A DNA stretch of 64,000 nucleotides, from NCBI RefSeq assembly GCF_016591715.1, contig NZ_AP024109.1, positions 806,001 to 870,000 of the forward strand. The letters are read 5' to 3'. Under the pieces are notes generated by a model. That model had not been told where the DNA came from. It saw only the letters and a program-made list of their open reading frames with translations, and did not search any database. Numbering within the stretch: the first letter of the stretch is position 1; every line of letters starts with the position of its first letter. The stretch comes from Mesorhizobium sp. J8 (GTDB lineage: Bacteria; Pseudomonadota; Alphaproteobacteria; Rhizobiales; Rhizobiaceae). The translations under genes and the position numbers were made by a program. Of the stretch, positions 1-64,000 are shown piece by piece.

Positions 1-389
1 CGCCGTCAGATGCCAATGCCGAAGTGATGAAGGACGACACAGGGCAATTCCTGCGCATACGCTCCGGCGCGTCGGGTTCGGCCATCGCCTTCGATGTCGG
101 CCAGGGCGTGCTGGAGAAGCTTGCCGGCAAGCATGCCATGTTCGATATCGTCGCCCGCTCGGAAGAGGGCAAGGAGACGCAGATATCGGTAGATTGCAAT
201 TTCGGCGATTTCGGCGATTGCGGCCGCAAGCGCTACGCCGTCGGCCATGAGCGCAACGAATATCTGTTCGACGTGCAGTTCCCCGACAAGCATCCGGGCG
301 CCGCCGGCACCATCGCGGTCAATTCCGACTTCGACCAGAAGGGCAAGTCGGTCGACATTTACGAGATACGCGTTTCGATCGCGCAGTGA
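1..389 (+). CDS. Hypothetical protein, C-terminal part (5' end outside window)
   Basis: The frame is open from the left edge (codons in phase with base 3) to the stop at 387-389, so only about 128 C-terminal residues are visible. A GTG at 24 and ATG at 27 are internal candidates, but the frame continues upstream of them and no ribosome-binding site precedes them, so the gene probably starts outside the window. The visible part is soluble and mixed alpha/beta-like, with two cysteines (SVDCNFGDFGDCGRK) that could form a disulfide if exported. No membrane segment or catalytic motif is recognised. It is followed after 64 bases by the convergent DNA ligase gene. Function unknown. Confidence 0.6.
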   Translation, partial: PSDANAEVMKDDTGQFLRIRSGASGSAIAFDVGQGVLEKLAGKHAMFDIVARSEEGKETQISVDCNFGDFGDCGRKRYAVGHERNEYLFDVQFPDKHPGAAGTIAVNSDFDQKGKSVDIYEIRVSIAQ

Positions 390-453
390 CCCGTGGCGCT
401 CTGTCTATCAACGTTGGCGCCGCACCCCACCCGGCGGTTCGCCAGCGTGATTC

Positions 454-2055
454 TTAACGATCCAGCAGCGCCTGCAGCGTCTCGATGCGGTCGGCCTCGG
501 CAGCCGGCTTGTCCCAGCGCAGCCGCGAGATACGCGGAAAACGCATGGCAACGCCAGATTTGTGGCGGGTCGAGCGGTTGAGGCCTTCGAACGCCACCTC
601 CAGCACCAGGCCGTTCCTGCGGTCGGCGCGCACCGAACGCACCGGCCCGAAACGCTCTATCGTGTTGTCGCGCACATATTTGTCGATCTCTCTCAGCTCC
701 TCGTCGGTGAAGCCGAAATAGGCCTTGCCGACAGGGACCAGTTCCTCGGATCCCTCGGGGCCGGACCAGACGCCGAACGTGTAGTCTGAATAGAAGCTGG
801 AGCGCTTGCCGTGGCCGCGCTGCGCATACATCAGCACCGCGTCGATTGTGTGCGGATCGCGCTTCCACTTGAACCACGGGCCCTTCGGCCGGCCGGCGAG
901 GTAGGGCGAATCCCAGCGCTTCAGCATCACCCCTTCGATGATCGGATGCGGCGGCGCCTGGCGCAGCCGCTCAAGCGTCTCCCAGTCGGCGAACGCGACC
1001 AGCGGCGAGAGATCGAAGCGGCCGGGATCAAGCGTCCCGACGAAAGCTTCGAGCCGCTTGCGGCGCTCGGCGAAGGGCAGCGCGCGCAGATCCTCGCCGT
1101 CGATCTGCAGCGCGTCGTAGCAGCGCATGAAGGCCGGATATTGTTGCTGGATCTTTGGCGACACGCTCTTGCGGTTCAGTCGCTGCTGCAGGTCGGAGAA
1201 GGTTCCGGTCGCCTCGCGCGGGTCGCCGACCAAAAGCTCGCCATCAAGCGCCGCTTCGAAATTCATGGCCGCGGCAAGATCCGGGAAGGCGCCCGAAACA
1301 TCGTCGCCGGTGCGCGAGTAAAGCCGGCGCACGCCGCCTTCGCACACTGCCTGCACACGGATGCCGTCCCACTTCCATTCCGCCGCATAGTCGGCCGGGT
1401 CGAGCTTTTCGAGGTCCTTGTCATCGACGGCATTGGAGAGCATCACCGGCCGAAACAGCGCAAGCGCAGCACTCCTCGGCTTTTCCGCCCGGCCCTCCAG
1501 CCAGGCGAAGAGTTCGCTGTAGGGCGGCGCCAACCCGTGCCAGAGCTCCTCGATCTCGGCGACGTCGACCTGGCCGAGATCGGCCAGCGCCTGCTTGGCG
1601 AGTCGCGCCGACACGCCGATGCGCAGGCCGCCCGTGACCAGCTTGATGATGGCAAAGCGCGCCGAGATGCTGGCGTCGTCGAGGAGCCGCGCCAACACCC
1701 TTGGCCCGTCGGAGCGGCTTGCCGCCTGCAGCCTGCCGACCACTTCGGCCAGCGTCGGCACCTGGTTGGGAATATGCCCTTGCGGTTGCGGCCAGACCAG
1801 CGACACGGTCTCGGCGAGGTCGCCGACATAGTCATAGGAATAGCCGAACAACACCGGGTCCATGCGCTCGACCACCAGCGCCCGCAGCATCGCCGGCTTC
1901 ACCGCCGCGATGTTGAGATCGCCGGTGATCGCCGCCAGCGCCAGCCCGCGATCGGGGTCTTCAACAGTGCGGAAATAGTCGGTCAGCAGCGTCAGCTTGC
2001 CGTTGCGCGACGGCGTCAGCACGAGACGGTCAAGGAGCTCGGCGAAGCGGTTCAT
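454..2055 (-). CDS. ATP-dependent DNA ligase (ligase-associated DNA-damage cluster type)
   Basis: Predicted 533-aa ATP-dependent DNA ligase that seals nicks through a lysyl-AMP intermediate. The adenylation motif KWDG is at residues 228-231 (K228 is the expected AMP acceptor). An N-terminal DNA-binding domain (about 1-200) precedes the nucleotidyltransferase and OB-fold domains. The length and the neighbouring exonuclease match the bacterial family found with a metallo-beta-lactamase exonuclease, an Lhr-like helicase and a phosphoesterase. The ATG at 2055 (MNRFAELL) was chosen because the frame upstream of it translates a palindromic repeat rather than protein. It lies downstream of and co-directional with the exonuclease (2294-3316). 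The usual helicase and phosphoesterase partners are not in this window. A role in DNA repair is inferred from the family. Confidence 0.9.
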   Translation of the reverse strand: MNRFAELLDRLVLTPSRNGKLTLLTDYFRTVEDPDRGLALAAITGDLNIAAVKPAMLRALVVERMDPVLFGYSYDYVGDLAETVSLVWPQPQGHIPNQVPTLAEVVGRLQAASRSDGPRVLARLLDDASISARFAIIKLVTGGLRIGVSARLAKQALADLGQVDVAEIEELWHGLAPPYSELFAWLEGRAEKPRSAALALFRPVMLSNAVDDKDLEKLDPADYAAEWKWDGIRVQAVCEGGVRRLYSRTGDDVSGAFPDLAAAMNFEAALDGELLVGDPREATGTFSDLQQRLNRKSVSPKIQQQYPAFMRCYDALQIDGEDLRALPFAERRKRLEAFVGTLDPGRFDLSPLVAFADWETLERLRQAPPHPIIEGVMLKRWDSPYLAGRPKGPWFKWKRDPHTIDAVLMYAQRGHGKRSSFYSDYTFGVWSGPEGSEELVPVGKAYFGFTDEELREIDKYVRDNTIERFGPVRSVRADRRNGLVLEVAFEGLNRSTRHKSGVAMRFPRISRLRWDKPAAEADRIETLQALLDR

Positions 2056-2093
2056 GGGGATGAGGACCAGGCCAATGGCGAGGGCCGGCGCGA

Positions 2094-2254
2094 GGCGCCC
2101 CCCTCTGGCCTGCCGGCCATCTCCCCCTCTAGGGGGGAGATCGGATAGCGCGCCGGCTTTCGCCAATCTCCGACGCCGCAGGAGATGCGCCGGCGTTGAA
2201 ACTGCCAATCTCCCCCCTTGAGGGGGAGATGGCCGGCAGGCCAGAGGGGGGCGC
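2094..2254. repeat. Palindromic intergenic repeat, family 1 copy A
   Basis: Inverted repeat with arms of about 48 nt (roughly 2094-2144 and 2206-2254). The outer 35 nt of the arms are perfectly complementary and contain CTGGCCTGCCGGCCATCTCC. Each arm ends inside in its own short hairpin (CCCCCT/AGGGGG type). The centre carries CGGCTTTCGCCAATC, which recurs inverted in the copy at 23207-23366. It separates the ligase and exonuclease genes and could fold into a long cruciform or RNA hairpin. It resembles a non-autonomous MITE-like element; no transposase gene is inside. Confidence 0.85.
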
Positions 2255-2293
2255 CATAGAGCGCTGCGACGGCGGTTGGCGAACTATGATCCA

Positions 2294-3316
2294 TCAATCG
2301 CCCTCGTCCTCATATCCCACGAGATGCAGCGGCCTCGCCGTGATGCCCTCCAGCTCGCACCAGCGCACCAGCGCCTCCTCGCGGCCATGCGTGACCCAGA
2401 TTTCTTCCGCGCCGGTCTCCTTGATCGTGATGATCAGCTCGTCCCAGTCGGCGTGGTCGGAAATGATCAGCGGCAGCTCGACGCCGCCCTGCTTGGCGCG
2501 TTGGCGGATACGCATCCAGCCCGAGGCGAAGCAGGAGATCGGATCGGGGAAACGCCGCGCCCAGCGGTCGGCGAAGGCGGACGGCGGGCCGACGACGATG
2601 GCACCGGCGAAATCGGCCTTGCTGCCGCTTTCCACCGTCGCCGGCTCGAGCTGGCCGAGATCGATGCCCTGGTTTTGATAATATTCGCTGAGCTTGGCCA
2701 GCGCGCCATGGATATAGATCGGCCTGTCGTAGCCGGCGTCGCGCAAAAGCCGCATCACGCGTTGCGCCTTGCCGAGCGCATAGGCGCCGATCAGATGCGA
2801 GCGTTCGGGGAATTGCGCCGCCGATTTGAGCACGCGCGCGATCTCCTCATGGTCCGGCGGATGGCGGAACACCGGCAGGCCGAAGGTGGCTTCGGTGATG
2901 AAGACATCGCATTGGATGGGTTCGAACGGCAGGCAGGTGGCGTCCTTCTGCCGCTTGTAGTCGCCGGAGGCGACGATGCGCATGCCCTGGTGTTCGACGC
3001 AGATCTGCGCCGAGCCAAGCACATGGCCGGCCGGATGGAAGGTGACGGCGACGCCGTTGATGTCGAGCGTTTTGCCAAGCGCGGCCGCCTGCGTCGTGCC
3101 TGCAAAATCCTCGCCATAGCGGAGCCCCATGATGTCGAGCGTCTGTTGCGTCGCAAGCACCGAGCGATGGCCGGAGCGCGCATGGTCGGAATGGCCATGC
3201 GTGATCAGCGCCCGCCCGACGGGCCGCACCGGATCGATGAAGAAATCGCCGGGCGGGCAGTAGAGCCCCTCCGGCCGGGATTTGAGCAGGTCGCTGGCGC
3301 GCATGGCATTGAACAT
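2294..3316 (-). CDS. Ligase-associated MBL-fold exonuclease
   Basis: 340-aa metallo-beta-lactamase/beta-CASP-type nuclease. The metal-binding motif HGHSDH is clear (H40, H42, D44, H45), and later histidines fit the MBL fold (HPAGH, SGDYK, HGRE). The start MRPEG-type region with PPGDFFIDPVRPV is typical of the putative exonuclease family encoded next to ATP-dependent DNA ligases. Start taken at ATG 3316; ATG 3304 (MRASDLL) is an alternative. The ligase follows on the same strand after 238 bases occupied by a repeat. A short gap separates it from the divergent methyltransferase gene, so the promoter should lie within 3317-3403. Inferred role: end processing before ligation in DNA-damage repair. 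Confidence 0.88.
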   Translation of the reverse strand: MFNAMRASDLLKSRPEGLYCPPGDFFIDPVRPVGRALITHGHSDHARSGHRSVLATQQTLDIMGLRYGEDFAGTTQAAALGKTLDINGVAVTFHPAGHVLGSAQICVEHQGMRIVASGDYKRQKDATCLPFEPIQCDVFITEATFGLPVFRHPPDHEEIARVLKSAAQFPERSHLIGAYALGKAQRVMRLLRDAGYDRPIYIHGALAKLSEYYQNQGIDLGQLEPATVESGSKADFAGAIVVGPPSAFADRWARRFPDPISCFASGWMRIRQRAKQGGVELPLIISDHADWDELIITIKETGAEEIWVTHGREEALVRWCELEGITARPLHLVGYEDEGD

Positions 3317-3403
3317 AGTGGCTAAATTTACCGCGGGAAGCCTGTTGCAAGAGACTGCTGACTCGTCTTAAACCGGCCCGCCTCGCCGGGGGATCCTTCA
3401 CGC

Positions 3404-4339
3404 ATGAAACCGCTCCAGGCCTCGTCGGGCGATTTGAATGCCGACCGTCGCGCCGATTTCGCCGAGATGCTGCTCGCCTCGGGCCAGCCAGCGCAGGCGG
3501 CCGAGCTTCTGCTCGGCGCGCTGGAACTCGCGCCGCGATGGGCCGCGGGCTGGTTTCGCCTCGGCGAGATGCAGGAGGCGGCAGGCCTGCTCGACCAGGC
3601 CGCGCAGGCCTGGGCCATGGCGCTGAAGCTGGAGCCCGCGGACCGACTTGGCGCCGCGCTGAAGCTTCAACTGATCGGCAAGGCGCCCGCCGCCGAGGCG
3701 CCGCCCAGCGCCTTTGTCGAGACCTTGTTCGATCACTATGCCGACAGTTTCGAGGACTCGCTTGTCAAGAAGCTCGGCTACGGGCTGCCGGATTTTCTCG
3801 CGCGCGCCCTCGCCAGGGCAAGGCCTGGCCGGTTCCGGCTGGCCCTTGACCTCGGCTGCGGCACCGGCTTGATGGGTGAGAGGCTGCGGCCGTTCGTTGA
3901 CCGGCTGGAAGGCTACGACATCTCGGCCGGCATGCTGAGGAAGGCGAAAGCCAAGGACATCTACGATCGGCTGACAAAGGCCGACCTTCAACATTTCTCC
4001 CATGCCGGCGACAGGGCCGATCTCGTGGTCGCGGCCGACGTGTTCATCTATCTCGGCGCCCTCGACCGCATAGTCGGCGCCATTGCCGGCATGCTTGCCG
4101 AGGGCGGTCTGTTCGCCTTTTCGCTCGAGACGCTTGCCGGCGGCGGCGATTTCGCCCTTTTGCCGTCGCGGCGTTATGCCCACTCCGAGGCCTATGCGCG
4201 GCAATTGCTTGCGGCGAACGGACTTGCGGTCCTGTCGCTGGAGAGCATGGTCATCCGGTACGACCGGCGTGATCCGGTCGAAGGCCTGGCGATCGTGGCC
4301 GGCTTCCCGGCTTCGGGGAGGAATCCGGCTAACCGATGA
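3404..4339 (+). CDS. TPR-containing class I SAM-dependent methyltransferase
   Basis: 311 aa. Residues about 15-95 form two to three TPR-like helical repeats (AELLLGALELAPRWAAGW, AQAWAMALKLEPAD). They are followed by a Rossmann methyltransferase domain with SAM motif I LDLGCGTGLMG (D149-G155 region), an acidic loop after beta-2 (EGYDIS) and motif IV VVAADVFIYLG. The architecture matches the predicted TPR-repeat methyltransferases (COG4976 type), whose substrate is generally unknown. It is divergent from the exonuclease gene. The next gene start overlaps or lies just downstream, suggesting co-transcription with the small lipoprotein. Confidence 0.85.
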   Translation: MKPLQASSGDLNADRRADFAEMLLASGQPAQAAELLLGALELAPRWAAGWFRLGEMQEAAGLLDQAAQAWAMALKLEPADRLGAALKLQLIGKAPAAEAPPSAFVETLFDHYADSFEDSLVKKLGYGLPDFLARALARARPGRFRLALDLGCGTGLMGERLRPFVDRLEGYDISAGMLRKAKAKDIYDRLTKADLQHFSHAGDRADLVVAADVFIYLGALDRIVGAIAGMLAEGGLFAFSLETLAGGGDFALLPSRRYAHSEAYARQLLAANGLAVLSLESMVIRYDRRDPVEGLAIVAGFPASGRNPANR

Positions 4340-4413
4340 GCCCGTTCTTGCTGCGAAAAAGCCTGAATGGCATGGTCGGGGTGGCGCGGGGCAGACATCA
4401 CGAGGAGAAATCC

Positions 4414-4788
4414 ATGCGCTGGACCATGGTTGCGTTGGCGTCTTGCCTGACTGTTGCCGGATGCGTCGGCGGCACGTCGATGGCCGAGCGTCAGGACGAG
4501 GATGTCCAATCCTCATTGCAATATGACGATGTGCCTTGCGACCAATTGCTGGCGCAGCGCAATCAACTGGCGCGGCAGAACAATCTGCCCGTCACGGCCA
4601 AGCCGAGCTTCTCCAATCCGGCGATGGGCTTCGGCCCGTTCATACCTGACACGCGCTCCAAGGCGCAGCGCGCCAGCAACAAGGCGAGCGGCGAGATCGA
4701 TGCGATGAACCGCTCGATCGAGCGCCGCGACTGCGGCAAGCCGAAGAAGAAGGAGACGTTCGGGCTGCCCGGCTCGAAGCCGTCCTGA
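4414..4788 (+). CDS. Small lipoprotein of unknown function
   Basis: 124 aa. The N-terminus MRWTMVALASCLTVAGC is a signal peptide with a lipobox-like VAGC, so the protein is expected to be lipidated at that cysteine and sit in the envelope. The mature part is hydrophilic, with a second cysteine pair (VPCDQL, ERRDCGK) and a lysine-rich tail (KPKKKE). ATG 4414 was chosen because GAGGAG lies just upstream (4402-4407) and the signal peptide begins there. An in-frame ATG at 4336 would add 26 unlikely residues overlapping the preceding gene. No known domain recognised. Confidence 0.8.
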   Translation: MRWTMVALASCLTVAGCVGGTSMAERQDEDVQSSLQYDDVPCDQLLAQRNQLARQNNLPVTAKPSFSNPAMGFGPFIPDTRSKAQRASNKASGEIDAMNRSIERRDCGKPKKKETFGLPGSKPS

Positions 4789-4862
4789 GCGTTCGATACT
4801 CGATATTCCGTTAACGCTCCGCTGGATCGACGAGCGTTTGATCGCGCTTGAAAGACCAACCG

Positions 4863-5393
4863 ATGAACCTCATGGACCTCGGCGACCGCATCTGCATTCT
4901 GGGACCGTCCAACAGCGGCAAGTCCACGCTCGCCAACGCGATCGCGCGCAAGCGCGCCCTGGAGCCCGTGCACCTCGACGTGCTTTTTCATTTGCCCAAC
5001 ACGGACTGGGAGCCGCGTTCACAGAGCGAATTCATTGCCCTGCACGATGCCGCCATCGCCGGCGAGCGCTGGGTGATGGACGGAAACTATTCGGTCTGCA
5101 TGCCGCAGCGCTTTGCGCGGGCGACAGGCTTGATCCTGCTCGACATCTCCACCCCTGCCAGTCTGCTGCGTTACTTTCGGCGAACGCTGTTCGAAACCGG
5201 GAGGCTGGGCGCTCTCGAAGGCGGACGCGATAGCGTCAAATGGGATATGATCCGCCACATCGCAGTGGTCACGCCGCGAAATCGCCAGCGATACCGGACG
5301 ATGTTCGAGGAACTCGACCTGCCGAAACTGCGGCTCGCCTCCATAAAAGCGATCAAGCGATGCTTTCACGCCTGGGGTTTGACCCTGAACTAA
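4863..5393 (+). CDS. P-loop adenylate-kinase-like / topology-modulation-type protein
   Basis: 176 aa with an N-terminal Walker A motif, GPSNSGKST, followed by helix ALANAIARK and a conserved HLDVLFHLPNTDW segment. These are typical of the FlaR/DNA-topology-modulation group of small P-loop kinases related to adenylate and shikimate kinases. WVMDGNY and a basic lid-like region (PRNRQRYR) also fit. The substrate is unknown; the topology label in databases is historical. ATG 4863 is preferred to the TTG at 4848. The stop overlaps the stop of the convergent reductase gene by four bases (5390-5393). Confidence 0.8.
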   Translation: MNLMDLGDRICILGPSNSGKSTLANAIARKRALEPVHLDVLFHLPNTDWEPRSQSEFIALHDAAIAGERWVMDGNYSVCMPQRFARATGLILLDISTPASLLRYFRRTLFETGRLGALEGGRDSVKWDMIRHIAVVTPRNRQRYRTMFEELDLPKLRLASIKAIKRCFHAWGLTLN

Positions 5394-6331
5394 TACCCCG
5401 CTTCGCGGTCGACCAAATTGTCGAGCCTTTCGCCGCGCTCGAAGGCCGCCATCTGGCGAAGCATGATCGGTACCAGGTGGGCCGGGTCCGAGGTCGCCGC
5501 CGCATGCGGCGTGACGAACACTTTCGGATGGCTCCACAGCCGGCTGGTCTTCGGCAGCGGCTCGACTTCGAACACGTCTAGGCTCGCTTCCTTCAGCGTG
5601 CCGTCGTCCAGCGCGCGCACGATGTCGGCGTCCTTCTGCAGGCGGCCGCGCCCGGCATTGATCAGCACGGCGCCGCCGAGGCCATTGCGCCGGCGCAGTT
5701 CCTTGAGCAGCCCGTAATTGACGATGCCTTGGGTTTGCGGCGTCAGCGGCAACAGCACCACCAGGATATCGGTGGCGTTGAGGAACGGGATCAGCCCCGC
5801 GTCGCCGGAATAGGTCGAAACGCCTTGCATCGGCCGCTCGCTGCGCGACCAGCCATTGACGGCGAAGCCGAGCGACTTGAGCGCCGAAGCCGCGGCGCGG
5901 CCAAGGCTGCCGAGCCCCATAATGCCGACGGAGATGTCGCCGGCCACCCGTTGCGGCGGCTCGTGCCAGATCTTCTTCTGCTGCTGGGCCCGGTAAAGCG
6001 AGGCCTGGCGATGGTGGTCGAGCACGCGCCAGACGACATATTCGACCATGTGCTGGGTAAGATTGTCGGCAACGATCTTGACGATCGGCACGTCGGGCAG
6101 GCCGGGATCGGCAAAGACATGGTCGACGCCGGCGCCGATCGAAAAGATGGCGCGCAGATTGGGCAGCGACTTAAGAAGGTTGGGCTTCTGCTTCCACACC
6201 ACCGCATAGGTGATCGACGGGTCGTCGGCGCCGTTCGGCTCCAGCACGACCTCGCGCTCGGCCGAGAGCAGCTCGTGCCAGCGCTGCGGGTGGATGCCGG
6301 TGAGGGCAAGCAGGATTTTGCCTTTTTCCAT
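5390..6331 (-). CDS. ghrA: Glyoxylate/hydroxypyruvate reductase A family (D-2-hydroxyacid dehydrogenase)
   Basis: 313 aa. NAD(P)-binding Rossmann motif GIMGLGSLGRA follows a shortened N-terminal catalytic half. The catalytic Arg region is INAGRGRL, the Glu region SLDVFEVEPLP and the catalytic His region TPHAAATS. The length and WPQRW/HQ-type N-terminus fit the GhrA subfamily, which reduces glyoxylate and hydroxypyruvate to glycolate and D-glycerate in the cytoplasm. It lies directly downstream of the yej transporter operon on the opposite side of yejF's stop and may be read from that transcript (39-base gap). Substrate specificity within the family is not provable from sequence alone. Confidence 0.85.
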   Translation of the reverse strand: MEKGKILLALTGIHPQRWHELLSAEREVVLEPNGADDPSITYAVVWKQKPNLLKSLPNLRAIFSIGAGVDHVFADPGLPDVPIVKIVADNLTQHMVEYVVWRVLDHHRQASLYRAQQQKKIWHEPPQRVAGDISVGIMGLGSLGRAAASALKSLGFAVNGWSRSERPMQGVSTYSGDAGLIPFLNATDILVVLLPLTPQTQGIVNYGLLKELRRRNGLGGAVLINAGRGRLQKDADIVRALDDGTLKEASLDVFEVEPLPKTSRLWSHPKVFVTPHAAATSDPAHLVPIMLRQMAAFERGERLDNLVDREAGY

Positions 6332-6370
6332 TCTCGGATTTTTCTTCCCTGTTTCGCCGGTGCGGGCCGG

Positions 6371-7999
6371 CTACTCGCTGACCACGCCGGTGGGCGCCGT
6401 CTCGATCTTGAAGGCCGCCGCCATCAGCGCTCGCGTATAATCGGTTTGCGGGCTGCTGAAAATCTGCTCGGAAGGTCCTGCCTCGACGATCTGGCCATTG
6501 CGCATGACGATGACGTCGTTGGCAAGGGCGCGAACGACCTTGAGGTCGTGGCTGATGAAGAGATAGGCGAGGTTGTGCTTGGCCTGGAGGCTGCGCAGAA
6601 GGTCGACCACCTGCGCCTGCACGCTCATGTCGAGCGCCGAGGTCGGCTCGTCGAGCATCACGAAGCGCGGGTTGAGCACCATGGCGCGGGCGATGGCGAC
6701 GCGCTGGCGCTGGCCCCCGGAAAACTCATGCGGGTAGCGGTGGCGCGTTTCGGGATCGAGGCCAACCTCTTTCAGCACGGCGACCACCTTGTCGTCGCGC
6801 TGGTCGGCCGAGAGGTTCGGCTCGTGGATCTTCAGACCTTCCTCGATGATCTCGGAGACCGAGAGGCGCGGGCTGAGCGAGCCGAACGGATCCTGGAAGA
6901 CGATCTGCAATTCGCGCCTGAGCGGCCGCATGGCGCTGAAGGAGAGCTGGTCGATGTCGCGTCCGTTGAAAGTGATCGTCCCCGTCGAGGAGATCATGCG
7001 GGCGAGCGCCAGGCCCAGCGTCGTCTTGCCGGAGCCGGATTCGCCGACCACGCCCAGCGTCTGGCCGGCCCGCACAGTGACGTCGATCCCGTCCACCGCC
7101 TTCACATGGTCGACGGTCTTGCGGAAGAAACCCTTTTTGATCGGGAACCAGACCTTGATGTCCTGGCCCGTCATGACGGATTTGGCACCCGGGTCGGCCG
7201 CGGGCGGCTTGCCCTTCGGCTCGGCCGCCAGCAGATGCTTCGTATAAGGATGTTGCGGGTTGGCGAAGATCTCCCTGGTCGGCCCGGTCTCGACGATCTT
7301 GCCCTTGGTCATCACGCAGACGCGATCGGCGATCTTTCTGACGATGCCGAGGTCGTGGGTGATGAACAGCATCGACATGCCCTTGCGGCTTTTCAACGCC
7401 GCCAGCAATTCGAGGATCTGCGCCTGCACGGTGACGTCGAGCGCGGTCGTCGGCTCGTCCGCGATCAGAAGCTCGGGCTCGTTGGCGAGCGCCATGGCGA
7501 TCATGACGCGCTGGCGCTGGCCGCCGGAGAGCTGATGCGGATAGGCGTCGAGGCGCTTTTGCGGATCGCGGATGCCGACCTCGGTGAGCAGCTCCAGCGT
7601 GCGCGCGCGGGCGGCCTGATCGCGCATACCCTGATGGAGCTGCAGCACCTCGACGATCTGCTGCTCGATCGTGTGCAGCGGGTTGAGCGAGGTCATCGGC
7701 TCCTGGAAGATCATGGTGATCTTGTTGCCGCGCACTCCGCGCAACGCCTTCTCGTCCATGGCGAGCAGGTCGGCGCCGCCGAACAGGATCCTGCCCGAGG
7801 GGTGGCTGGCGGCGGGATAGGGCAGGAGCTTCAGCACCGACAGCGCCGACACCGATTTGCCCGAGCCGGATTCGCCGACCAGGGCAACCGTCTCGCCCTT
7901 GGCTATGTCGAAGGAGACATGGTCTACGGCGATCGATTGCTTGCCGCCCTGCGCGAAGGCGACGCTCAGATCTTGGACGGACAGCAGGGCTTCGCTCAT
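6371..7999 (-). CDS. yejF: Peptide ABC transporter, fused dual ATPase (YejF type)
   Basis: 542 aa with two ABC ATPase domains in tandem. Domain 1 has Walker A GESGSGKS (about 42-49), signature LSGGQRQRV and Walker B LLIADEPTTALD. Domain 2 has Walker A GESGSGKTT, signature FSGGQRQRV and Walker B FVMLDEPTSALD. Fused duplicated ATPases are characteristic of the YejABEF importers (microcin C uptake in E. coli; antimicrobial peptide resistance in Brucella and Sinorhizobium). The start ATG 7999 overlaps the yejE stop by four bases (ATGA), indicating translational coupling. Last gene of the yej operon. Confidence 0.95.
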   Translation of the reverse strand: MSEALLSVQDLSVAFAQGGKQSIAVDHVSFDIAKGETVALVGESGSGKSVSALSVLKLLPYPAASHPSGRILFGGADLLAMDEKALRGVRGNKITMIFQEPMTSLNPLHTIEQQIVEVLQLHQGMRDQAARARTLELLTEVGIRDPQKRLDAYPHQLSGGQRQRVMIAMALANEPELLIADEPTTALDVTVQAQILELLAALKSRKGMSMLFITHDLGIVRKIADRVCVMTKGKIVETGPTREIFANPQHPYTKHLLAAEPKGKPPAADPGAKSVMTGQDIKVWFPIKKGFFRKTVDHVKAVDGIDVTVRAGQTLGVVGESGSGKTTLGLALARMISSTGTITFNGRDIDQLSFSAMRPLRRELQIVFQDPFGSLSPRLSVSEIIEEGLKIHEPNLSADQRDDKVVAVLKEVGLDPETRHRYPHEFSGGQRQRVAIARAMVLNPRFVMLDEPTSALDMSVQAQVVDLLRSLQAKHNLAYLFISHDLKVVRALANDVIVMRNGQIVEAGPSEQIFSSPQTDYTRALMAAAFKIETAPTGVVSE

Positions 8000-9135
8000 T
8001 TGAACGTCTTGCGCGGATCGAAGGCGTCGCGCGTCGCCTCGCCGATGAAGACCAGCAGGGACAGCATCACCGAGATGACGATGAAGCCGGAGATGCCGAG
8101 CCAGGGGGCGTTGAGGTTGCGCTGCGCCTGCTTCAGCAACTCGCCGAGCGAGGCCGAGCCGGGCGGCAGGCCGAAGCCGAGATAGTCGAGCGAGGTCAGC
8201 GTCGAAATGGAGCCAGAGAGCAGGAAGGGCAGGAAGGTCAGCGTCGCCACCATGGCGTTCGGCAACAGATGCCGGAACATGATGGTGAGGTTCGGCACGC
8301 CGAGCGCCCGCGCCGCGTTGACATATTCGAAGTTGCGGGCGCGCAGGAATTCGGCCCGCACCACGCCGACCAGCGCCACCCACGAGAACAACAACATCAG
8401 GCCGAGCAGGATGAAGAAGCCGGGCGGCAGGATGGCCGAGACGATAAGCAGCAGGTAGAGCACCGGGATCGCCGACCAGATCTCGATGAAACGCTGGAAG
8501 AGAAGATCGGTCCAGCCGCCGAAATAGCCCTGCACCGCGCCGGCCGCGACGCCGATCAGCGACGAGCCGAGGGTCAGGATCAGGCCGAACAGAACCGAGA
8601 TGCGGAAGCCATAGAGCACGCGCGCCAGCACGTCGCGTGCCTGGTCGTCCGTGCCCAGCCAGTTCCAGTTGCCGAGGGTGCAGTTCTCGTCGGCCTCGCC
8701 CTTCGGATACTGGCTGCAGCGCTTCGTCTTGTCGTAAAGCCAGGACGGCTTTGCCGGCGCCGGTTCCGGAATCGCGTTGTTGACCGTCTGATAGGAGTAG
8801 CGGATCGGCGGCCAGATCATCCAGCCATTGGAGTTGATCTCGTCCTGGATCACCGGATCGCGATAGTCGGTGACGGCATAGAAACCGCCGAACTTCTCTT
8901 CCGGGTAGGCGACCAGGACCGGAAACAGGATCTCGCCCTTGTAGGAGGCGATGATCGGCTTGTCGTTGGCAATCAGCTCGGAAAACAGTGACAGCACGAA
9001 CAGGAACAGGAAGATCCAGAGCGACCAGTAGCCCCGCCGGTTCGCCTTGAAATTCTGCAGCCGCCTCTGGTTGAGCGGCGAAAGAAATGGCCTGCGGGGC
9101 CGCGCCGGGGCGCTTTCGATCGCAGCCTCGGCCAT
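7996..9135 (-). CDS. yejE: Peptide ABC transporter permease (YejE type)
   Basis: 379-aa inner-membrane permease of the DppC/OppC class. An N-terminal transmembrane helix (WSLWIFLFLFVLSLFSELI) is followed by a long periplasmic loop, then GTDDQARDVLARVLYG and about five transmembrane helices. The cytoplasmic EAA-like loop EYVNAARALGVPNLTIMFRHLLPN contacts the ATPase. Start ATG 9135 overlaps the yejB stop by one base (TGATG) and the stop overlaps yejF, so the three are tightly coupled. The long loop between helix 1 and the core is typical of YejE. Confidence 0.93.
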   Translation of the reverse strand: MAEAAIESAPARPRRPFLSPLNQRRLQNFKANRRGYWSLWIFLFLFVLSLFSELIANDKPIIASYKGEILFPVLVAYPEEKFGGFYAVTDYRDPVIQDEINSNGWMIWPPIRYSYQTVNNAIPEPAPAKPSWLYDKTKRCSQYPKGEADENCTLGNWNWLGTDDQARDVLARVLYGFRISVLFGLILTLGSSLIGVAAGAVQGYFGGWTDLLFQRFIEIWSAIPVLYLLLIVSAILPPGFFILLGLMLLFSWVALVGVVRAEFLRARNFEYVNAARALGVPNLTIMFRHLLPNAMVATLTFLPFLLSGSISTLTSLDYLGFGLPPGSASLGELLKQAQRNLNAPWLGISGFIVISVMLSLLVFIGEATRDAFDPRKTFK

Positions 9136-10229
9136 CAGATATCTCTCCGCTCGAAGTCGATGCGCGGATCGACCCAAGTGTAGATCAGGTCGGAGAGAAG
9201 GCCGACGAACAGGCCAAGCAGCGAGAAGATGTAGAGGGTGGCGAACACCACCGGATAGTCGCGGTCGATCACCGACTTGAAGCCAAGCAAGCCGAGGCCG
9301 TCGAGCGAGAAGATGTTCTCGATCAGCAGCGAGCCGGTGAAGAAGGCCGAGATGAAGGCGCCTGGAAAGCCGGCGATGACGATCAGCATGGCGTTGCGGA
9401 AGACGTGGCCGTAGAGCACCTTGCGCTCCGACAGGCCCTTGGCGCGCGCCGTCACGACATATTGCTTGCGGATTTCCTCGAGGAAAGAGTTCTTGGTGAG
9501 CAGGGTGGTCGTTGCGAAAGCCGAGAGCACGAGCGCCGTCAGCGGCAGGGTCATGTGCCAGACATAGTCGGCGATCTTGGCGGGCCAGGACAGTTGGTCC
9601 CAATTGTCCGAAACAATGCCGCGAAGCGGAAACCAGTCCCAGAACGACCCGCCCGCGAACAGCACCATGAGCATGATGCCGAACAGGAAGCCGGGAATGG
9701 CATAGCCGACGATGACGACGCCGCTGGTCCACACGTCGAAGGTCGAGCCGTCCTTCACCGCCTTGCGGATGCCGAGCGGGATCGAGATCAGGTAGGACAA
9801 GAGCGTGATCCACAGGCCGATGGAGATGGAGACCGGCATCTTCTCCAGGATCAGGTTCAGCACCGAGATATCGCGGAAATAGCTGTCGCCGAAATCGAAG
9901 CGGATATAGTTCCACAGCATCATGCCGAAGCGCTCGAGCGGCGGCTTGTCGAAGCCGAACTGCTTTTCCAGTTTCTTGATGAATTCGGGATCGAGCCCCT
10001 GCGCCCCGCGATATTTCGAGCTGACATCGCCGGCAACGTCGAAATTGCCACCGCCGGCGTCGCCGCCACCGCTGCCGAGGCGATCGTTGCCGCCCTGGTT
10101 GGTCAGCTTGGCGATCACCTGCTCGACCGGGCCGCCCGGCGCGAACTGGATGACCGCGAAGGAGATCGCCATGATGCCGAACAGCGTCGGGATCATCAGA
10201 AGAATGCGGCGCAGGATATAGGCGCCCAT
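9135..10229 (-). CDS. yejB: Peptide ABC transporter permease (YejB type)
   Basis: 364-aa permease of the DppB/OppB class. It opens with [20 protein letters not shown], the usual first helix, and carries an extended periplasmic segment rich in Gly/Asp ([13 protein letters not shown]) seen in rhizobial YejB. The conserved cytoplasmic loop [23 protein letters not shown] and C-terminal [10 protein letters not shown] are present. ATG 10229 matches the family start; a TTG at 10250 would add seven residues. It follows the Tat-type binding protein after 30 bases. Together with YejE it forms the membrane pore. Confidence 0.92.
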
Positions 10230-10259
10230 CAGGCGTCCGACCCCGCGCAAAGGTTCATG

Positions 10260-12137
10260 TCAGGCTTTGCCAATCTTTGCCGCCTTGCCCTTGTCGACCC
10301 ACCACAGCGCCTCGACCGGAAAGCCGAAATCGGGTTTCCGTTCGGGGAAGCCGAACATGTCCCAATAGGCGCTTCGGTGATTCGCCAGATACCAACTTGG
10401 AATCCAATCGCGCCGCGCGCGCAAGGCCCGGTCCAGCGCGCGCATGGCGGTGGTCAGGCTTTCGCGGTCCTTGGCGGTGCCGACGGCATCGATCAACGCA
10501 TCGATCGCCGGGCTTGCGACTCCCGACAGGTTGCGCGAGCCAGACACTGCGGCGCTGCGCGAATGGAAGAAGATTTCCAGATCGTCGCGGGTCGGCGTGG
10601 CGCTGAAATTGAAGGCGGCCGAGAGAAGGTCGAAATCGAATGTCGATTGCCTGAGCTGGTACTGCGCTGAATCCACCAGGCGGATCGAGGCATCGATGCC
10701 GATGGCCTTCATGTTGGCGACCCAGGGCGAATAGACTTGCACGAAGGTCTCGTCGTCGACCAGGAATTCGGCGGTCAGCCGCCCGCCCTTGTCGTTGAGC
10801 ACGAAATCGCCGGAGCGTTTCCAGCCGGCCTCGGCGAGCAGCTTCAGCGCAGCGCTCAACTGCTTGCGGTCACGCCCGGACCCGTCCGATGGCGGTTGCG
10901 TCACCGCCTCACCAAAGGTCTCCGGCGGCAACTGGTCGCGCAGCGGCTCAAGCAGCGCCAGTTCCTGCGGTGTTGGCATGCCAGAGGCGCGGAAGTCGGA
11001 TTTCTCGAAGCAGGATTGCGAGCGCTCATAGGAACCGTAGAAGAAGTTGCGCCGCGTCCATTCGAAATCGAAGCAGAGCGCGATCGCCTGCCGCACGCGC
11101 GGATCCTTGAATTGCTCCCGCCGCTGGTTGACCGCCGTGGCCTGCATGGAAGGCGTGGTTTCGGCGGGGAATTCATGTTTGATCACCTTGCCGCCGGTGA
11201 AGGCCGGAAAGTCGTAGGCCGTTGCCCAGACACGCGAGGTGAATTCCTCGCGGTAGAGGATCTCTCCCTTCTTGAAGGCCTCGAAGCCGGCCGTGCGATC
11301 CTGGTAGAATTCGATACGGATGCGCCCGAAATTGTTCTGGCCGCGGTTGACCGGCAGGTCATTGCCCCAATAGTCGGGCACGCGCTCATATTCGATCCAG
11401 GCGCCCGCCGACCAGCGCCCGACCTTATAGGCGCTTGAGCCGAGCGGCGGATTGAGCTGCGAGGAATCGAACGGGTTGGCCGTGAAGAAGGCCTTCGAAA
11501 GGATCGGGAACCCGACCACATTGAGGATCGTGCGGGCCGACTGCTTGCCGGAGAATTTGAGCTCGACCGTGTGGGTGTCCTTCGCCGCAGCGTCATCCAG
11601 ATGCGTCAGCGATAGCGCGTAGTCCGGATGCCCTTTGTCCTTCAACAGCTTGAAGGTGAAGGCGACATCGTCGGCGGTGAGCGGCGTGCCGTCATGGAAG
11701 CGTGCCTGCGGGCGCAGCGAGAAGGTGAAGCTGTTGCGGTCGTCCGCGAGCGTGACACTCTCGGCGATCAGCCCGTAGACCGCGTCCGGCTCGTCCAGCG
11801 CCCGCACCATCAACGAATCGAAGCACATTTCCATGCGCTGCGGGGAATCGCCCTTGGGGACGAAGGAATTCAGCGTGTTGAAGGTCTGCGGGCTCTGGTT
11901 GGCGCCCCAATTGGGCGGCGAGAAGTTGAAGGTGCCGCCTTGCGGGGCGTTCGGATTGACATAGTCGAAATGCGTGAAGTCGGGCTTGTATTTCAGGTCG
12001 CCGAAGGCCGACAGGCCGTGCAGCTCGACGCCGGTAGGCGTCTCGGCAAAGGCCCGGCCGGGCAGCAGCGCCGCGGCAGCGGCTGCGGCGCCGAGCGCCA
12101 GGAAGTCGCGGCGAGGGAGCAAAGTCCGCCGCTCCAT
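10260..12137 (-). CDS. yejA: Peptide ABC transporter substrate-binding protein, Tat-exported (YejA paralogue)
   Basis: 625-aa extracytoplasmic solute-binding protein of family 5. The N-terminus MERRTLLPRRDFLALGAAAA has a twin-arginine motif (RRDFL) before a hydrophobic stretch ending in AFAETP, so Tat export is predicted. Family signatures include DYVNPNAPQGGTFN near the mature start and the YWGNDLPVNRGQNNFGRIRIEFYQDR segment shared with YejA. It is a paralogue of the next upstream gene; the starts overlap by one base (TGATG). Tandem YejA proteins in one operon suggest a broader peptide range for one transporter. Confidence 0.93.
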   Translation of the reverse strand: MERRTLLPRRDFLALGAAAAAAALLPGRAFAETPTGVELHGLSAFGDLKYKPDFTHFDYVNPNAPQGGTFNFSPPNWGANQSPQTFNTLNSFVPKGDSPQRMEMCFDSLMVRALDEPDAVYGLIAESVTLADDRNSFTFSLRPQARFHDGTPLTADDVAFTFKLLKDKGHPDYALSLTHLDDAAAKDTHTVELKFSGKQSARTILNVVGFPILSKAFFTANPFDSSQLNPPLGSSAYKVGRWSAGAWIEYERVPDYWGNDLPVNRGQNNFGRIRIEFYQDRTAGFEAFKKGEILYREEFTSRVWATAYDFPAFTGGKVIKHEFPAETTPSMQATAVNQRREQFKDPRVRQAIALCFDFEWTRRNFFYGSYERSQSCFEKSDFRASGMPTPQELALLEPLRDQLPPETFGEAVTQPPSDGSGRDRKQLSAALKLLAEAGWKRSGDFVLNDKGGRLTAEFLVDDETFVQVYSPWVANMKAIGIDASIRLVDSAQYQLRQSTFDFDLLSAAFNFSATPTRDDLEIFFHSRSAAVSGSRNLSGVASPAIDALIDAVGTAKDRESLTTAMRALDRALRARRDWIPSWYLANHRSAYWDMFGFPERKPDFGFPVEALWWVDKGKAAKIGKA

Positions 12138-14017
12138 CAATTGAGACCCTTGTATTTGGCGGCCAGCGCCTTTTCCTTCACCGGGTCGATCCACCAGGAA
12201 TCGATATCCGCGCCCCGGTAGGTGGGCTGCTTCTCAGGCATGTCGAACTTGTTCCAATAGGCAAGCCAGATCACCGCGCGATAATATTGCGGAACGACGT
12301 AGTAGTTCCACAGAAGGACGCGGTCGAGCGCATGAGTGGCGGCGACAAGGTCGTCCCGGTCGGTGGCGAAGATGATGCGATCCACGAGGGCGTCGACCAC
12401 TGGATTCTTTATCCCGGAATAATTGCGTGATCCGGGCGAATCGGCAGCCTTCGAACTCCAGAAGTCGCGTTGCTCGTTGCCGGGAGATTCCGACTGCTGC
12501 AACTGGCTGGTGATGACGTCGTAATCGAAATTGTTGACGCGGTTTATGTACTGGGTCTGGTCAATGATGCGTAGCGTTGCATCGACACCGATCTTGCGCA
12601 GATTGGCTATCCAGGGGCTGGCGATGACCTGATCGGTGTCGTTCCAGCCGAGGATCTCGAACTTGAACGGCGCGCCGGTCTTGGCGTTCACCATCTTGCC
12701 GCCTTTGATAACCCAGCCCGCCTGGGCGAAGAGATCGACCGCCTGCTTCAGGTATTTCCGTTCCGCCTGCGGCGAGTCATAGACCGGCAGCTTGAATTCC
12801 TGGGTGAACAATTCGGGCGGCAGCTTGTCCCGGTATTTTTCCAGGATTTCGAGCTCCTTGCCTTGCGGCAGCCCGCTCGACGCCAGTTCCGTACCCTGGA
12901 AATAGCTATGGGTGCGCGTGTTCGAATTATAGAACAGCGTGCGGTTCATCGTTTCGAAATCGAACGGAAGCGTCAGAGCCTCGCGCACGAGGCGGTCTTG
13001 CAAGAGCGGCCGTCGCTGATTGAGTACGAAGGCCTGCATGGGTTCCGGCGAGGTGGTCTTGAACACCTGCTTGACCACGTCGCCGGCGCTCACCGCCGGA
13101 AAATTGTACGCCGTATTCCATCGCCTCGAGCTGTTTTCCGGCTTGATGTCGTCCAGCCCGCCCTTGGTGAAGGCCTGCCAGGCGGCGTTGTCGTCGAGGA
13201 TGTAGGTGAAGCGCTGGGTATCGAAATTCTCGCGGCCGACCTTCACCGGCAGCTTGGCGCCCCAATAGTCCGGCACGCGCTGCCAGACGATCTCCGAGCC
13301 CGGCTTGAAGCTGACGATCTTGTAGGCTGCGGAGCCCAGCGGCGGCTCGAGGGTCGGCCTGGTGATGTCGCGCTTCTTGCCGCTGGCGTCCGTGCCTTCC
13401 CACCAGTGCTTCGGCAAAACGACGAGATCGCCGAGGATCTTGGGCAGCTCGCGGTTGCCCTTCTGGTTGAAGTGGAATTCGACCTCCCGATCGGAGATTG
13501 CCACCGCCTCGGTGACGTTCTCGAAATAACGGTTGTATTGTGGGCTGTTGGCCTTGAGCACCTGGAAGGACCAGATCACGTCGTCGACGGTGATCGGCTG
13601 GCCGTCATGCCATTTCGCCCGCGGATCGAGCCGGTAGGTCGCGGACGAATAATCGGAAGGGTATTTGTAGGCTTCGGCGACCAACGGGTGGCTGACGCTG
13701 CCTTCGTCGGTCGCCTGTTCCATCAGCGTGTCGTAAAGCAGCCCGCCGCCGAAACCAACCAGCCCCGCGGCCGGCGATCCCTGCACGATATAGGGGTTGA
13801 AGCTGTCGAACGTGCCGGTGACCACGGAGTTGTAGGTGCCGCCCTTCGGCGCATTCGGATTGACGTAGTCGTAATGCTGGAAATTGTCGCCGTATTTTGA
13901 AGGTCCGATCAGCGACGATGTCGTGCGCCACTCGTCGGCGAAGCCGGCCTGCAGGCTGGCGGCGAAGGCAAGCGCGAATGCCGATGCGAAAAGCGTGCGG
14001 AAGCGGCCAACCTTCAT
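12137..14017 (-). CDS. yejA: Peptide ABC transporter substrate-binding protein, Sec-exported (YejA)
   Basis: 626-aa family 5 solute-binding protein and first gene of the yej operon. It has an ordinary Sec signal peptide (MKVGRFRTLFASAFALAFAA...QAGFADEW), then the family segment HYDYVNPNAPKGGTYNSV and YWGAKLPVKVGRENFDTQRF. It captures peptides in the periplasm for YejB/YejE. In Sinorhizobium and Brucella such systems contribute to survival of antimicrobial peptides, including legume NCR peptides; a similar role here is an inference. The start ATG 14017 is preceded by GAGGAG (in the opposite-strand CTCCTC at about 14024-14030). Confidence 0.93.
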   Translation of the reverse strand: MKVGRFRTLFASAFALAFAASLQAGFADEWRTTSSLIGPSKYGDNFQHYDYVNPNAPKGGTYNSVVTGTFDSFNPYIVQGSPAAGLVGFGGGLLYDTLMEQATDEGSVSHPLVAEAYKYPSDYSSATYRLDPRAKWHDGQPITVDDVIWSFQVLKANSPQYNRYFENVTEAVAISDREVEFHFNQKGNRELPKILGDLVVLPKHWWEGTDASGKKRDITRPTLEPPLGSAAYKIVSFKPGSEIVWQRVPDYWGAKLPVKVGRENFDTQRFTYILDDNAAWQAFTKGGLDDIKPENSSRRWNTAYNFPAVSAGDVVKQVFKTTSPEPMQAFVLNQRRPLLQDRLVREALTLPFDFETMNRTLFYNSNTRTHSYFQGTELASSGLPQGKELEILEKYRDKLPPELFTQEFKLPVYDSPQAERKYLKQAVDLFAQAGWVIKGGKMVNAKTGAPFKFEILGWNDTDQVIASPWIANLRKIGVDATLRIIDQTQYINRVNNFDYDVITSQLQQSESPGNEQRDFWSSKAADSPGSRNYSGIKNPVVDALVDRIIFATDRDDLVAATHALDRVLLWNYYVVPQYYRAVIWLAYWNKFDMPEKQPTYRGADIDSWWIDPVKEKALAAKYKGLN

Positions 14018-14122
14018 GCGTTCTCCTCGTCGCGGAATTTACCCACCGCAATCTAGATCATTTGACGCCGGTGGAAACCGCAAGTGCCGCCTTTGTCGCC
14101 GCCCATGCAGCTTTCCTAACAG

Positions 14123-14147
14123 AAAAGCCGGGACGAACCCGGCTTTT
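14123..14147 (-). terminator. Intrinsic terminator after the cytochrome c gene
   Basis: Perfect 10-bp stem AAAAGCCGGG / CCCGGCTTTT with a 5-nt loop, the stem itself supplying the terminal T run when read on the minus strand. It lies 26 bases beyond the stop of the minus-strand cytochrome gene and about 100 bases before the yej operon start, so it would separate the two transcripts. Confidence 0.8.
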
Positions 14148-14173
14148 CCAAGGAAGTCTCTGCGACAAATTGT

Positions 14174-14833
14174 TTATTGAGCGGGCGCCGCGGGCTTGGC
14201 CGGAGCGGTTCCCTCGGCCGGCTTGGCCGCACCGTCAGCCGGCTTGGTCGCGTCGGCGGGCTTGGAAGCGTCGGCGGCGGCACCCGGCTGCGGCAGCGGC
14301 TTCGGATTGTCCGACAGCGTGCGCAGATAGGCGATCACATTGGCGCGGTCTTCTTCCTTCGGCAGGCCGGCGAAGCCCATCGCGGTGCCCTTCACGAACT
14401 TCTTCGGCGAGGTGATGAAGTGGTTGAGGTTCTCGTAGGTCCAATGCTCCTGGCCGCCCTTGGAGAAATCCTTCATGCCGGCCGAATAGGCGAAGCCCTC
14501 ATGCTCGGCGACAGGACGGTCGACGATGTCCCAGAGGTCCGGACCGACCTTGTTCGGGCCGCCTTTTTCGCCGGAATGGCAGGCCTGGCACTTCTTGAAG
14601 ATGGCGGCGCCCGCATCGGCGCTGGCGCTGGCAAGCAGGTCGGCGATCGGCTTTTCAGCCGCGGCAGGCGCGGCCGGGCCGCCTTCGGTCGGCTCCTGCG
14701 CCTCGATGGCGAAGCCGGGCTTTTCGGGCGCCGGTGAGGCGAACAGCCCGTCCGAGACGAGGCCTATCGAAAAGACGATGAAGCAGGTTCCCAGAAATCC
14801 GCCGAGCAGCTTGTTGACTTCGTTGGAATCCAT
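14174..14833 (-). CDS. Membrane-anchored cytochrome c (CycM / c552 type)
   Basis: 219 aa. The N-terminus ([26 protein letters not shown]) is an uncleaved signal anchor. It is followed by a Pro/Ala/Glu linker and one class I cytochrome c domain with heme motif CQACH (C82, C85, H86) and the likely axial methionine M152 in [11 protein letters not shown]. The C-terminal 40 residues are a low-complexity Ala/Pro/Lys tail. Rhizobial CycM carries electrons from the bc1 complex to aa3 oxidase at the periplasmic face; assignment rests on the architecture. Divergent from kdsB with a roughly 190-base shared upstream region. Confidence 0.9.
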
Positions 14834-15026
14834 ACGCCCCTTGCTCCCTTTTCCGGCGGACCGTCCCGTCCACTCCGTCCGTCGGTATCGCGAACTGCCC
14901 TGAAAGGCCAGTCAAATCGGGCGGAAACTAGGTCTTTTGCTCTGGCGTTGCAACACCTATAAGGGCGCTTCCAGTGAGACCTTTTGCCACTTTTCCATCC
15001 GCGTTTTTCGACCGCCCAAAAATCCG

Positions 15027-15755
15027 ATGTCGACCTTGATCCTGATCCCCGCCCGCATGGCCTCGACGCGCCTGCCGGGCAAGCCGCTGGCCGACATTGC
15101 CGGCGTGCCGATGATCGTCCATGTCGCCCGCCGCGCCGCCGAGGCCGGGCTTGGCCGTGTCGTGGTGGCGACCGACACCGAAGCCGTCGCGCAAGCCGTG
15201 AAGGCGCATGGCTTCGAGGCGGTCATGACCCGCGCGGATCACGAATCGGGCTCCGACCGCATTTTCGAGGCGCTGACGGCGCTCGACCCCGAAAGCCAAG
15301 TGGAAACGATCGTCAACGTCCAGGGGGACCTGCCGACCATCGACCCCGAGATCATCGGCGCGTCGCTGCGGCCGTTCGAGGACAAATCGGTCGATATCGC
15401 CACGCTCGGCGTCGAGATCGTGCGCGACGAGGAAAAGACCAATCCGAATGTCGTCAAGATCGTCGGCTCGCCGCTGTCGGCGACGCGTCTGAAAGCGCTC
15501 TATTTCACCCGCGCCACCGCGCCCTGGGGCGAGGGGCCGCTCTACCACCATATCGGCCTTTATGCCTATCGCCGTGCGGCGCTGGAGCGTTTCGTGGCGC
15601 TCAAGCCATCGCCGCTGGAGCGGCGCGAGCGGCTGGAGCAGTTGCGCGCGCTGGAAGCCGGCATGCGCATCGACGCCGAGATCGTCGAATCGCTGCCGCT
15701 CGGCGTCGACACGCCGCACGACCTGGAACGCGCCAGGCAGATCCTTTCAAGCTGA
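15027..15755 (+). CDS. kdsB: 3-deoxy-manno-octulosonate cytidylyltransferase
   Basis: 242 aa. It activates KDO as CMP-KDO for lipopolysaccharide inner-core synthesis in the cytoplasm. The N-terminus has the nucleotide-binding signature [15 protein letters not shown], followed by [30 protein letters not shown] and the catalytic-region [12 protein letters not shown] 15027 ([11 protein letters not shown]) was selected over the in-frame 14937 because it matches the family N-terminus. It is followed by pheA after 10 bases, a pairing common in rhizobia. Confidence 0.95.
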
Positions 15756-15765
15756 GATCGTCCGC

Positions 15766-16629
15766 ATGACTGCAAAGACCAACAGAATCTCCTTCCAGGG
15801 CGAGCCCGGCGCCAACTCCGACACCGCCTGCCGCAACATGTTCCCGTCGATGGAACCGTTGCCCTGCCCGACCTTTGAGGATGCCTTCAACGCGGTCGAG
15901 ACCGGCAAGGCCGATCTCGCGATGATCCCGATCGAGAATACCATCGCCGGCCGCGTCGCCGACATCCATCACCTCTTGCCTGAATCGAAGCTGCACATCG
16001 TCGGCGAATATTTCCTGCCGATCCACTTCCAGCTCATGGTGCTGCCGGGCGTGAAGCGCGAGGAGATCAAGACCGTCCACAGCCACATCCACGCGTTGGG
16101 ACAGTGCCGCAAATACATCCGCAAGAACGGCTGGAAACCCGTGATCGCCGGCGACACGGCGGGTTCGGCCAAGATGGTCTCTGAGGTCAAGGACCGCACC
16201 ATGGCCTCGCTGGCGCCGGCTTTGGCCGCGGAGCTTTATGGGCTCGACATCATCGAGAAGAATGTCGAGGACACCGATTCCAACGTCACCCGCTTCGTCG
16301 TGCTGACCAAGAACAAGCAATGGGTGGAGCGCCCCGCGCCGGACGCCAAGATGATGACCACCTTCATCTTCCGCGTCCGCAACGTGCCGGCCGCGCTCTA
16401 CAAGGCGATGGGCGGCTTCGCCACCAACGGCATCAACATGACGAAGCTCGAGAGCTACCAGCTCGGCGCCTTCACCGCGACGCTGTTCTACGCCGACATC
16501 GAAGGCCATCCTGACGATCCGCTGGTCAAGCTGGCGCTGGACGAATTGCGCTTCTTCTCGCGCGAAATGCGCATCCTCGGCGTCTATCCGGCGAGCGCTT
16601 CGCGCGATGAGTGGAAGGTGGCGGATTAA
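15766..16629 (+). CDS. pheA: Prephenate dehydratase
   Basis: 287-aa monofunctional prephenate dehydratase, converting prephenate to phenylpyruvate in phenylalanine synthesis. The catalytic domain (about 1-185) shows ISFQGEPGANSD, IPIENTIAGRV, TAGSA and the catalytic TDSNVTRF (Thr-Arg-Phe). A C-terminal ACT domain (about 200-275, NVPAALYKAMGGFATNGINMTKLES) probably binds phenylalanine for feedback inhibition; the usual ESRP loop reads ESYQ here. Starts 10 bases after kdsB and is likely in the same transcript. Confidence 0.95.
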   Translation: MTAKTNRISFQGEPGANSDTACRNMFPSMEPLPCPTFEDAFNAVETGKADLAMIPIENTIAGRVADIHHLLPESKLHIVGEYFLPIHFQLMVLPGVKREEIKTVHSHIHALGQCRKYIRKNGWKPVIAGDTAGSAKMVSEVKDRTMASLAPALAAELYGLDIIEKNVEDTDSNVTRFVVLTKNKQWVERPAPDAKMMTTFIFRVRNVPAALYKAMGGFATNGINMTKLESYQLGAFTATLFYADIEGHPDDPLVKLALDELRFFSREMRILGVYPASASRDEWKVAD

Positions 16630-16669
16630 GGCAGCTGTGCCTATGGGGTTTGCCGAGACGCTTGAGCTT

Positions 16670-16841
16670 CGTCATCCACGGGCGGAGCAAGGAGCGAAGC
16701 GACGCGCGCAGACCCGAGGATCCATTCCGTTACGTCGAAGCACTGCCCAACGTTGCAGAATTCCGCACCGCTGCATCCTTCGGCCGAGGTAACGGCATGG
16801 ATTCCAGGGTCTCCGCTTCGCTCCGCCCTGGAATGACGACG
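16670..16841. repeat. Palindromic intergenic repeat, family 2
   Basis: Imperfect inverted repeat of about 170 bp filling the gap between convergent pheA and the Dabb gene. The left arm (16670-16732) ends ATCCATTCCGTTAC and the right arm (16789-16841) begins GTAACGGCATGGATTCC. Both carry GGGCGGAGC...GCGAAGCG in inverse orientation. The centre is unrelated. No open reading frame or promoter is evident. Confidence 0.75.
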
Positions 16842-16882
16842 TCACAAAGGTCCGCGCCGGTTTGAGACGCCAGCGCTGTTGT

Positions 16883-17185
16883 TCAGCCGAACCCTAACGG
16901 CACGTAATCTATCTCCAAAAACTTCTCGACCTCGGGCACCCAGCGGTCGCGCACGAAGGCGACGTGGTCGGGGTGCTCGTTGTAGCGCGTGTAGGCCGCC
17001 TGGTCGGCGAACTCCATCGAGAAGCCGAACTGATAGTCGTTCTTCGGGCTCACCTGCCGCAACTGCTCGAAATGCGCCACACCCTTGATCCCGGTCAGGA
17101 TCTTCTTCGCGTCGTGCAGGAAGCGCTTCGTCTCCAGCGAATGCGGCTCGTGCTTCAAGCTGAACACCACGGTATGACGGATCAT
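16883..17185 (-). CDS. Dabb (stress-responsive alpha/beta barrel) domain protein
   Basis: 100-aa single-domain protein. MIRHTVVFSLK opens with the typical first strand including H4, followed by FEQLRQVSPKNDYQFGFSMEFADQAAYTRYNEHPDHVAFV and a C-terminal VEKFLEIDYVPL. These are the hallmarks of the dimeric ferredoxin-like Dabb fold. Catalytic activity in the family is varied and none can be assigned. It lies 10 bases after nudC on the same strand, so the HIT, nudC and Dabb genes probably form one transcript. Confidence 0.88.
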   Translation of the reverse strand: MIRHTVVFSLKHEPHSLETKRFLHDAKKILTGIKGVAHFEQLRQVSPKNDYQFGFSMEFADQAAYTRYNEHPDHVAFVRDRWVPEVEKFLEIDYVPLGFG

Positions 17186-17195
17186 TCTTGCGCTC

Positions 17196-18137
17196 CTATT
17201 CGCTGTCGACCCAGGCGCGGATGAGGTGATGGGCGATCGCCCCCTTCGGCGGCGTGATCAAGCCGTCGGCGTGCGCCCTGTCCAGCATCGTGCGCACCTC
17301 GTCGCGAAAAAACCAGCGGCAGTCCTCCAGTTCGTTGAGGTCTGCCTGGATATCCTCGTTGAGCGGCTCGCCGAAGCAGCCGATCATCAGCGAATAGGGG
17401 AACGGCCAGGGCTGGCTGGCATGGTAGACGACGCGGCCGAGCTTGATGCCCGCCTCTTCCAGCGTCTCGCGCCGCACCGCCGCCTCGATCGTCTCGCCCG
17501 GCTCGATGAAGCCCGCGAGCGCTGAATACATGCCTGGCGCGAAATGCCGGCCCCGTCCCAGCAGGCATTTTTCATGTGTCACCGTCAGCATGATCGCCAC
17601 CGGGTCGGTGCGCGGAAAGTGGTCGGTTCCGCAGGAAGGGCAATGGCGCCTGTACCCGCCCGCGCGCATTTCCGAGCGGTTGCCGCATTTTGAGCAGAAG
17701 GCGTGGCTGGCGTGCCAGGCGAGCAGCGCCGCCCCTTGCGCCAGCGCGCCGGCGGCCGCCTCGTCGATCAGCCCCTGCATGTAGACCGAGCGGTAGTCGA
17801 TCGCCTTGACCGTCTCGGGCAGTTGTTCCGGCTCGACGCCGGCGGGCACCGCCAGCACGGGGCCGTCCTCGGAAAAGCCGAGCAGCACGCCCTGGTCGAG
17901 CGAAACCGCGAAGGCCTGGCTTTCATCCGCCTTGAACCAAGGGTCGAACGTGCCGTCCTCCAGTTTGAGGTAAAGCCGGCCGCCATGCATCAGCATCAGA
18001 CGCGCGGCTCGGTCGGCCAGCGCCTTCTCGACCGAATCGTCGGCGCGGTTCTCCGACTGCCGGTCGATCCGGTTGCCGGCGAAACCGACGAATTGGCTCG
18101 GCTCGCGCAAGGGCGCGTCAAACAGACGAAAGCTCAT
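17196..18137 (-). CDS. nudC: NADH pyrophosphatase (Nudix)
   Basis: 313 aa. It hydrolyses NAD(H) to NMN(H) and AMP, and in other bacteria removes NAD caps from RNA 5' ends. A zinc ribbon is formed by C148, C151, C166 and C169 (CSKCG...CPSCG). The Nudix box GFIEPGETIEAAVRRETLEE begins at residue 209 and is complete. The SQPWPFPYSLM motif that defines NudC is present. ATG 18137 (MSFRLFDAPL) was chosen; the open frame continues upstream without homologous sequence. The second gene of the HIT-nudC-Dabb group. Confidence 0.95.
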   Translation of the reverse strand: MSFRLFDAPLREPSQFVGFAGNRIDRQSENRADDSVEKALADRAARLMLMHGGRLYLKLEDGTFDPWFKADESQAFAVSLDQGVLLGFSEDGPVLAVPAGVEPEQLPETVKAIDYRSVYMQGLIDEAAAGALAQGAALLAWHASHAFCSKCGNRSEMRAGGYRRHCPSCGTDHFPRTDPVAIMLTVTHEKCLLGRGRHFAPGMYSALAGFIEPGETIEAAVRRETLEEAGIKLGRVVYHASQPWPFPYSLMIGCFGEPLNEDIQADLNELEDCRWFFRDEVRTMLDRAHADGLITPPKGAIAHHLIRAWVDSE

Positions 18138-18192
18138 GGGGACTCGGGCGGGCTGAGGGACAAGGGCGGATGCTGAATGGACACTGGTCAGC

Positions 18193-18612
18193 TTATAGCG
18201 CCGCCTTGATCGTTTCGGCAAACCGTCTGATGTCGGAGCGCTGATAGGGCTCGCGCATGCCGTGCCCCCAGACCGGTCCCGGCCAGCCGGGATCGCCCTC
18301 GGAGCGGGCGACGACATGGACATGCAGCTGGCGCACGATGTTGCCCAAGGCGCCGGTATTGATCTTGGTGCAGCCGGTCACCCGCTTCAGCGCCTGCGCC
18401 ACCATATTGGTCTCAAAGGTCAGCATGGCCTGGTCGAGCGGCGTCATGTCGTGGATTTCCTCGATGCCCGGCCGTTGCGGCACCAGCACCAGCCATGGCC
18501 AGCGCCGGTCGTTCATCAATCTGAGCTCGCAAAGGCCAAGCCACATAAGCTGCTCGCTGTCCGCCTCCAATCGGGCGTCCAGCGTGAAACCGGCCTTGAG
18601 GCCAGGCAGCAT
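18193..18612 (-). CDS. HIT family protein
   Basis: 139 aa. The histidine triad region reads QLHVHVVAR (Q95, H97, H99): the first triad histidine is replaced by Gln, as in several HIT branches, while the catalytic middle His is retained. WPWLVLVPQRPGI is the usual upstream strand. Members hydrolyse nucleotide phosphoramidates or similar nucleotides; the substrate here is unknown. ATG 18612 has GGAAAC/AAGG-like purines upstream and matches the family start; the upstream extension to 18681 has no support. Precedes nudC by 55 bases. Confidence 0.88.
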   Translation of the reverse strand: MLPGLKAGFTLDARLEADSEQLMWLGLCELRLMNDRRWPWLVLVPQRPGIEEIHDMTPLDQAMLTFETNMVAQALKRVTGCTKINTGALGNIVRQLHVHVVARSEGDPGWPGPVWGHGMREPYQRSDIRRFAETIKAAL

Positions 18613-18754
18613 GGGCGTTTCCTTTGTTTTGTAGCATTCTTCAAACCAAGGGACGCTAGAGCGGCGGCAAGGTGCCTGCAAGCGATTCGTTGGCCGCTAT
18701 TGGCGTTTTGAAGGACTTTCCAGCCGCGCTATGGCGCGGGTTCGGGCTCTGCCC

Positions 18755-18783
18755 TTGCATTTCGTCGCCGAATTGCCGATATG
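18755..18783 (+). promoter_or_regulatory. Predicted sigma-70 promoter of the SRP RNA
   Basis: TTGCAT (18755-18760) and GATATG (18778-18783) are separated by 17 bases. The expected transcription start, 5-7 bases after the -10 element, falls at the 5' end of the SRP RNA stem (about 18788-18790). The agreement with the RNA boundary is the main support. Confidence 0.55.
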
Positions 18784-18787
18784 GAGC

Positions 18788-18887
18788 GCGGGAGGTTGGT
18801 GGTGGACGATCCACTCGCCAACCGGGTCAGGTCCGGAAGGAAGCAGCCCTAACGAGCCCGGAACGGGTCATTGTTCCAGCCTCCCGC
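18788..18887 (+). ncRNA. ffs: Signal recognition particle RNA, small bacterial (4.5S) type
   Basis: The apical loop GGTCAGGTCCGGAAGGAAGC, with AGCCCTAACGAGCCCG on its 3' side, is the near-invariant SRP domain IV sequence. The ends GCGGGAG (18788-18794) and CTCCCGC (18881-18887) pair to close a single long hairpin of about 100 nt. It binds Ffh to target nascent membrane proteins to the translocon. Its position directly upstream of dnaX is conserved in many alphaproteobacteria. Boundaries are set by the closing stem and could be off by a few bases. Confidence 0.95.
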
Positions 18888-18993
18888 CTCTTCGCCTTTC
18901 TCCCGCGACATTGACGGCGCCAAGCCGTGCGGGCGAGACTATGCGCAGGAAACGGCCGCCTTCCGTCGCGGTACTGGGAGCTTTTGACGGCGA

Positions 18994-20811
18994 ATGAGCG
19001 AAGCCGGAAATTTGGGGACGGAAAGCCTGGAGACCGGCAAGGCCGGCGCCTACCGCGTCCTAGCGCGCAAATACCGCCCTTCGAATTTTTCCGAGCTGAT
19101 CGGCCAGGAGCCGATGGTGCGCACCCTGACCAATGCGTTCGCCACCGGCCGCATCGCCCAGGCCTGGATGCTGACCGGCGTGCGAGGTGTCGGCAAGACG
19201 ACGACCGCGCGCATTCTCGCGCGGGCTCTGAACTACAAGACGGCGACCGTCGACCGGCCCTCCGTCGACCTGTCGATCCCCGGCGAACATTGCCAGGCGA
19301 TCATGGAAGGCCGCCATGTCGACGTCATCGAGATGGACGCCGCCTCGCACACCGGCATCGACGACATCAGGGACATCATCGACCGCGTGCGCTACGCGCC
19401 GGTCTCGGCCCGCTATAAAGTCTACATCATCGACGAAGTGCACATGCTGTCCACTCAGGCCTTCAACGGCCTGTTGAAGACGCTGGAAGAGCCGCCGCCG
19501 CACGTCAAGTTCATCTTCGCCACCACCGAGATCCGCAAGGTGCCGATCACGGTCCTGTCGCGATGCCAGCGCTTCGACTTGAGGCGCATCGATGCCGGCG
19601 CGCTGGTCGGGCATCTGTCCTCGATCGCCGCCAAGGAAGGAATTTCCGTCGATGACGAGGCGCTGGCGATGATCGCGCGGGCCGCCGAAGGCTCGGCGCG
19701 CGATTCGCTCTCCATCCTCGACCAGGCGATCGCCCATGGCAGCGGCGCCGTCAGCGCCGACGCGGTGCGCGCCATGCTCGGCCTCGCCGACCGCGCCCGC
19801 ATCATCGACCTGTTCGAGCATGTCATGAAAGGCGACGTGGCGGCTGCGCTCGCCGAGTTCCGAGCGCAATATGATACCGGCGCCGATCCGGCGGCCGTGC
19901 TCACCGATCTTGCCGAGTTCAACCACCTCGTCACCCGCCTTCGTTTCGTGCCGGCCGCGGCCGACGACGCCTCGCTCTCGGAGGACGAGCGCCGGCGCGG
20001 CGCCGAATTCGCCGGGAGGCTTTCGGTGCGTGTGCTGTCGCGGACCTGGCAGATGCTGCTCAAGGGCATTCCCGAGGTTCAGTCCTCCAACCGACCGGTC
20101 AGCGCCGGCGAGATGGTGCTGATCAGGCTGGCGCATGCCGCCGACCTGCCGACGCTGGACGAGGCGCTGAAATCGCTGGAAGGCGCGGGACCGCTGCCGA
20201 ATGGCGCGCCGCGCGCCAATGGCGCGGCGGCAAATCCGGGCAATGGCGGCGACGCAAGTGCCGTCGCGCAGGCGCGGATGCCCGGTTCAAATGGCGGCGC
20301 CCAGACCATGCGTCTGGTCGAAGCGCAGCCCGCGCCCGCCGCCTTTGTCCCGGCGCCGGCGCCGGTCGCCGAAACCCCCGTCGTTCCGGTGAAGTCGCTG
20401 GCCGACATCGTCGCGCTTGCCGACGCCAATCGCGACATCGCCTTCAAGGTGCTGCTGAAACGCTGCGTGCGGCCGGTGCGCATCGAGCCCGGCCGTCTTG
20501 ATGTCACCTTGACCGACGATGCGCCGAAGATGCTGCTCAACGACCTGACCTCCAAGCTGCGCGCCTGGACCGGCCGCAACTGGCTGGTGTCGCTGTCGAA
20601 GGAAGAGGGCGGCCAGACATTGGCCGAGATGGAGACGACCAAGCGCGAGAACGCCTTCTCCGACGCCAAGGCCGATCCGACGGTCGCGGCCATTCTCGCC
20701 CGTTTCCCGGGCGCCAAGATCATCGACGTGCGCATTCCGGACGTGCCGGACGTGGAAGAGGCTGAGGCGGAAGTGCCTGTCGAGCCCGCGGCCGACGACG
20801 ACGAAATCTGA
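18994..20811 (+). CDS. dnaX: DNA polymerase III subunits gamma/tau
   Basis: 605 aa, the clamp-loader ATPase of the replisome. Walker [10 protein letters not shown] spans residues 62-70. Walker [11 protein letters not shown], sensor 1 FIFATTE and the Arg finger SRCQRF follow. After the AAA+ and collar domains (to about 370) comes an Ala/Pro/Gly-rich linker, then a C-terminal tau domain ([10 protein letters not shown]...[14 protein letters not shown]). The zinc module is reduced: only one cysteine (GEHC) remains where most homologues have four, apparently a trait of this lineage. Follows ffs by 106 bases. Confidence 0.96.
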
Positions 20812-20833
20812 AACAACCTTAGAGGACCATCCG

Positions 20834-21157
20834 ATGAAAGATCTTCTCGGCCTGATGGGCAAGGCGAAGGAAATGCAGGCCAAGTTCCAGGCCATGCAGG
20901 ACGAGATCGCGACGCTCGAAGCGACCGGCCAGGCGGGCGGCGGCCTGGTCAGCATCACGCTGACCGGCAAGTTCGAGATGAAGGCGCTGAAGATCGATCC
21001 CTCGCTCATCAAGGCGGACGAAGCCGAAATCCTGGAAGACCTTATCCTGGCCGCTCACAATGACGCCAAAAATAAGGTCGAGCAGGTGATGCAGGAGAAG
21101 ACCAAGGCGTTGACGGCGGGCCTGCCGATTCCGCCCGGAATGAAATTGCCGTTCTGA
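20834..21157 (+). CDS. ybaB: YbaB/EbfC nucleoid-associated protein
   Basis: 107 aa. [52 protein letters not shown] shows the N-terminal coiled helix and the beta-strand dimer core of the family. A C-terminal helix and the typical [11 protein letters not shown] tail follow. It is a dimeric DNA-binding protein of the nucleoid. GAGGAC (20823-20828) is the ribosome-binding site. It lies 22 bases after dnaX in the conserved dnaX-ybaB-recR order, here interrupted by the SleB-like gene. Confidence 0.95.
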
Positions 21158-21373
21158 GACGGCTCCAACAGTTAATTGATTATGAACGGAAATTGAGCCC
21201 GAACCGCAATATTAACCATTTTGCCGGCAATGCTCACGGGCTCATTTCGCGACATTCATAAAGTTTTACCCAAGTCCAGAAGTTGCTAACCCTCTAGCCA
21301 TCTTTTTGCCTGAAAGAGTCTCATTCTTGCCACATCTCGGGGCGGGCTGGCATCTGGACATGAGGCTTTATTG

Positions 21374-22363
21374 GTGATCGCGACGCGATGGAAGACGCCG
21401 CTGCTGCTTATCGGCATCGTCACTTCCCCCTTGCTCCTGGCCGGTTGCAGCCAGACCACTTCCTCCCATGGCATGTCGGTGTCGGGTCTGACCGACGCCC
21501 TTACGCCGAGCTTCCTCAGCTCGCGCTCCTACAAATACTCGATGAAGGACAAGGAGTGCCTGCAAAGGGCGATGTTCTTCGAGTCCAACCGGTCGAGCCG
21601 CGACGGCATGATCGCCGTCGGCACGGTCGTGATGAACCGGCTGCGCTCGGGCCAGCATGGCAACACCATCTGCGAGGTCGTGGGCGAAAGGGGCCAGTTC
21701 GCGCCCGGCGTGCTGACGCGGCCGATGAACTCCAGAGCGCTGCCCGATGTCGAGGAGGCCGCGGACGCGGTGCTGAAGGGCGAGCGCAAGGCCAAGCTCA
21801 AGAACACGATGTATTTCCACACCGCCGGCCTGCACTTCCCTTACAAGAATATGCACTACACGATGGTGGCCGGCGGCAACGCCTTCTATGAGAAGCGCGG
21901 CCGCAACTGGCAGCCGCTGCCGGACGAGCCGATGGTCGCCATGGCCTCCGACAAGCAGCAGAAGGTCGACCCGACCGCTCCCGTGCTGGTGGCTTCCGCC
22001 GAGCCGGTGGTCAAGACGATCGTTCGGCAGGATCCGGCCAAGCAGGTCGCGATGAACGCGGCCGAACCGACGCTTCCGGCCAAGGCGGCAGTCGTTCCGG
22101 CCGAAGAGACCTATGTGACGGCCGCTTCTGCCTCGTCGCAGAAATCCGGCCGCCTCGCGCAGAAGCCGACGGTCGTGGCGATGCAGGAGCCGATGGCCGA
22201 GCCGGACGCCTCGCGTTTCGGCGGCACGCTCAAGGGCCGCTACGTCACTTCGGTGCCCAACGCGCCGCAGGAAGCGGCGATGGGTTTCCAGTCGACGCCT
22301 GAGAACACCGACGCCATCGGCGCGATGATCGTCAGCCAGGACCGGCCGCTCGAAACCAACTGA
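21374..22363 (+). CDS. SleB-like cell wall hydrolase, lipoprotein
   Basis: 329 aa from GTG 21374 (MIATRWKTPLLLIG...LLAGC), a lipoprotein signal with lipobox LLAGC (C25). A GAGG at 21362-21365 favours GTG 21374 over TTG 21371. Residues about 55-170 form a SleB-type Hydrolase_2 domain (DKECLQRAMFFESNRSSRDGM, VGTVVMNRLRSGQ, ICEVV, RGQFAPG) with the presumed catalytic Glu in AMFFESN. The remaining 160 residues are a low-complexity Ala/Val/Lys/Pro tail. Probable peptidoglycan lytic enzyme acting in the periplasm. A TTAACCAT half-site resembling CtrA sites is at 21212-21219. Confidence 0.85.
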   Translation: MIATRWKTPLLLIGIVTSPLLLAGCSQTTSSHGMSVSGLTDALTPSFLSSRSYKYSMKDKECLQRAMFFESNRSSRDGMIAVGTVVMNRLRSGQHGNTICEVVGERGQFAPGVLTRPMNSRALPDVEEAADAVLKGERKAKLKNTMYFHTAGLHFPYKNMHYTMVAGGNAFYEKRGRNWQPLPDEPMVAMASDKQQKVDPTAPVLVASAEPVVKTIVRQDPAKQVAMNAAEPTLPAKAAVVPAEETYVTAASASSQKSGRLAQKPTVVAMQEPMAEPDASRFGGTLKGRYVTSVPNAPQEAAMGFQSTPENTDAIGAMIVSQDRPLETN

Positions 22364-22450
22364 ACCCGATTGCATCTGACGCAGGCCCGCCATGGCAGCA
22401 TGGTGGGCCCTGTGCTGTCGGGGCTGTTCCAAACCGCGCTGAAAAATCCT

Positions 22451-22550
22451 GGATCAGTCCGCCGTTTCACGAAGCGACGAACTGATCCATCTTCCATTTT
22501 CACGCAATTCCGGACGGAAAACCGCTTCGCACTTTTCCTGGAATTGCTCT
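22451..22550 (-). repeat. Composite palindromic repeat, family 3 copy A
   Basis: Two parts. A hairpin with GGATCAGT / ACTGATCC arms (22451-22488) encloses CCGTTTCACGAAGCG. An AATTCC-type palindrome (22503-22550) reads on the minus strand AGAGCAATTCCAGGAAAAGT followed by GCGGTTTTCCGTCCGGAATTGCG. The same unit occurs at 46378-46528 and 52913-53021. It fills the gap between the SleB-like gene and recR, ending 11 bases before the recR start. Confidence 0.8.
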
Positions 22551-22561
22551 AGATCAAGGCG

Positions 22562-23167
22562 ATGTCGAAGAGAATCGCCGGTCCGGAAATCGAACGCCTG
22601 ATCCAGCTCCTGGCCAAGGTGCCGGGGCTTGGGCCGCGTTCGGCCAGGCGCGCCGCGCTTCATCTCATCAAGAAGAAGGAGCAGCTGCTCGAGCCCTTGG
22701 CCGCTGCTATGGGCGAGGCGGTCGACAAGGTGCGAATCTGCTCGACCTGCGGCAATGTGGACACCTCCGACCCTTGCATGATCTGCACCGACCCGCGCCG
22801 CGACGCCGGCACGCTGATCGTCGTCGAGGACGTCTCCGATCTCTGGGCGCTGGAGCGCGCGGCGGCCATGAACGTGCGCTATCACGTGCTCGGCGGCACG
22901 CTGTCGCCGCTCGACGGCATCGGTCCCGACCAGCTCAACATCCGCTCGCTGGTCGACCGCGTCGCCGGCGGCGAGGTGAAGGAAGTGATCCTTGCCGTGA
23001 ACGCCACGGTCGAAGGGCAGACGACGGCGCATTACCTGACCGACCAGCTGTCCGGCTTCGAGGTCAAGGTGACGAGGCTGGCGCATGGCGTTCCGGTCGG
23101 CGGCGAGCTCGACTATCTCGACGAAGGCACGCTGGCTGCGGCGCTGCGGTCGCGGACGGCGTTTTGA
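22562..23167 (+). CDS. recR: Recombination protein RecR
   Basis: 201 aa. It acts with RecF/RecO to load RecA at single-strand gaps. Visible elements are the N-terminal helix-hairpin-helix [15 protein letters not shown], the zinc finger C-x2-C...C-x2-C ([17 protein letters not shown]), the Toprim domain [14 protein letters not shown] and the C-terminal [19 protein letters not shown]. The length is standard. Its start follows a family 3 repeat, and a family 1 repeat begins 40 bases after its stop. Confidence 0.96.
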
Positions 23168-23206
23168 GGGGACTGGGGGGCAACCTGGAAATGACGGCAT
23201 TCCTTC

Positions 23207-23366
23207 GTGCCCCCCTCTGTCCTGCCGGACATCTTCCCCACAAGGGAGGAGATTGGCAGCTTCGCTCCCGGCGCTCTTCCGGCAACTTTGGCGATTGGCG
23301 AAAGCCGACGCGACATCTGATCTCCCCCCTTGTGGGGGAGATGTCCGGCAGGACAGAGGGAGGCGC
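23207..23366. repeat. Palindromic intergenic repeat, family 1 copy B
   Basis: Inverted repeat with arms at about 23209-23255 and 23320-23366, each containing CTCTGTCCTGCCGGACATCT (or its complement) and an inner CCCCACAAGG / CTTGTGGGGG hairpin. The centre has GATTGGCGAAAGCCG, the reverse complement of the centre of the copy at 2094-2254. Its right arm overlaps the first nine codons of the MltB-like gene and includes that gene's start codon and GGGGGAG Shine-Dalgarno sequence. Confidence 0.85.
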
Positions 23367-24618
23367 GACAGAACGCGACTTTTCTAAGTTCAGCTTCGTA
23401 TTTCTTCTGCTTGCAATATTCAGCCTCATTCTCTCCACACCCTCACACGCCGCCCCCATCGACGACCAGTTCCAGGCCTGGCTGCAAACCGACCTCTGGC
23501 CCGAAGCCAAGTCCAAGGGCATTTCGAAAAAAACCTTCGACGCCGCCTTCCTTGGCGTGAAGCCCAACCTCAAGCTGCCGGATCTCGTCCTGCCCGGCGA
23601 AAAGCCGACCACGCCGCAGAAGCAGCATCAGGCCGAGTTCGGCCCGCCGGCCGATTATTTCGCCGAGAAGATCATCCGCGCCGTCACCACGGGCGGGCGC
23701 ACACGCGAAAGCGCCAATGCCCGGGTGCTCGGGCTGATCGAGAAGCGCTACGGTGTTCCAGGCGACGTCGTGCTTGCGATCTGGGGCCGCGAGACCGGCT
23801 TCGGCGCGGCCAAGATGCCTTACGATGCCTTCGAGGTGCTGGGCACCAAGGCGTTCATGTCGACGAAGAAGGATTTCTTCCGCACCGAGGTGCTGGCGGC
23901 GCTCGAAATCGTCGAGCGCGGGCTGGCGCCGGTCAATGCGATGAAATCGTCCTGGGCCGGCGCGCTCGGCCAGCCGCAATTCATGCCGACATCGTTCCTC
24001 AAGCACGCCGTCGATTTCGACGGCGACGGCCGCCCCGACATCTGGAATTCGACGCCCGACGTGCTCGCCTCGATCGCCAATTACCTCGTCCATTATGGCT
24101 GGGTGCGGGGGCGCGGCTGGGGGACCGAGGTGACGGTACCGACCAACGTCTCCTGCTCGCTCGAGGGACCCGATCAGGGCAGGAAGATCTCCGATTGGGT
24201 GGCGATGGGCATCCGGCGCGTCGACGGCAAGGCGTTTGCGGCGAGCGAATTGAAGGCGGAGGGTTTTCTGCTGATGCCGGCCGGGCGCAGCGGCCCGGCC
24301 TTCATCGTCACGCCGAATTTCTATGTGATCAAGCAGTACAACAACAGCGATCTCTACGGCCTGTTCATCGGCCATGCCGCCGACCGTATCGCCAAAGGCG
24401 ATGCCACCTTTGTCGGCGCCTGGGGCGCGGTCGGCGACCTGCACCGCTCCGACATCGCTGCTTTGCAGCGCGCGCTCGAGGCCAAGGGCTACGATGTCGG
24501 CAGCGCCGACGGCCTGCCCGGCTTCAAGACCCGCCGCTCGATCGGTGTCTGGCAGTCCAAGAACGGCAAGCCCGCCACCTGCTTTCCCGATGCGGGTTTG
24601 GTCGCGCAGCTGAAATAG
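23341..24618 (+). CDS. MltB-type lytic murein transglycosylase with C-terminal peptidoglycan-binding domain
   Basis: 425 aa. A signal peptide spans about 17-38 (FSFVFLLLAIFSLILSTPSHAA). The SLT-like domain shows the catalytic Glu in AIWGRETGFG (E151) and MltB motifs AGALGQPQFMPTSF, DFDGDGRPDIWNS and SIANYLVHYGW. A peptidoglycan-binding type 1 domain (DIAALQRALEAKGYDVGSADGLPG) lies at the C-terminus. It cleaves glycan strands to 1,6-anhydromuropeptides in the periplasm. The only ATG/GTG/TTG before the signal peptide that is not deep in the repeat is ATG 23341, itself at the end of a palindromic repeat. The first nine residues are thus repeat-encoded. Confidence 0.92.
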   Translation: MSGRTEGGATERDFSKFSFVFLLLAIFSLILSTPSHAAPIDDQFQAWLQTDLWPEAKSKGISKKTFDAAFLGVKPNLKLPDLVLPGEKPTTPQKQHQAEFGPPADYFAEKIIRAVTTGGRTRESANARVLGLIEKRYGVPGDVVLAIWGRETGFGAAKMPYDAFEVLGTKAFMSTKKDFFRTEVLAALEIVERGLAPVNAMKSSWAGALGQPQFMPTSFLKHAVDFDGDGRPDIWNSTPDVLASIANYLVHYGWVRGRGWGTEVTVPTNVSCSLEGPDQGRKISDWVAMGIRRVDGKAFAASELKAEGFLLMPAGRSGPAFIVTPNFYVIKQYNNSDLYGLFIGHAADRIAKGDATFVGAWGAVGDLHRSDIAALQRALEAKGYDVGSADGLPGFKTRRSIGVWQSKNGKPATCFPDAGLVAQLK

Positions 24619-24884
24619 CGGCGACTTTCAGGTCTCAAACACCGGCAGATTTTTCTCGATCGGCGGCTGCAATTAGCCGGCCTATGGGTCGACTTCCGCC
24701 GGCCCGTCCGGTCCGATATGGCGTCCGGCAAAATGCCCGTTGCCGGTTCGAGAGCCGCTGAATAGGGTGTTGACCAACTGGACAAAAAACACGACGGTAA
24801 GCGGTCAAAGCCGCAGCCGGCCTTGCCAAGAACAATAGAGCCCTGAGCCGGGAACTCAGGTCAACAAGACAGGGAACGATCACC
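24619..24884 (+). other. Intergenic region upstream of the oligopeptide transporter operon
   Basis: 266 bases without a convincing gene. A short hairpin CCTGAG / CTCAGG (about 24842-24860) precedes the ribosome-binding site AGGGAACG and the ATG at 24885. No known operator recognised; the promoter of the operon should lie here. Confidence 0.4.
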
Positions 24885-26522
24885 ATGATGCTCGAAAAGT
24901 TTGCTCTCCGCTCTCGCGCCTTGCTTGCGGGCGCCGCGCTGTCCGCGCTGCTCGTCGCGCCCGCCTTCGCGGTCACGCCCGCCGATACGCTGGTCGAGGG
25001 CTTTGCCATCGACGACATCATCTCGATGGATCCGGGTGAAGCGTTCGAGCTGTCGACGGCCGAAGTCACCGGCAACACCTATGATCTGCTGGTCCGCCTG
25101 GACCTCAGCGACACCTCCAAGGTCAAGGGTGACCTTGCCGAGAGCTGGACCGTGTCCGACGACGGCCTGACCTATACTTTCAAGCTCAAGCCCGGGATGA
25201 AATTCGCATCCGGCAATCCGATCACCGCGGCCGATGTAGCCTATTCCTTCGAACGCGCCGTCAAGCTCGACAAGAGCCCCGCCTTCATCATCAACCAGTT
25301 CGGCATCACCGGCGACAATGTCACCGAAAAGGCCAAGGCCGTCGACGACACCACCTTCCAGTTCGTGGTCGACAAGGCCTATGCGCCGAGCTTCGTGCTG
25401 AACTGCCTGTCGGCCACCGTCGCCTCTGTCGTCGACTCGAAGCTGGTCAAGGAACATGTCGCCGCCGTCACGCCGAGCGCCGACTACAAATGGGACAACG
25501 ACTTCGGCAATGCCTGGCTGAAGACTGGCTATGCCGGCTCGGGGCCGTATAAGCTGCGCGAATGGCGCGCCAACGAGGCCGTCGTGCTGGAACGCAACGA
25601 CAATTACAATGGCGAGAAGGCCAAGCTCGCCCGCGTCATCTACCGCAACATGAAGGAAAGCTCGGCGCAGCGCCTGGCGCTCGAAGCCGGCGATATCGAC
25701 GTTGCCCGCAACCTCGAGCCGAACGACCTCGACGCCATCGCCAAGAATGCCGATCTCACCAGCACCAGCGCGCCGAAGGGCACGGTCTACTATATCAGCC
25801 TCAACCAGAAAAACCCGACGCTTGCCAAGCCCGAGGTGCGGCAGGCGTTCAAATATCTGGTCGACTATGATGCGCTGGGCGCGACCATCCTCAAGGGCAT
25901 CGGCGAAATCCACCAGTCCTTCCTGCCCAAGGGCGACCTCGGCGCCGTCGACGACAATCCCTTCAAGCTCGATGTCGCCAAGGCCAAGGAACTCCTGGCC
26001 AAGGCTGGCGTGCCGGACGGCTTCAAGGTGACGATGGACGTGCGCACGGGACAACCGACCACCGGCATGGCGGAATCGATCCAGCAGACGCTCGGCCAGG
26101 CCGGCATCAAGCTGGAGATCATCCCCGGCGATGGTAAGCAGACGCTGACCAAATACCGCGCCCGCAACCACGACATCTATATCGGCCAATGGGGCCAGGA
26201 CTATTTCGATCCGAACTCCAACGCCCAGACCTTCGCCTCCAATCCCGACAATTCCGACAACGCTAAGATCAAGACGCTGGCCTGGCGCAATGCCTGGGAT
26301 ATTCCGGACCTGACCAAGGAGACCGACGCGGCACTCCTGGAAAAGGATTCGGCCAAGCGCGCCGACATGTACAAGGACCTGCAGCAGAAGATCCTCGACA
26401 CCAGCCCCTTCGTCATCATCCACCAGCAGCTGGAAGTGGCGGGTCTGCGCAAGAACCTCCAGGGCTTCAAGCTCGGCCCGAGCTTCGACACCAACTTCGT
26501 CTGGGCGGTCTCGAAGCAGTAA
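24885..26522 (+). CDS. Oligopeptide/dipeptide ABC transporter substrate-binding protein
   Basis: 545-aa family 5 extracytoplasmic binding protein. A Sec signal peptide (MMLEKFALRSRALLAGAALSALLVAPAFA) is followed by the family pattern GNTYDLLVRLD, LAESWTVSDDGLTYTFKLKPGMKF, NPITAADVAYSFERAV and VRQAFKYLVDYDAL. It delivers ligand to the permeases encoded next (16-base gap). ATG 24885 and 24888 are adjacent candidates. Ligand cannot be specified; peptides are most common, but other solutes occur in this family in rhizobia. Confidence 0.9.
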   Translation: MMLEKFALRSRALLAGAALSALLVAPAFAVTPADTLVEGFAIDDIISMDPGEAFELSTAEVTGNTYDLLVRLDLSDTSKVKGDLAESWTVSDDGLTYTFKLKPGMKFASGNPITAADVAYSFERAVKLDKSPAFIINQFGITGDNVTEKAKAVDDTTFQFVVDKAYAPSFVLNCLSATVASVVDSKLVKEHVAAVTPSADYKWDNDFGNAWLKTGYAGSGPYKLREWRANEAVVLERNDNYNGEKAKLARVIYRNMKESSAQRLALEAGDIDVARNLEPNDLDAIAKNADLTSTSAPKGTVYYISLNQKNPTLAKPEVRQAFKYLVDYDALGATILKGIGEIHQSFLPKGDLGAVDDNPFKLDVAKAKELLAKAGVPDGFKVTMDVRTGQPTTGMAESIQQTLGQAGIKLEIIPGDGKQTLTKYRARNHDIYIGQWGQDYFDPNSNAQTFASNPDNSDNAKIKTLAWRNAWDIPDLTKETDAALLEKDSAKRADMYKDLQQKILDTSPFVIIHQQLEVAGLRKNLQGFKLGPSFDTNFVWAVSKQ

Positions 26523-26537
26523 CCCCGGGCGCGACGG

Positions 26538-27605
26538 GTGAGCCTAACTGACAATCAGGCGGTGGCGGGGCGCGGCAGCGCCCGCGCCGTTGCCATCCTA
26601 TCGTCGCTCGGTCGTTTCCTGGTCATCGCGGTGACGACCTATCTCGGTCTTCTCGCGGTGACCTTCTTCATCGGCCGCGTCATCCCGATCGATCCGGTGC
26701 TGGCCGTTCTCGGCGATCGCGCCCCGACCGCCGTCGTCGAGCGCACTCGCCGCGAGATGGGCCTCGATCTGCCCTGGATCGAGCAGTTCTACATCTACGT
26801 CAAAAGCGCGCTGAGAGGCGATTTCGGCACCTCGGTGCTGACCACCAATCCGGTCATGTCCGATATCCGCCGTGTCTTTCCGGCGACCATCGAGCTCGCG
26901 ACGCTGGGCACGATCATCGGCGCCGTCATCGGCGTGCCGCTCGGCGTGCTTGCCGCCGTCAAGCGCGGCAGCCTGATCGACCAGGTCGCCCGCATCGTCG
27001 GCCTTATCGGCTATTCGGTGCCGATCTTCTGGCTGGGGCTGCTCGGGCTGGTGCTGTTCTACGCCAAACTCCAGTGGATCGCCTTCCCGGCGCGCCTCGA
27101 CGTCGTCTACGAATACACCTTCACGCCGATCACCGGTTTCTATCTGCTGGACGCCGCGATCCAGGGGCAGTGGGACGTTTTCTACGATGCCTGGCGCCAC
27201 ATCGTGCTGCCGGCCGCGCTGCTCGGCTATCTGTCGCTCGCCTATATCAGCCGCATGACTCGCTCCTTCATGCTGAACGAGTTGGCGCAGGAATATATCG
27301 TCGCGGCGCGCGCAAAGGGGCTGTCGGAAAGGCGCATCATCTGGGGCCATGCGCTGCGCAACGCCGCCGTGCCGATGGTGACGGTGATCGCGCTTTCCTA
27401 CGCCAACCTGCTCGAAGGCTCGGTGCTGACCGAGACCGTCTTCTCCTGGCCGGGCATCGGCCTCTATATCACCAACTCGTTGCAGAACGCCGACATGAAC
27501 GCCGTGCTCGGCGGCACCATCGCCATCGGCTCGGTCTTCATCGCCATCAACCTTCTGTCCGATCTCCTTTACAAGCTGCTCGATCCGAGGACGAAGACAG
27601 GATGA
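26538..27605 (+). CDS. ABC transporter permease (DppB/OppB type)
   Basis: 355-aa inner-membrane permease starting with GTG 26538. An N-terminal transmembrane helix is followed by VIPIDPVLAVLGDRAPTAVVERTRREMGLD, a typical DppB periplasmic segment. Five further helices follow, with the cytoplasmic EAA loop [25 protein letters not shown] and the C-terminal LLDPRTKTG. The stop overlaps the start of the next permease (ATGA). Second gene of a five-gene importer. Confidence 0.92.
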   Translation: MSLTDNQAVAGRGSARAVAILSSLGRFLVIAVTTYLGLLAVTFFIGRVIPIDPVLAVLGDRAPTAVVERTRREMGLDLPWIEQFYIYVKSALRGDFGTSVLTTNPVMSDIRRVFPATIELATLGTIIGAVIGVPLGVLAAVKRGSLIDQVARIVGLIGYSVPIFWLGLLGLVLFYAKLQWIAFPARLDVVYEYTFTPITGFYLLDAAIQGQWDVFYDAWRHIVLPAALLGYLSLAYISRMTRSFMLNELAQEYIVAARAKGLSERRIIWGHALRNAAVPMVTVIALSYANLLEGSVLTETVFSWPGIGLYITNSLQNADMNAVLGGTIAIGSVFIAINLLSDLLYKLLDPRTKTG

Positions 27606-28522
27606 GCGCTGAAACGATCCAGTCCAGGCGCGCGTGGCTGCTCAGCGATCGGCCGGCGTCGCGCCTGCAGGCAAGGCTCGGCCGCGCCTATGTCGCCTGG
27701 CGCCGCTTCTCCGCCAATCGGCTGGCGCTGATCGGCATGCTGATCATCATCGCGCTGCTGGTGGTTGCCGCTTTTGCCGATGTGCTGGCGCCCTATTCGC
27801 CGACCGTCGGCGATCTGAAAAACGCCCGCCTGCTGCCGCCGGGTGCGGCGCACTGGTTCGGCACCGACGACCTCGGCCGCGACATCTATTCGCGCATCGT
27901 CTATGGCGCGCGCTGGACGCTTTACGTGGTGATCCTCGTCGCCATCATCGCCGCGCCCATCGGCCTGCTGGTCGGCGCCATCGCCGGTTATGCCGGCGGC
28001 TGGACCGACACGGTCCTGATGCGCATTACCGACATCTTTCTCGCCTTCCCGAAGCTGGTGCTGGCGCTCGCCTTCGTCGCGGCGCTCGGCCCCGGCATCG
28101 AGAACGCAGTGCTGGCGATCGCCATCACCTCTTGGCCGCCTTACGCGCGCATTGCCCGCGCGGAGACACTGACGGTGCGCAATTCCGACTACATCAAGGC
28201 CGTGCAACTGATGGGCGCATCGCCCTTCCGCATAGTGCTGCGCCACATCATGCCGCTTTGCATCTCCTCGCTGATCATCCGCGTGACGCTCGACATGGCC
28301 GGCATCATCCTCACCGCCGCCGGCCTCGGCTTCCTCGGCCTCGGCGCGCAGCCGCCGCTGCCGGAATGGGGCGCGATGATCGCGTCCGGCCGCCGCTTCA
28401 TCCTCGACCAGTGGTGGGTTGCCGCGGCCCCCGGGGCCGCCATCCTCATCGTAAGCCTCGGCTTCAACCTGCTTGGGGACGGCCTGCGCGACGCGCTCGA
28501 CCCCCGGAGTGGCGATCAATGA
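27602..28522 (+). CDS. ABC transporter permease (DppC/OppC type)
   Basis: 306-aa permease. First helix LALIGMLIIIALLVVAAFADVLAPY, then HWFGTDDLGRDIYSRIVYGARWTL, the usual DppC signature. The EAA loop DYIKAVQLMGASPFRIVLRHIMP and the C-terminal LGDGLRDALDPRS are present. Its start overlaps the preceding permease and its stop overlaps the following ATPase by four bases, so stoichiometric translation is likely. Confidence 0.93.
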   Translation: MSAETIQSRRAWLLSDRPASRLQARLGRAYVAWRRFSANRLALIGMLIIIALLVVAAFADVLAPYSPTVGDLKNARLLPPGAAHWFGTDDLGRDIYSRIVYGARWTLYVVILVAIIAAPIGLLVGAIAGYAGGWTDTVLMRITDIFLAFPKLVLALAFVAALGPGIENAVLAIAITSWPPYARIARAETLTVRNSDYIKAVQLMGASPFRIVLRHIMPLCISSLIIRVTLDMAGIILTAAGLGFLGLGAQPPLPEWGAMIASGRRFILDQWWVAAAPGAAILIVSLGFNLLGDGLRDALDPRSGDQ

Positions 28523-29355
28523 GCGACACGCTCCTCGAAGTCGACGACCTGCGCGTCACCTTCCCGACCCGCACCGGCCTCGTGCAGGCCGTACGCGGTG
28601 TTTCCTTCTCGCTTGGCCGCGAGCGGTTGGGCATCGTCGGCGAGAGCGGCTCCGGCAAATCGCAGACCGGCCGCGCCATCATGGGGCTGACCCCGCCGCA
28701 GGCCGAGGTGTCGGCGAAGAAGCTTACCTTCGACGGCATCGATCTTTTGTCCATATCGCCGCGCGAGCGCCGGGCGCTGCGGGGAAACCGCATCGCCATG
28801 ATCCTGCAGGATCCGAAATATTCGCTCGACCCGGTGATGACCATCGGCCGCCAGATCGTCGAAACGCTGCGCACGCACGAGAAGGTCTCCAAGGCCGAGG
28901 CGCGCGAGCGCGCTCTCGCCATGCTGCAGGCCGTGCAACTCCGCGACCCGGCGCGCGTCTTCGACCTTTACCCGCACGAGGTCTCGGGCGGCATGGGCCA
29001 GCGCGCCATGATCGCCATGATGCTGGTCACCGGACCCGAACTGATGATCGCCGACGAGCCGACCTCGGCGCTCGACGTCACCGTGCAGCTCGACGTGCTC
29101 AAGATCCTCGACAAGCTCGTCGCCGAGCGCGGCATGGGGCTGATCTTCATCTCGCACGATCTGCGCCTCGTGTCCTCCTTCTGCGACCGGGTCGTCGTCA
29201 TGTATGCCGGCAAGGTGGTCGAGCAGATCAAGGCTTCCGAACTGCGCGATGCGCAACACCCCTACACGCGCGGCCTGCTCAATTGCATGCCGAGGATCGG
29301 CTTCGAGCGCCATCCGCTGCCGGTGCTCGACCGCAAGCCGGAGTGGGCGGCATGA
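28519..29355 (+). CDS. ABC transporter ATP-binding protein (DppD type)
   Basis: 278 aa. Walker A GESGSGKSQ, Q-loop MILQDPKYSLDPVMTIG, signature VSGGMGQRAMIAMML (a Met in place of the usual Gln in SGGQ), Walker B LMIADEPTSALD and the switch His in FISHDLRLVSSF. The C-terminal oligopeptide-type extension is short (NCMPRIGFERHPLPVLDRKPEW), making the protein shorter than typical DppD. Pairs with the next ATPase, whose start overlaps its stop by four bases. Confidence 0.92.
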   Translation: MSDTLLEVDDLRVTFPTRTGLVQAVRGVSFSLGRERLGIVGESGSGKSQTGRAIMGLTPPQAEVSAKKLTFDGIDLLSISPRERRALRGNRIAMILQDPKYSLDPVMTIGRQIVETLRTHEKVSKAEARERALAMLQAVQLRDPARVFDLYPHEVSGGMGQRAMIAMMLVTGPELMIADEPTSALDVTVQLDVLKILDKLVAERGMGLIFISHDLRLVSSFCDRVVVMYAGKVVEQIKASELRDAQHPYTRGLLNCMPRIGFERHPLPVLDRKPEWAA

Positions 29356-30101
29356 CGGCTTCCATCACCGTCGAAGGGCTGGAGGTGGTCTTCGACCGGT
29401 TTCGCGCCCTGAAGGGCGTCAGCCTCGAAGTGCGGGAAGGGGAATCCTATGGCCTCGTCGGGGAGAGCGGTTCCGGCAAGTCGACGCTGCTGAGGGCCAT
29501 CACTGGCCTTGCGCCTGTCGCGTCGGGCACCATCACCGTCAACGGCAAGAGGCTCGGCAAAACCCGCGACAAGGCCTTCTACCGCGACGTGCAGATGGTG
29601 TTCCAGGATCCGTACGGTTCGCTGCATCCGCGCCAGACCGTCGACCGCCTGCTGCAGGAGCCGCTGGCGATCCATGGCATTGCCGATGGCGAGAAGCGCA
29701 TCGAACGCGCGCTGGACGAGGTCGGCCTCGGCAAGGGCTTCCGCTTCCGCTATGCGCACCAGCTCTCCGGCGGCCAGCGCCAGCGCGTGGCGATTGCCCG
29801 CGCGCTGATCCTCGAACCCTCGATCCTTCTGCTCGACGAGCCGACCTCGGCGCTCGATGCCTCGGTTCAGGCGGAGGTGCTGAACCTGCTGGAAGAGGTC
29901 CGCCGCCGCCGCAAGCTCACCTTCCTGATGGTCAGCCACGACCTCGCCATCATCACCCACATGTGCGAGCGGCTGATGGTGATGCGGAACGGCGAGGCGG
30001 TGGAAACGCTGACCGCGAGCCAATTGATCGGCCATCGCGTCAGCGAGGACTATACGCGCAACCTGCTCAGGGCGAGCGAGGGGTTTGTGCGAACGGCGTG
30101 A
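29352..30101 (+). CDS. ABC transporter ATP-binding protein (DppF type)
   Basis: 249 aa. Walker A GESGSGKST, Q-loop MVFQDPYGSLHPRQTV (the PYGSLHPR string is typical of DppF), signature LSGGQRQRVAIARAL, Walker B LLLDEPTSALD and switch His MVSHDLAII. It lacks most of the C-terminal oligopeptide domain seen in longer DppF proteins. Last gene of the operon starting at 24885. Confidence 0.92.
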   Translation: MTASITVEGLEVVFDRFRALKGVSLEVREGESYGLVGESGSGKSTLLRAITGLAPVASGTITVNGKRLGKTRDKAFYRDVQMVFQDPYGSLHPRQTVDRLLQEPLAIHGIADGEKRIERALDEVGLGKGFRFRYAHQLSGGQRQRVAIARALILEPSILLLDEPTSALDASVQAEVLNLLEEVRRRRKLTFLMVSHDLAIITHMCERLMVMRNGEAVETLTASQLIGHRVSEDYTRNLLRASEGFVRTA

Positions 30102-30140
30102 GTTTGTCCTCCTAGCGCAGCCAATTTAGGAGTATTTCGC

Positions 30141-30500
30141 ATGGAACGATGGGACTTCGAAGACCCGCCGAACGTCGCGGTGTTGTCGGACAGAGGCATA
30201 TTCAGACACGGCGACTGGATTGCATACGTTGTGCATGAAAGTGACGATGACTACGACGACGATGATGATGAAGGTGGCAGCTGGCAGTTCTACAGCAGCG
30301 ACACCCGAGATCGGGATGAAAGTGATATGATGCTCGTTGGCCTGCGAGAGGTGGTTGAACGGGATGAAAGCATCTTCGAATTGGCCGATTTGCCAAAGGG
30401 GTGGCACGCTTGGCGCAGTTCGAAGGCATCGCCGTGGCAGCGGGCGAAATCGCTGCCTGTTGGCTTCAATGACAACGATGGACCGGCCCAAAAAGGCTAG
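30141..30500 (+). CDS. Acidic small protein, DUF2185-like (possible immunity-type fold)
   Basis: 119 aa. A central stretch of aspartates (DDDYDDDDDEGG) is followed by SWQFYSSDTRDRDESDMMLVGLREVVERDESIFELADLPKGWHAWR. This resembles the DUF2185 pattern (W-x-F-x-S-D, conserved L-x-E-V, P-x-G), a family sometimes grouped with immunity proteins; the match is from memory and moderate. TTTAGGAG supplies the ribosome-binding site. Codon use is less GC-biased than that of its neighbours. The IS630 element begins within its stop codon: TA is the target duplication and G the first base of the IS. Confidence 0.65.
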   Translation: MERWDFEDPPNVAVLSDRGIFRHGDWIAYVVHESDDDYDDDDDEGGSWQFYSSDTRDRDESDMMLVGLREVVERDESIFELADLPKGWHAWRSSKASPWQRAKSLPVGFNDNDGPAQKG

Positions 30501-30506
30501 AGTCTT

Positions 30507-31112
30507 TCATGTTTTGACGGAAGCGTATCCGGCGTTTTCGAAGTAGTTCTTGCATTCGGCTGCCTCGATGGCTTCGACGAGGTGGCCGATGTGTCGCCAA
30601 GTGTCCTCGACGGTGCGTTTCTGCGCCTGGCGCATCCAGTGCTTGATCTTGGCGAAGGCCTGCTCGATCGGATTGAGGTCCGGTGAGTAGGGCGGCAGGT
30701 ACCAGAGCCTGGCGCCAGCGGCTTTGATCATCTGCCTGATGGCCGCCGACTTATGGCTGCCCAGGTTGTCCATGATGACGATGTCGCCGGGCTTCAGCAC
30801 GGTGATGAGCTGCTGCTCGACATAGGCGCGGAAGCATTGACCGTTGATCGGTCCGTCGAAGACGCAAGGTGCCGCGAGCCGATCACAGCGCAGCGCGCCG
30901 AGGAAAGTCAGCGTGCGCCAATGACCATGTGGAGCCAGGCCGCGCAGCCGCTTGCCCTTCGGCCCCCAGCCGCGCAGGGGAGCCATGTTGGTCTTGATCC
31001 AGGTCTCATCGATGAAGACCAGGCATTGGGGATCGAGGCCGGCCTGCCAGGATCGCCATCGCTGGCGCCGACGGGCAATATCGGCACGTGCCTGCTCAAG
31101 GGCGAACAGCGT
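30507..31112 (-). CDS. IS630 transposase, catalytic frame (orfB, DDE domain)
   Basis: Catalytic half read after the A-run: TLFALEQARADIARRRQRW follows the slippage site, then the DDE residues in FIDETW, IVIMDNLGSHKS and DLNPIEQAFAKIKHW. All three acidic residues are present. The first ATG in frame is at 30986, which would lose the first Asp, so expression as active enzyme needs frameshifting or transcriptional slippage at the A-run. The annotated start is the first codon after the run, not an initiation codon. Confidence 0.8.
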   Translation of the reverse strand, partial: TLFALEQARADIARRRQRWRSWQAGLDPQCLVFIDETWIKTNMAPLRGWGPKGKRLRGLAPHGHWRTLTFLGALRCDRLAAPCVFDGPINGQCFRAYVEQQLITVLKPGDIVIMDNLGSHKSAAIRQMIKAAGARLWYLPPYSPDLNPIEQAFAKIKHWMRQAQKRTVEDTWRHIGHLVEAIEAAECKNYFENAGYASVKT

Positions 31113-31455
31113 TTTTTTTGAAGCTTAGCCCTTCGCGGCGCAGGAACTGCCACACCGCATTGTGCGAGACCTTGACCCCGCGCGCGGCCAACTCGTCCTT
31201 CAGCCGATGTAGCGACAGATCAGAGGTCTGGTTGATCCGCTCCACGATGAAGGCTCGATGCGGTTCCAGAACCCGCTTACGGTGGCCACCCATCTTGCCC
31301 GGCGCCACCGAGCCGGTTGCCTGATGACGCTGCAACAATTTCACGGCTGTCGAATTTGCGATACCGAACCGCTTGGCGGCCGACCGGCGGCTCTCGCCAC
31401 TCAAAACCGCCGCAACAACCCGCTCGCGTAAATCATCGGAAAGAGGTCGAACCAT
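31096..31455 (-). CDS. IS630 transposase, N-terminal frame (orfA)
   Basis: 119 aa from ATG 31455 (MVRPLSDDLRERVV). It contains the helix-turn-helix DNA-binding region (SRRSAAKRFGIANSTAVKLLQR, then a second HTH VSHNAVWQFLRREGL). The frame ends at 31096, just after a run of eight A (31112-31119 on the opposite strand as T). Seven A would fuse it in frame with the catalytic part. An in-frame alternative start exists at 31494. Confidence 0.85.
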   Translation of the reverse strand: MVRPLSDDLRERVVAAVLSGESRRSAAKRFGIANSTAVKLLQRHQATGSVAPGKMGGHRKRVLEPHRAFIVERINQTSDLSLHRLKDELAARGVKVSHNAVWQFLRREGLSFKKNAVRP

Positions 31456-31545
31456 CAGATGCTGGCCTCCTATCCAGCCAGCATCTTGAATCACAAATCA
31501 GGCCGAGCGGGAATCCCCTACGATTCAATCAAGCTATGAAACGCT

Positions 31546-34500
31546 CTAAGTTGAGCTTTGTAACGGTTCGCTGGCATCCAAAACAGGGGACTTCTGTCCT
31601 GCCTTCGGCTCCTTGATCCGGAACCACGTCACGTAAAGCGCCGGCAGGAAGAGCAGCGTGATCGCCGTGCCGGCGATGATGCCGCCCATCATCGCGTAGG
31701 CCATCGGTCCCCAGAACACCTCGCGGGCGATCGGGATCAGCGCCAGGCTGGCGGCGGCGGCGGTCAGCGCGATCGGCCGCATGCGGTGCTCGGTCGCTTC
31801 GATCACGGCCGCCCAACGGTCTTTGCCTTCGGCGACGAGGTCCTCGATCTGCACGATCAGGATGACCGAGTTGCGGATCAGGATGCCGATCAGCGCCAGC
31901 ACGCCGAGGATGGCGACGAAGCCGAGCGGCGCGCCGCTGGGCACCAGCGCCGCCACCACGCCGATCAGGCCGAGCGGCGCCACCGCTACCACGAGGAACA
32001 GGCGCTGGAAGCTCTGCAACTGCACCATCAGGATGGTCGCCATGATGAACAGCATCAACGGCACCACGGCCGCGATGGGGCCCTGGCTCTTGGCGCTTTC
32101 CTCGACGGAGCCCGCCGTCTCGACCGAATAGCCGGGCGGCAGCTTGGCGATGAAGGCGTCGACCGAAGGCTTCAGCTCGTTGACGACGGTGGCAGGCAGC
32201 ACGTCGCCGACCAGGCCGGCCCGCACGGTGATGGTCGGGATGCGGTCGCGCCGCCAGACCGTCGGCTGTTCGAGGTCGTAGCGGAAGTTGGCAACCGCCG
32301 CGAGCGGGATCGACTCGCCGTTTCCGGTCGGCAGCTGCATGTTCTGCAGCGTCTCGATCGACCCGCGCTCGGCTTCGCGCGACCGCGCCACGACATTGAT
32401 GAGATAGGTCGCGTCGCGCACTTGGGTGATCGTCGAGCCGCCCACTGTGCTGTTCAGGGCGCTGGCGATGTCGGACGAGGTGATGCCGAGCTGGCGCGCC
32501 TTGTCCTGCAGCACGTCGACCCTCAGCACGCGCTGCGGCTCGTTCCAGTCGAAGGTCGGTGCCGCCAGCTTCGGATTGGCCGAGATCACGCCGGCGAATT
32601 GCTGCGCCAGTTCCCGCACCGTCTGGATGTCTGGACCGCCGACGCGGTACTGCACCGGCCTGCCCACCGGCGGACCCAGCTCCAGCAATTTGACGAAGGC
32701 GTCGGTGCCGACGAACTCCTCGCGCAGCAGCTTCTCCAGCGCCGGCTTCACCCGGTTGCGCGCCTCGATGCTCTTGGTGACGATGACCGTCTGGCCGAAA
32801 TAGGGATTGGCCGGCTGCACGTCATAGGCGAGCACGAAGCGCACGGCGCCCTGGCCGATATAGGAGGAGAAATGGTCGATGTCGGGATTGCCGACGAGCG
32901 CGCGTTGCTCGAAACGCTCCATCTGGTCGCGCGTCTCGGTGATCGAGGAATTCTGCGGCAGGTTCCAGTCGACGATGAGCTCCGGCCGGTCCGAGGGCGG
33001 GAAGAATTGCTGCTGGACGAGGCCGAAACCGGCGACCGAGGCGGCGAACAGAAGCACCGTCACGATGATGGTCAGCCAATGACGGCGCACAGAGAACACG
33101 AGCACGCGCCGGAACAGCGAGGTGAAACGTCCGGGCTGGTCGTGGTGCTTTTCCTTCATCGTCGCCGGCAGGATGGTGACCCCGAGCAGCGGCGCGAACA
33201 GCACCGCCACGATCCATGACACCAGCAGCGACACCGCGATGACGACGAACAGCGTGAAAGTGTATTCGCCGGCCGCGCTCGAGTTGAGGCCGATCGGGAT
33301 GAAGCCGGCGACCGTCACCAGCGTTCCCGTCAGCATCGGGAAGGCGGTCGAGGTGTAAACATAGGTCGCCGCCTTGCGCAGATTGTCGCCGACCTCCAGC
33401 CGCGCCACCATCATCTCGACCGCGATCATCGCGTCGTCGACCAGCAGCCCGAGCGCGATGATCAGCGCGCCGAGCGAAATGCGCTGCAGCGATATCCCTA
33501 GATATTCCATGACGGTGAAGGTGATTGCGAGCACCAGGGGTATCGACAGCGCCACGACGAAGCCGGCACGCAGGCCGAGGCTGATGAAGGAGACGGCGAG
33601 CACGATCGCGACCGCCTCGAAGAGCGCCCGCGTGAAGCCCGAGACAGCTTCCTCGACGATGACCGGCTGATCGGCAACCAGATGGACGCCGACGCCGACC
33701 GGCAGATCGGCCAGCACCTTCTGCATCTCCTCATGCAGCGCCTCGCCGAATTTGAGCAGATTGGCATTGGGCTTCATGCCGATGGCCAGGCCGATCGCGT
33801 CCTGGCCGTTGAAGCGGAACGGCGCCGTCGGCGGATCGGTATAGCCGCGCCGGATCGTCGCCACGTCGCTCAGCCGGAAGAAGCGATCGTTGACGCGCAG
33901 GTTGATGGCGCGCAGGCTTTCCTCGGAGGTGAACTGGCCGCCGACGCGCACGCTGATGCGCTCCGGACCGGACTGGATGACGCCCGACGGCGTGATGGCG
34001 TTCTGCGCCTGCAGGCTGGCGACGATCGCCTGCTGGTTGAGGCCGAGCGCCGCGATCTGTCGCGTCGAGAATTCGAGATAGATCGCCTCGTCCTGCGCGC
34101 CGACCAGATCGACCTTGCCGGCATTCGGCACGGTCAGGATCTTGGTCCGCACATCCTCGACATAATCGCGCAATTGGCGCGGCGTCAGCCCGTCGGCGGT
34201 GAAGGCGTAGATGTTGCCATAGACATCGCCGAAGCGGTCGTTGAAGAACGGCCCCTGCACGCCTTGCGGGAACTGGGCCTTGATGTCGTTGACCATATTG
34301 CGCACCTGAAGCCAGTTCGGCACGACGTCGCGCGCCTTGGTGGTGTCCTTCAGGTTGACGAAGATCACGGTCTGGCCGGCGGTGGTGACGGACCGGGTGA
34401 AGTCGAGGCTGTCCAGTTCCTCGAGCTTTTTCTCGATGCGGTCGGTGACCTGCTGCACCGTCTCCTTGACCGACGCGCCGGGCCAGTTGGCCTGGATGAT

Positions 34501-34644
34501 CATGGTCTTGATGGTGAAGGCGGGATCTTCCTCGCGGCCGAGATTGAGATAGGAGAAGATGCCGGCCACCACGAAGACCAGCATGAAATACCAGACCATC
34601 GAACGGTGGCCGAGCGCCCAGTCGGAGAGGTTGAAGCCCTTCAT
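31546..34644 (-). CDS. RND efflux permease (TriC-like)
   Basis: 1032-aa hydrophobe/amphiphile efflux transporter of the inner membrane. The N-terminal helix is followed by LGREEDPAFTIKTMIIQANWPGAS, typical of the branch that uses paired adaptors. The proton-relay aspartates lie in LGLLVDDAMIAVEMM, and the second-half motif is ILIRNSVILIVQIEDL. Twelve transmembrane helices and two large periplasmic loops are evident. The start overlaps the adaptor stop by one base. The stop codon TAG is now formed by the TA target duplication plus the terminal G of the adjacent IS; the protein is intact. Confidence 0.92.
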   Translation of the reverse strand: MKGFNLSDWALGHRSMVWYFMLVFVVAGIFSYLNLGREEDPAFTIKTMIIQANWPGASVKETVQQVTDRIEKKLEELDSLDFTRSVTTAGQTVIFVNLKDTTKARDVVPNWLQVRNMVNDIKAQFPQGVQGPFFNDRFGDVYGNIYAFTADGLTPRQLRDYVEDVRTKILTVPNAGKVDLVGAQDEAIYLEFSTRQIAALGLNQQAIVASLQAQNAITPSGVIQSGPERISVRVGGQFTSEESLRAINLRVNDRFFRLSDVATIRRGYTDPPTAPFRFNGQDAIGLAIGMKPNANLLKFGEALHEEMQKVLADLPVGVGVHLVADQPVIVEEAVSGFTRALFEAVAIVLAVSFISLGLRAGFVVALSIPLVLAITFTVMEYLGISLQRISLGALIIALGLLVDDAMIAVEMMVARLEVGDNLRKAATYVYTSTAFPMLTGTLVTVAGFIPIGLNSSAAGEYTFTLFVVIAVSLLVSWIVAVLFAPLLGVTILPATMKEKHHDQPGRFTSLFRRVLVFSVRRHWLTIIVTVLLFAASVAGFGLVQQQFFPPSDRPELIVDWNLPQNSSITETRDQMERFEQRALVGNPDIDHFSSYIGQGAVRFVLAYDVQPANPYFGQTVIVTKSIEARNRVKPALEKLLREEFVGTDAFVKLLELGPPVGRPVQYRVGGPDIQTVRELAQQFAGVISANPKLAAPTFDWNEPQRVLRVDVLQDKARQLGITSSDIASALNSTVGGSTITQVRDATYLINVVARSREAERGSIETLQNMQLPTGNGESIPLAAVANFRYDLEQPTVWRRDRIPTITVRAGLVGDVLPATVVNELKPSVDAFIAKLPPGYSVETAGSVEESAKSQGPIAAVVPLMLFIMATILMVQLQSFQRLFLVVAVAPLGLIGVVAALVPSGAPLGFVAILGVLALIGILIRNSVILIVQIEDLVAEGKDRWAAVIEATEHRMRPIALTAAAASLALIPIAREVFWGPMAYAMMGGIIAGTAITLLFLPALYVTWFRIKEPKAGQKSPVLDASEPLQSST

Positions 34645-35717
34645 CAGACCCCGCCCTCCGGCACTTTGACCTTCTGGCCTTCGCTCAGACTGTGGACGCC
34701 GGCGGTGACGACGCGCATGCGGGCCTCAAGTCCCTCCGCCACCGTGAAGCTGCCGCCGCTCTTCGACGCGACCTTGATCTCGCGCGCGCTCACGCTGGAG
34801 GATTGCGGATCGACGACCCAGACTTTGTCGGAGCCGTCCTTTTCCAGCAAAGCCGATATCGGCAGTTCGATCGTCGGGTTCACCTTGGTCATGCGCGTCG
34901 CCGTGATCGTCGAGCCCAGCCGGAACGACGACGGCGGATTGACCAGTGTCAGCCGCACGCGGCGGGTGCGGGTGGCGCCTTCCGACTGCGGCGCGACCTC
35001 GCGCAGCTTTGCGTCGGTCTTGATGGTCGGCAGCGATTGCAGGACGATCTCGAACGGCATGCCGACGGTGAGGTCGCCGGTCAACTGGTCGGGGATGTCG
35101 ACCACCGCCTCGCGCGGGTCGGTGCGCGCCACGGTGACGACGGTCTGTCCGGCCGAAACCGTCTGGCCGACTTCGGCGCCGACCGCTGTGACGACCCCGT
35201 CGAAATCGGAGAACAGCCGGGCATAGCCGAGCTGTTCCTGCGACTTGGCCAAGGCGGCATTCGCCCGCTCCACGGCGGCTTCCGCCGCCTGCCGCGCCTG
35301 TTTCGCAGCATCGAATGTGGCTTGCGAGGTATTGGCCGAGGCAAGCAGCTGGCGCTGGCGATCCTCGCTGGCGGCGGCGTTGATGAATTGCGCCTGCGCG
35401 TTCGACAGATCCGCTTTCGAGGCCTGGACGGCAAGCTCCAGCGCCGTCGGATCGAGCGCCGCGATCGTCGTGCCTTTGGTGACGAGGTCGCCGACCTTCA
35501 CGTCGCGCGAGACGACGCGGCCGAGCAGACGGAAGGCAAGATCGGCGCTGTATTGCGGCTCGATCGAGCCGGCGAAGCCGAAGGTCTCGACGGTCTTCGG
35601 TTCGACCACCACCGACAGGACCGGCCGGATCACCTCCGGCGGCTTCTCTTCCGAGCGCGAGCAGGCGGCAAGCGCCGCAAGGACGAGCAGGGGAGCGATG
35701 CGCGGCAACCGGTTCAT
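34644..35717 (-). CDS. RND efflux periplasmic adaptor subunit (second adaptor)
   Basis: 357-aa membrane fusion protein. The signal MNRLPRIAPLLVLAALAAC ends in a lipobox (LAAC), so it is a lipoprotein. Lipoyl halves flank an alpha-helical hairpin (ALELAVQASKADLSNAQAQF...AALAKSQEQLGYARL), followed by beta-barrel and membrane-proximal domains. It couples the RND pump to an outer-membrane channel. Start and stop overlap both neighbours by a few bases. Only about family-level similarity to the adjacent adaptor is visible, so this is not a recent duplication. Confidence 0.92.
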   Translation of the reverse strand: MNRLPRIAPLLVLAALAACSRSEEKPPEVIRPVLSVVVEPKTVETFGFAGSIEPQYSADLAFRLLGRVVSRDVKVGDLVTKGTTIAALDPTALELAVQASKADLSNAQAQFINAAASEDRQRQLLASANTSQATFDAAKQARQAAEAAVERANAALAKSQEQLGYARLFSDFDGVVTAVGAEVGQTVSAGQTVVTVARTDPREAVVDIPDQLTGDLTVGMPFEIVLQSLPTIKTDAKLREVAPQSEGATRTRRVRLTLVNPPSSFRLGSTITATRMTKVNPTIELPISALLEKDGSDKVWVVDPQSSSVSAREIKVASKSGGSFTVAEGLEARMRVVTAGVHSLSEGQKVKVPEGGV

Positions 35718-36850
35718 TGCTTTGCCCCCGCCACTTCGATCGTCTGTCCAGGGCTCAGCAACTGCCCGCCGGCGGTGACGACGCTCTGGCCTTCCTGCAG
35801 GCCCTTATCGACGACGACGATGCCGGAATCGAAGGCGAGCACCTCGACCGGCGCCGTCGCCACGGCCTTGCTCGACGGGTCGACGATCCAGACGGCGGGC
35901 TTGCCGCCGATCGCGGTCAGCGCCTGCCAGGGCAGCAATATGGCTTTGACCGATTTGGCGCTGACCGTGCCGATCACAGCCGCGCCCAGTGGCATGCCGG
36001 CCGGCGTATCGGGGATGCCGACCTTGACCCGGATCGATCCCGACTGGGTATCGACCGCCGGCGAGATCTCGCGCACCTTGCCGACCGCGCGCACCTGCGG
36101 GTCCGACAGCAGCGTGATCGTCACCGCGGGCGAGGGCGGCGTCTGGGCAACCAGCGTCTCGTGCACGTTGAAGACGGCGTCGCGGTCGCCATCCTCGGCG
36201 ATGGTGAACACGGTCTGCGCCGCCTGCACCACCTGCCCGGCCTCGACCTGGCGCGCCGTGATGATGCCGGCGGCGCCGGCCTTGAGCTCGGTGTAGGACA
36301 GGTTCTCCTTGGCGTTGGCCAAAGCGCTTTGCGCAGCATCGACGCTGCCTTGCGACACCTTCAGCGTCTGGTTGGCGGTATCGAACTCCCGCCTTGTGGT
36401 GAAGCCCCGGGCCAGCAGGATCTTCTGCCGCTCATAGGTGGCCGCAGCTTGGGTGAGCTGCGCCTGCGCGGCGTCGAGATCGGCCTGGGCCGAGCGCAGA
36501 TCCGATTCCTGTTCCTGAGGATCGATGCGGGCGAGCACCGCGCCCTGGTCGACATGCTGGCCGACATCGGCCAGACGCTCGGCGACGCGACCGCCGACGC
36601 GGAACGACAGATTGTTGAGCGTGCGGGCAGCGATGACGCCAGTCAGCGAGGTTCGCGGCGCGTAGTCGGCGACCGCGACCGTCTGCGTCGTCACCATCAC
36701 CGGCAATTTCTTTTCCGCCGCCTGTTGCTTCTGGCAGCCGGACATCGAAATCGCCGCGCCGGAGCAGGCCAGCAGCAAAAAGATTTTTGGACGAAAAAGA
36801 AGGCGGAGTGGCGAAGACGGCAAGGCGGACGATGTCGCGTTCCTGCTCAT
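35714..36850 (-). CDS. RND efflux periplasmic adaptor subunit (first adaptor)
   Basis: 378-aa membrane fusion protein, first gene of the pump operon. A long basic n-region precedes a lipoprotein-type hydrophobic segment ending SMSGC. Lipoyl domain RVGGRVAERLADVGQHVDQGAVLARIDP, a helical hairpin (DLRSAQADLDAAQAQL) and beta-barrel VRVKVGIPDTPAGMPLG follow. ATG 36850 is preceded by GAGGGG; a TTG at 36862 is less likely. Two adaptors with one pump and no outer-membrane gene resembles TriABC of Pseudomonas aeruginosa. No regulator gene is adjacent. Confidence 0.92.
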   Translation of the reverse strand: MSRNATSSALPSSPLRLLFRPKIFLLLACSGAAISMSGCQKQQAAEKKLPVMVTTQTVAVADYAPRTSLTGVIAARTLNNLSFRVGGRVAERLADVGQHVDQGAVLARIDPQEQESDLRSAQADLDAAQAQLTQAAATYERQKILLARGFTTRREFDTANQTLKVSQGSVDAAQSALANAKENLSYTELKAGAAGIITARQVEAGQVVQAAQTVFTIAEDGDRDAVFNVHETLVAQTPPSPAVTITLLSDPQVRAVGKVREISPAVDTQSGSIRVKVGIPDTPAGMPLGAAVIGTVSAKSVKAILLPWQALTAIGGKPAVWIVDPSSKAVATAPVEVLAFDSGIVVVDKGLQEGQSVVTAGGQLLSPGQTIEVAGAKQ

Positions 36851-37092
36851 GATTCCCCTCAACCCGTGGGAGCCGCTCCTGGCGGCGGCACGTCGCGGAT
36901 AGAATGAGATTAATCGATCGGCTGGAAAAGGAAACCGTCTCCGGGGCGCGCATCGCCGGGCTGGTTAAGAACCTTCTGTTCTCCAGGCAGGTCCAATCGA
37001 CTGGGCCAACGTGCCAACTTGAGGAAAACATGAAATAAGGTCAGAAGGGTTTCGATCAACGGAACGGGTGCGATCCCGAAGAGGGGTGCCCG

Positions 37093-38382
37093 ATGAGGGA
37101 CGATATGAAGAATTCAGCCATTTCCGAACGCAAGAACCAGTCGATCTCGCGCGGCGTCGGCATGACGACGCAGATCTATGCCGATCGCGCCGAGAATTCG
37201 GAAATCTGGGACGTCGAGGGCCGCCGCTACATCGACTTCTCTTCCGGTATCGCCGTGGTGAACACCGGCCACCGCCATCCGAAGGTCATCGAGGCGGTCA
37301 AGGCGCAACTCGACCGCTTCACCCACACCTGCCACCAGGTCGTGCCTTACGAGAGCTATGTGCATCTCGCCGAGCGGCTGAACGGCATGCTGCCCGGCAA
37401 GTTCGATAAGAAGACGATTTTCGTCACCACCGGCGCCGAGGCAGTGGAGAACGCCATCAAGATCGCCCGCAACGCCACCGGCCGCCAGGCGGTCATCGCC
37501 TTTTCCGGCGGCTTCCACGGCCGTACCTTCATGGGCATGGCGCTGACCGGCAAGGTCGTGCCCTACAAGGTCGGCTTCGGCGCCATGCCGGGCGATGTCT
37601 TCCACGCGCCGTTTCCGGTCGCGCTGCATGGCGTCTCGGTCGCGGATTCGCTCGCCGCGCTCGACAAGCTGTTCAAGGCCGATGTCGATCCGAACCGCGT
37701 TGCCGCCATCATCGTCGAGCCGGTGCAGGGCGAGGGCGGCTTCTACGAAGCGCCGCGCGATTTCATGACAGCACTGCGCAAGATCTGCGACCAGCACGGC
37801 ATCCTGCTCGTCGCCGACGAGGTGCAGACCGGCTTTGCCCGCACCGGCAAGATGTTCGCCATGAATCATCACGACGTGGCGCCCGATCTCACCACCATGG
37901 CCAAGAGCCTCGCCGGCGGCTTCCCGCTGTCGGCCGTCACCGGCCGCGCAGAGATCATGGACGCGCCAGGCCCCGGCGGCCTCGGCGGCACTTATGGCGG
38001 CAGCCCGATCGGCGTGGCCGCGGCGCATGCCGTGCTCGACATCATCGACGAGGAAAAGCTTTGCGACCGCGCCAATGCGCTGGGCGCCAGGCTGAAGCAG
38101 CGGTTGGAATCGTTCCGCGAAGAGGTGCCGGAGATCGTCGATATCCGCGGCCCGGGCTTCATGAACGCCGTCGAGTTCAACGACGTGAAGAAGGGCCTGC
38201 CGTCGGCGGAGTTCGCCAACGCGGTGCGGCTGAAGGCGCTAGATAAAGGCCTCATCCTGCTCACCTGCGGCGTCTACGGCAACGTCATCCGCTTCCTGTC
38301 GCCGATCACCATCCAGGACGGCGTCATGACCGAGGCGCTGGACATCCTGGAAAGCTCGATCCGCGACGCGCGGGCGGCGTGA
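37093..38382 (+). CDS. gabT: 4-aminobutyrate-2-oxoglutarate transaminase family (class III aminotransferase)
   Basis: 429-aa PLP enzyme. The cofactor lysine is K271 in TTMAKSLAGGFPLS, with D242 (LVADEVQTGFARTG) contacting the pyridine nitrogen. FVTTGAEAVENAIKIAR and GGFHGRT also belong to the PLP site. Converts GABA and 2-oxoglutarate to succinate semialdehyde and glutamate if the specificity follows GabT; 5-aminovalerate is an alternative substrate. GAGGGG precedes ATG 37093; ATG 37105 is an alternative. Monocistronic, ending before a strong hairpin. Confidence 0.9.
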   Translation: MRDDMKNSAISERKNQSISRGVGMTTQIYADRAENSEIWDVEGRRYIDFSSGIAVVNTGHRHPKVIEAVKAQLDRFTHTCHQVVPYESYVHLAERLNGMLPGKFDKKTIFVTTGAEAVENAIKIARNATGRQAVIAFSGGFHGRTFMGMALTGKVVPYKVGFGAMPGDVFHAPFPVALHGVSVADSLAALDKLFKADVDPNRVAAIIVEPVQGEGGFYEAPRDFMTALRKICDQHGILLVADEVQTGFARTGKMFAMNHHDVAPDLTTMAKSLAGGFPLSAVTGRAEIMDAPGPGGLGGTYGGSPIGVAAAHAVLDIIDEEKLCDRANALGARLKQRLESFREEVPEIVDIRGPGFMNAVEFNDVKKGLPSAEFANAVRLKALDKGLILLTCGVYGNVIRFLSPITIQDGVMTEALDILESSIRDARAA

Positions 38383-38414
38383 GGGAGGCCTGTATTGCTC
38401 CTGAATCTTCACCC

Positions 38415-38438
38415 TGGCGTGCGGCCACCCGCACGCCA
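38415..38438. terminator. Strong hairpin between convergent gabT and parD
   Basis: Perfect 10-bp stem TGGCGTGCGG / CCGCACGCCA with loop CCAC, placed midway between the stops of two converging genes. It can act in both directions. The T run is weak (GTTTATC on the plus strand). Confidence 0.7.
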
Positions 38439-38440
38439 GT

Positions 38441-38671
38441 TTATCGGCGCCGAGCTCGCCTGCGCAGCGCTGCGAAATAGTCGCCGTCAACGGTAGCGCC
38501 CGGCGCGGATGAAGCGCCCTCGATGAGCAAGCGGCGAAGAATTTGACGATCCTGATCGTGGCGGATCAATTCACGCACATACTCGCTGTTCGTGCCAAAG
38601 CCTCGCTCCGCCACTTGCTGATCGACAAAACTCTTCAAGCTGTCAGGTAGCGAGATATTGATCGTGCTCAT
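38441..38671 (-). CDS. ParD-like (CopG/RHH) antitoxin without adjacent toxin
   Basis: 76 aa. MSTINISLPDSLKSFVDQQVAERGFGTNSEYVRELIRHDQD is a ribbon-helix-helix DNA-binding domain of the ParD type. The C-terminal arm, where the toxin normally binds, ends RRRARRR. In ParDE operons the parE gene overlaps or directly follows parD. Here only 58 bases separate the stop from the gabT stop and they hold a hairpin, so no toxin fits. ATG 38671 is the family start. It is an orphan antitoxin or transcription regulator. Confidence 0.85.
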   Translation of the reverse strand: MSTINISLPDSLKSFVDQQVAERGFGTNSEYVRELIRHDQDRQILRRLLIEGASSAPGATVDGDYFAALRRRARRR

Positions 38672-38709
38672 GCAGGCATTTTGTTGCGTGCAGCAAAAAT
38701 TGGCAATCG

Positions 38710-39963
38710 CTACGCGGTGGCCTTGGCGGGCTCCATTCCCTGAAACACCGCAAGCGCCGCCTTCAGCGCATCCGGTCCTGCCGCCACCGTCTGCGGCGTC
38801 GGCGAGAAGCCGGCGCCGAGCATCTTGCGGCCCAGCATATGGTCGGCCGGGCGGTTGACGGATTCGATACCGAGCAGCCGGTCGCCAGCATAGTGGTAGA
38901 TCGAGAACTTGTTGTCGGCGAGATCGCCGAGCACCACGTGGCTGTCCCCGCCTTGCGTCAGCCCCACCATCTGCAGCTTCATGTCGCCGATGTCCGACCA
39001 GAACCATGGCACCGCCGAGAAAGGCTCCGCATGGCCAAGGATGGTGCGCGCGGCGAGCCTTGCCTGGTCGGTGGCGTTCTGCACCGATTCCAGCCGCACG
39101 TCGCCGCCGGTGAACCAGTGCCGGTAGGAGGCCGCGTCGCCGATGGCGAGGATTTGGGGAACAGAGCTCCGCATATGCTGGTCGACGCGAATGCCATTGC
39201 CGATGGCGAGGCCCGCGGCTTCCGCCAGCTCGACATTGGGCACCACGCCGATGCCGATGATCACCATTTGCGCCGGCAGGCGCTCGCCGCCCGATGTGAT
39301 CGCGGCCGAGACGCGTCCGTTGTCGCCTTCCAGACGGGCGATGGTTGTGCCGGTCAGGATGCGCACGCCGGTCGCTTCCAGGCGCTGGCGCACATGGGCG
39401 GCGATGACCGGCGCCACGGCGCGGCCGAGCAACCGGTCGACGGCCTCGACGACGGTGACGTTGCGGCCGGCCGCCCTCAGCGTCGCGGCGATCTCCAGTC
39501 CGATGAAGCCGCCGCCGAGAATGACCACGTCTTCGCTTTGCGCGCTGAACTCGCGGATCAGGCGCGCATCGGCCAGCGAGCGCAGCGAGACCACGCCGGC
39601 AAGGCCGGCACCGTCGAGCTTGAGCTGGCGCGGCCGCGAGCCGGTCGCAAGCACCAGCCGGTCGAAGCCGAGCGTTCCTCCGCCTGCGATGGTCAACCGG
39701 CCCGCGCCGGCATCGATGCTGTCGATGCGCACGCCCGGCCGGTAGTCGATGGCGTTGCCCGAATAGAACGACTCGCCGCGCAAGGGCTGCGGTTTGGCCT
39801 CGGCGTCCTTGATGAAGGTCTTGGACAGCGGCGGCTTGTGATAGGGCAGTTCCTTCTCGTCACCGATCAGGACGACGGCCCCTTCATAGCCCTCTTCGCG
39901 CAGGCTGGCGGCGGCCTGCACGCCGGCATGGCCCGCACCGACAATCACAACCCCGTTCGTCAT
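38710..39963 (-). CDS. FAD-dependent ferredoxin/rubredoxin reductase family oxidoreductase
   Basis: 417 aa. FAD motif VIVGAGHAGVQAAASLR at the N-terminus, LVLATGSRPRQL, NAD(H) motif VVILGGGFIGLEIAATL and the flavin-end motif ILAIGDAASYRH. YHKPPLSK and the C-terminal SDIGDMKLQMVG fit the reductases that pass electrons from NADH to a 2Fe-2S ferredoxin of a P450 or dioxygenase. No dedicated ferredoxin or oxygenase gene is beside it. It is divergent from the iron locus and shares the upstream region holding an Irr-like palindrome, so iron control is possible; donation of electrons to Bfd is speculation. Confidence 0.88.
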   Translation of the reverse strand: MTNGVVIVGAGHAGVQAAASLREEGYEGAVVLIGDEKELPYHKPPLSKTFIKDAEAKPQPLRGESFYSGNAIDYRPGVRIDSIDAGAGRLTIAGGGTLGFDRLVLATGSRPRQLKLDGAGLAGVVSLRSLADARLIREFSAQSEDVVILGGGFIGLEIAATLRAAGRNVTVVEAVDRLLGRAVAPVIAAHVRQRLEATGVRILTGTTIARLEGDNGRVSAAITSGGERLPAQMVIIGIGVVPNVELAEAAGLAIGNGIRVDQHMRSSVPQILAIGDAASYRHWFTGGDVRLESVQNATDQARLAARTILGHAEPFSAVPWFWSDIGDMKLQMVGLTQGGDSHVVLGDLADNKFSIYHYAGDRLLGIESVNRPADHMLGRKMLGAGFSPTPQTVAAGPDALKAALAVFQGMEPAKATA

Positions 39964-40102
39964 CGCAATCCTTTTTTGTTTGCAAATCTAGGCTCTTGCG
40001 CCAGGTGGCGATTGTCTGCCGCCGCCGCAAGAGCCGCGGATCGGGTCGCACCCAGAATGGCTGTCTGTCAATCGGCCAGCGAGGCCTTGTCGGGCATAAA
40101 AC

Positions 40103-40132
40103 TTGATATTTGTAGTTTAGAATAATTCTAAA
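40103..40132 (+). promoter_or_regulatory. Predicted promoter toward the iron locus
   Basis: TTGATA (40103-40108) with TTCTAA at 40126-40131 (17-base spacing) or TCTAAA at 40127-40132 (18). The -10 element lies inside the right arm of the Irr-like palindrome, so binding there would block polymerase. Confidence 0.45.
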
Positions 40133-40134
40133 CT
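40114..40134. promoter_or_regulatory. Irr (ICE)-like iron-control palindrome
   Basis: Perfect 21-bp palindrome: arms AGTTTAGAAT and ATTCTAAACT around a single central A. It matches the TTTAGAA-N3-TTCTAAA form described for Irr boxes in rhizobia. Context supports the call: it lies upstream of imelysin, bacterioferritin-associated ferredoxin and bacterioferritin genes, known Irr targets. A Fur/Mur-type site is a less likely alternative. Confidence 0.75.
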
Positions 40135-40144
40135 GTTGTTTCAA
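40116..40144 (-). promoter_or_regulatory. Predicted promoter toward the ferredoxin reductase gene
   Basis: On the minus strand TTGAAA (40144-40139) is 17 bases from TCTAAA (40121-40116), and the -10 element coincides with the left arm of the same palindrome. The leader to the ATG at 39963 would be about 145 nt. Confidence 0.4.
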
Positions 40145-40378
40145 TTGAATTTTTTCTATCGGGCCAGTTGACTCCCGGGCCCTCCATCGCTTTATGGAGA
40201 GCTGCGCTCAAAGCGCATTCCTTTGATGTCTGGGCCTTGAACCCTTTCCATTGGAGGCAAGTGGGTGTCTTTTTATCGCGAACCGCGCATCGGCGCGGCC
40301 ACCATTTTTCCCGGCATGCTCATGCCTCGGCGCGGGTGGGCGCCTTTTGTTGAATTTCCAAGGAACTGGAGAAGGATG
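40145..40378 (+). other. Leader region of the iron operon
   Basis: About 235 bases between the palindrome and the imelysin start, an unusually long leader. The frame of the imelysin gene is open back to 40265, but that extension lacks a signal peptide and a ribosome-binding site. No known riboswitch recognised; the region contains CCCGGGCC and GGCGCGG...GCCT pairings of unclear meaning. Confidence 0.35.
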
Positions 40379-41668
40379 ATGACGGCACGTAATGGCGGCA
40401 GGCTGGCCGCGATCTGCGCCACGGCTGCACTGACGGCGGCGGTGTTCGTGTTGCCGGCGAAAGCCGAGACCGACGCCAAGGCGGTGATCAAGACCTATGC
40501 CGACATCGCCTTGGCCAAATACGAGGATTCGCTGACCACCGCGCAGGCGCTGGACAAGGCGGTGGATGCGCTCATCGCCAGCCCGTCGGCCGACACGTTG
40601 AACGCCGCGCGCGAAGCCTGGAAGGCGGCGCGCATCCCTTACCAGCAGACCGAGGTCTACCGCTTCGGCAACAAGATCGTCGACGACTGGGAAGGCCGTG
40701 TGAATTCCTGGCCGCTGGATGAGGGCCTGATCGACTATGTCGCCAAGAGCTACGGGACCGAGTCGGACGAGAACGCGCTCTACACGGCCAACGTCATCGC
40801 CAACAAGGAGATCGAGATCAACGGCAAGAAGGTCGACGCCTCGAAGCTGACGCCCGAGTTCCTTTCGGGCACCCTGCAGGAGGCCGGCGGCGTCGAGGCC
40901 AACGTCGCGACCGGCTATCACGCCATTGAGTTCCTGCTCTGGGGCCAGGACCTGCACGGCACCGGCCCGGGCGCCGGCGAGCGGCCTTACACGGACTACG
41001 ACCTCAAGAACTGCACGGGCGGCAATTGCGACCGCCGCGCCGAATATCTGAAGTCGGCGAGCGACCTTCTGGTGTCCGACCTGCAGGAAATGGTCGACAA
41101 CTGGAAGGAAGACGGCGCAGCGCGCAAGAATCTCACCGATGGTGATGCCAATGCCGGCATCTCCACCATCTTCACCGGCATGGGCTCGCTCTCCTACGGC
41201 GAGCTGGCGGGCGAGCGCATGAAGCTCGGCCTGTTGCTGCACGATCCGGAGGAGGAGCACGACTGCTTCTCCGACAACACCTACAACTCGCATCTCTACG
41301 ACGCTGTCGGCATCCGCGACGCCTATCATGCCAGCTACAAGCGGCTCGACGGTTCCGTGGTTTCGGGTCCGTCGGTGTCCGACATGGTGAAGGCCGCCGA
41401 TCCGGCGATCGACCAGGAGCTGTCGGGCAAGCTCGACACCAGCGTCGCCAAGATGGAGGCCATCAAGGCGCGCGCGCTGGCCGGCGAGGCCTACGACCAG
41501 CAGATCGCCGAGGGCAACACGCAAGGCAACGCCACCGTGCAGGCGGCGATTGACGCCTTGATCGACCAGACCAAGTCGATCGAGCGCGCCGTCGGCTCGC
41601 TCAAGCTGAATCAGATCGCCTTCGAGGGCTCGGACAGCCTCGATGCCCCGGACAAGGTGTTCAAGTAA
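40379..41668 (+). CDS. Imelysin family iron-regulated protein (first copy)
   Basis: 429 aa. Signal peptide MTARNGGRLAAICATAALTAAVFVLPAKAET, then two helical imelysin repeats. The family GxHxxE motif is intact as GYHAIEFLLWGQD. NYxxDLK-like YTDYDLKNCTGGNCDRR and EHDCFSDNTYNSH contain two cysteine groups. ATG 40379 is preferred over 40376 because GGAG (40368-40371) is then seven bases away. Imelysins (IrpA, ICMP, EfeO-related) are periplasmic or outer-membrane proteins induced by iron limitation; the exact ligand is unsettled. First gene downstream of the Irr-like box. Confidence 0.92.
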   Translation: MTARNGGRLAAICATAALTAAVFVLPAKAETDAKAVIKTYADIALAKYEDSLTTAQALDKAVDALIASPSADTLNAAREAWKAARIPYQQTEVYRFGNKIVDDWEGRVNSWPLDEGLIDYVAKSYGTESDENALYTANVIANKEIEINGKKVDASKLTPEFLSGTLQEAGGVEANVATGYHAIEFLLWGQDLHGTGPGAGERPYTDYDLKNCTGGNCDRRAEYLKSASDLLVSDLQEMVDNWKEDGAARKNLTDGDANAGISTIFTGMGSLSYGELAGERMKLGLLLHDPEEEHDCFSDNTYNSHLYDAVGIRDAYHASYKRLDGSVVSGPSVSDMVKAADPAIDQELSGKLDTSVAKMEAIKARALAGEAYDQQIAEGNTQGNATVQAAIDALIDQTKSIERAVGSLKLNQIAFEGSDSLDAPDKVFK

Positions 41669-41692
41669 GATTTAGACATACCCACCAGCCAA

Positions 41693-41713
41693 ACGGCGCC
41701 GGACCGGCGCCGT
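41693..41713 (+). terminator. GC-rich hairpin between imelysin and bfd
   Basis: Stem ACGGCGCCGG / CCGGCGCCGT around a single A, with no following T run, 17 bases before the bfd start. It may stabilise the imelysin mRNA 3' end or cause partial termination; it is not a classic terminator. Confidence 0.5.
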
Positions 41714-41730
41714 CAGCCAGAGCAAGTGAA

Positions 41731-42042
41731 ATGCTGATCTGCCATTGCAACATCATCACCGAGAAGGAGATCGAGCAGACGATCGTCGGGCTGCTGGATG
41801 AGGATCCCTGGCAGCTGATCGTGCCCGCGAAGGTCTACCACGCCATGCGCAAGCGCGGTCGCTGTTGCGGCTGTTTCCCAAATGTGGTGGAAACGATCAT
41901 TCGGGTCACCGAGAACTACCACGCCCGCTCAGAGGTGGGCGGCGTGGACATCGTTTCACACCTGGATCGCGTGCGAGGCTTGCGCGGCCAATACGGGAGC
42001 AGAACCCATGAAAGGCGAACCGCAGATCATCGAGCGGCTTAA
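41731..42042 (+). CDS. bfd: Bacterioferritin-associated ferredoxin
   Basis: 103 aa. MLICHCN...RCCGCFP supplies the 2Fe-2S ligands in the Bfd spacing (C4, C6, then C45/C48 with an extra C46). VVETIIRV is the usual helix. Bfd reduces stored ferric iron in bacterioferritin so that it can be released. The protein is longer than the roughly 64-aa E. coli Bfd: about 35 extra, Arg/His-rich C-terminal residues overlap the first 35 bases of bfr, and may be a by-product of the overlap. Clear operon coupling with bfr. Confidence 0.9.
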
Positions 42043-42493
42043 TGAAGCTCTGTTTCTGGAGCTTGGAGCCGTCAACCAGTACTGGGTGCACTATCGCCTG
42101 CTCGAGGATTGGGGCTACACCAAGCTTGCAAAGAAGGAGCGTGCGGAATCGATCGAGGAAATGCATCACGCCGACCGGCTGATCGCGCGCATCATCTTCC
42201 TCGAAGGCCACCCGAACCTGCAGTCCGTCGCGCCGCTGCGCATCGGCCAGAACGTCAAGGAAGTGCTCGAATCCGATCTTGCCGGCGAGTATGACGCGCG
42301 CACCGCCTACAAGCGCTCGCGCGAGATTTGCCACGACGCCGGCGATTTCGTCTCGATGAAGCTGTTCGAGGATCTCCTGACCGACGAGGAAGGCCACATC
42401 GACTTCCTGGAAACGCAGCTCGACTTGCTCGCCTCCATCGGCGAGGAAAAATACGGTCTGCTCAACGCCGACTCGGCCAACGAGGCGGAGTAA
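42008..42493 (+). CDS. bfr: Bacterioferritin
   Basis: 161 aa, the heme-containing 24-mer iron store of the cytoplasm. All ferroxidase ligands align with E. coli Bfr: E18, E51, H54, E94, E127 and H130. The heme-ligating M52 is present (SIEEMHHAD). EGHPNLQ and [15 protein letters not shown] are diagnostic. ATG 42008 has GGGAGC upstream and lies inside bfd, so translation is likely coupled to bfd. Irr-linked control of bfd/bfr is known in rhizobia; here they sit downstream of an imelysin gene behind an Irr-like box. Confidence 0.96.
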
Positions 42494-42505
42494 GGACATG
42501 CGGGA

Positions 42506-44107
42506 ATGCGGCGCCCCGTAGATTTTTCGCGTCGCGCGCGGCTGGCCGCAATCGAGGGCCTGCCGCCCCAGAACACCCCGCGACACCGGACCGGCAGCGG
42601 GGCTTCGCTTTTGCTGGCAACCATGCTTTCCCTGCCTGTCTGGGCCGGCGAGCCGGCGGCTTTGCCGACGAGCCGCACCGACCTGACGCCGAAGGATCAG
42701 GCGCGGGTCCTGGCCGTCACAAGGCCAACGACCGATTTTACCAGGCCGGAGCCGTTCGAGCTGATGCAGGGCGGCGCCGGCACGTCGGAGAAGGACGTCA
42801 ACCGCGATGCCTTCTCGCAATCCTCCGCCAACATAACCTTCGAGGAAGAAGGAACCTTCAAGCTCGGTAACGCGCTGTTCCGCAAGAACTGGGTGTCGTC
42901 GCCGTCTTCGACCCAGGCTTCGGATGGGCTCGGTCCGCTGTTCAACGAGCGCGCCTGCCAGAACTGCCATCTGAAGGATGGCCGCGGCCGCCCGCCGGAA
43001 GGTGATGCCGGATCGACATCGATGTTCCTGCGGCTTGCGCGCGACGCGAGCAATGCCGAGGAAAAGGCCGCGCTTGCCGGCCATGAGCTGCTGAATTTTC
43101 CGGACCCGGTTTACGGCTCCCAACTGCAGGAGCTCGCGGTCCCGGGCCTCAAGGGCGAGGGCAGGATGCGGGTCGATTACCAGGAGCAAAAGGTGACGCT
43201 CGGCGACGGCGCCGTCGTTTCGCTGCGCAAGCCGAGCTACAAGATCGAAAATCCCGGCTACGGTCCGCTCGATCCGCGCACCACGCTCTCGCCGCGCCTG
43301 ACGCCGCCGATGATCGGGCTCGGCCTGATCGAGCAGATCGCGCCGGCCGATATTCTTGCCCATGCCGATCCGGACGACCGTAACAGTGACGGGATTTCGG
43401 GCCGGCCGAACATCGTGCGCGACGAACTGAGCGGCCAGGTGGTCTTGGGCCGCTTCGGCTGGAAGGCGCAGACCGCTTCGATCCGCCAGCAGGCGGCCGA
43501 CGCCTTCGCCGGCGATATCGGCATCTCGACGCCGGAAATGCCGAAGCCCTGGGGCGACTGCACGGAAGCCGAGAAGGATTGCCTTGCCATGCCGAACGGC
43601 GTGCAGCTGCGGCTGGGCACGGCCGAAGCCCCGCCGCCGGTGATGGACCTCGTCACATTCTATTCGCAGAACCTGGCGGTACCGGCGCGGCGCGACATCG
43701 CCGCACCGCAAGTGCTTGCCGGCAAGAAACAGTTTTACGAGATGGGCTGCATTGCCTGCCACACGCCGAAATTCGTCACCATGCGCGGCACGCCCAACAA
43801 GGCGCAGGCCTTTCAGTTGATCTGGCCTTATTCGGACTTCCTGCTGCACGACATGGGCGAGGGGCTCGCCGATGGGCAGCGGGTCGGCGAAGCGACGGGG
43901 GCCGAATGGCGCACGCCGCCGCTCTGGGGTATCGGGCTGACCGCGACGGTCAACGGCAACACTTTCTATCTGCATGACGGCCGCGCCCGCACGCTTGCCG
44001 AGGCGATCCTGTGGCATGGCGGCGAGGGCGAGAAGGCGCGCGACCGCTTCGCAGGCGCAGCAGCTGCCGATCGTGACGCACTGATCAAATTCCTGGAGTC
44101 CCTCTGA
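42506..44107 (+). CDS. Di-heme oxidoreductase family protein (DUF1111, peroxidase-like)
   Basis: 533 aa. Two c-type heme motifs are visible, CQNCH (LFNERACQNCHLKDGRGRPP) and CIACH (YEMGCIACHTPKF), typical of the DHOR family related to MauG and cytochrome c peroxidase. The export signal is probably the segment SLLLATMLSLPVWA, so the annotated start (ATG 42506) may be too far upstream; no better ATG exists. It is predicted to act in the periplasm, perhaps oxidising ferrous iron or an imelysin partner. Starts 12 bases after bfr and overlaps the second imelysin by one base. Confidence 0.85.
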   Translation: MRRPVDFSRRARLAAIEGLPPQNTPRHRTGSGASLLLATMLSLPVWAGEPAALPTSRTDLTPKDQARVLAVTRPTTDFTRPEPFELMQGGAGTSEKDVNRDAFSQSSANITFEEEGTFKLGNALFRKNWVSSPSSTQASDGLGPLFNERACQNCHLKDGRGRPPEGDAGSTSMFLRLARDASNAEEKAALAGHELLNFPDPVYGSQLQELAVPGLKGEGRMRVDYQEQKVTLGDGAVVSLRKPSYKIENPGYGPLDPRTTLSPRLTPPMIGLGLIEQIAPADILAHADPDDRNSDGISGRPNIVRDELSGQVVLGRFGWKAQTASIRQQAADAFAGDIGISTPEMPKPWGDCTEAEKDCLAMPNGVQLRLGTAEAPPPVMDLVTFYSQNLAVPARRDIAAPQVLAGKKQFYEMGCIACHTPKFVTMRGTPNKAQAFQLIWPYSDFLLHDMGEGLADGQRVGEATGAEWRTPPLWGIGLTATVNGNTFYLHDGRARTLAEAILWHGGEGEKARDRFAGAAAADRDALIKFLESL

Positions 44108-45201
44108 TGTTAAAACGCGTCACTCTGATGTCGAAACGCCTGATCCTTGCTCTCCCGTTCCTTCTGGCCGCCGCGCTGCCGGCATCGGCTGCGGTCAAGG
44201 CCTCCGACGTCATCGGCCGAGCGATCGACGGTTTCGTCCGCCCCGCCTATGCCAGCCTCGACGAGCATGCGGACGGCCTGACCAAGGCGATGCACCAGCT
44301 TTGCGAAGCGCCGACCGGCCAAAAACTCGAAGCGGCGCGCGCGGCGTTTTCTGCAACGGTGGAGGCCTGGTCGGTGGCAGAGATCATCGCCTTCGGGCCG
44401 ATCAAGGAAAACAACCGGCTGGAACGCATGCTCTATTGGCCGGACCGCAAGAGCATCGGCCTGCGGCAAGTGCAGGCCACGCTCGCATCGAAGGATCCGT
44501 CAGCCACCGATCCGGCGCAGCTGGCGCAAAAGAGCGTCGCCATGCAGGGCCTCGGCGCCCTCGAATATGTGCTCTATGGCGACGGCGCCGAAACGCTTGC
44601 AGGGAAGGACGAGCCCTATCGCTGCGCTTATGGTGCTGCTGTCGCCGGCAACGTCGAAACCATGGCCGGCGAGGTGCGCGACGCCTGGCAAAAGCCCGAT
44701 GGCTTCGCTGGGCTCTGGGCCAATCCAGGGCCGAAAAACCCACTCTACCGTGACGGCAACGAAGCGGTGACAGAACTTGTCGGCGTCTTCATCAACGAGC
44801 TGGACATGATCCGCGACGTGCGGCTCAAGGGCTTTCTTGGCGTCAAGCCGGATGCCGACAAGCCGAAGCAGGCGATCTACTGGCGCTCGCAGAACACGGC
44901 GAGGTCGCTGGCCGGAAATCTCTCGGGCATCGACCAGCTGTTCCAGGCCTCGAAGCTCGGCGACGCGCTGCCTGCCGATGCGCGATGGATGGCCGAATCC
45001 ATCCACATCCAGCTCGCCAACGGCGTGACAACAGCGAAATCGATCGCCGGACCGATCGACAAGGCCCTCGCCGATCCCACGCTGCGCGACAAGCTCCAGC
45101 ATTTCGCGCTGATCACCTCCAGCCTGTCGACCTTGATCGGCACCAGGATGACCGCCGAGTTCGGCCTGACCGCGGGCTTTTCCTCGCTGGATGGGGACTG
45201 A
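44107..45201 (+). CDS. Imelysin family protein (second copy)
   Basis: 364 aa. Signal peptide MSKRLILALPFLLAAALPASAA begins at the internal ATG 44128, a likely alternative to ATG 44107, which overlaps the preceding stop by one base (TGATG). The imelysin core is recognisable (AWSVAEIIAFGPIKENNRLERMLYWPDR, ALEYVLYG), but the GxHxxE motif reads GLGALE: the histidine is Gly and only E153 remains. This shorter, His-lacking type usually accompanies DUF1111 and DUF1513 genes, as here. The role in metal handling is inferred from context. Confidence 0.88.
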   Translation: MLKRVTLMSKRLILALPFLLAAALPASAAVKASDVIGRAIDGFVRPAYASLDEHADGLTKAMHQLCEAPTGQKLEAARAAFSATVEAWSVAEIIAFGPIKENNRLERMLYWPDRKSIGLRQVQATLASKDPSATDPAQLAQKSVAMQGLGALEYVLYGDGAETLAGKDEPYRCAYGAAVAGNVETMAGEVRDAWQKPDGFAGLWANPGPKNPLYRDGNEAVTELVGVFINELDMIRDVRLKGFLGVKPDADKPKQAIYWRSQNTARSLAGNLSGIDQLFQASKLGDALPADARWMAESIHIQLANGVTTAKSIAGPIDKALADPTLRDKLQHFALITSSLSTLIGTRMTAEFGLTAGFSSLDGD

Positions 45202-45209
45202 GCATGACC

Positions 45210-45232
45210 CCAAAAAGTTGCAGACTTTTTGG
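45210..45232 (+). terminator. Hairpin between imelysin and the DUF1513 gene
   Basis: CCAAAAAGT / ACTTTTTGG stem with a 5-nt loop. No U run follows, so it is more likely a repeat fragment or mRNA-stability element than a full terminator. The next ribosome-binding site starts at 45250. Confidence 0.45.
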
Positions 45233-45262
45233 ACAAGGTCAGGCTCCAAGGGAGATCGTCCC

Positions 45263-46366
45263 GTGAGAACCGCCCTTATCGACCGCCGCGATTTTCTGCG
45301 CGCCGCAGGCGCGGGCTTTGCCGCCGCCATGGCGCCGCGCGCCTGGGCGGACACGCTTGCCGCGGATGCGGTGTTTGCCACAGCCTTCGTCAAGCGCGAC
45401 GGCAGTTTCGGCGCCGCCGTGCTCTCCGAGGCCGGCAAAATCCTGCACACGGTCGATCTGCCGGATCGCGGGCATGACGTCACCTTCGATCCGGTGTCGA
45501 AGCGCTCGGTGGTGTTTGCCCGCCAGCCTGGCACTTTCGCCGTCGTCTTCGATCATGCGGGTCGCGACAAGCCATTGACCATTGCCAGCATCACCGGCCG
45601 GCATTTCTTCGGTCACGGCGTGTTCTCGCCCGACGGCGCCTTGCTCTACGCGACCGAGAACGATTTCGACAACGCAACCGGTGTCGTCGGCGTCTATGAC
45701 GCGAAGGCAAAGTTCGATCGCATCGGCGAGTTCCCGACCTACGGCATGGGGCCGCACGAGTTGCTCCTGCTCGGCGATGGCCGAACGCTGGCTATCGCCA
45801 ACGGCGGCATCGAAACCCATCCCGACTATGGCCGGGCCGAGCTCAACATCGCGACGATGAAGCCGTCCTACACGCTGGTCGACCGCGTCACCGGCGACCT
45901 GATCGAAAAGCACGAATTGCCGCCGGCGCTGCACCAGCTTTCGATCCGCCACATGGATCTCGACCAGGCGGGCACCGTCTGGTTCGGCTGCCAGTATCGC
46001 GGGCCGGCGACCGACCGCCCGGCGCTGGTCGGCCGCGCCGTGCGCGGCAAGGAACTCGACCTCCTGGAGATGCCGCGGGATGTGCTCGCCGGCTTCCGCA
46101 ACTATATCGGCTCGGTCGCCGCCAATGCCGCGACAGGCACGGTTGCCGTCACCTCTCCGGAAGGCAATTCGCTGGCCATCCTCGATTCCGCCAGCGGACG
46201 CGTGGTCGCGACCAAGTCGCTGGTCGAGGTCTGCGGCCTCGCGCCGGATGGCGCCGGCTTCATGGCGACGACCGGCGCCGGCGAGATCGTCGGCGGCGTC
46301 GGCGCCACCCGTTCCGAGCCGGATTATGTCTGGGACAACCATATGCTGCGCATCGCGGCGGCGTGA
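45263..46366 (+). CDS. DUF1513 domain protein, Tat-exported beta-propeller
   Basis: 367 aa starting at GTG 45263, eight bases after GGGAG (45250-45254). The N-terminus VRTALIDRRDFLRAAGAGFAAAMAPRAWA is a twin-arginine signal. The mature protein has repeated propeller-like units (GHGVFSPDGALLYATEND, GMGPHELLLLGDGRTLAIANGGIETHPDYGR, HQLSIRHMDLDQAGTVWFGCQYRG) with several conserved His. DUF1513 proteins are regularly encoded with imelysins and di-heme oxidoreductases. Function unproven; a periplasmic metal- or redox-linked role is inferred from neighbours and Tat export. Confidence 0.88.
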   Translation: MRTALIDRRDFLRAAGAGFAAAMAPRAWADTLAADAVFATAFVKRDGSFGAAVLSEAGKILHTVDLPDRGHDVTFDPVSKRSVVFARQPGTFAVVFDHAGRDKPLTIASITGRHFFGHGVFSPDGALLYATENDFDNATGVVGVYDAKAKFDRIGEFPTYGMGPHELLLLGDGRTLAIANGGIETHPDYGRAELNIATMKPSYTLVDRVTGDLIEKHELPPALHQLSIRHMDLDQAGTVWFGCQYRGPATDRPALVGRAVRGKELDLLEMPRDVLAGFRNYIGSVAANAATGTVAVTSPEGNSLAILDSASGRVVATKSLVEVCGLAPDGAGFMATTGAGEIVGGVGATRSEPDYVWDNHMLRIAAA

Positions 46367-46377
46367 TCGCCGCGCCT

Positions 46378-46528
46378 AGAGCAATTCCAGGAAAAGTGTG
46401 AGCGGTTTCCGTCCGGAATTGCGTCAGGATTCAGAGCAATGCCAGGAAAAGTGTGAGCGGTTTTCCGTCCGGAATTGCGTAAATAAGAGATAGAGCGGCT
46501 CGCCGTTTCCATGAAACGGTGAACGCTC
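46378..46528 (+). repeat. Composite palindromic repeat, family 3 copies B1 and B2
   Basis: Two tandem copies of the AGAGCAATTCCAGGAAAAGT ... CCGTCCGGAATTGCG unit (46378-46424 and 46433-46480) are followed by a hairpin with CCGTTTC / GAAACGG (46493-46528). The order matches copy A at 22451-22550 read on the opposite strand. It occupies most of the 291-base gap between the DUF1513 gene and tsaB. Confidence 0.85.
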
Positions 46529-46657
46529 AAGAAGCAAAGCCGCTTAACATTTCTCCTCCTTGGCACTTGCGGCGGCGGCGTATGCCGGGCAGAGGGAATT
46601 GTGTTTCGATCCAGTTCTTTAACCGGCCTATGAAGCTGTCCCCATGAAGCTGCTTGC

Positions 46658-47347
46658 ATGAAATTGCTCGCCATCGATTGCGCCGCCAATCTCTGTGCCG
46701 CTTGCGTCTATGACGCAGGCGCGGGGGAGGAACTTGGCCGCGAGGTGCGCGATCTCGGCAAGGGCCATGCCGAGCATCTGATGGCCGTCATCGAGACGGC
46801 CATGCAGATCGGCGGGATCGGCTATCCCGACCTCGGCGCCGCTGCTGTCTCGATCGGACCAGGCTCCTTTACCGGCCTGCGCGTCGGCGTCTCGACCGCG
46901 CGCGGCCTGGCGCTCGCCCTGAAAATCCCGGCGATAGGCGTGACGACGCTGGAAGCTCTGGCGGCGGAGGGCGCGAACGCCTTTCCCGGGCGTTCGGTGC
47001 TTGCAGCGCTCGACGCCGGCCGCGAGGAAATCCATGCCGCGCTCTACAATGAAGAGTTAGTCGAAACTTACGGACCTTCGGTGGCCACGCTTCCCGGGGC
47101 AGCGGCCATGGCGATCGGTGCTGAAGCGGTCCTGGTCGGCACCGCCGCGCCGCGGATTGCCGAGGCGGCCGGGCGCCCTTTCGACATCGGCCCGGTCGCC
47201 GCCACCGCCGACATTGCAACCTATGCCAGGCTGGCCGCCGGCAAGGGACCCGGCGAGAAGCCGAAGCCGCTCTATCTGCGTGGCGCGGACGCCAAGCCGC
47301 AGGCGGGTTTCATTCTGCCAAGGCAGGATAGGGGAAACGATTCCTGA
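46658..47347 (+). CDS. tsaB: tRNA threonylcarbamoyladenosine synthesis protein TsaB
   Basis: 229 aa. The ASKHA-fold dimerisation partner of TsaD in t6A37 modification of ANN-decoding tRNAs. LLAIDCAANLCAACVYD, VSIGPGSFTGLRVGVSTARGLALAL and LAALDAGREEIHAALY are diagnostic. Its stop overlaps the rimI start by one base (TGATG), and the tsaB-rimI pairing is conserved across bacteria. Confidence 0.95.
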   Translation: MKLLAIDCAANLCAACVYDAGAGEELGREVRDLGKGHAEHLMAVIETAMQIGGIGYPDLGAAAVSIGPGSFTGLRVGVSTARGLALALKIPAIGVTTLEALAAEGANAFPGRSVLAALDAGREEIHAALYNEELVETYGPSVATLPGAAAMAIGAEAVLVGTAAPRIAEAAGRPFDIGPVAATADIATYARLAAGKGPGEKPKPLYLRGADAKPQAGFILPRQDRGNDS

Positions 47348-47841
47348 TGCGCATTCCGTTCTTTCAGCCGCGCCGCAGGGATTATGCGCTGGAACCGCTG
47401 ACCGTTGCCGACAGCGCCGCCGTCTCGGTACTGCATCGCGAGGATTTCGTCCGGCCCTGGACCGACGGCGAATTCGCGGCGCTGCTCGAGCAGGATACCG
47501 TGTTCGGTTACGCGGCGCGCGAAACCGGCCAGGGCTCCAAACCGCCGGTCGGCTTCGTGCTCGCCCGGCTCGCGGCCGGCGAGGGTGAGATCCTGACCGT
47601 GGCCGTCGCCCGCAGCCATCGCCGGCAGGGCCTTGGCTGGCAATTGATGGACGCCGTGCTGCGCGAGCTTCATGCGCAGCGCGCCGAAGCGCTCTTCCTC
47701 GAGGTCGACGAGACCAATGCGCCCGCGATCGGACTTTACCGCAGGCTCGGCTTCATCCAGGTCGGTCATCGCCCGAACTATTACCGCTCGACCGAGCACG
47801 GCCCGACCGGCGCGCTTGTCATGCGCCGCGATCTTCGCTAG
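47347..47841 (+). CDS. rimI: Ribosomal protein S18-alanine N-acetyltransferase
   Basis: 164-aa GNAT acetyltransferase. Acetyl-CoA loop VARSHRRQGLGWQLM (R/Q-x-x-G-x-G/A) and the C-terminal YRRLGFIQVGHRPNYYRSTEHGPTGALVMRRDL are typical of RimI. LFLEVDETNAPAIGLY supplies the usual substrate-site region. Acetylates the N-terminal Ala of ribosomal protein S18 in characterised homologues. One-base overlap with tsaB. Confidence 0.92.
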   Translation: MRIPFFQPRRRDYALEPLTVADSAAVSVLHREDFVRPWTDGEFAALLEQDTVFGYAARETGQGSKPPVGFVLARLAAGEGEILTVAVARSHRRQGLGWQLMDAVLRELHAQRAEALFLEVDETNAPAIGLYRRLGFIQVGHRPNYYRSTEHGPTGALVMRRDLR

Positions 47842-47867
47842 CGACAGTCCGGTTGGGGCCGGAGCGA

Positions 47868-48680
47868 ATGATCAAGAAATTACGGATTTTTCTGGCGCTC
47901 TTCTATGTCGTCGTCTGTTCCCTGGTGCTGGTGCCGTTGCAGATCCTGTCGATGAAGACGGGGCTGTGGCCGGAAACGTTCATTCTGAAGATCTGGCACA
48001 GCATGATCCTGAGGGCGCTGGGCATGCGGGTGCATGTGAAAGGCGCCTTGGCCAAGGACCGTCCTCTGCTGGTGGCGGCCAACCACATCTCCTGGACCGA
48101 CATCATGGTGCTCGGCTCCTTCGTCGACGTGAAGTTCATCGCCAGGGCCGACATGGAAGGCTGGCCGCTGATCGGCATGTTGTCCAAGCTGCAGCGCACC
48201 GTCTTCATCGAACGCGAGCGCAAACGCACCTCCGGCGACCAGGCAAGCGAGATTGCCAAAAGGATGGCAAAAGGTGACGCCATGGTGCTGTTCGCCGAAG
48301 GCTCGACCGGCGATGGCAACCTCGTTTTGCCGTTCAAGAGCACGCTCTTCGGCGCCGCCTCCATGGCGATCTCGGAAGGCGCGGCGGACCAGGTCTTCAT
48401 CCAACCCGTGGCGATCGCCTATACGCGCCTGCATGGCATGCCGATGGGCCGCCGCCATCGGCCGATGACCGCCTGGATCGGCGATCAGGATCTGATGCCG
48501 CATCTCAAAACCCTGCTTGCCGAAGGCGCGATCGACGCCGAGGTGCATTTCGGCCAGCCGGTGCCGTTTTCCAAGGGCTCGAACCGCAAGGAAACGGCTC
48601 GGCTGATGGAAGCCAAGGTGCGCGAGATGATGCAGGCCGCGCTCGCCGATCCGCGTCCCGGTCGTCAGCGTGTTGCCTGA
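47868..48680 (+). CDS. plsC: 1-acyl-sn-glycerol-3-phosphate acyltransferase
   Basis: 270 aa. An N-terminal membrane helix ([20 protein letters not shown]) precedes the acyltransferase motif NHISWTD (H73, D78), motif [10 protein letters not shown] and motif [15 protein letters not shown]. Acylates lysophosphatidate to phosphatidate at the inner membrane; related rhizobial enzymes (OlsA) acylate lyso-ornithine lipid, an alternative. ATG 47868 follows GGAG; the upstream GTG/TTG extension is unlikely. Lies between rimI and miaB. Confidence 0.9.
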
Positions 48681-48754
48681 AAGCGGGACGCGCGGCGCTG
48701 CATCCGGCCAGAATCGTCTGTTTTTTGTCACGGAAAGGCGCTAGAAGCCGCCCG

Positions 48755-50163
<1,409 letters not shown>

Positions 50164-50164
<1 letters not shown>

Positions 50165-50211
50165 TGCATGTCGCCCAAAGTGCCCCGCGGTTTTGGGACA
50201 ACGACATGCAT
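50164..50211. repeat. Inverted repeat after miaB
   Basis: Arms ATGCATGTCG (50164-50173) and CGACATGCAT (50202-50211) with inner CCCAAA / TTTTGGG pairing, forming an imperfect 48-base hairpin. It begins at the last base of the miaB stop codon and ends 21 bases before the phoH ribosome-binding site. It may terminate, attenuate or stabilise the miaB transcript. Confidence 0.65.
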
Positions 50212-50243
50212 AGCCACAAGCCTCGGCAGATGAGGAGAGACGG

Positions 50244-51293
50244 TTGAGCGCTGCCGAACTGAAGAATCCGCCCCAGAACCAGGCGTCCGGGGCCTCCGAC
50301 ATGGCGCACATCGTACTGACCTTCGACAACAACAAGCTTGCCAGCGCCCTTTATGGTCAGTTCGACGAGAATCTGGCCCGGCTCGAGCAGAAGCTCGGCG
50401 TCGATATCCGCTCGCGCGGCAACCAGCTTGCGATCAAGGGCTCGGCTTCGGCCGCCGAACAGGCGCGCCGCGCGCTGGATACGCTCTACGGCATCCTGCA
50501 GAAGGGCGTCGACATCGGCCAGTCGGACGTCGACGGTGCCGTGCGCATGGCGATTGCCGCCGATGACCAGCTGACGCTGCCGACCATGGAGCGCAAGGGC
50601 AAGGTCTCGGCCGCCCAGATATCGACGCGCAAGAAGACGATCTATGCCCGCTCGCTGACGCAGGACGCCTATATGCGGGCGCTGGAGCGTTCCGAAATGG
50701 TCTTCGGCATCGGCCCCGCCGGTACCGGCAAGACCTACCTGGCGGTGGCGCATGCGGCCATGCTGCTCGAACGCGGCATGGTCGAGCGCATCGTGCTGTC
50801 GCGCCCCGCGGTCGAGGCCGGCGAGCGGCTTGGCTTCCTGCCCGGCGACATGAAGGAGAAGGTCGACCCCTATCTCAGGCCCCTCTACGACGCGCTGTAC
50901 GACATGATGCCGGCCGACAAGGTCGAGCGGGCGATCGCGGCCGAGGTCATCGAGATCGCGCCGCTGGCCTTCATGCGTGGCCGGACGCTGGCGCATGCGG
51001 CGGTGATCCTCGACGAGGCGCAGAACACCACGCAGATGCAGATGAAGATGTTCCTGACCCGTCTCGGCGAGAACTCGCGCATGATCGTCACCGGCGATCC
51101 GAGCCAGATCGACCTGCCGCCCAACACCAAGTCGGGACTGGTCGAGGCGCTGCGCATCCTCGACGGGGTGCCTGGCATCGTCACCGTCCGCTTCAACGAG
51201 GGCGACGTTGTGCGCCATCCGCTGGTCGCCGAGATCGTCAAGGCCTATGACCGCGACGGCAAGCTGGCGCGAGGCCTGGGCGCCGAAAGCTGA
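50244..51293 (+). CDS. phoH: PhoH family P-loop ATPase/RNA helicase-like protein
   Basis: 349 aa from TTG 50244, preceded by GAGGAGA. An N-terminal KH-like region is followed by a PhoH domain with Walker A GPAGTGKT (157-164), [21 protein letters not shown] and Walker [12 protein letters not shown]. Sensor region [11 protein letters not shown]. Probably an RNA-dependent ATPase working with YbeY, whose gene follows after 11 bases in this widely conserved order. Confidence 0.93.
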
Positions 51294-51304
51294 TCGAAGG
51301 CGCA

Positions 51305-51802
51305 ATGGCTCCGCACCCGGAACGTGGCGGCGAGACGCCGGTCGATATCGATATTTTCATCGAGGCTGGCGATTGGCCGGCTGAAGCCGAGTTGACGCGT
51401 CTCGTCGATCGCGCTGTTGCGGCCGCCTTCGCGGAGACCAGCGCGGAGGGAGCCTCCGAGCTCAGCATCGTTTTTTCCGACGATGCCCATATCCGGACGC
51501 TCAATGCCGAATGGCGCGGCAAGGACAAACCCACCAACGTGTTGTCTTTCCCGGCTTTTTCCGTCCCGAAAGGCGGCCCGCTGCCGCCGATGCTGGGCGA
51601 TATCGTGCTCGCCTCCGAGACGGTGGCGCGCGAGGCCGCCCTGGAAGACAAGCCGGTTGAGAACCATATCACCCATCTCGTCATCCATGGCCTGCTGCAT
51701 CTTTTGGGTCATGATCACGAGACCGACGCTGAGGCGGAGGAGATGGAAGCGATCGAGCGCGCGGCGCTTGCGAGGCTTGCCATTCCCGATCCCTACGCGT
51801 AA
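51305..51802 (+). CDS. ybeY: Endoribonuclease YbeY (16S rRNA maturation)
   Basis: 165 aa. The zinc motif [11 protein letters not shown] supplies H128, H132 and H138. [18 protein letters not shown] and LGDIVLASE are the other family signatures. Needed for 16S rRNA 3' end maturation and ribosome quality control. Located between phoH and the CorC-like gene as in many proteobacteria. Confidence 0.95.
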
Positions 51803-51823
51803 CAAAAAAGCTCAATTGACCCG

Positions 51824-52906
51824 ATGGCGATGAACGACACACCAGAAACTGCCGCCCGCCCGGACGCCGGCAGTGCTGCCAAACCTTCCGAAAAGACGGA
51901 AGAGGGCTCGAGTCCGAGTATTCCCACCGGCAGCGCGGCCGCCGAGCCGACGCATGCCGGTCCTTCCCTCTTCGACCGCGTGCTCGGCCTGTTCCGGCAC
52001 CGCAACGGCACCAGCCTGCGCGAGGAGATCGCCGGCGCGCTTGCCGAAACGGCGACCGACGCCGAGTCCTTCTCGCCCGGCGAACGCGCCATGCTCAACA
52101 ACATCCTGCGCCTGCGCGAAGTGCGGGTCGAGGATGTCATGGTGCCGCGCGCCGATATCGAGGCGGTCGAGATCAACACCACCCTTGGCGACCTGCTCGG
52201 CCTTTTCGAGCAGTCCGGCCATTCGCGCATGCCGGTCTATTCCGAGACGCTCGACGATCCGCGCGGCATGGTCCACATTCGCGACGTGCTCGCCCACATC
52301 ACCAAGGTGGCCCGCGTCAAGAAGGGCCGCACCAGGGCGAAGGCGCCGGCGACGACGGCGCTCGACCTCGCGCAGGTCGATCTGGCGCGCACCATCGGCG
52401 ATCTCAATCTGATCCGCCAGGTGCTGTTCGTGCCGCCCTCGATGCTCGCCTCCGACCTGATGGGCCGCATGCAGACGACGCGCACGCAGATGGCGCTGGT
52501 CATCGACGAATATGGCGGCACCGATGGCCTCGCCTCGCTGGAAGACATCGTCGAGATGGTGGTCGGCGACATCGAGGACGAGCATGACGACGACGAGCCG
52601 ATGATCACGCAGACCGGCGACGGAGTCTTCGTCGTCGACGGCAAGGCCGAGATCGACGAGGTCGCCAAGATGATCGGCGGGGATTTCGCCGCCGGCGAGC
52701 ATGGCGAATATGTCGACACCATCGGCGGCATGATCTTCAACACGCTGGGCCGCGTCCCCGCCCGCGGCGAAGTCGTGCAGGCCATTCCGGGCTTCGAATT
52801 CCATGTGCTCGACGCCGACCCGCGCCGCGTCAAGCGCGTGCGCATCGTGCAAAGCCAGAAGGGCGAGCGCCAGCGCCGCCGCGCCGCCCGCACCGAACAG
52901 GCCTGA
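51824..52906 (+). CDS. CBS-domain hemolysin/CorC family protein
   Basis: 360 aa. A disordered Ala/Pro/Ser N-terminus (1-50) is followed by REEIAGALAETATDAESFSPGERAMLNNILRLREVRVEDVMVPRADI, the standard CorC opening. Two CBS domains (about 95-240, including LVIDEYGGTDGLASLEDIVEMVVGDIEDEHD) and a C-terminal CorC/HlyC transporter-associated domain (GDGVFVVDGKAEIDE) follow. No transmembrane region, so it resembles the cytoplasmic CorC (YbeX) encoded next to ybeY and lnt. Implicated in ribosome and Mg homeostasis. Confidence 0.93.
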   Translation: MAMNDTPETAARPDAGSAAKPSEKTEEGSSPSIPTGSAAAEPTHAGPSLFDRVLGLFRHRNGTSLREEIAGALAETATDAESFSPGERAMLNNILRLREVRVEDVMVPRADIEAVEINTTLGDLLGLFEQSGHSRMPVYSETLDDPRGMVHIRDVLAHITKVARVKKGRTRAKAPATTALDLAQVDLARTIGDLNLIRQVLFVPPSMLASDLMGRMQTTRTQMALVIDEYGGTDGLASLEDIVEMVVGDIEDEHDDDEPMITQTGDGVFVVDGKAEIDEVAKMIGGDFAAGEHGEYVDTIGGMIFNTLGRVPARGEVVQAIPGFEFHVLDADPRRVKRVRIVQSQKGERQRRRAARTEQA

Positions 52907-52912
52907 TCGCCT

Positions 52913-53021
52913 GGAGCAATTCCAGGAAAGTGTAGCGGTTTTCCGTCCGGAATTGCGTAAAGACAAAACTTGGAGCGCAATTCCAGTAAAAGTGTGTAGC
53001 GGCTTTCCGTCCGGGATTGCG
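52913..53021 (+). repeat. Composite palindromic repeat, family 3 copies C1 and C2
   Basis: Two diverged tandem copies of the GGAGCAATTCCAGGAAA ... TTCCGTCCGGAATTGCG unit (52913-52958 and 52972-53021). A third fragment, TTGGAGCGGC (53031-53040), directly precedes the next start codon and appears to supply its Shine-Dalgarno GGAG. Confidence 0.8.
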
Positions 53022-53040
53022 CAAAAAGACTTGGAGCGGC

Positions 53041-53511
53041 ATGCCGATCGACGATCCGTTCAAGCACGCGGTCCTGGGCTCAGGCGTCTTCTACCGCGAT
53101 CCGCGCGCGGCATTGGCCTTTCTGCAGGCGGCCTTCGGCTTCGAGCCGAGCATGCTGGTGAGCGACGCCGACGGCCGGCTCGTGCATGCCGAAATGCGTT
53201 TCGGCGACGGCTACATCATCGTCGATTCGGAATGGGATGAGCGTATCGCCAGTCCCGCCTCCGTCGGCGGCAGGAACACGCAAGCCGTCTATGTCCGTTT
53301 GCAGCAAGACCTTGACGCTCATTGCGAGCAAGCGCGCGCGGCGGGCGCCGAAGTCGTCGAGGAGCCCGCCGATCATTTCTACGGCGAGCGCCAATATCGT
53401 GCCCGTGATCCCGAAGGCCATGTCTGGACATTCACGCGCACCGTGCGTGTTGTGCCCAAGGACGAGGCTGAGCGACTGAGCGGCCTGCGCATCGAGGGCT
53501 GGCATGGATAG
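53041..53511 (+). CDS. VOC (glyoxalase/bleomycin resistance) superfamily protein
   Basis: 156 aa. A vicinal oxygen chelate fold with paired beta-alpha-beta-beta-beta units: VLGSGVFYRDPRAALAFLQAAFGFEPSMLV, then VYVRLQQDLDAHCEQARAAGAEVVEEPADHFYGERQYRARDPEGHVWTF. Candidate metal ligands are His in HAEMRF and Glu near DPEGH. The close YGERQYRARDPEGH pattern is common to uncharacterised VOC proteins; the substrate is unknown. ATG 53041 follows a repeat-derived GGAG. It interrupts the usual corC-lnt adjacency. Confidence 0.87.
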   Translation: MPIDDPFKHAVLGSGVFYRDPRAALAFLQAAFGFEPSMLVSDADGRLVHAEMRFGDGYIIVDSEWDERIASPASVGGRNTQAVYVRLQQDLDAHCEQARAAGAEVVEEPADHFYGERQYRARDPEGHVWTFTRTVRVVPKDEAERLSGLRIEGWHG

Positions 53512-53608
53512 AAAGACCGTGTATCAGGCCGCGCTTATCCGGGTTTGGATCGGGCGGTGCAGCCTGTTAAATCTCTAGCTCCCTGATTCGCGCGACTTGG
53601 GACGCTTG

Positions 53609-55195
53609 ATGCAGCGCTTTGCCGGCCGGATAATTCTGCTTTGGGGATGGCGGCGGTCGCTGGTGGCCTTTGCCGCGGGGGCGCTGGCGGTGCTTGCCCA
53701 GGCGCCCTACGATTTCTTCGCCGTTTGCTTCGTCTCTTTTCCGGTGCTCGTCTGGCTGCTCGACGGCGCCACAGGCGAAGCTTCCGATGGCTGGTTCCGG
53801 CGCCTGAGACCGGCTTTCGCCACCGGCTGGTGGTTCGGCTTCGGCTACTTCCTCGCCGGTCTCTGGTGGATCGGCCAGGCATTGCTGGTCGAGGCCGACA
53901 GCTTCGCCTGGGCCTTGCCCTTCGCCGTCGTCGGCATCCCCTTCGCGCTAGCCTTCTTCTATGGCCTTGCCACCGTGGTGGCGCGGCTGTTCTGGAGCAG
54001 CGACATCGGCCGCATCGCCGCGCTCGCCTTCGGCTTCGGTCTGGCCGAATGGCTGCGCGACTTCCTCTTCACTGGCTTTCCCTGGAACGCCGTCGGCTAT
54101 GCTGCGATGCCGGTGCCGCTCTTGATGCAGAGCGTGTCGGTGACCGGCATGACCGGCATGAACGCGCTCGCCGTCTTCCTGTTTTCCCTCCCCGCGCTGG
54201 TCGCGGCGCGCCGGCATCTGAGGCTGGGTATCGCCCTGTTCGTCATCCTCGTCGCCGCCCATGTCGGCTTCGGCTATTTCAGGCTCGCCACCCCGGTGAA
54301 GCCGACACGCTCGATCGATGTCCGCATCGTCCAGCCCGCGGTCGATCTCAGTGAAAAATGGGACGCCTCGGTGCGCGACCGCATCTTCGCGACTTTGCTG
54401 GGAATATCGGGGAAAGCGCCGGAAGAGGGGCATGCCAAGCCGCAGCTCATCCTGTGGCCGGAAACGTCGGTGCCGTTCCTGTTCACCGAGCGTCCGGACG
54501 CTCTGACGGCGCTAGGCGACATGCTGGCCGACGGCCAGATGCTGATTGCCGGTGTCGTGCGCGAGGAAGGCGGATCGGCGAGTGCCGGCAGCCGCTATTA
54601 CAATTCCGTCGTGGCGATCAACGACAAGGGCGAGATCGTCGATGCCGTCGACAAGGTGCATCTGGTGCCCTTCGGCGAGTATCTGCCCTTCGCCGATCTT
54701 TTCGAACGCTTCGGCGTCGGCCAGCTCGTTGCCGGACCGATGAATTTCGCCGCCGGCAACGAGCGGCATCCGATCGGCGTGCCGGGCGGCCTGCGCGCTG
54801 CTCCGTTCATCTGCTACGAGGTGATCTTTCCCGATCTCGTCGCCGTCGACGCTGCGTCATCTGACGTAATTGTGAACGTCACCAACGACGCCTGGTTCGG
54901 CGACACGCCAGGCCCGTATCAGCACTTCAGGCAGGCCCAGATTCGCGCGGTGGAGAATGGGTTGCCGCTGTTGCGCGCGGCCAACAACGGCATCTCCGCG
55001 GTCGTCGATTCGCACGGTCGCATCGTCGATGCGCTTGCTGTCGACGCGCGCGGCGCCATCGACGCGCATGTGCCGGTCTCTGGGCGCGCCCTCCTGTCTC
55101 CCGACCAGCGGCGCATTAACGGATTGCTGATCATGTTGCTGTTTGCGCTCGCCGCCTTCACATTGAATGTAAGGCAGCGGCTACGGGTGAATTGA
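53609..55195 (+). CDS. lnt: Apolipoprotein N-acyltransferase
   Basis: 528-aa inner-membrane enzyme with about six N-terminal helices and a periplasmic nitrilase-like domain. The catalytic triad is E285 (LWPETSVPF), K349 ([14 protein letters not shown]) and C402 ([10 protein letters not shown]). It adds the third acyl chain to lipoproteins. ATG 53609 is preferred; a TTG at 53597 would add four residues. Confidence 0.95.
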
Positions 55196-55335
55196 CAGTC
55201 GGCACATTAGAAACTCATACTGTAACGCCTAAAATTTTCTCGAAGTCGGTTGGAGGGTTCTGTTGGGGCAGGTGGCTCCGGCTTCATATGGGCGGAACAA
55301 AATAGAAAAAGCCGGAAAAATTCGGCGAGGAAAAA

Positions 55336-55758
55336 ATGACAGAAGAGAACAAGAAGAAGCCGAATCCGATCGACATCCATGTCGGGAGTCGCATCCGGCT
55401 ACGTCGAAATATGCTTGGAATGAGCCAGGAAAAGCTGGGTGAAAATCTTGGCATCACCTTTCAGCAGATCCAGAAGTACGAGAAGGGCACGAACAGGGTT
55501 GGCGCCAGCCGTCTGCAGGCGATCGCCTCCATCCTGAGCGTTCCCGTCGCCTTCTTCTTCGAGGATGCCCCCGGCGAGGAGACCGGCGGCGGCAATCGGG
55601 GATTTGCCGAAGACTCCTCGATGGCCTTCGCCATCGAATTCTGCGGCAGTCCTGAAGGGCTTCAGCTCAACAGGGCTTTCGTCAAGATCGGCGACGTCAA
55701 GGTGCGCCGCCGGATCATCGATCTGGTCAAGGCGCTCTCCGCCGACGACGCCGATTGA
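55336..55758 (+). CDS. XRE-family transcriptional regulator (PraR/PhrR-like)
   Basis: 140 aa. Helix-turn-helix at about 17-75 (IRLRRNMLGMSQEKLGENLGITFQQIQKYEKGTNRV). The short acidic C-terminal domain ends in GDVKVRRRIIDLVKALSADDAD. Position between lnt and metK and overall sequence resemble the rhizobial PraR/PhrR regulators linked to attachment, quorum sensing and acid response; that identity is by recall, not by search. The 140-base upstream region is AT-richer than the surroundings and should hold its promoter. GAGGAAAAA precedes ATG 55336. Confidence 0.85.
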   Translation: MTEENKKKPNPIDIHVGSRIRLRRNMLGMSQEKLGENLGITFQQIQKYEKGTNRVGASRLQAIASILSVPVAFFFEDAPGEETGGGNRGFAEDSSMAFAIEFCGSPEGLQLNRAFVKIGDVKVRRRIIDLVKALSADDAD

Positions 55759-55765
55759 CTTTTAC

Positions 55766-55802
55766 CTATGCCACCGGCGGCACCCTGCCGCCGGTGGCAT
55801 AG
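55766..55802 (+). terminator. Hairpin after the XRE regulator
   Basis: 15-bp stem CTATGCCACCGGCGG / CCGCCGGTGGCATAG with a 7-nt loop, seven bases after the regulator stop. There is no T run, so termination would be inefficient or Rho-assisted; it still probably marks the 3' end of the regulator mRNA. Confidence 0.65.
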
Positions 55803-55836
55803 CCGACCTTGCCTTACATTCATGCCAGATCCGTCG

Positions 55837-55910
55837 CGCCGCTTGACGAGCGGCGCCCGGCACCGCTAACACGTGGCGCGCCAAAATCGGCAGGCCTGCC
55901 GATCTTTTTT
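55837..55910 (+). promoter_or_regulatory. Candidate attenuator in the metK leader
   Basis: A hairpin CGCCGCT / AGCGGCG (55837-55855) is followed by a perfect palindrome ATCGGCAGG / CCTGCCGAT (55886-55903) and six T (55905-55910), an intrinsic terminator that ends only four bases before the metK Shine-Dalgarno GAGGGG. CGCGCC (55835-55840) could pair instead with GGCGCG (55875-55880), giving an alternative fold. It does not match SAM-II or SAM/SAH riboswitch consensus as I remember them. Confidence 0.5.
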
Positions 55911-55925
55911 CAAGAGGGGACACCC

Positions 55926-57191
55926 GTGACGCGGCAGAATTATCTCTTCACCTCGGAATCCGTCTCCGAGGGTCATCCCGACAAAGTCTGTGACCGTATC
56001 TCCGACGAGATCGTCGATCTGGTCTATCGCGAAGCCAAGAAGACGGGCATGGATCCGTGGAAGGTGCGCGTCGCCTGCGAGACGCTGGCCACCACCAACC
56101 GTGTCGTCATCGCCGGCGAGGTCCGCGTCCCCGACACGCTTTTGAAGAAGGACAAGGCGGGCAACGTCCTCAAGGATGCATCCGGCCATCCGGTGGTCAA
56201 TCCGGCCAAGTTCAAGTCCGTTGCCCGCAAGGCGATCCGCGAGATCGGCTACGAGCAGTCCGGCTTCCATTGGAAGACCGCCAAGATCGACGTGCTGCTG
56301 CATGGCCAGTCGCCCGACATCGGCCAGGGCGTCGACAACGCCGCGGACCGCCAGGGCGAGGAAGGCGCAGGCGACCAGGGCATCATGTTCGGCTACGCCT
56401 GCCGTGAGACGCCCGATCTGATGCCGGCGCCGATTTACTACAGCCACAAGATTCTCGAATTGCTGGCGGCAGCGCGCCATGAAGGCAATGGCGATGCCGG
56501 CAAGCTCGGCCCGGACGCCAAGAGCCAGGTCACCGTGCGCTATGCCGACGGCAAGGCCGCCGAAGTCACGCAGATCGTGCTCTCCACCCAGCATCTCGAT
56601 GCGAGCTGGGACTCCAAGAAGGTCCGCAAGGTGGTCGAGCCCTATATCCGCGAGGCGCTTGGCGACCTGAAGATCGCCGACGACTGCAACTGGTACATCA
56701 ACCCGACCGGCAAGTTCGTCATCGGCGGGCCTGACGGCGATGCCGGCCTCACCGGCCGCAAGATCATCGTCGACACCTATGGCGGCGCGGCACCGCATGG
56801 CGGCGGCGCCTTCTCGGGCAAGGACACCACCAAGGTCGACCGTTCGGCGGCCTATGCGGCCCGCTACCTGGCCAAGAATGTGGTGGCGGCCAAGCTTGCC
56901 GACCGCTGCACCATCCAGCTTTCCTATGCCATCGGCGTCGCCCAGCCGCTGTCGGTCTATGTCGACCTGCACGGCACCGGCAAGGTCGAGGAAGCGAAGC
57001 TCGAGGAGGCGCTGCGCAAGGTCATGGACCTGTCGCCGTCGGGCATCCGCCGTCATCTCGATTTGAACAAGCCGATCTACGCAAAAACCTCGTCCTACGG
57101 CCATTTCGGCCGCAAGGCCGGCCGCGACGGCTCCTTCTCCTGGGAGAAGACCGATCTCGCCAAGGCGCTCAAGGACGCCGTAGCCGCCTGA
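55926..57191 (+). CDS. metK: S-adenosylmethionine synthetase
   Basis: 421 aa. Makes SAM from methionine and ATP in the cytoplasm. [60 protein letters not shown] and [23 protein letters not shown] are all intact. GTG 55926 lies six bases after GAGGGG; the upstream open frame from 55809 translates the leader. The stop overlaps the proposed CTG start of trmB. Confidence 0.96.
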
Positions 57192-57898
57192 CGCCAGCGG
57201 ACGCAAAGGACAGGCCGAGCCGGGCGACCGAAGGATTCTTCGGCCGCCGGCACGGCAAGACCATACGCCCGCAGCAGGCAGTCGCCCTCGAAAGCGGCCT
57301 GCGCGAATACCGGCTCGACCTGACGGCGCAAGCGCCGGCGGACCTCAGCACCTTGTTCAAGGCCAAGGTTTCGGCGCTGCGGCTGGAAATCGGCTTCGGC
57401 GGCGGCGAGCATCTCCTGCATCGCGCCATGGAAGCGCCGGGGACGGGCTTCATCGGCGTCGAGCCCTTCGTCAATGGCATGGCCAAGATGATGACGGCGC
57501 TCGGCAAGGCGCCGCTTGCCAATCTCAGGGTCTATGACGACGACGCCACGCGACTGCTCGACTGGCTGCCGTCAGACTCGCTCGACGGCATCGACCTGCT
57601 CTATCCGGATCCGTGGCCGAAGAAGAAGCATTGGAAGCGGCGCTTCGTCAGCGCCGCCAATCTCGGCCGCTTTGCCCGGGTGCTGAAAGCCGGCGGCAGG
57701 TTCCGCTTCGCCTCCGACATCGACAGCTATGTGAACTGGACGCTGCTTGCCTGCCGCGCTCACGACGCGTTCGAGTGGCAGGCTGGAGAGGCTGCGGATT
57801 GGCATCGGCCCTATGCGGGCTGGCCCGGCACCCGCTACGAGGCCAAGGCCATCCGCGAGGGACGCCGGCCGGCTTATCTGACGTTTATACGGAGATAA
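57188..57898 (+). CDS. trmB: tRNA (guanine-N7-)-methyltransferase, probable CTG start
   Basis: 236 aa if read from CTG 57188. Forms m7G46 in tRNA. SAM motif [27 protein letters not shown] and the catalytic [16 protein letters not shown] are clear. The conserved N-terminal [29 protein letters not shown] lies upstream of the first ATG/GTG/TTG (TTG 57353), and no such codon occurs in frame through that region or back into metK. CTG 57188 overlaps the metK stop as CTGA, in the position where ATGA overlaps normally occur. The start codon is thus inferred, the gene itself is certain. Confidence 0.85.
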
Positions 57899-57963
57899 GT
57901 GGTGGCCGGCCTCTGTATTACATTTAGCGCTACAGATCGCGAATTGCCGGTAAGGAGACAGTT

Positions 57964-58113
57964 ATGGCCGCCCCGGTCGAACGCAAGGAATATCCGATCT
58001 TGCAGCCCAGCGATGGCCGCGACAACTATAGACATCGCAGCAAGCCCCGTCCTGCAGGCTTGAAACACCGGCGGCAATCGTCTATATCAGCCTCAAATTC
58101 TTGGTCGGTATGA
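57964..58113 (+). CDS. Possible small protein (49 aa)
   Basis: ATG 57964 is preceded by AAGGAG with 8-base spacing, a strong ribosome-binding site. The predicted peptide begins [20 protein letters not shown] and is basic later ([16 protein letters not shown]). It ends immediately before the rimP leader terminator. No homologue comes to mind; the first 20 residues look protein-like, while the rest may be incidental. It could be a leader peptide or an unannotated small gene. Confidence 0.4.
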
Positions 58114-58116
58114 CGA

Positions 58117-58149
58117 AGAGTGGGTCCACCCGGTCCCGCTCTTTTTTAT
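58117..58149 (+). terminator. Intrinsic terminator in the rimP-nusA leader
   Basis: AGAGTGGG / CCCGCTCT stem (one G-U pair) with a 10-nt loop, followed by TTTTTATT. It sits 38 bases before the rimP start and directly after the 49-aa reading frame. It either ends the upstream transcript or acts as an attenuator of the nusA operon, which is autoregulated by NusA in E. coli. Confidence 0.7.
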
Positions 58150-58186
58150 TACCCGCCGGCCGGAAGCCAAAAGCGACAGGGATCCG

Positions 58187-58819
58187 ATGACTGCAGCGGC
58201 AAGCGAGGCCGACGACCGTATCATCCGCGAAAGCGGCATCGATGCGCGCATTGCGCTGATCGTGCAGCCGGTGCTCAAGGCGATCGGCTTCCGTCTCGTG
58301 CGTGTGCAGTTGACCGGCCAGAACGGGCTGACGCTGCAGATCATGGCCGAGCGCGAAGACGGCACCATGACCGTCGAGGACTGTGAAGAAGTCAGCCGCG
58401 CGGTGTCGCCGGCGCTCGATGTCGAGGATCCGATCGAAAAGGCGTATCATCTCGAAGTGTCCTCGCCCGGCATCGACCGGCCGCTGGTGCGCAAGTCGGA
58501 TTTCACCACCTGGACCGGCCATTTGGTCAAGCTGGAGACGTCGGTCCTCATCGACGACCGCAAGCGCTTCAAGGGCAAAATCGCCGAGGCCGACGCCGAC
58601 GGCATCCTGGTCGAGCGCGACAAGGCGGCGTATGGCGAGGAGCCGACGGTGCGCGTGCCCTACGACGCGATCGCCGAGGCCCGGCTGGTGCTGACCGACG
58701 ATCTCATCCGCGACGCCCTGTCGAAGGACAACCGGGCGCGCAAGGAAGCCAGGAAACGCCGCGGCGAGGCGCAAGACGCCGGCGCGGACGAAGAAAACGA
58801 AACCGAACAGGAAAGTTGA
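58187..58819 (+). CDS. rimP: Ribosome maturation factor RimP
   Basis: 210 aa. Assists 30S assembly. [60 protein letters not shown] are diagnostic of the two-domain fold. A charged C-terminal tail ([25 protein letters not shown]) is typical of rhizobial members. First gene of the rimP-nusA-infB operon; an intrinsic terminator lies in its leader. Confidence 0.95.
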
Positions 58820-58865
58820 TTGAGTAGCCGGGCCGCGTGCCCGGCGCGAAATCGGGAGAAAGACA

Positions 58866-60461
58866 ATGGTTGTAAGCGCCAACAGGCTTGAACTGCTGCA
58901 GATCGCCGACGCGGTCGCGCGTGAAAAGTCCATCGACAAGCAGATCGTCATCGCCGCCATGGCCGATGCGATCCAGAAGGCGGCGCGCTCCCGCTACGGC
59001 CAGGAGACCAACATCCGCGCGGACATCAACCCGAACACCGGCGAGATGAAGCTGCAGCGGCTGATGGAAGTGGTCGATAAGGTCGAGGACTACGCGACGC
59101 AGATCGCGCTTTCCACGGCCCGCGAGCGCAATCCCGACGCCCAGATCGGCGACTTCATCGCCGAGCAGCTGCCGCCGATGGATTTCGGCCGCATCGCCGC
59201 CCAGTCGGCCAAGCAGGTCATCGTGCAGAAGGTGCGCGAGGCCGAGCGTGACCGCCAATATGACGAGTACAAAGACCGCATCGGCGAAATCGTCAACGGC
59301 ACCGTCAAGCGCGTCGAATACGGCAATGTCATCGTCGATCTCGGCCGTGGCGAGGCGATCATCCGCCGCGACGAACTGATCCCGCGCGAGAACTACAAAT
59401 ATGGCGACCGCGTCCGCGCCTATGTCTACGACGTGCGCCGCGAGCAGCGCGGCCCGCAGATCTTCCTGTCGCGCACGCATCCGCAGTTCATGGCCAAGCT
59501 CTTCACCATGGAAGTGCCGGAAATCTACGACGGCATCATCGAGATCAAGTCGGTCGCCCGCGATCCGGGCTCCCGCGCCAAGATCGCCGTCATCTCGCGC
59601 GATTCTTCGATCGATCCGGTCGGCGCCTGCGTCGGCATGCGCGGCAGCCGCGTCCAGGCGGTGGTCGGCGAGTTGCAGGGCGAGAAGATCGACATCATTC
59701 CGTGGTCGCCGTCGGCCGCTTCCTTCATCGTCAACGCGCTGCAGCCGGCCGAAGTCGCCAAGGTGGTGCTGGACGAGGATGCCGAGCGCATCGAGGTGGT
59801 GGTGCCGGACGACCAGCTGTCGCTGGCCATTGGCCGCCGCGGCCAGAACGTGCGGCTCGCCTCGCAGCTCACCGGCTGGGATATCGACATCCTGACCGAA
59901 CAGGAGGAGAGCGAGCGTCGCCAGAAGGAATTCGTCGAGCGTTCGGCGCTGTTCATGGAAGCTCTCGACGTCGACGAGATGGTCGGCCAGGTGCTCGCCT
60001 CCGAAGGCTTCACCAGCGTCGAGGAAGTCGCCTATGTCGACTCCGGCGAAATCTCCTCGATCGACGGCTTCGACGAGGACACCGCTTCGGAGATCCAGAC
60101 CCGCGCCCGCGAATATCTGGAAAAGATCGAGGCCGAGCACGACGAAAAGCGCAAGGCGCTGGGCGTCAAGGACGAGTTGCGTGAGATCCCCGGCATCACC
60201 ACCGCCATGATGGTGACGCTCGGCGAGGACGGCGTGAAGACCATCGAGGACTTCGCCGGCTATGCCGCGGACGACCTGATCGGCTGGAAAGAGCGCAAGG
60301 ACGGTGAGACCAAGGTCTATCCGGGCGTGCTCGCCAGCCACGGCGTCTCGCGCGCCGAGGCCGAGCAGATGGTGCTTGCCGCCCGTAAGAAGGCCGGCTG
60401 GATCACCGAGGAAGAGCTCGCCGCCGAGCAGGCAGCGGCCGGCGAAACCGTCGGTGCGTGA
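58866..60461 (+). CDS. nusA: Transcription termination/antitermination protein NusA
   Basis: 531 aa. N-terminal RNA polymerase-binding domain ([39 protein letters not shown]), S1 domain, then KH1 and KH2 ([51 protein letters not shown]). Two C-terminal helix-hairpin-helix-like repeats complete it. Controls pausing, termination and rRNA antitermination. It follows rimP by 46 bases. Confidence 0.96.
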
Positions 60462-60493
60462 GGTGACCACCAATCGCAAAGCCCGTGGACGAG

Positions 60494-61144
60494 ATGAACG
60501 ATCGCACTTGCATCGTTACGCGCAGGCAGGCCGAAGCGGATGAACTGATCCGCTTCGTCGTCGGCCCGGATTCGGCCGTCGTTCCGGACATCAAGAGAAA
60601 TCTGCCCGGCCGCGGTTGCTGGGTCACCGCCGATCGCCTACATATCGACAAGGCAGCGGCGAAGAACCTGTTTGCCCGTGCATTCAAGGCACAGGTGACC
60701 GTTCCGGCCGATATCGGCGGCATGGTCGACGGGCTGCTCTCCAGATCCGCTCTGGGCATGCTCGGCCTTGCCCGCAAGGCGGGCGCCGTCGTTCTTGGCG
60801 CCGCCAAGGTCGAGGGCGCGGTGCGCGACGGGCAGGCGCTGCTGGTGCTGCATGCGACCGAGGCCTCGGACGATGGCGTCCGCAAGATCAGTCAGGCGCG
60901 GCGGGCAACCGTCCATCTTGGCGGTCCGGCCATCCTTGCCTACAAACTTTTCTCCGAGGCCGAGTTGAGCTTGGCATTGGGGGGCACAAATGTGATACAT
61001 GCTGCCGTCCTCGCGCAGGACGCGGGACTGGCGGTTGAGAAGCGCGTTGTTGCGCTCGACCGATATCGGGGCGGTACCCCGAACGATCTGGCAATGCTTG
61101 CGGCCGTTGCTGACGAAGATGATGCCGCAGAGGATATGGAATGA
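60494..61144 (+). CDS. YlxR-like / L7Ae-like RNA-binding fusion protein
   Basis: 216 aa from ATG 60494; GTG 60485 is an alternative start adding three residues. The N-terminal YlxR (DUF448) domain shows [19 protein letters not shown] and [13 protein letters not shown]. The C-terminal half is an L7Ae-like fold ([21 protein letters not shown]...[14 protein letters not shown]). Such fusions between nusA and infB are common in alphaproteobacteria and are assumed to bind structured RNA. The stop overlaps the infB start by four bases. Confidence 0.9.
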
Positions 61145-63720
61145 ACGATACGAAATCGGGCGACGACAAGACGTTGAGCGTTACGCCGAAGAAGACCTTG
61201 ACGCTGAAGCGCCCCGGCCTTGAGCAGGGCACCGTGCGCCAGAATTTCTCGCATGGCCGCACCAAGTCGGTCGTGGTCGAGACCAAGAAGCGCAAGTTCT
61301 CGCTGCCTGGCGACAAGCCGGAGCCGGTGGCGCCGTCGGTGTTCACGCCCAAGCCCGCCGCTGCTCCTGTCGCCGCCGCGCCTGCCGTGCAGGAAGCGCC
61401 CAAGGCGCCGCCTCCGCCGGCCGAGCGTTCCGGCATGGTTCTGAACGAACTCTCGCGCGGCGAGATGGAAGCGCGCCGCAGGGCGCTGGAAGGGTCCAAG
61501 GCCCGCGAGGCCGAGGATCGGCAGCGTGCTCTGGAAGAGAGCAAGCGCCGCGCCGAGGAGGAAGAACGCCGCAAGCGCGAGCGCGAGGAATCCGCGCGCC
61601 GTCAGGCCGAGGAAGAAGCGCGCCTCCAGGCCGAAGCCGAATCCCGGCGCCGCGCCGAGGAAGAGGCTCGCCGCCGCGCACCGCTGGCCGCCGACGTCGC
61701 CACGGCCGATGACGAGGAAGAGGCCAAGCCCAGGCGCTCAGGCACCGGTGGTGCGGCCAGTGCGCCGGCGCGCCGCCTCGCCACGCCCGAAGTGGCTCGT
61801 CCGGCCAGGCCCGCCAAGGGCGAGGACGACCGCCGCCGCGGCAAGCTGACACTGAACTCGGCGCTGTCGGATGACGATGCGCGCGGACGCTCGCTGTCTT
61901 CGATGCGCCGCCGCCAGGAGAAGTTCAAACGCGCGCTGCACAACGAGCCGCGCGAGAAAGTCATGCGCGAAGTGATCCTGCCCGAAACCATCACCATCCA
62001 GGAACTGGCGCAGCGCATGTCCGAACGCGCCGTGGACGTGGTCAAGTACTTCATGAAGCAGGGCCAGATCCTGAAGCCGGGCGACGTCATCGACGCCGAC
62101 ACGGCCGAGCTGGTGGCTTCCGAATTCGGCCACACGGTCCGCCGTGTCGCCGAGTCCGACATCGAGGAAGGATTGTTCAACATCGCCGACCGGCCTGAAG
62201 ATCTGGTATCGCGCCCGCCGGTCGTGACCATCATGGGCCATGTCGATCACGGCAAGACCTCGCTGCTCGACGCCATCCGCAACGCCAATGTCGTCTCCGG
62301 CGAGGCCGGCGGCATCACCCAGCATATCGGCGCCTATCAGATCGAGAAGGACGGCCACAAGATCACCTTCATCGATACGCCCGGCCACGCCGCCTTCACG
62401 GCCATGCGCGCCCGCGGCGCCCAGGTCACCGACATCGCGGTGCTGGTGGTGGCTGCCGACGACAGCGTGATGCCGCAGACGATCGAATCGATCAATCACG
62501 CCAAGGCGGCCGGCGTGCCGATCATCGTGGCGATCAACAAGATCGACAAGCGCGACGCCGACCCTCAGAAGGTTCGGACGGAACTGCTGCGCCACGAAGT
62601 GTTCGTGGAATCGATGGGCGGCGAGGTTCTTGACGTCGAGGTTTCGGCGACCAAGGGCACCAACATCGACAAGTTGCTCGAGGCGATCCTGTTGCAGGCC
62701 GAAGTCCTCGACCTCAAGGCCAATCCCGACCGCACCGCCGAAGGCGCGGTGATCGAGGCCAAGCTCGACAAGGGCCGTGGCTCGGTCGCTACCGTCCTGG
62801 TGCAGACCGGCACGCTGATGCCGGGCGACATCATCGTCGCCGGCAATGAGTGGGGCCGCGTGCGCGCGCTGGTGAACGACCGCGGCGATCACGTTCCGGA
62901 AGCGCCCCCCGCGATGCCGGTCGAGGTGCTCGGCCTTCAGGGCACGCCGCTGGCCGGCGACCGCTTCGCCGTCGTCAACAACGAGGCCCGCGCCCGCGAG
63001 ATCACCGAATATCGCCAGCGCCTGGCCCGCGACAAGGCGGTTGCCAAGCATGCCGGCCAGCGCGGTTCGCTCGAGCAGATGATGTCGCAGTTGCAGACGA
63101 GCGGACTGAAGGAGTTTCCGCTGGTCATCAAGGGCGACGTGCAGGGCTCCATCGAGGCGATCAATGCCGCTCTCGAAAAGCTCGGCAACGACGAGGTGAG
63201 GGTGCGGATCGTCCATTCGGGCGCCGGCGGCATCACCGAGAGCGACGTCTCGCTGGCCGAGACGTCGGGTGCCGCGATCATCGGCTTCAACGTCCGCGCC
63301 AACGCGCAGGCGCGCACTGCGGCTGCTGCCGCGGGCATCGAGATCCGCTACTACTCGATCATCTACAACCTTGTCGACGACGTGAAGGCCGCCCTTTCCG
63401 GCATGCTTTCTCCGGAGCGGCGCGAGACCTTCATCGGCAATGCCGAGATCCTGGAGATCTTCGACATCTCGAAGGTCGGCAAGATCGCCGGCTGCCGCGT
63501 CACCGAGGGCAAGGTCGAGCGTGGCGCGGGCGTGCGCCTGATCCGCGACAACGTCGTCGTCCACGAAGGCACGCTGAAGACGCTGAAGCGCTTCAAGGAC
63601 GAGGTTGCGGAAGTGCCGGCCGGCCAGGAGTGCGGCATGGCCTTCCAGAACTACGAGGACATGCGCGTCGGTGACGTCATCGAGTGCTTCCGCGTCGAGA
63701 TGGTGAGCAGGACGCTCTAA
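61141..63720 (+). CDS. infB: Translation initiation factor IF-2
   Basis: 859 aa. The long charged Ala/Arg/Glu/Lys-rich N-terminal region (to about 260) is followed by the IF2 N2-like segment ([29 protein letters not shown]). The G domain has G1 GHVDHGKT (366-373), G3 DTPGH and G4 NKID. Domains II, III and IV follow, ending [22 protein letters not shown]. Delivers initiator tRNA to the 30S subunit. ATGA overlap with the preceding gene. Confidence 0.97.
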
Positions 63721-63747
63721 ATTCGGCTATACTTGCCGGAATGAAAC

Positions 63748-63773
63748 GGGCGGCGGCCGCGAGGCTGCCGCCC
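63748..63773 (+). terminator. Hairpin between infB and rbfA
   Basis: GGGCGGC / GCCGCCC stem with a GC-rich loop and no T run, 27 bases after the infB stop. It is not expected to stop all transcription, since rbfA is normally in the same operon; it may be an RNA-processing or stability site. Confidence 0.4.
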
Positions 63774-63845
63774 ACACCACTCATGCATTTTGAGACATGG
63801 GGCGTGGTCCCATCCCGCGCTCCACGATTTCAGGACCGAAGAAAC

Positions 63846-64000
63846 ATGTCCCGTTCGACACAGTCAGGCCCCTCCCAGCGCATGCTGCGCGTCGGCGAGC
63901 AGGTGCGCCATGCCCTTTCCGAGACCTTGCAGCGCGGCGAGATCATCGATCCAGTGATCGAGAACAGCGTCGTCTCGGTCTCCGAGGTGCGCATGTCGCC
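63846..64000 (+). CDS. rbfA: Ribosome-binding factor A (3' end outside window)
   Basis: ATG 63846 opens a frame that runs off the window after 51 codons. The visible part reads [22 protein letters not shown] followed by [10 protein letters not shown], the conserved RbfA start with the KH-like fold. RbfA is a 30S maturation and cold-shock factor. Its place after infB is the standard order. GACCGAAGAAAC lies just upstream as a weak ribosome-binding region. Confidence 0.93.

Follow-up and report, generated by a model that had tools for sequence, protein, structure and literature searches.

How could an insertion sequence strike two genes at a single point and leave the protein of each whole, and did such landings occur more often than chance would allow? 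The question was raised by a stretch of 64,000 nucleotides from Mesorhizobium sp. J8 (contig NZ_AP024109.1, positions 806,001 to 870,000), which we refer to as the window. In this window an IS630-family element was inserted in the TA common to the overlapping stop codons of two convergent genes, and both proteins were left whole. An earlier note on this DNA had claimed such an arrangement, and the junctions, the element ends and the ORFs could all be read directly in the sequence. The ends lay where that note had put them (30500 and 31546), and a copy of TA flanked the element on both sides. The features of the locus are collected in Table 1.

Table 1. Features of the insertion locus in window coordinates
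Feature	Position	Strand	Evidence
119-aa gene; TAG end formed by host TA and the element's first G (TAA in the empty site)	30141-30500	+	ORF, relatives
TA target duplication, left copy	30498-30499	no strand	junction sequence
IS630-family insertion sequence, 1047 bp, transposase on minus strand	30500-31546		copies, ends and profile matches
Left terminal inverted repeat, imperfect	30500-30527	+	end comparison
orfB, DDE catalytic part of the IS630 transposase; frame open upstream to the A8 run	30507-30986	-	ORF and profile
orfA, N-terminal helix-turn-helix part of the IS630 transposase	31096-31494	-	ORF and profile
A8 run (T8 on the plus strand), meeting point of the orfA and orfB frames	31112-31119	-	copy comparison
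Right terminal inverted repeat, imperfect	31519-31546	-	end comparison
RND transporter gene (ACR_tran), TAG at the right junction	31546-34644	-	ORF, profile match
TA target duplication, right copy	31547-31548	no strand	junction sequence

The left junction read GGC-TA-GAGTC and the right junction ACGCTC-TA-AGTT. On the left, the TA supplied codon positions 1 and 2 of the plus-strand ORF and was completed to TAG by the first G of the element. On the right, the TA read on the minus strand, together with the last base of the element, gave the TAG that ended the RND ORF. Since G stood at both 5' ends of the element and the TA was duplicated, a TAG was formed on each side and the protein end of each gene was kept. 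By the same arithmetic, any TAA or TAG stop struck by this element turns into TAG. The two junctions therefore read as the earlier note had described them, with each gene receiving a TAG of its own, and only the plus-strand stop changed its type (from TAA to TAG). The RND stop was TAG both before and after the insertion because the left flank has a C directly before the TA and the element ends with the same base.

The two genes were not equally well characterized by profile searches. The product of the RND gene matched Pfam ACR_tran with 505.6 bits, and NCBIfam RND models matched it under their cut-offs. For the plus-strand ORF there was only a sub-threshold match to Imm33 (20.3 bits against a cut-off of 25.4), and a DNA match to this ORF was present in 40 of the 145 other genomes of the genus. 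The middle part of its product was rich in Asp.

The element itself had an IS630-type DDE transposase, a TA target duplication and terminal inverted repeats, as expected for the IS630 family. Its repeats comprised about 28 imperfect bases per end (GAGTCTTTCATG... and GAGCGTTTCATA...), both starting with GAG. The orfB product matched NCBIfam transpos_IS630 with 131.9 bits (cut-off 100) and Pfam DDE_3 with 117.1 bits (cut-off 28.6), and the orfA product matched the N-terminal part of transpos_IS630 with 59.3 bits, which was under the cut-off set for the whole protein. Six full copies were present in the genome, and the other five differed from the window copy by one or two positions, which suggests recent activity of the element. 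At position 31520 the window copy shared an A with copy L003, the other four having C there, and these two looked the closest pair among the copies. A TA bordered each end of all six copies, the target reading CTAG in four of them, TTAG in one and CTAA in the window copy. In a looser listing of 29 loci from relatives, 21 had TA at both junctions, and in the other eight one or both ends were unplaced.

In five of the six copies the transposase was split into orfA and orfB at the A8 run. Moreover, a T run of eight was the longest in that stretch in 25 of the 29 relative loci. It was likely that this split represents a putative programmed slippage site, resembling the slippage or frameshifting of the IS630 family. 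In the sixth copy (L006) the run was A7 and the two frames formed one fused ORF, so this copy would yield the full transposase without slippage.

What the site looked like before the insertion was read from relatives, in which element-free versions were obtained by flank searches. The comparison was with a sister species (G156), the closest relative found, rather than with another strain of the host species, and its plus-strand gene was 89% identical. There the empty site read AGCTAAGTT, the plus gene ended with TAA and the RND gene with TAG, and one TA was common to both stops. The empty site predicted in the earlier note, GGCTAAGTT, was matched by this sequence in the shared stop, and the third base before the TA differed between the species. 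We re-read the place in 29 relatives by protein alignment, and 28 of them were readable (locus L111 was not). The convergent stops overlapped in five of the 28 (loci L090, L105, L110, L112 and L117; genomes G156, G116, G154, G146 and G052). The plus gene stopped 4-12 nt before the RND stop in 22 (20 with TGA and two with TAA) and 434 nt before it in one, so in all but one of the 28 the two genes ended no more than 12 nt apart. The small plus gene had two end types across species, namely an early one (22 of 28) and an extended one overlapping the RND stop (5 of 28).

These relatives also bore on the reading that the insertion itself created the end of the plus gene, a degraded ORF having been closed accidentally by the TAG of the element. 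Such an origin would agree with the earlier gene end in those 22 relatives and with a separate gene caller, which left the plus-strand gene uncalled in the window. However, the element-free G156 had a similar extended end, with its TAA at the shared TA, and overlapping ends were also present in G116, G154, G146 and G052, which made a created end very improbable. We also looked for an empty allele with a longer coding sequence. Among the 28 readable relatives the plus gene never ran beyond the shared TA, and the RND tail past the conserved core counted 20 residues in the window as well as in G156. The length of this tail was 15 residues in one relative and 19-21 in the other 27, as expected if both protein ends were kept. 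Because overlapping stops were found in five of the 28 relatives, the element-free G156 included, and an earlier plus-gene end in 22, the shared stop is a lineage-specific arrangement older than the insertion. The earlier note had likewise placed both stops on one TA.

The next question was whether stop codons were struck by this element group more often than expected. We considered 115 loci: the six own copies, 29 loci from a search of the genus (L120-L148) and 80 loci from a scan of named genomes (L175-L254), the last being the best 80 of at least 573 confirmed ones. Forty loci were skipped since an end was not found or a flank was shorter than 400 bases, and four were duplicates, leaving 71 independent insertions with the window included. 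Their contexts were CTAG in 44, CTAA in 15 and TTAG in 12, with none other; the TA was demanded by the rule used for finding the ends, and the outer two bases were free. The third base of a native stop was taken from beyond the opposite TA. As a control we used the CTAG, CTAA and TTAG sites in 464 kb of the 6.69 Mb host genome (the window together with twenty 20-kb stretches). The 441 sites of this control omitted the window's own junctions, which were included in a 517-site tally made with the separate gene caller.

An exact landing in the native stop of a coding-like gene was observed in 18 of the 71 insertions (25%) versus 34 of the 441 host control sites (8%). Coding-like genes were recognized by a simple in-house score for which the host had served as training set, whereas most of the insertions came from other genomes. 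The excess was supported by Fisher's test (OR 4.1, P 5e-5), also with gene interiors left out (OR 3.0, P 0.001). Without the window, 17 of 70 insertions were in stops. The insertions of Mesorhizobium alone gave 8 of 30 (P 0.003), and a control drawn from the sequence flanking these loci gave 12 of 51 insertions versus 27 of 460 sites (P 1e-4). With the strictest coding threshold the excess became weaker, the counts being 10 of 71 versus 26 of 441 (P 0.02, or 0.03 with interiors left out; OR 2.3-2.6). When the separate gene caller served as the control, stops made up 40 of 289 non-interior sites (14%) versus 18 of 67 insertions, an approximately twofold difference (binomial P 0.004). A first pass under a stricter end rule had kept 61 insertions, 17 of them at stops.

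The genes involved were mostly recognizable. Namely, 18 of the 19 stop-landing ORFs had a Pfam match (L228 had none, and L171 was barely at the cut-off), and some matched to the end of the profile, such as a formate-tetrahydrofolate ligase at 556 of 556. The least straightforward case was copy L003 (L170), where the adjoining minus-strand frame ran without a stop for 500 codons, up to the border of the 4-kb locus, and the separate gene caller put no gene at the junction. A part of 250 aa was coding by score and contained an FkbM methyltransferase domain matched almost to its end; on account of this score and this match the copy was counted as a stop landing. The direction of the transposase relative to the struck gene showed no clear bias (11 the same and 8 opposed). 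Taken together, landing in stop codons as a class exceeded chance.

The double stop of the window was a rarer kind of target. With the gene caller, host sites shared by two called convergent stops numbered 2 of 517 (0.4%), one of the two being an unoccupied CTAA in the window itself (5390-5393); the second classifier gave 3 among 441. Double-stop landings were found in 2 of the 71 insertions, the window included, versus 3 of the 441 control sites, which is no striking difference. The second case came from Bradyrhizobium sp. LTSP849 (L236, 4442-5487), in which a separate insertion belonging to this element group occupied a CTAG that ended both a gene for an MFS transporter and a convergent gene for a Crp-family regulator, the two genes being supported by Pfam. 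By simple arithmetic, done after the fact, six copies had a chance of about 2-4% to produce one double-stop strike, so the landing in the window, taken alone, was mildly unusual. A chance of this size, for a case picked afterwards, would be compatible with pure coincidence, namely that the CTAG-like site struck by the element was a shared stop by accident, without wider meaning. On the other hand, the 18 stop landings among 71 independent insertions and the second double stop in L236 argued against it, and we regard coincidence as improbable.

The gene setting of the insertions pointed to what may lie behind the excess. Only 4 of the 71 insertions were in the interior of genes versus 128 of the 441 control sites. 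Genes were called on both sides for 43 of the 67 non-interior insertions, and of these 43, 24 lay between convergent gene ends and two between divergent genes, compared with 45 and 41 of 196 control sites, respectively. Since insertions were scarce inside genes and between divergent genes and in surplus between convergent ones, we infer that selection acted on them. In tandem pairs no excess of stop landings was found (4 of 17 insertions versus 22 of 109 control sites), as expected if the splitting of operons was harmful.

It was therefore highly probable, in our assessment, that an ordinary rhizobial IS630-family element had entered the CTAA shared stop of two convergent genes and that the excess represented the survival of harmless insertions. 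The TA that it entered would have belonged to a CTAA in which two convergent stops overlapped; this TA was duplicated, and the G at both 5' ends of the element completed a TAG on each side. Selection, as the distribution suggests, would have removed insertions that fell within genes or between divergent promoters. Insertions in stop codons would persist, most of all where two genes converge, with neither protein changed and no promoter cut. The suggestion of the earlier note that the landing site was neutral and possibly selected fitted the distribution of the 71 insertions, from which the selection is deduced.

One observation went against survival as the only factor. Even within convergent pairs, stops were favoured over the spacer (14 of 24 insertions versus 9 of 42 control sites), which simple neutrality does not predict. 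Moreover, only 8 of 41 insertions, versus 67 of 151 control sites, were separated from a facing 3' end by over 100 nt. Both results would be expected if the transposase, or the state of the DNA at gene ends, targeted stops or convergent 3' ends, for example through supercoiling between converging transcripts. However, no wider target motif was seen when the base profile was inspected by eye, with no strong preference within 10 bases on either side of the four-base core, and a control weighted by this profile still gave an expected stop share of 12% of non-interior sites. Additionally, the depletion in genes and in divergent regions was a prediction of selection. Thus, we consider targeting of gene ends to be unlikely, and survival of harmless insertions remained the preferred explanation.

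A bolder proposal is that the CTAG-like target and the G at both ends form a host-sparing design, the element group having been shaped or kept by TAA and TAG stops as safe harbours, with copies gathering in the stops of convergent genes across rhizobia; we put this forward as a speculation that is doubtful at present, if somewhat less so than targeting. In any case, a simple countable rule, made of a target and a terminal base, described how a transposon could settle in a tightly packed genome and leave the genes unbroken. It turned a curiosity into a testable excess, with about one quarter of the examined insertions lying exactly in native stops. It also carried a warning for annotation, since a TAG at the border of an element can be the true end of a gene. 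No reports of insertion sequences landing in stop codons were found among the titles and opening lines of abstracts listed, which is not proof of their absence.

Several known systems could be compared with this element group. Insertion sequences that target REP palindromes have extragenic landing sites (PMC1525189); unlike theirs, the targets observed here had only the four-base CTAG-like core in common. IS630-family elements with a recoded transposase, such as the Roseiflexus IS630, use two frames through slippage or frameshifting (PMC5009743). The present transposase likewise lay in two frames with a putative slippage site, but, unlike in those elements, one of its own copies (L006) already had the fused ORF. 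ISY100 of Synechocystis, also of the IS630 family, is a cut-and-paste element with a TA target and a TA duplication (PMC2170065), and the present element shared both the target and the duplication. It differed in that its transposase was split into orfA and orfB, whereas the ISY100 transposase is encoded by one gene; the words "stop codon" did not occur in the text of the ISY100 paper that was searched. Finally, the IS630 of Shigella sonnei (IS630/Tc1/mariner superfamily) prefers the TA within CTAG (Tenzen et al. 1990; Tenzen and Ohtsubo 1991, in PMC2170065), and CTAG was a target of the present group as well. In contrast to that preference, the group used CTAA or TTAG in 27 of 71 insertions, and its transposase was split by the A8 run. 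The landing rule derived from the chemistry of the family (TA target and duplication with a CTAG preference; PMC2170065) together with the terminal G, and the mechanism of landing, with CTAG-like targets and a duplicated TA, was an ordinary one for IS630 elements.
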